Assembly: GCA_030830245.1 (NCBI GenBank)
Contig: JAURNJ010000175.1
Location: forward strand, 1-16,066
Direction: 5' to 3'
DNA from: Novosphingobium sp.
Lineage (GTDB): Bacteria; Pseudomonadota; Alphaproteobacteria; Sphingomonadales; Sphingomonadaceae
DNA: 16,066 nucleotides
Position numbers and translations under genes: made by a program. The notes under the pieces were generated by a model, which did no database searches, was not told the DNA's origin, and saw only the letters and a list, made by a program, of their open reading frames with translations. Shown here piece by piece: positions 1 through 16,066 of the stretch (its first letter is position 1; each line of letters begins with the position of its first letter).

Positions 1-776
1 ATCCAGGAATTGAATGGCGACAGCGTTGGCCCGGTATTGCGCTGGAAAGGCAGCAGCGTCTCGTTGATGAATTTCGCCGAGCCGCAGACTGCCCCTGCAA
101 GCACGCGTCCCTGCCCGTCCATCAGCTTGCTCGCCGAATAGACCACCACATCGGCGCCGAAATCCAGCGGCCTCTGCTGGGCGCTGGTCGACATGGCGTT
201 GTCCACCACCGAGACAATACCGTTATCACGGGCGATTGCCGAAACCGCCGCAATATCGACGATGTCCATCGTCGGGTTGGCCGGGGTCTCGAAGAAGAAC
301 ATGCGCGTATTGGGCCGGATCGCCGCCTTCCACGCCTCGAGGTCGCCGCCGTCGATCGGCGAAACCTCTATGCCGAAACGCGGCAGCAGGTTGTCCGTCA
401 CCCAGCGGGTCGGCCCGAACGCGGCGCGCGCGATCACCAGATGGTCGCCCGCCGAAAGCTGGCACAGCATGGTCGAGCTGGCCGCCGCCATGCCCGTTGC
501 CTGAACCCGGCATGCTTCTGCACCTTCCATCAGGGCAATGCGCTCTTCGAGCATCTGGGTCGTGGGGTTCTGGGTTCGACCATAGGTCATCCCCGGTTCC
601 TCGCCAGCGAAGCGCGCGGCAGGCGTGCGCGCATCGTCGTAGGAATAGCCCGAGTTGAGGAACAGCGCCTCGCTCGTCTCGCCTTGCTCCGAGCGCCAGG
701 TGCCGCCGCGCACCGCGAGCGTGGCGGGTCGCCACTTTTTCGTGATCGAACGGTCCTGGCCAGTGCTTCTCTTCAT
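1..776 (-). CDS. metZ: O-succinylhomoserine sulfhydrylase (partial, C-terminus beyond left edge)
   Basis: A PLP-dependent trans-sulfuration enzyme of the Cys/Met metabolism family, expected to make homocysteine from O-succinylhomoserine and sulfide in methionine synthesis. The window holds the first 258 codons and the frame stays open at the left edge. The family motifs are clear: YGRTQNPT (about 65-72) and TGMAA (94-98) near the PLP phosphate, the aspartate that contacts the PLP ring nitrogen in VVDN (D192), and the Schiff-base lysine in YSASKLMDGQGR (K217), followed by VLAGAVCG. The MDGQGRVLAG wording fits MetZ better than cystathionine gamma-synthase or MetY, although these families are close. 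The ATG at 776 is preceded by an AGGCAGG-like ribosome site. The gene is divergent from the GT39 gene, with about 75 bases between them. Reaction and pathway are family knowledge; the exact sulfur substrate is inference. Confidence 0.9.
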   Translation of the reverse strand, partial: MKRSTGQDRSITKKWRPATLAVRGGTWRSEQGETSEALFLNSGYSYDDARTPAARFAGEEPGMTYGRTQNPTTQMLEERIALMEGAEACRVQATGMAAASSTMLCQLSAGDHLVIARAAFGPTRWVTDNLLPRFGIEVSPIDGGDLEAWKAAIRPNTRMFFFETPANPTMDIVDIAAVSAIARDNGIVSVVDNAMSTSAQQRPLDFGADVVVYSASKLMDGQGRVLAGAVCGSAKFINETLLPFQRNTGPTLSPFNSW

Positions 777-851
777 GGGCCTGCCTGTAAAAGCGAGCCG
801 CCGGGCGCGCAAGCGATTGCCGCGTGCCAAAGGGGCAACTATGCGTGCAAG

Positions 852-2108
852 GTGCACACGAAGGGCGAAGGGGAAAACGATCCGCGCAGATGGTGCGCTG
901 CGATCGCGCTCGCTTTCTTCGCGCTGGCGTTGGTCAGGCTCGGTGTTCCGGGCAAGCCCTATTTTGACGAGACGCATTATGTCCCCGCCGCGCAGAAGCT
1001 GCTCGGCCTGATCCCGACGAACCGCGAGCATCCGCTGTTTGCCAAGGAAGTGATCGCTGCCTCGATCAGCCTGATGGGAAACCATGCGCTCGCCTGGCGG
1101 TTGCCATCGGTGCTTTCCGGCGCACTGGGGCTGTTCGCTTTCGGTCGGCTGATCTGGCATGTCTCTCACCGCCGCGCGGCGACGATCTTCGCGAGCCTTC
1201 TGCTGGCGAGCAATTTCCTGTGGTTCGTGCAGAGCCGGATCGCGATGCTCGATGTGTTCGCGGCGGCGCTGGCAATTGTCGGCTTGTGGCAATTCGCCGC
1301 AGCCTTGCAGGAGGAACACGAGCGGGCCCGGCTGCGGTTTGCCCTCGCAAGCGCAGCCATGGGTCTTGCCATGGCTTCAAAATGGAGCGCGGTGCCGCTA
1401 GCGGTGCTGCCGGGGCTGGCGTTCCTCGCGCTGAAGCTGACGCGAAGCGAGCTTGCCAGCGTGCGCCGCACGAGCCTTGCCGAAGCCTTTGGCTGGCTGG
1501 GGCTGCTACCGCTGGCGACCTACTGGCTCACCTTTGCGCCTGCCATGTTCTATGCCGACCAGCCGGTCCATCCGTTCGGCTTCATGGCCGAACATGCCCG
1601 GATGATCGCGCTGCAGGACAGCGTCAGGCAATTTCACACCTACCAGAGCGTGTGGTGGCAATGGCTGCTAAACCTGCGCCCGACCTGGTATCTCTATGAG
1701 GTGGTCGACGGCGCGCAGCGGGGCGTGGTGCTGCTGGGCAATCCGCTGACCATGCTAGCCGGGCTACCCGCCCTGGCCTGGTGCCTGTGGGCAGGCGCGA
1801 AACACAAGCGGGTGGACGCGGTTGCAATGGCGCTGTGCTTCGCGGCAACGCTCGGACTGTGGCTGGTTTCAGGCAAGCCTGTGCAGTTCTATTACCACTA
1901 CCTGCTGCCCAGCGTGTTCCTAGCAGGAGCAACCGCCCTGGCGCTCGACGAGGGCTGGCGACGCGCGGGGTGGGACCGCCTCGCGAGCCTTGCCGTTGTC
2001 GTTGGTTCCCTTAGCCTGTTCGCGTGGTTCTGGCCGATTCTATCCGCCGCGCCTCTGCCCGATCGCATGGCCTTTGAACATTGGATGTGGCTGGACAGCT
2101 GGCGCTAG
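852..2108 (+). CDS. GT39/PMT-family phospholipid-carrier-dependent glycosyltransferase
   Basis: A polytopic inner-membrane glycosyltransferase of about 418 residues. A first membrane helix (about 15-32) is followed by YFDETHYVPAAQKLL, whose acidic pair D39-E40 matches the catalytic DE of the first extracytoplasmic loop in protein O-mannosyltransferases. NREHPLFAKEVI follows, then many hydrophobic segments to the C-terminus. The family takes a sugar from a polyprenyl-phosphate donor and transfers it to protein or lipid on the periplasmic side. No ATG lies in frame near the start: I chose GTG 852, which gives a short basic leader before the first helix. The reading frame is open much further upstream, but that part overlaps metZ antisense and looks non-coding. 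The downstream neighbour, convergent, is a broken GT2-GtrA gene of the kind that makes or handles such a donor. Family assignment is firm; acceptor and sugar are unknown. Confidence 0.82.
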   Translation: MHTKGEGENDPRRWCAAIALAFFALALVRLGVPGKPYFDETHYVPAAQKLLGLIPTNREHPLFAKEVIAASISLMGNHALAWRLPSVLSGALGLFAFGRLIWHVSHRRAATIFASLLLASNFLWFVQSRIAMLDVFAAALAIVGLWQFAAALQEEHERARLRFALASAAMGLAMASKWSAVPLAVLPGLAFLALKLTRSELASVRRTSLAEAFGWLGLLPLATYWLTFAPAMFYADQPVHPFGFMAEHARMIALQDSVRQFHTYQSVWWQWLLNLRPTWYLYEVVDGAQRGVVLLGNPLTMLAGLPALAWCLWAGAKHKRVDAVAMALCFAATLGLWLVSGKPVQFYYHYLLPSVFLAGATALALDEGWRRAGWDRLASLAVVVGSLSLFAWFWPILSAAPLPDRMAFEHWMWLDSWR

Positions 2109-2113
2109 CGCCA
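2100..2113. terminator. perfect palindrome between convergent genes, possible weak terminator
   Basis: TGGCGCTAGCGCCA is a perfect 14-base palindrome. It overlaps the stop codon of the GT39 gene and lies just before the end of the convergent GT2-GtrA pseudogene. It could form a short hairpin in either transcript, but there is almost no loop and no run of T follows, so termination is uncertain. Confidence 0.25.
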
Positions 2114-2120
2114 ATTCAGA

Positions 2121-3195
2121 TCAGTTGCCGTAGCGGCCCCAGACGAACTTGCTCGACAGGGCAAAATTCTACACCGAGCCGATGACGATGCCTGCCAGCG
2201 CGGCGGGATATTCGTGGAAGCCGAAGCGCACCAGCACAGCAGCGACCCCGACATTGGCAAGCAGGCCGACCGAGCAGGTCACACCGAACTTGAGCCATCC
2301 CTTGACCAGCGCGCGAGTGCCCGTCAGCCGCTTGTCGGCATAGGTCAGCGCGTTGTTGGGGAAGAAGTTGAAGGTCATCGCCACGAGCGCCGCCAAGGTC
2401 TGGCCAAGCTCGAAATTGGTGACGACATTGCCGCGCAGGGTCTCTCCCGCCAGCGACAGGAAGGCGGCCATCACCGCCATGTGGACGACAACGCCCATGG
2501 CTCCGATCGTGCCGAACAGGGCAAAGCGGGTGGGTATCACGCGGCCCAGCCACTTGTCGTAAAGCCCGACAAGGAATTCGAAGACCACGGTGCGGTCCAG
2601 CTTGCTTTCGCCCTCGGCGCGCGCGGCAAAGTTCAACGGAAATTCTTTCACGCGCATGGTCTCTTCGGCGGTTGCGAGAATATCGAGCAGGATCTTGAAG
2701 CCGATCCCCGAAAGATTGGGGGCAGCCGCGCGCAGGGTCGCGGTGGGCAGCATGAAATAGCCGCTCATCGGGTCTGATAGTTCCACGCCGGTCACCTTGC
2801 GGGCGATGGCATTGGCAATGTTCGAGGCCCTGACCCGGTCCGGGCGGCCCCATTCCTCGGTGCTCGCCCCTTCGGCAAAGCGCGAGGCGACGGCAATGTC
2901 ATAGTTTCCGCTGGCCACGGCCTTAAGCATGCCGGGCAGCAGCGCCGGATCGTGCTGGTGGTCGGCATCCATCACTGCGACGACCGGAGCAGCCGTGGCC
3001 ATCATCCCCTCGACCGCGGCGGAGGCAAGGCCGCGCCTGCCGATGCGATGCAGCACCCGCACGCGCCTTGTCAAGCCGTTCGACCAGCGAGGCGAGGTTG
3101 CCCCGCTCGTTGTAGGTGGGCAGCACGATTGCCAGCTCGAGCGGCTTGGCCACTGTCTCGGCCAGCTTGGCGAAGTCAGGATGCGACATGTCCAT
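2121..3195 (-). pseudogene. GT2-GtrA polyprenol-phosphate mannosyltransferase-like gene, frameshift deletion plus nonsense codon
   Basis: The N-terminus reads LAIVLPTYNERGNL, the start of a GT2 dolichol-phosphate-mannose-synthase-like enzyme, in one frame from ATG 3195 to about 3064. Homology then continues only in another frame from about 3065 (RVRVLHRIGRRGL). The roughly 30 residues expected between, including the nucleotide-binding DDxSxDGT, are absent, so a deletion not divisible by three is the simplest reading. The rest is family-like: VAVMDAD (followed by HQHDP where LQHD is usual), SDPMSGYFML, GFKILLDIL, then a GtrA-type four-helix membrane domain. A TAG at 2171-2169 interrupts IVIGSV-NFALSSKF where a tryptophan is plausible; the frame continues 15 codons to TGA at 2121. 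Intact homologues make a polyprenyl-phosphate sugar donor in the inner membrane. Assembly error cannot be excluded, but two independent lesions and the altered DADHQ motif favour real decay. Confidence 0.85.
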
Positions 3196-3240
3196 ACCCC
3201 CCGCCAATTAACCGCCAAGCGTAAACAATGGGTTTATGGT

Positions 3241-4299
3241 TTACAGATTGTCAACGATAGCATCCCCAATTGCCCGCGTCCCCGCATTTCCGCCAAGATC
3301 ACCGCCGCGCACGCCCTGGGCCAGCGCGCGAGCCACTGCCGCTTCGATCCGTGCCGCCGGTTCCTCAAGGCCAAAGCTGTAGCGCAGCATCATGGCTGCC
3401 GAGAGCACGGTCGCCATGGGGTTGGCCAGGCCCTTGCCCGCGATGTCGGGCGCGCTGCCGTGGATCGGCTCGTAAAGGCCGTAGGTCCCTTCCGCCAGCG
3501 ACGCCGAGGCCAGCAAGCCGATAGAGCCGACGCACATGCTCGCCTGGTCGGAGAGAATGTCGCCGAAAAGGTTGCCGGTTACGATGGTGTCGAAATCGCC
3601 GGGACTCTTGACCAGCTGCATGGCCGCATTGTCGACATACATGTGCGAGAGCTCGACCTCGGGAAATTCCGCCGCCGTTTCGATCACCACGTCGCGCCAC
3701 AGCTGCGAGGTTTCAAGCACATTGGCCTTGTCGACCGAACACAGTTTGCGCCTGCGCTTCATCGCCGCCTCGAAACCGGTGCGGGCAATGCGGCGCACCT
3801 CGTCCTCGGCATAGGACATGATGTCATAGCCCTCGCGCCGACCGTCGGGCGTGGTGCGCATGCCTTTCTCGCCGAAATAGACGTCGCCGTTGAGTTCGCG
3901 CACGATGAGCAGGTCGATGGTGCGCGCGACCTCGGGCCTGAGCGACGTCAGCTCTTCCAGTCCCTCGAACACTTTTGCCGGGCGCAGGTTGGCGAACAGG
4001 CCCAGTTCCCGGCGCAGGCCAAGAATGGCCTGTTCGGGGCGCAAATGGCGCTCAAGATGATCGAGCCCGAAATCGCCGACCGCACCGAACAGGATGGCAT
4101 CGCACGAGCGGGCGATGTCGACCGTCGCTTCGGGCAGCGGGTGCCCATGCTTGCGATAGGCCGCGCCGCCAACATCGCCTTCGACCAGCTCGAGGCCGGG
4201 AAGACAAAGCCTTTCCAGCACGCGGACCGCCTGCTCGGTAACTTCCGGACCGATCCCGTCCCCGGCGAAGACCGCGATACGCATCGTGTTGGATTTCAT
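3241..4299 (-). CDS. leuB: 3-isopropylmalate dehydrogenase
   Basis: Oxidises and decarboxylates 3-isopropylmalate with NAD, giving 2-ketoisocaproate in leucine synthesis; a cytoplasmic metal-dependent dimer in the family. The protein (352 aa, usual length) begins [15 protein letters not shown] after a five-residue leader. It carries the substrate and metal region [14 protein letters not shown], the [17 protein letters not shown] segment, YVDNAAMQL, the signature [26 protein letters not shown] and the cofactor region [16 protein letters not shown] chose ATG 4299, two bases after the recO stop; a TTG at 4305 (4-bp TTGA overlap) and the ATG at 4284 are alternatives. Such tight packing implies translation coupled to recO. 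No leuA, leuC or leuD is in the window, so leucine genes are probably scattered in this genome. Confidence 0.95.
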
Positions 4300-4301
4300 G
4301 T

Positions 4302-4910
4302 TCAACCGCGTTCAATTCTCGCAAGTTTCGCCCTCAGCATGGCGCGCGCCGCCATAACATCTCTGCGCCGCTCGGCAAGCAGGTAGCGTTCGAGCTGGCG
4401 GCCGAGCGCATCGAAGGTGGCAAGAAAGGCGGGCCAGTCGCCTTCGTCGGGACGATTTTCCGCGACGCCATACCCAAGCTCGCGCAGCAGCAGCACCTCA
4501 AAGGAAGCAAGGGGAATAGCCCAACGCCGCGCTGACGGGGCAACGCAGAAGGCATCGAGCAGGGCGCAAAGCGCTTGGTGCAGCGCAGGATAGGGCTGGC
4601 GTTCGGGCAGGGTTGCGGCGGCAAGCGCAGTCACCCAGCCGATCGCGGCGGCAGGCAGTGGCTCGCTCAGCCACGGGCCTCGGCTTTGCACCAGTTCGAG
4701 CCGGGCGAAGGGCAACTGGCTGGCGGAGCGCGCGCGCAGCTCGGCCTCGACGAGATTGCCGGGAATCAGAACCGGTCGCAGGTTGCGCCCCCGCGCTCCC
4801 GCGACATAGGCCGCGACCATGCCATGATCGGCGGTGAGCAGGCGCACGATCCCCGCGGTTTCGCCTTGCGCCTTTACAGCGCAGACAATGGCCGGGGCGC
4901 AGATATGCAT
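4302..4910 (-). CDS. recO: DNA repair protein RecO
   Basis: Recombination mediator that helps load RecA on SSB-coated single-stranded DNA in the RecFOR pathway. The 202-aa product starts [30 protein letters not shown], the usual N-terminal OB-fold, continues with [21 protein letters not shown], and has a helical C-terminal half including a [12 protein letters not shown] segment typical of RecO. It is slightly short for the family, and its N-terminus is the common alphaproteobacterial form. The reading frame is open to 5012, but the extra residues look non-coding and overlap ubiK, so ATG 4910 is preferred although no strong Shine-Dalgarno precedes it. It lies 37 bases downstream of ubiK and 2 bases upstream of leuB, all on one strand, so co-transcription is likely. 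Confidence 0.9.
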
Positions 4911-4947
4911 GGCAGGGTTGTGGAGCGCGCCGGGCCAGGGCGCAAGT

Positions 4948-5229
4948 TCAGCCCGCCTTTGGCTTTGCCTTGGCCTTAGGGGCTTCGGAAACCTTGGCTT
5001 CGAGCGCGGCAATCCGCTCCTTCAGCGCCTCGTTTTCCTCGCGCGCGGCGGCAGCCATGGCCTTTACCGCGTCGAATTCCTCGCGGCTGACGAAATCCAT
5101 CCCGCCCAGGGTTTCCTTGAAATGCTCGCGCGCCGAATCGCGCGCCTCGCGGCCCATGCCCGCAAGCGTGCCGGCGGCGCTGTTCATCAGCTTGACGAAA
5201 TCGGCGATCAGGGGGTTTTCGCTTTGCAT
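4948..5229 (-). CDS. ubiK: UbiK-family ubiquinone biosynthesis accessory factor (BMFP domain)
   Basis: A small 93-aa protein of the BMFP/YqiC family, which assists assembly of the soluble Ubi complex that makes ubiquinone. It begins MQSENPLIADFVKLMNSAAGTLAGMGREA, an amphipathic membrane-contacting N-terminal helix. It then has the conserved FVSREEFDAVKAMAAAAREENEALKERIAALEAKV region, a C-terminal coiled coil with regular hydrophobic spacing, and a basic Lys/Ala/Pro tail. Length and layout match the family exactly. It sits between tspO and recO on the same strand. A small inverted repeat (GAAGG-CGCT-CCTTC, 5249-5262) lies in the 41-base gap to tspO. The family call is secure; its role in this organism is inferred from enterobacterial work. 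Confidence 0.88.
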   Translation of the reverse strand: MQSENPLIADFVKLMNSAAGTLAGMGREARDSAREHFKETLGGMDFVSREEFDAVKAMAAAAREENEALKERIAALEAKVSEAPKAKAKPKAG

Positions 5230-5270
5230 GGCGTGTAGATGGCCTGCCGAAGGCGCTCCTTCAAGACTTA

Positions 5271-5828
5271 TCAGAATTCGTAGCGGTCTATCGCACCCGA
5301 ATAATCCTGAGCGCCGTCCATCTCGGGATTTAGCTCAAGGATCTGCCAGGTGAGCAAGGTGGCGAACAGGATCCAGGCAAGATAGGGCATCAACAGGAGC
5401 GCTGCCGAACGCCTGATCCGCCAGAACAGCGCAATGGTCACGATCACGGCGAGATCGAGCAGTCCGATCAGGATCAGCGCACCGGTGATCCGGTGAGAGG
5501 CAAAGAACATCGGCGACCAGGCGAGATTGAGCGCCAGCTGGATAGCGAAGGCGAGCACCGCCACGCCGCGCCCGCGCGCACCCTTGGCTGCCGCAATGGT
5601 TGCGAGCGCGAAGCCCATCAGCGCATAGAGCACGGTCCAGACCACGCCGAACAGCCAGGAGGGTGGATAGGTCGCGGGCATTTCGAGCGCGCTGAACCAG
5701 GCGCTGTTCGGGCCCGCGCCTGAAAGCTGGCTGGACAGCACGCCAAGCAGGATGATTACGGGAACGAGGAACAGTGACCAGCGGATGAAGCTCGCCCGCA
5801 GCTGCCAGACCGATGCGATCATGTTCAT
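5271..5828 (-). CDS. tspO: TspO/MBR family tryptophan-rich sensory protein
   Basis: A five-helix integral membrane protein related to the mitochondrial benzodiazepine receptor, binding tetrapyrroles and implicated in stress and pigment control in photosynthetic alphaproteobacteria. The 185-aa product shows the family landmarks in order: a first helix near residues 15-33, WFSALEMPATYPPSWLFGVVWTVLYALMG (about 44-72), QLALNLAWSPMFFA (about 97-110), then LMPYLAWILFATLLTWQI in the last helix. ATG 5828 is preceded by GGGAG about 11 bases upstream; a second ATG lies two codons in. The gene ends with tandem stops TGA TAA. It follows tlyA on the same strand after 70 bases and precedes ubiK. No bacteriochlorophyll gene is in the window, so a link to photopigment regulation cannot be tested here. 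Confidence 0.92.
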   Translation of the reverse strand: MNMIASVWQLRASFIRWSLFLVPVIILLGVLSSQLSGAGPNSAWFSALEMPATYPPSWLFGVVWTVLYALMGFALATIAAAKGARGRGVAVLAFAIQLALNLAWSPMFFASHRITGALILIGLLDLAVIVTIALFWRIRRSAALLLMPYLAWILFATLLTWQILELNPEMDGAQDYSGAIDRYEF

Positions 5829-5898
5829 TTGGCACGAAGCTCCCGAATCATGAATTTATCCAAGGGGTTTTGCAGGCAAGCAGGGCTGCTGGCAACGT

Positions 5899-6627
5899 TC
5901 ACAGACCCCGCCGGGCGCAAATCAGGAACTCGACATTGCCTTCCGGCCCGGTGATCGGGCTTTCGACCACGCCCTCCACCTGCCAGCCCTTGCCGAGCAG
6001 CCATTGGCGCACTTCCTCGCAAACCCGGGCATGCAGCGCCGGATCGCGCACCACGCCGCCTTTGCCCACCTCGCCCTTGCCGACCTCGAACTGCGGCTTG
6101 ATAAGCGCCACCAGCGTGCAGGCTGGTGGCGCCAGCGAGAGCGGCACTTCGAGCACCTTGGCCAGCGAGATGAAACTCGCATCGCAGACCACCCAGTTGC
6201 AGGGCCGATCGATATGTTCACTGGTGAGCACGCGCGCGCTGGTCTTTTCCAGAACGGTGACACGCGGGTCCTGCCGCAATTTCCAGGCGAGCTGGTTGGT
6301 ACCGGAATCGACGGCAAAGACATGGGCCGCGCCGCGCGAAAGCAGCACGTCGGTAAAGCCCCCGGTCGAGCTGCCGATGTCCATGGCCACGCCGCCCGCC
6401 GGATCGAGGCCGAAATGGTCGAGCGCATGGGCGAGCTTGATGCCGCCGCGCGACACCCAGGGATGATCGCGCCCGCGCACGTCGATCTGCGCGTCGCCTG
6501 GCACTTGCTGGCCTGCCTTGGCGATCTTTGTCTCGCCCAGATAGACCAGCCCGGCGAGCACCAGCGCGGCGGCCCTGCTGCGACTTTCGGCAAGGCCACG
6601 CTCGACCAGCAACTGATCAACGCGCAT
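5899..6627 (-). CDS. tlyA: TlyA-family rRNA (cytidine-2'-O)-methyltransferase
   Basis: Predicted SAM-dependent ribose methyltransferase of the TlyA (hemolysin A) family, which modifies 16S and 23S rRNA in mycobacteria. The 242-aa protein has an N-terminal S4 RNA-binding domain (MRVDQLLVERGLAESRSRA, residues 1-60) and an FtsJ/RrmJ-like fold. The SAM loop is MDIGSSTGGFTDVLL (82-96). The four residues of the K-D-K-E type catalytic set appear as K64 (GGIKLAHAL), D149 (VVCDASFISL), K177 (LIKPQFE) and E233 (GNVEF). ATG 6627 gives the canonical start; a GTG at 6654 would add nine residues. A longer open frame to 7338 runs antisense through the lipoprotein gene and is not real. Divergent from the lipoprotein gene, 84 bases between starts. 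Many homologues are annotated as hemolysin, but the motifs indicate a methyltransferase. Confidence 0.92.
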   Translation of the reverse strand: MRVDQLLVERGLAESRSRAAALVLAGLVYLGETKIAKAGQQVPGDAQIDVRGRDHPWVSRGGIKLAHALDHFGLDPAGGVAMDIGSSTGGFTDVLLSRGAAHVFAVDSGTNQLAWKLRQDPRVTVLEKTSARVLTSEHIDRPCNWVVCDASFISLAKVLEVPLSLAPPACTLVALIKPQFEVGKGEVGKGGVVRDPALHARVCEEVRQWLLGKGWQVEGVVESPITGPEGNVEFLICARRGL

Positions 6628-6711
6628 CTTGGCGGCGGGTTGAGGCTTTGACACGGTGCGTTTTGCTGCGCGGCTCTTGTAGGGACGCGCGCGACATTCC
6701 ATAGGGAAGCC

Positions 6712-7224
6712 ATGAAGGCAATTGTTTCGCGCCTGTGCACCATTGCGCTGTGCGCCACGCTTCTCGCGTCGTGTTCCGAACAGCGCGTGGTTCCGACTCC
6801 CAGACCGAGTCCGACCCCTGCCCCGCTGCCGCCACCCCCACCCCGACCGATTGTCGACTGGCAGCACGCCCCGGTCACTCCTGGCGACTGGGTGTGGAGC
6901 AATGCAGGAGGTCGCTCGCAGGCGAGCTTTGCCGGCGGCCTGTTGCAGCTCGTCTGCGATCGCACCAGCAACACCGTAATCGTATTGCGGCGCGGCAATG
7001 CCGATGGCGCAGTGCCCATGACGATAGCCACCTCTGCAATGACCCGCACAGTCAGCGCCAGCGGTTCGGCAGGTGGCATCGCTTTGTCGCTTGCCGCGCG
7101 CGATCCGCTGCTCGATGCCATGGCCTTCAGCAGGGGCCATTTCGCGCTGGAAGTGGCGGGACTCGGCGCGATCTACGTGCCCAGTTGGCCCGAGGTCAGC
7201 CGGGTGATCGAGGACTGTCGCTGA
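6712..7224 (+). CDS. proline-rich lipoprotein of unknown function
   Basis: A 170-aa secreted lipoprotein I do not recognise. Residues 1-20 form a signal peptide ending in the lipobox LLASC, with the lipidated cysteine at C21; serine at +2 suggests outer-membrane sorting. A proline-rich, natively extended linker follows (about 28-46, PTPRPSPTPAPLPPPPPRP), then a compact domain beginning VDWQHAPVTPGDWVWSNAGGRSQASF. That domain has alternating hydrophobic strands and a late cysteine (C169) that could pair with C60s-region cysteine in LQLVCDR. The pattern 'TPGDW.W' plus an ALEVAGLGAIYVPSW ending suggests a small beta domain with an invasion-associated-locus-like or DUF-type fold, but this is only a guess. 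RBS AGGGA lies just before ATG 6712. Divergent from tlyA; followed by the long leader region of ilvE. Confidence 0.72.
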   Translation: MKAIVSRLCTIALCATLLASCSEQRVVPTPRPSPTPAPLPPPPPRPIVDWQHAPVTPGDWVWSNAGGRSQASFAGGLLQLVCDRTSNTVIVLRRGNADGAVPMTIATSAMTRTVSASGSAGGIALSLAARDPLLDAMAFSRGHFALEVAGLGAIYVPSWPEVSRVIEDCR

Positions 7225-7350
7225 GGGCTTGGCGCGGCTTCCGGGCCGCCTTCCGGGGGATAACCCGCGAAACCTCGATTCTGACGCCAAAAAAAATCTT
7301 TGCAAGACTTGTTGTGCAGCGCGGAATGATTCACACATTGGCGCAAGGCA

Positions 7351-7392
7351 GAGTGGAAACCGCAGTTTCCCTCGCCCCAGCCGGGAAACCGG
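7351..7392 (+). other. two RNA hairpins upstream of the 18-codon ORF
   Basis: First hairpin: GAG-T-GGAAAC (7351-7360), loop CGCA, GTTTCC-CTC (7365-7373), nine base pairs with one bulged T. Second hairpin: CCGG (7381-7384), GAAA tetraloop, CCGG (7389-7392), a GNRA-capped stem. Both lie directly upstream of the strong ribosome site at 7412. Pairings were read by eye; covariation is not tested. Confidence 0.4.
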
Positions 7393-7411
7393 TGTCTTGG
7401 CTCAACAGCGC

Positions 7412-7426
7412 GAAAGGAGGTGATCC
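7412..7426 (+). promoter_or_regulatory. extended Shine-Dalgarno, complementary to about 15 nt of the 16S rRNA 3' end
   Basis: GAAAGGAGGTGATCC matches the complement of the usual bacterial 16S 3' tail (GGAUCACCUCCUUUC) over its whole length, far beyond the 4-7 bases typical of the other genes here. GGAGG is seven bases from ATG 7428, ideal spacing. It decides the start of the 18-codon ORF. The sequence after it diverges from 16S, so it is not an rRNA fragment. Confidence 0.7.
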
Positions 7427-7427
7427 G

Positions 7428-7484
7428 ATGTCTCATGGTTCAGCACAGAGGTCGGTTATCCGCAGCGCGGAGCATTATCGCTAA
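7428..7484 (+). CDS. 18-codon ORF with maximal ribosome site (leader peptide or microprotein)
   Basis: ATG to TAA gives an 18-residue peptide, MSHGSAQRSVIRSAEHYR: basic and serine-rich, with no membrane segment or signal peptide. The case for translation rests on the 15-base Shine-Dalgarno at perfect spacing and on the hairpin and terminator that follow. It is upstream of ilvE, but only one Val and one Ile codon are present, so a classic branched-chain amino acid attenuator peptide is not obvious; three Arg and four Ser codons are more prominent. It could be a stand-alone microprotein gene, a leader peptide whose translation controls read-through into ilvE, or an RNA whose real function is ribosome binding. 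I do not recognise the peptide. Confidence 0.5.
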   Translation: MSHGSAQRSVIRSAEHYR

Positions 7485-7541
7485 ACATCTTATTGAAGCG
7501 ATAGAGGCTTCGTGAGCGGCGCTTCCGGCCGCTGACCATGC

Positions 7542-7575
7542 GAAGGGCCGTGCCGGGTTTCCGGTGCGGCCCTTC
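7542..7575 (+). terminator. strong terminator-like hairpin between the 18-codon ORF and ilvE
   Basis: A 15-base stem, GAAGGGCCGTGCCGG (7542-7556) with CCGGTGCGGCCCTTC (7561-7575), closes on a GTTT loop; the two central TG/TG positions pair as G-U wobbles. The following CTCATTTCTG is only mildly T-rich. The stem is the strongest in the window and sits 75 bases before ilvE. It may end the small upstream transcript or act as an attenuator for ilvE. Confidence 0.65.
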
Positions 7576-7649
7576 TCATTTCTGCGTTCGGCCCCTTTTA
7601 TCGCGACACAAAAGCCCCTATCGGAAATTGCAGAGGGAGCCGAAAGATT

Positions 7650-8750
7650 ATGGCGAGCATCGCCGAAACCAGCCTTGATTTTGCCCATGTCGCGCATCCT
7701 TCGCCAACCCCGGCAGAGCGGCGCGCGACAGTGCTTGCCGATCCCGGATTCGGAATTGCCTTCTCCGATCACATGGTGACCATCGAATGGAGCGAGGAGC
7801 GCGGCTGGCACGACGCAAAAGTCGGCCCCTATGGCCCGATCACGCTCGATCCGGCAACGGCGGTGCTCCACTATGCCCAGGAAGTTTTCGAAGGGCTGAA
7901 GGCCTATCGCCACGGCGACGGCAGCATCGCCCTGTTCCGTCCGGAGGCCAACGCCGCGCGTTTCAACGCCTCGGCCCGCCGCCTCGCCATGCCCGAATTG
8001 CCCGAGGAACTGTTCCTTGAATCGGTGCGCCAACTGGTGCTGACCGATCGTGACTGGTTCCCGACGATCGAGGGTGGCTCGCTATACCTGCGGCCCTTCA
8101 TGTTCGCCACCGAAGCCTTCCTCGGCGTGCGCCCGGCCAAGCAATTCAAATACATGGTCATCGCCAGCCCGGCAGGGGACTATTTCAAGTCAGGGGCGCC
8201 TGCCGTCTCGATCTGGATCTCGGACTATTCGCGCGCGGCACCCGGCGGGACCGGTGCGGCCAAGTGCGGCGGCAACTATGCTGCCAGCCTCGTGCCCCAG
8301 GCCGAAGCGATTGCGCGCGGCCACGATCAGGTCGTGTTCCTCGATGCCGCAGAGCGCAAGTGGATCGAGGAACTCGGCGGCATGAACCTCTATTTCGCCT
8401 TCGACGACGGCTCGCTGATCACCCCGCCGCTCAGCGGCACGATCCTGCCCGGCATCACCCGCGACAGCCTGTTGACCCTTGCCCGCGAGGAAGGGCTGAC
8501 CGTTCGCGAGGAACGCTATTCGATCGACCAGTGGGAGGCCGATACCCGCTCAGGCAGGCTGGTCGAATGTTTTGCCTGCGGCACGGCTGCGGTGGTGACC
8601 TCCGTTGGCAAGGTCGAAGGCCGTGAACATGCCTTCACGGTCGGCTCGGGCGGTCCGGGTCAACTGACGATGAAGCTGAAGGACCGGCTGGTTTCGATCC
8701 AGCGCGGCACCGCGCCCGATACGCACGGCTGGGTGAAGAAAATCGCCTGA
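7650..8750 (+). CDS. ilvE: branched-chain-amino-acid aminotransferase
   Basis: PLP enzyme of fold type IV that transfers an amino group between glutamate and the 2-keto acids of leucine, isoleucine and valine, the last step of their synthesis. The 366-aa length and sequence fit the longer BCAT2-like subgroup: GPITLDPATAVLHYAQEVFEGLKAYR (about 62-87), SLYLRPFMFATEAFLGV, the Schiff-base lysine K205 in GTGAAKCGGNYAAS, EELGGMNLYF, and TPPLSGTILPGITRDSLL near the cofactor phosphate. The RBS GAGGGAG lies about ten bases before ATG 7650. Upstream is the structured leader with an 18-codon ORF. The gene ends two bases before the end of the convergent SDR gene, so the two transcripts must overlap or stop face to face. 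Confidence 0.95.
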   Translation: MASIAETSLDFAHVAHPSPTPAERRATVLADPGFGIAFSDHMVTIEWSEERGWHDAKVGPYGPITLDPATAVLHYAQEVFEGLKAYRHGDGSIALFRPEANAARFNASARRLAMPELPEELFLESVRQLVLTDRDWFPTIEGGSLYLRPFMFATEAFLGVRPAKQFKYMVIASPAGDYFKSGAPAVSIWISDYSRAAPGGTGAAKCGGNYAASLVPQAEAIARGHDQVVFLDAAERKWIEELGGMNLYFAFDDGSLITPPLSGTILPGITRDSLLTLAREEGLTVREERYSIDQWEADTRSGRLVECFACGTAAVVTSVGKVEGREHAFTVGSGGPGQLTMKLKDRLVSIQRGTAPDTHGWVKKIA

Positions 8751-8752
8751 GG

Positions 8753-9595
8753 TCAGGATTCATCCAGGCTGTATTCATCCACCAGCGGGCCGGGCACATG
8801 GCTGTGCCCGTGCTCGTCGGTAAAGCTGTATTCCGCGCCCAGTTCGGCCGCCCAGAAGTACTTGCCGCTCTTGGCCATGACTCCGGGGTCGCTCGCCAGC
8901 GCCACAACCGCACGGCCGCTGTAGCGCATGGTTTCCTGATGCTCGGCATCGGCGGTGTGGCCGTTGGGCCAGACCGAGGCAACCGCCACGCTATGATCCT
9001 TGAGGTCGAGCGCCATGTCGCGCGTCTGGCGCTCTGTCGCCGATTTGCCGACGCCATAGATCACATTGTAGCGATAGCGCACCGATCCGCGCCCAGTGAC
9101 ATTGACGATCAACGGAGTGCATCCCTGCTGCGCCGCCGTCTCGATCATCAGCGGGGCGGCATGGCGGCTGGCGTAATAGGCTGAGCGTGCCCCCAAATCG
9201 ACGACGCTCTCCCACACGCTGGACGGACACTCCCAGAAGCGCTTCCCAATAAAGGGTCCGAGTTGGCCCGCCGAAAACACGCTGTTGACCAGCACGTCCA
9301 GCCGTCCTTCATCGCGCCTTATCCGTTCAAATATTTCCGCTAGCACGGCATCGTCGGTGGCATCGCAGGCGACGGCAACGCCCTGCCCGCCGAGCGCCTC
9401 GATCTCGGCAACCGTCTCCTCGAGCGAGCCGCTGCGTTCGCCGGTTCCCGCGCGCAAGGTGCGCCCGAGGCAATAGACTCTGGCCCCTGCCGCGCCGAGT
9501 TCTACCGCGATGCCATGGCCCGCGCCGCGCGTCGCTCCGGCAACCAAGGCGACCTTGCCTTCGAGCACCCTGCCCAGTCCCGCCGCGCCGCTCAT
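8753..9595 (-). CDS. SDR-family oxidoreductase, DHRS1-like
   Basis: A 280-aa NAD(P)-dependent short-chain dehydrogenase. The cofactor motif reads GATRGAGHG (20-28), with a basic CLGR end to strand 2 that suggests NADP. The active site has Y180 and K184 in YGVGK. The catalytic serine position (13 before the tyrosine) is Thr167 in NVTGRG, and the usual NNAG is replaced by VNSVFSAG (103-110). The layout NVxYGVGK resembles eukaryotic DHRS1 and its bacterial relatives. The start ATG overlaps the stop of the upstream HCCA isomerase-like gene by 4 bases (ATGA at 9592-9595), so it is the last gene of a four-gene minus-strand operon. Substrate is unknown; in this setting it may oxidise or reduce an intermediate of glutathione-linked catabolism. 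Confidence 0.87.
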   Translation of the reverse strand: MSGAAGLGRVLEGKVALVAGATRGAGHGIAVELGAAGARVYCLGRTLRAGTGERSGSLEETVAEIEALGGQGVAVACDATDDAVLAEIFERIRRDEGRLDVLVNSVFSAGQLGPFIGKRFWECPSSVWESVVDLGARSAYYASRHAAPLMIETAAQQGCTPLIVNVTGRGSVRYRYNVIYGVGKSATERQTRDMALDLKDHSVAVASVWPNGHTADAEHQETMRYSGRAVVALASDPGVMAKSGKYFWAAELGAEYSFTDEHGHSHVPGPLVDEYSLDES

Positions 9596-10206
9596 TGTGC
9601 TTCTCCCAACAACCTTGCCCTCACCAGCGGCAGCTGGTCGTTGCCGAAATACATGTGTTCCTTGTCAACGAAGATCGTCGGCGATCCGAAAGCGCCCCGG
9701 GCAATGGCCTCGTCGGTATTGGTTCGCAGGCGATCCTTGACCGCCTGGCTTTGCGCCATGTCGGCCAGCGCATCGCCGTCGAGCCCCGCAGCGTCGGCGA
9801 CTGCGATGAGTTCGGCGGGATCGTCAAGATTGCGCTGGTCGCGGAAATAGGCCTCGAAGGCCGCGCGCGAGAAATGATCGAGCGCCTGCTGGTTTTCCTC
9901 CAGCACACAGCAGAATCGCATGGCATGGACCGAACGCAGCGGGTGATACGGCGACGGGAAATTCATCGGCACACCCGCATAGGCGGCCCATTCCTTAGTC
10001 CACTTGGCCAGCGCCTTCGACTTGGGCGACTGGGTATTGGCGCGGTTGGCGTAGACGCCCTCATTCACCGCATTGAACACGCCGCCGACGAGCAGGGGAC
10101 GCAAGGTCATGCCGGTGCCTGCCTCGGCAAGCACCGGGCGGATCGCATGAAATGCCATGTAGGTCCACGGCGAAGAGAGATCGTAGAAGAATTCGACGCG
10201 GTTCAT
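9592..10206 (-). CDS. 2-hydroxychromene-2-carboxylate isomerase-like protein (kappa GST/DsbA fold)
   Basis: A 204-aa thioredoxin-fold protein of the HCCA isomerase family, which in naphthalene degradation isomerises 2-hydroxychromene-2-carboxylate using glutathione. The N-terminus VEFFYDLSSPWTYMAFHAI carries the catalytic serine pair S11-S12 where DsbA would have CxxC. A helical insertion follows (about 50-150), then RGAFGSPTIFVDKEHMYFGNDQLPLV, the cis-proline strand (GSPT) typical of the fold. Both ends overlap neighbours by 4 bases: its ATG overlaps the stop of the YfcG-like gene and its stop overlaps the SDR start, so translation is coupled. Members occur in many hydrophobe-degradation clusters without acting on HCCA, so only the fold and glutathione use are inferred. 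Confidence 0.88.
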   Translation of the reverse strand: MNRVEFFYDLSSPWTYMAFHAIRPVLAEAGTGMTLRPLLVGGVFNAVNEGVYANRANTQSPKSKALAKWTKEWAAYAGVPMNFPSPYHPLRSVHAMRFCCVLEENQQALDHFSRAAFEAYFRDQRNLDDPAELIAVADAAGLDGDALADMAQSQAVKDRLRTNTDEAIARGAFGSPTIFVDKEHMYFGNDQLPLVRARLLGEAQ

Positions 10207-10892
10207 GGTTTCACTCCAAACAGGTTGCGGCGCGCTTCATCGGTGAACTGGCCACTCGACGTCATGCCGGCGCGCATCAGGTCCATGCCCCGCCGCAAGG
10301 CAGGGCGCTGCTTCAGTCGCTCATACCAATTCTTGACGTTCGGGAAATCGTCCAGCGGAATCGACTGTGCTTTCCAGGTCTGCACCCAGGGGAAGCAGGC
10401 CATGTCGGCCACGGTATACTGGTCAGCCGCCAAATATTCGCGCCCCTCCAGCCTGCGATCCATCACCCCATAGAGCCGAAGCGTCTCGTTGCGATAGCGA
10501 TCGATCGCATAAGGCAATTTTTCAGTGGCATAGAGCGCGAAGTGGCCATGCTGCCCGAGCATCGGGCCAAGGTTGGCTACCTGCCATACCAGCCATTCGA
10601 TCGCCTCGGTCCGGCCGCGCAAATCTTGCGGGAGGAACTGGCCCGTCTTGTCGCCAAGGTAGATCAGGATCGCCGCCGTCTCGAACACTGAAACGGGATC
10701 GCCGCCGCCTGCCGGGTCGGTGTCGATAATCGCCGGAATGCGCCCGTTCGGACTGATCGCGAGGAATTCGGAACTTCGCTGCTCCCCCTTGCCGAGGTCA
10801 ATCCTGTGAGCCCGGTACGGCAGGCCGCACTCCTCAAGCATGATGGAGATCTTCCAGCCGTTTGGCGTGGGCGCGGTGTAAAGTTCGATCAT
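10203..10892 (-). CDS. Nu-class glutathione transferase, YfcG-like
   Basis: A 229-aa cytosolic glutathione transferase. The N-terminal thioredoxin domain starts MIELYTAPTPNGWKISIMLEE, matching the TPNG.K motif of E. coli YfcG, then LGKGEQRSSEFLAISPNGRIPAIID and the glutathione-binding FETAAILIYLGDKTG. The helical domain contains WLVWQVANLGPMLGQHGHF and YTVADMACFPWV. YfcG-type enzymes have strong disulfide reductase activity and bind oxidised or two reduced glutathiones. Start ATG 10892 lies 13 bases after the hypothetical gene, and its stop overlaps the isomerase-like gene by 4 bases. An open frame extends to 11042 but overlaps the upstream gene. In sphingomonads Nu-class enzymes also remove glutathione from lignin beta-ether intermediates; whether this one does is unknown. 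Confidence 0.9.
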   Translation of the reverse strand: MIELYTAPTPNGWKISIMLEECGLPYRAHRIDLGKGEQRSSEFLAISPNGRIPAIIDTDPAGGGDPVSVFETAAILIYLGDKTGQFLPQDLRGRTEAIEWLVWQVANLGPMLGQHGHFALYATEKLPYAIDRYRNETLRLYGVMDRRLEGREYLAADQYTVADMACFPWVQTWKAQSIPLDDFPNVKNWYERLKQRPALRRGMDLMRAGMTSSGQFTDEARRNLFGVKP

Positions 10893-10905
10893 CGGTCGGG
10901 CGGGG

Positions 10906-11508
10906 TCAGATCTCGCCCTCCTCCACCGTGTTGAACTGAGGATGCGCGTCCTTCCACTTCGCCATCCATGCCATGCCCTCACGCGAACGTTCCAGATCGT
11001 CCGGGCGTGGGCGCAGTGCCTTGACCGCTTCGGCACGAACATCTTCTAGCACGGAGGCGTCCCATCCCTGTTGCTCGACTTCGCGCGCCTTGTCCTCCGC
11101 GCCAGCCTTGCGCAGCATCGTCGGCAGCCGCTCGCGCAGCGCGTTGATCGCCCAGTCCAGCATCGGCCCGTTGGTGTCCGGGTCATAACCCCAGACGATG
11201 TTGTGATCATTGTCCGCCAGCACATAGTGATAGTGCAGCACGTCGCCGAAGATGTCGAAGCGGACGAATTCCTTGTCGTGGGCGGAATCGAATACATGGA
11301 TGCTCGGGCCCCGGATCATGTGATCCTCGTTGCCCAGCGCGCGCGCTTCCACTCCGATCGAAACCGGCCCTGCATCGAACCAGCGGGTATGGTGTTCCAT
11401 GGGCGGGATCAGCATGAACTTGTGATACTGCCCACGCACCACCAGTTCCGCCGTGCGGTTGGACAGCGGGCGACCGCGTTCCGGGACGTACTTGAACTCG
11501 CTGCTCAT
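10906..11508 (-). CDS. conserved-looking hypothetical protein, first gene of the glutathione operon
   Basis: A 200-aa soluble protein I do not recognise, with no signal peptide or membrane segment. The N-terminal two thirds look like a beta-rich domain with many His and Asp residues: LIPPMEHHTRWFDAG (about 34-48), SIHVFDSAHDKEFVRFDIFGDVLHYHYVL (about 69-97) and NDHNIVWGYDPD. This density of His could form a metal site (cupin-like), but no standard motif is complete. The last third is helical and charged (LRERLPTMLRKAGAEDKAREVEQQ). RBS GGGAGAG lies five bases before ATG 11508. A good promoter (TTGACT-17-TGCAAT) sits directly upstream, making it the first gene of the operon with the YfcG-like, HCCA isomerase-like and SDR genes. 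Confidence 0.75.
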   Translation of the reverse strand: MSSEFKYVPERGRPLSNRTAELVVRGQYHKFMLIPPMEHHTRWFDAGPVSIGVEARALGNEDHMIRGPSIHVFDSAHDKEFVRFDIFGDVLHYHYVLADNDHNIVWGYDPDTNGPMLDWAINALRERLPTMLRKAGAEDKAREVEQQGWDASVLEDVRAEAVKALRPRPDDLERSREGMAWMAKWKDAHPQFNTVEEGEI

Positions 11509-11528
11509 CGGCGCTCTCCCTTGGCCCC

Positions 11529-11557
11529 ATTGCAGGACAGCGCCGCTGGCGAGTCAA
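11529..11557 (-). promoter_or_regulatory. sigma-70-type promoter for the minus-strand glutathione operon
   Basis: On the minus strand TTGACT (11557-11552) is followed after exactly 17 bases by TGCAAT (11534-11529), five of six and four of six matches to consensus. The predicted start near 11522 gives a leader of about 14 bases before ATG 11508. It lies in the 92-base divergent gap with yghU; no equally good plus-strand promoter is visible there. Confidence 0.55.
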
Positions 11558-11600
11558 CCGCCAATGCGTTATCGCCATGATCTAGAGAGAAGGAATCACC

Positions 11601-12452
11601 ATGGCCGATGCGACCTACACCCCGCCCAAAGTCTGGACCTGGGACCAGGAAAGCGGCGGGCGCTTTTCCAAACTCAACCGGCCGATCTCCGGCGCGACGC
11701 ACGAGACAACGCTGCCGCGCGGCGATCATCCCTTTCAGCTCTATTCGCTCGGCACGCCCAACGGCATCAAGGTGACGATCCTGTTTGAGGAGCTGCTCGC
11801 CACCGGTTACAGCGATGCCGAATACGATGCCTGGTTGATCGACATCATGCACGCCGACCAGTTCGGCTCGGGCTTCGTTGCGGTCAATCCCAACTCGAAG
11901 ATTCCCGCCCTGCTCGACTGTTCGGGACCGGAACCGTTCCGCGTGTTCGAATCGGGGGCGATCCTGCTACATCTTGCCGAAAAATTCGGCGCCTTCATTC
12001 CGTCCGCCCCGGCGGCGCGGGCGGAGTGTCTTTCCTGGCTGATGTGGCAGATGTCGACCGGGCCGATCCTGGGCGGCGGCTTCGGGCATTTCTACGCCTA
12101 TGCCCCGGAGCGCTACGAATATCCGATCAACCGCTATGCCATGGAGGCCAAGCGCAGCTTCGATGTCGCCGACAAGCGGTTGGCCGAGGCACGCTTCCTG
12201 GCGGGCGACGAATTTACCATAGCCGACATCGCCAACTATGCCTGGATGTCGATGTTCGTCCACGGCAATGCCTACAACGAGGGCGCAACTTTCCTCAGCA
12301 TTCACGAATACGAAAACGTCGGGCGCTGGGTGCGCGAGATCGACGCACGCGAAGGCGTCAAGCGCGGCCGGGTGGTCAACCTCGACGGCGAGGGCAAGAT
12401 CAAGGAGCGGCACAGCGCCGCCGACATCGATGCGGTTCTGGTCAAAGCCTGA
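11601..12452 (+). CDS. yghU: Nu-class glutathione transferase, YghU-like
   Basis: A 283-aa glutathione transferase matching E. coli YghU along its whole length. The family-specific N-terminal arm TYTPPKVWTWDQESGGRFSKLNRPISG comes first. The thioredoxin domain follows with LYSLGTPNGIKVTILFEELLA, VNPNSKIPALLD and FESGAILLHLAEKFG, then the helical domain with GGGFGHFYAYAPE and FTIADIANYAW, and the C-terminal extension VKRGRVVNLDGEGKIKERHSAADI. These enzymes bind two glutathiones and reduce disulfides and peroxides. Sphingomonad relatives (GSTNu) release aromatic units from glutathione adducts in beta-ether lignin breakdown, an attractive but unproven role here. RBS AGAAGGA precedes ATG 11601. 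Divergent from the YfcG-like operon, so two Nu-class enzymes flank one control region. A GGCGC-TAA-GCGCC hairpin (12479-12491) follows. Confidence 0.93.
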   Translation: MADATYTPPKVWTWDQESGGRFSKLNRPISGATHETTLPRGDHPFQLYSLGTPNGIKVTILFEELLATGYSDAEYDAWLIDIMHADQFGSGFVAVNPNSKIPALLDCSGPEPFRVFESGAILLHLAEKFGAFIPSAPAARAECLSWLMWQMSTGPILGGGFGHFYAYAPERYEYPINRYAMEAKRSFDVADKRLAEARFLAGDEFTIADIANYAWMSMFVHGNAYNEGATFLSIHEYENVGRWVREIDAREGVKRGRVVNLDGEGKIKERHSAADIDAVLVKA

Positions 12453-12478
12453 CTCCGGTATTTGCAAAGCGCGCAGGA

Positions 12479-12491
12479 GGCGCTAAGCGCC
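12479..12491 (+). terminator. short hairpin after yghU, possible terminator
   Basis: GGCGC (12479-12483), TAA, GCGCC (12487-12491), a five-pair GC stem 27 bases after the yghU stop and 14 bases before the tRNA gene. No T run follows, so it may instead be part of a tRNA precursor leader. Confidence 0.3.
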
Positions 12492-12504
12492 CGCCAACGA
12501 GTGT

Positions 12505-12579
12505 TGGGGTGTCGCCAAGTGGTAAGGCACCGGCTTTTGATGCCGGCATTCGCAGGTTCGAATCCTGCCACCCCAGCCA
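12505..12579 (+). tRNA. tRNA-Gln (anticodon UUG)
   Basis: A 75-base cloverleaf including an encoded CCA end. The acceptor stem is TGGGGTG (12505-12511) with CACCCCA (12569-12575), then discriminator G and CCA. The D stem is GCC/GGC. The anticodon stem is CCGGC/GCCGG around the loop TTTTGAT (12535-12541) with anticodon TTG at 12537-12539. The T arm is GCAGG-TTCGAAT-CCTGC. It reads CAA and, by wobble, CAG. In sphingomonads glutaminyl-tRNA is usually made through Glu-tRNA(Gln) and GatCAB; that is lineage knowledge, not seen here. It lies between yghU and the oxygenase-like gene on the same strand. Confidence 0.97.
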
Positions 12580-12600
12580 TTTTCTCCCAGCATCTCCCGA

Positions 12601-12628
12601 TTGATCCGCCGCCCGCCTCTGCTAGGCT
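12601..12628 (+). promoter_or_regulatory. candidate promoter for the oxygenase-like gene cluster
   Basis: TTGATC (12601-12606) is followed after 16 bases by TAGGCT (12623-12628) within GCTAGGCT, which resembles the alphaproteobacterial housekeeping -10 (GCTANAWC-like). The start would be near 12635, about 24 bases before ATG 12659. An inverted repeat, CCCGCCT (12612-12618) with AGGCGGG (12631-12637), brackets the -10 and could be an operator or a terminator for the tRNA. Weak evidence. Confidence 0.35.
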
Positions 12629-12658
12629 GAAGGCGGGATAACAGAGGATCGATGGGGC

Positions 12659-13732
12659 ATGCTTGACCTGGAGCGGCGGCGCGAACTGGCCAGCTTGCTG
12701 AAGCCGGTATCGAAACCGGTCGAAATCGACCGGCCATTCACCGAAGAACAGAAGCGGCGCATGCTCGATGTCGTCCACGACAAGGGCGAATGGAAGCTGA
12801 TCCTCGCCCAGCATTTCGCCAATGTCGAGGAATTGCTGGCGACCTCTGCAGGCAGCTTTCCCGAAGGCTTCGTGCCCTCGCTTGACATGTTCATCACGCC
12901 GACCTTTCGCGGCCACTATGCCGACTATGGCACCGTGCTCTACCCGGAACTGCACGACTTGTTCTACAACGCGGCCTTCATCGAACATGCCAAGGCTTAC
13001 TGGAAGGCAGACTACGCCAAGCCGGAAATGATGCTGTTTAACGTCAACGGACCTTGCGCCAACCGCGACCCCGGCCACCTCGATTCGCCAAGCTTTCGCG
13101 GGGTGCGCTTTTCCAATTCACCGACATGGCTTTGTTCTGTGATGGGCAAATCCGGCCTGTTCACCGATTACATGATCAAGATGGCGCAGGTCATCACGTG
13201 GTTCAGCCATGATCCCAAAAGCGGCTTCACCTGCTGGCCCGACGGGCCAATGGAGCCGCCTGCGCGGGTGCAATCGCCGATCTACAACCGCGCGGTGGTG
13301 GTGCAGAACGAAATGATGGTCCATCGCGGCGAGCCCAACGGGCCGCTGGAGCGGCGCATGCCCGAGGGCCTCGCCTTCGACAGCGTGTTCACCGGCAGTC
13401 CGGGCGATCCGGACGGCTGGATCGTCAAGACCGGCGATCGGGTGATCGAACGCTATTACACCGATGAGCTGCGCTTCCTCGTCCACTGGTCCGCCGAAGT
13501 CTTTGCCGACTACGACGAACTCAAGAAGAACATGGACGGCACCGACAACCTGACTTTCGATCGCGTGTTCGAAACGCTGATCGCCGATGTCCGCGCGCGC
13601 GGCTTGGAAATCGAAACCCCGGTCGATCCGATGCACGATCCGGTCTTTATTCGCGCCATCAATGCCGCCTACGATTGCGGCGGGCCGACGAGCTATCCCG
13701 AGGCCGCGCCAAACCCGCGCATGGCCGCCTGA
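12659..13732 (+). CDS. uncharacterised 357-aa protein, possible Fe(II)/2-oxoglutarate oxygenase (PhyH-like)
   Basis: A soluble 357-aa protein I do not recognise by name. By eye it holds a spaced set like that of phytanoyl-CoA-hydroxylase-type oxygenases: H140-x-D142 in DPGHLDSPSFRGV, a distal H222 in MMVHRGEPNGPLERR, and R233 eleven residues later, where the 2-oxoglutarate arginine would be. The spacing (82 residues HxD to H, 11 from H to R) is close to human PHYH. The first 100 residues are helical; the region around 75-160 has the beta-rich look expected for a jelly-roll. Start ATG 12659 has GAGGATCG and GGGG just upstream; the earlier ATG at 12651 runs into a stop. It opens a plus-strand set with VOC, aldolase, ABM and SDR genes. 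It could hydroxylate a hydrophobic substrate or be a non-enzymatic cupin; function is inference. Confidence 0.75.
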   Translation: MLDLERRRELASLLKPVSKPVEIDRPFTEEQKRRMLDVVHDKGEWKLILAQHFANVEELLATSAGSFPEGFVPSLDMFITPTFRGHYADYGTVLYPELHDLFYNAAFIEHAKAYWKADYAKPEMMLFNVNGPCANRDPGHLDSPSFRGVRFSNSPTWLCSVMGKSGLFTDYMIKMAQVITWFSHDPKSGFTCWPDGPMEPPARVQSPIYNRAVVVQNEMMVHRGEPNGPLERRMPEGLAFDSVFTGSPGDPDGWIVKTGDRVIERYYTDELRFLVHWSAEVFADYDELKKNMDGTDNLTFDRVFETLIADVRARGLEIETPVDPMHDPVFIRAINAAYDCGGPTSYPEAAPNPRMAA

Positions 13733-13746
13733 GAGGAAGATTTGCG

Positions 13747-14151
13747 ATGATCGACACATCCTATGTCTTCGCCAAGACCTTCGTCGCCGATCTCGACGCG
13801 ATGGGCCGGTTCTACGCCGAAGTCTTCGGTCTGGTCGAGAACAACCGCCACACAGACGTTATGTTCGGCAGGCCGATTTCGGAGATCACCTACAAGCCGA
13901 GCGCGGGACGCGAGGTTGGCGGCCTTACCCTGATCAGTTTTCTCGACGGCAATCCGCCCGCTGCGGGTGAAGCCGTGCAGGGCTTCATCACGCAAGACCT
14001 CGATTCAGTGTGCCAGCGCGCCCTGGCAGCAGGTGGCAGCCTGGCCGAGCCGGTTCGCGAGATTCCGGGATTCGGCATCAAGGTCGCCTTCGTGCTGGAC
14101 CCGGAAGGCCATATCAACGAAGTTGTCGAGATGACCGCGCCCGCTGCGTAA
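13747..14151 (+). CDS. VOC-family (glyoxalase/dioxygenase-like) protein
   Basis: A 134-aa protein with the two beta-alpha-beta-beta-beta modules of the vicinal oxygen chelate fold: FAKTFVADLDAMGRFYAEVFGL (about 8-29) opens the first and FITQDLDSVCQRALAAGGSLAEP (about 80-101) the second, ending FVLDPEGHINEVVEMT. The C-terminal glutamate strand (NEVVE) is a usual metal ligand. The first-strand metal ligand, often His or Gln, is not obvious (YVFAKTF), so metal binding may be changed. RBS GAGAGGAAG precedes ATG 13747, 14 bases after the upstream stop, so it belongs to the same transcript as the oxygenase-like gene. The fold spans lyases, dioxygenases, epimerases and resistance proteins; the reaction cannot be assigned. 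Confidence 0.85.
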   Translation: MIDTSYVFAKTFVADLDAMGRFYAEVFGLVENNRHTDVMFGRPISEITYKPSAGREVGGLTLISFLDGNPPAAGEAVQGFITQDLDSVCQRALAAGGSLAEPVREIPGFGIKVAFVLDPEGHINEVVEMTAPAA

Positions 14152-14170
14152 TCGCTTGAGGAGAGACGCC

Positions 14171-14926
14171 ATGGCAACCCTTACCCGCGAACCGGAAGCC
14201 GACGCCGCAATCGAAGCCACTTTGCGCCGCGATCTTGCCGCCTGTTTCAGGCTTTGCGCGCTCAAGGGCTGGGACGACCATATCGCCACCCACATGTCGG
14301 CGCGGCTGCCCGACGGCTCTTTCCTGCTCAATCCGTTCGGCCTGCTGTTCGAGGAAATCACCGCTTCGAGCCTGATGCGCGTCGATTTCGAGGGCAACAT
14401 CATCTCCCCCGAAGGCGCGTTCATGAACCCGGCGGCCTTCACCATCCATTCGGGGGTGCTGGCGGGGCGGCCTGACGTCAACTGTGTCATCCACCTGCAT
14501 ACGCTCGATGGCGCAGCGGTATCGACGATGAAGGAAGGCTTGCTGCCGCTGACCCAGACCGCGCTGCAGGTAATCCACGATGTCGCCTACCACGACTATG
14601 AAGGCGTCGCCGACGATCTTGCCGAACGCGAACGGCTCCAGGCAGACCTTGGCACCAGGAACCTGCTCATCCTGCGCAACCACGGCACGCTGACCACAGG
14701 CGAAACGGTGGGCGAGGCATTCTACCGGATGATGACGCTCGAATTCGCCTGCACATCGCAGATCCGCGCGCTGGGCACCGGGCGGGAGATCGTCCCGGCA
14801 CCGAAACAGGTGCAGGACGACATGCCCGGCCATGTCGCAAAGTTGGGCAACCTGTTTGTCCACCATGCATTCTGGCCCGCGATGCTGCGCAAGGCAGAGC
14901 GCGAATGCCCCGGTTTCGACAGTTGA
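14171..14926 (+). CDS. class II aldolase/adducin-domain protein
   Basis: A 251-aa protein with the class II aldolase/adducin fold, a zinc enzyme family that includes fuculose-phosphate aldolase and decarboxylases. Zinc ligands are visible as HLH in CVIHLHTLDG (about 107-116) and a later histidine in LILRNHGTLTTGE (about 164-176). LRDLAACFRLCALKGWDDHIATHMSARL at the N-terminus and the NPFGLLFEEITASSL loop resemble the adducin-like subgroup rather than sugar-phosphate aldolases. The upstream sequence GAGGAGAG is a good RBS eight bases before ATG 14171; a TTG 15 bases earlier is less likely. It lies 19 bases after the VOC gene. The substrate is probably not a phosphosugar given its catabolic neighbours, but this is inference. 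Confidence 0.88.
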   Translation: MATLTREPEADAAIEATLRRDLAACFRLCALKGWDDHIATHMSARLPDGSFLLNPFGLLFEEITASSLMRVDFEGNIISPEGAFMNPAAFTIHSGVLAGRPDVNCVIHLHTLDGAAVSTMKEGLLPLTQTALQVIHDVAYHDYEGVADDLAERERLQADLGTRNLLILRNHGTLTTGETVGEAFYRMMTLEFACTSQIRALGTGREIVPAPKQVQDDMPGHVAKLGNLFVHHAFWPAMLRKAERECPGFDS

Positions 14927-14944
14927 GTGAAAAGGACAGGATCG

Positions 14945-15226
14945 ATGGAACTGGAAGTCTGCGTGATCGAGGCGAAGGGCGGCGATGCCGCGGCGCTGGT
15001 AGCGGCGATGAACAATGGCGGCGCGGCCTCGCTTGAAGCCTGCGAAGGCTGCCATAAGGTCACGGCGCTGCAAGGCATCGAGAAGCCCGGCACCATGCTG
15101 CTCCTGGTTGAGTGGGACTCGGTCGCGGCGCACGAGGCAGCGAAGGGGTCCGATCCGTTCAACAAGTTCGTCGGCGTCATCGGCCCGCACATCGCGGGCG
15201 GCGGCGACGTTCTCCACTACAGGTGA
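14945..15226 (+). CDS. ABM-fold (antibiotic biosynthesis monooxygenase-like) small protein
   Basis: A 93-aa ferredoxin-like protein of the dimeric alpha-beta barrel superfamily. The sequence MELEVCVIEAKGGDAAALVAAMN is strand 1 plus helix 1, then CEGCHKVTALQGIEKPGTMLLLVEWDSVAAHEAAKGSDPFNKFVGVIGPHIAG gives the KPG..LLLVEWDS strand and the following helix typical of this fold. It ends with the edge strand DVLHYR. Members include cofactor-free oxygenases and small decarboxylases or regulatory domains. ATG 14945 has AAAAGGACAGG as RBS; GTG 14927 would add six residues. The gap to the aldolase gene is 18 bases, so co-transcription is very likely. Function unassigned. Confidence 0.82.
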   Translation: MELEVCVIEAKGGDAAALVAAMNNGGAASLEACEGCHKVTALQGIEKPGTMLLLVEWDSVAAHEAAKGSDPFNKFVGVIGPHIAGGGDVLHYR

Positions 15227-15262
15227 GCCATAGCCCGCCAAGGCGATGATGCACCGCGTTGA

Positions 15263-15286
15263 GCAGGCGAGCTTCGACTCGCCTGC
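15263..15286 (+). terminator. strong hairpin between the ABM gene and the SDR gene
   Basis: GCAGGCGAG (15263-15271), loop CTTCGA, CTCGCCTGC (15278-15286), a perfect nine-pair stem 37 bases after the ABM stop. No T run follows. It may end part of the upstream transcript or stabilise its 3' end. A small inverted repeat TGCGC-TAG-GCGCA (15292-15304) follows. Confidence 0.45.
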
Positions 15287-15302
15287 CCACTTGCGCTAGG
15301 CG
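15274..15302 (+). promoter_or_regulatory. candidate promoter for the HSD10-like SDR gene
   Basis: TCGACT (15274-15279), 17 bases, then TAGGCG (15297-15302) within GCTAGGCG, which shares GCTAGGC with the candidate before the oxygenase-like gene. Its -35 sits in the hairpin and its -10 in the TGCGCTAGGCGCA repeat. Weak match, suggestive only because of the shared element. Confidence 0.3.
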
Positions 15303-15340
15303 CATTGGCCTGAACGATTCGTCATTCCGGGAGGTATCCA

Positions 15341-16066
15341 ATGCAGATCAACAATTCACTCGCCGCGGTCGTAACCGGCGGCGCGTCCGGCCTCGGCAAG
15401 GCCAGCGCAGAAGCGCTCGCCGCCGCTGGCATCAAGGTCGCCATTTTCGACATCAACGAGGAAGCGGGCGAAGCCATCGCCAAGGACATCGGCGGCGTGT
15501 TCTGCAAGGTCGATATCATGAGCGAGGAAAGCGTCGAGGCTGGCTTTGCCAAGGCGCGTGCCGCGCACGGCCAGGAACGCATCGTCGTGCACTGCGCAGT
15601 GGTTTCGGGCGGCGGCAAGACCGTCAAGTGGGACAAGGAAAAGGGCGGCTATGCCCGGACCCCGACAGAGCAGATTGCCAAGTCGGCCGAAGGCATCTTC
15701 ACCGCCAGCTACCGCGTTGCCTCGATCGGCGCGCTCGGCATGGCCGGAGCCGAACCGCTCAACGAGGATGGCGAGCGCGGCGTTATCATCATGACCTCCT
15801 CCGCCGCCTCGCAGGACGGCCAGATCGGCCAGGTCGCCTATGGCGGCGGCAAGGGCGCGGTCAATGCAATGGTTCTGCCCATGGCGCGCGACCTGATGGA
15901 CGTGGGCGTTCGCGTCAACGCGATCCTGCCCGGCATTTTCGGTACGCCGCCGATGCTCTCGGTCAAGGACTACAACCCGGCGATCTTCGAAGGCCTCAAC
16001 AAGTCGGTGCCCTTCCCCAAACGCCTCGGCAAGCCCGAGGAGTTCGGCTCGCTGGTGCTCGAACTG
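15341..16066 (+). CDS. SDR-family oxidoreductase, HSD10-like (partial, cut by right edge)
   Basis: The first 242 residues of a short-chain dehydrogenase; about 15-20 more are expected beyond the edge. The cofactor motif VVTGGASGLGKA (about 10-21) is followed by acidic D37 at the end of strand 2 (VAIFDIN), indicating NAD. Active site: S154 in IIMTSSAAS, Y167 and K171 in AYGGGKGAV, then ARDLMDVGVRVNAILPGIFGTPPM. It matches the 3-hydroxyacyl-CoA dehydrogenase type-2 (HSD17B10-like) group in layout. The central NNAG is replaced by HCAVVSGGG (84-92), and a longer loop (about 95-145) precedes the active site. RBS GGGAGG lies six bases before ATG 15341. It follows the ABM gene after 114 bases with a hairpin, so it may have its own promoter. 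A role in beta-oxidation-like steps of the cluster is inference. Confidence 0.88.
   Translation, partial: MQINNSLAAVVTGGASGLGKASAEALAAAGIKVAIFDINEEAGEAIAKDIGGVFCKVDIMSEESVEAGFAKARAAHGQERIVVHCAVVSGGGKTVKWDKEKGGYARTPTEQIAKSAEGIFTASYRVASIGALGMAGAEPLNEDGERGVIIMTSSAASQDGQIGQVAYGGGKGAVNAMVLPMARDLMDVGVRVNAILPGIFGTPPMLSVKDYNPAIFEGLNKSVPFPKRLGKPEEFGSLVLEL

Follow-up and report, generated by a model that had tools for sequence, protein, structure and literature searches.

The element described here lies on the forward strand of the window, the whole 16,066-nucleotide stretch of Novosphingobium sp. DNA that was analysed (contig JAURNJ010000175.1), between an open reading frame (ORF) for a lipoprotein-like protein and ilvE, from which it is separated by a terminator and 74 nt. 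The lipoprotein-like ORF (6712-7224) encodes 170 aa, beginning MKAIVSRLCTIALCATLLASCSEQ..., and no family was found for it in Pfam or NCBIfam. A tRNA-Gln (TTG) is also present, at 12505-12579. The short ORF that opens at an ATG (7428-7484), and the hairpins and terminator-like stem (7542-7575) that follow it, are present as the first-pass annotation of this DNA had described them (Table 1).

Table 1. Features of the element in the window, with the evidence for each.
Feature	Position	Strand	Basis
-35-like region: CAAGACTTG box (7303-7311), overlapping TTGTTG (7309-7314)	7303-7314	+	Motif conservation; putative -35 role
GATTC (GANTC, 7328-7332), overlapping -10-like CACACA (7332-7337)	7328-7337	+	Motif conservation; putative CcrM site
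CAACA, A/C-rich leader adjoining the Shine-Dalgarno (SD) block	7403-7407	+	In 45 class elements, columns -9 to -4 read CAACAA in the majority
Match to Rfam RF01867 CC2171, model positions 1-159	7404-7572	+	57 bits (E 1.3e-11), below the gathering score of 75
GAAAGGAGGTGATCC, complementary to 15 nt of the 16S 3' tail	7412-7426	+	Sequence, 16S tail of genome G002, duplex energy
18-codon ORF MSHGSAQRSVIRSAEHYR; ATG 7428-7430, stop TAA	7428-7484	+	ORF kept in the set
Helix P1, 5' strand, codons 3-6	7434-7444	+	Class-wide covariation
GGTCGG	7450-7455	+	Invariant columns, alignment A1; both pairings predicted
Hairpin TATCGCT/AGCGATA over the last ORF codons and first stop base	7476-7503	+	Compensatory changes, columns 74-81 / 100-107
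CGCTTCC, possible partner of GGAGGTG (7416-7422) in an alternative fold	7520-7526	+	RNAalifold consensus of A1
Helix P1, 3' strand, just 5' of the terminator	7531-7540	+	Class-wide covariation
Intrinsic-terminator-like hairpin, 15 bp, then TCATTT	7542-7575	+	Sequence, fold, compensatory changes

The 16S-complementary block and the distribution of the element

The block that precedes the ORF pairs perfectly, over 15 nt, with the 16S tail of the same-genus genome G002 (GGATCACCTCCTTTCT), which upholds the complementarity to the 16S 3' end proposed in the first-pass annotation; the 16S itself gave no match in the draft genome that contains the element, which spans 2.14 Mb and is 72% complete, and was matched in two of 31 same-genus genomes. 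The predicted pairing energy is -29.9 kcal/mol, as against -4.8 to -11.7 at nine other starts in the window, for each of which the stretch tested had ATG at its end. The 14-mer AAAGGAGGTGATCC has a single occurrence in this draft assembly, where the arithmetic of 4^14 would predict approximately 0.016 occurrences. The distance of seven bases to the ATG claimed at the outset is true for the GGAGG core, whereas the 15-mer stops one base before the start codon.

The full 15-mer was found in 140 of the 145 Sphingomonadales elements, many of which were fetched by an exact 28-mer, and in 29 of the 45 elements of the class-wide set (16/45 being without it). In this class set, the inner columns of the block are partly fixed by the way in which the set was found, and the changes include A to G (6/45) and C to T (5/45), which preserve G-U pairing with the 16S, as well as C to G (2/45), which does not. 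The first base of the block is G in 42/45 class elements, and the preceding base is free (C21, A10, G7, T7).

Of 37 same-genus genomes searched with a 211-base query, 36, its own included, have the element, the exception (G026) providing a chance match alone (E 0.75). The same query returned only short, chance-level matches from 24 genomes of the order's other families (best E 0.0036). The core AGGAGGTGATCC precedes the ATG in 28/37 same-genus genomes, and among the other nine, the five loci that were read have GGTGACC or GGTGACCC in place of the full 15-mer; the remainder of these nine are G012, G023, and G024, which carry the element, and G026. The conservation in close relatives, which had been put forward as a check on the original proposal, is found both in these genomes and in the recurrence of the full 15-mer. 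Scanning named genomes for an exact 28-mer returned at least 119 stretches, 80 of them by name, in Novosphingobium, Sphingomonas, Sphingobium, Erythrobacter, and relatives. Partial matches to the start region were found on plasmids of Azospirillum, Sphingobium, and Skermanella, and no record of the phage collection covered 80% of the query (E 8 for the best 20 rows). One genome contains a second partial match (G010:C76:5551-5657; query 62-172, 82% identity), whose aligned part begins after the SD, and another, G072, has two copies of the element, of different subtypes (C1:805104-805255 and 2921849-2922077).

At the Rfam gathering threshold, the tRNA was the only family recovered from the window, and CC2171 (RF01867) surfaced at the E-value threshold. 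Matches to mir-4776 on both strands of the terminator, at the same E-value threshold, were taken as chance inverted-repeat matches and rejected. The RF01867 match covers the full length of the model, and includes both the 5' block and the closing helix before the terminator, but its 57 bits do not reach the cut-off of 75, and the element is therefore treated here as a diverged relative, rather than as a formal member of the family. At E <= 0.001, RF01867 was found in 39/190 alphaproteobacterial genomes, in seven of them over the cut-off, and Caulobacter vibrioides was the sole match among 14 control genomes. The pattern AGGAGGTGRTCNNRTGTCTCAT, with one mismatch allowed, was present in 38/385 class genomes, as against none for the reversed control, and a longer pattern, with two mismatches, in 36/299 genomes of the phylum, all 36 of which were among the 86 alphaproteobacterial genomes and none among the 213 others, a split that was counted by hand from the listing. 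Across the Alphaproteobacteria, the features that recur are the 16S-complementary block, the start codon, the terminator, and, from codon 3 onwards, a covarying helix.

The region upstream contains a promoter-like motif. The palindromic box CAAGnCTTG is nearly invariant in the Sphingomonadales set, being exact in 136/144 elements and present with at most one mismatch in 140/144 (144 of the 145 elements had enough upstream sequence), in comparison with a mean of 8.4 and a maximum of 15 shuffled upstreams at the latter stringency. A GANTC follows the box by 12-20 nt in 94/140 elements (shuffles: mean 4.9, maximum 12), is exactly at +16 in 79/139 distinct stretches (N = T35, C27, A16, G1), and is absent within 32 nt of the box in 37/140. 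In the window, the GANTC occupies the putative -35/-10 region, as in a CcrM/GcrA-linked promoter, and looks like a CcrM site beside a -10 element. The GcrA family search, which also matched the Sulfolobus control, found GcrA in 19/21 genomes, and did not find it in the incomplete draft genome of the element itself or in G012. In Caulobacter, the transcription start sites with a GANTC between -10 and -35 are described as a temporal cluster of cell-cycle sites (PMC4287350).

Coding signal and RNA structure

The elements collected number 190 distinct sequences, which start with ATG in 164 cases, GTG in 25, and TTG in one, although the search expression fixes [AGT]TGTC, and so imposes these counts in part, while leaving the stop codon free. 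The ORF has exactly 18 codons in 132/145 Sphingomonadales elements, and the other 13 have 15-20 codons or are cut by the end of the contig (L069). In 96 distinct 18-codon ORFs, related by descent, the stop is TGA (44), TAA (41), or TAG (11), and never TGG (Fisher p 0.0008). Both the start codon, partly imposed by the search, and the stop codon are thus maintained, as would be the case in a small protein.

The variation within the ORF follows a different pattern from that of a protein under amino-acid purifying selection. In the 96 distinct ORFs, the mean entropy at codon positions 1, 2, and 3 is 0.80, 0.83, and 0.56, respectively, with the third position the least variable, and in 494 near pairs, the synonymous share is lowest in frame 0 (247/1577 vs 404/1519 and 443/1495 in the other frames), with no synonymous excess in the Sphingomonadales ORFs. 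These two features indicate that it is the RNA, rather than the peptide, that seems to be constrained. The third positions of codons 2-4 are also invariant. Pointing in the opposite direction, frame 0 has the mildest amino-acid changes (mean BLOSUM62 -0.81 vs -1.44 and -1.17), in a comparison where stops were scored -4, which lowers the means of the other frames. Frame 0 has no internal stop in any of the 96 ORFs, whereas the other two frames have stops in 25/96 and 3/96, and given how few are found in the last of these (frame 2), the openness of the ORF alone is weak evidence. In the class set, the four near pairs have 2/0, 1/3, 1/3, and 1/7 synonymous/nonsynonymous codons, and the peptides vary widely from family to family, the start codon recurring across the Alphaproteobacteria as the peptide changes. 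The simplest reading of these comparisons is an ORF of fixed extent that is kept, with a largely free peptide and a constrained RNA; the missing synonymous excess says nothing directly on translation.

Three class members of the Azospirillum type (L062:3019-3195, L064 near 3017, and L190 near 1515) have the same start region followed by an ORF of 56-58 codons, which includes a hydrophobic, signal-like stretch (ALFGLAALLTAGVA in L062) and is possibly a real small secreted protein, the next longest ORF having 35 codons.

The region 7400-7585 of the window has a fold energy of -91 kcal/mol (z -5.6), and folds with a helix, P1, which links codons 3-6 to the sequence just before the terminator. Within the 45 class elements (L233 being of the Sphingomonadales type, and L194 having been dropped as too short), the anchored P1 score is 13.5, in comparison with 9.6 when the 3' strands are permuted (maximum 10.9 of 300). 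In an alignment of 43 elements, that is, 42 class stretches and the window element, with L062, L064, and L190 excluded as too long, the seven P1 pairs are paired in 77.4% of cells (60.5 in shuffles), with 44 double-changed cells (15.3 +/- 3.4), a score of 0.426 (0.177 +/- 0.024), and 25 additional kinds of pair (16.0 +/- 1.9). No shuffle among the 500 reached any of these four values, and all the slid versions of P1 are lower in both cells and score, although the seven pairs with a double change were equalled by 105/500 shuffles. This alignment was built without structure, its sequences are related, and P1 itself was suggested by the same data. An earlier count, based on 31 chosen rows (alignment A2), was more favourable (87.6% paired), and omitted L188, L189, L191, L192, L195, L210, L234, L237, L239, L241, L242, and L244, several of which have a weak P1. 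Examples of the two strands include CATTG/CAATG, CATGG/CCATG, CATGAAT/ATTCATG, and AATGAGAT/ATCTCAT. In the Sphingomonadales set, the anchored permutation (15.71 vs 15.67) is uninformative because P1 hardly varies there. An unanchored search for P1 found no excess over shuffles. Single-sequence folds contained P1 in 10 of 18 elements, as judged by eye.

A second fold may compete with P1. For 25 elements of the group to which the window element belongs, RNAalifold preferred a different structure, with GGAGGTG paired to CACTTCC and CCGAT to GGTCGG, and the GGTCGG is predicted to pair either with CCGGCC (7525-7530), lengthening P1, or with the CCGAT at the start codon. Across the class set, the SD has better internal partners, often a GGATC..CCTC within the ORF, than it does after dinucleotide shuffling, with a mean z of -1.36 (s.e.m. 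0.18) and 33% of elements at 0.05. In the Sphingomonadales set, this internal anti-SD signal is weak (z -0.43; 4% at 0.05), as is the pairing of CGCTTCC with GGAGGTG by duplex statistics. Two mutually exclusive folds are plausible from these predictions, although unproven. Some Sphingomonas loci, including L096, L101, and L107, have an extra hairpin-like stretch, GGGGRGTATYCTCYYCCA..CAACG, between the stop codon and the 3' strand of P1, which was not seen in the Novosphingobium loci inspected.

Interpretation of the element and its rivals

Sequence comparison thus identifies an A/C-rich leader, a 16S-matching block, a start codon, a kept ORF, the covarying helix P1, and a terminator. The preferred reading of this arrangement is a ribosome-sensing or ribosome-engaging RNA. 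In its full form, this reading proposes an independently transcribed small RNA, diverged from CC2171 and selected to engage ribosomes, in which the peptide is secondary, and it is held tentatively, at a little under an even chance. The RNA would be a transcript of its own of approximately 230 nt, starting near 7345 and ending near 7580, which would recruit 30S subunits very strongly and translate its ORF, with selection acting on the occupancy by the ribosome rather than on the peptide. This occupancy might serve to titrate free ribosomes or to sense them; alternatively, it might determine how the RNA folds and how stable it is, through the choice between P1 with the SD exposed and a fold in which the SD is sequestered. 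Counting against this reading are the same-genus and class elements without the full 15-mer, the mild amino-acid changes of frame 0, the weak internal anti-SD signal of the Sphingomonadales set, and the results for P1 in the unanchored search and the single-sequence folds. Of the short, highly ribosome-bound RNA first envisaged, the comparisons support a conserved short RNA with an extreme ribosome-binding site, a promoter-like motif of its own, and a terminator.

A more elaborate version appears distinctly improbable. Here, the RNA family would read the state of the ribosome pool, timed by methylation in the Sphingomonadales, with the translation of a free-sequence peptide as the switch. The 16S tail would compete for the block with an internal mimic (GGATC...CCTC), located inside the ORF in many class members, so that free 30S subunits would switch the closed fold of the RNA to an open one, and in the Sphingomonadales, the synthesis of the peptide would be timed by DNA methylation at the GANTC.

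The RNA might instead be a small mRNA whose 18-aa peptide acts in the cell, a rival that is unlikely, and in favour of which stand the strong SD and conserved stop, the ORF open in 96/96 distinct sequences, the mild amino-acid changes of frame 0, and the 56-58 aa proteins with a hydrophobic stretch in the Azospirillum-type members. The nearly stop-free frame 2 reduces the weight of the open ORF, however, and the peptides that differ so widely among families, together with the invariant third positions of codons 2-4, fit a constraint on the RNA. The microprotein gene of the first-pass annotation is thus weakened by the lack of synonymous excess in the Sphingomonadales set, and retains the kept stop codon in its favour. 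That same stop codon argues against a non-coding RNA or sponge, in which the GGAGG-rich block would base-pair with CCUCC-type loops of other sRNAs, or with mRNAs, and translation would be incidental. This rival is doubtful to a similar degree. In its favour, Rfam files RF01867 as an sRNA, sRNAs with anti-SD loops are reported from the alphaproteobacteria (PMC3927594), and CrfA is described as an RNA sponge of Caulobacter (PMC12559287), but the conservation of the block takes in GATCC, which is superfluous for pairing with CCUCC loops, and the block fits the 16S tail. Schrader 2014, which counts against the preferred reading, describes the Caulobacter ncRNAs as mostly intergenic and untranslated, although with two predicted ncRNAs that are translated.

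The neighbouring genes bear on the two remaining alternatives. Loci of at most 8 kb were surveyed in 80 named cases, and the lipoprotein-like gene is upstream on the same strand in 65/70 loci with 0.9 kb there, which would be expected if the RNA derived from the 3' UTR of this gene (6712-7224), an origin that is nevertheless very unlikely, since a conserved promoter-like motif lies between the gene and the element, and the class-wide loci have no such linkage. The idea of a leader that controls ilvE did not hold up. While ilvE is downstream in the window and lies within 1.2 kb in 22 of the 61 loci with 1.5 kb of sequence there, the other 39 are without it, the terminator and 74 nt intervene in the window, and the promoter-like motif upstream of the element also counts against a leader. 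No conserved regulated gene directly downstream, of the kind expected of an ilv-type attenuator, was found in these loci, nor is there a branched-chain codon run in MSHGSAQRSVIRSAEHYR, as the first-pass annotation had itself observed. Across 45 class-wide loci (1.5 kb flanks, or approximately 3 kb for four plasmid loci), no family was common to more than three, which makes a cis leader of any one gene unlikely. The ilvE attenuator was rejected on synteny and codon content, and is considered extremely unlikely.

Relationship to known systems

The RF01867 family is already known, and the ribosome-engagement reading was not found in the literature searched. The family is catalogued as an sRNA, and the literature found that names RF01867 gives no function for it. 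If the ribosome-engagement reading is true, its members would represent a test case for RNAs selected for the engagement of ribosomes, with an ORF that is maintained but indifferent to its peptide. The discovery paper for CC2171 is reportedly Landt et al. 2008. The window element shares with CC2171 the 5' block GAAAGGAGGUGAUCC-RUGUCUCAU, the closing helix, and the terminator, and differs from it in the strands of this helix (CATGGTTCAGC/GCTGACCATG rather than CATTGTC/GACAATG), in the start codon (ATG rather than GTG), and in the promoter-like motif with its GANTC, as observed for the Sphingomonadales elements. The Caulobacter RNA CCNA_R0051 is probably the CC2171 RNA, on the basis of gene numbering. 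It is reported as a 209-nt RNA with its own promoter, located between CCNA_02253 and CCNA_02254 (PMC6237742), features that the window element, with its proposed length of approximately 230 nt and its promoter-like motif, would share. It is also listed as G1-expressed, with no CcrM site given for its promoter region in that listing (PMC5988900), whereas most Sphingomonadales elements carry a GANTC, which suggests that control through this motif may be specific to this order. RF01867 is also the family given for a Mesorhizobium RNA, MH_s33 (PMC5596092), and in Caulobacter, SD sites are reported at a minority of starts, with 75.4% lacking one (PMC4117421).

The dual-function sRNA rnTrpL/peTrpL of S. 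meliloti is likewise described as a small RNA whose short ORF is translated (PMC10117765), translation of the window ORF being assumed here, but rnTrpL is leaderless and corresponds to the trp attenuator, whereas the SD of the window element is extreme and no cis target is evident for it. In E. coli, the protein bS21 is described as one that would sterically hinder extended SD pairing (PMC13009471), which weighs against the preferred reading. The extended SD-aSD helices described in Staphylococcus aureus (PMC13009471) are similar to the pairing proposed here in the additional SD pairs near the start codon, although these are two extra pairs in ordinary mRNA, in comparison with the 15 possible pairs in the one small RNA of the window.
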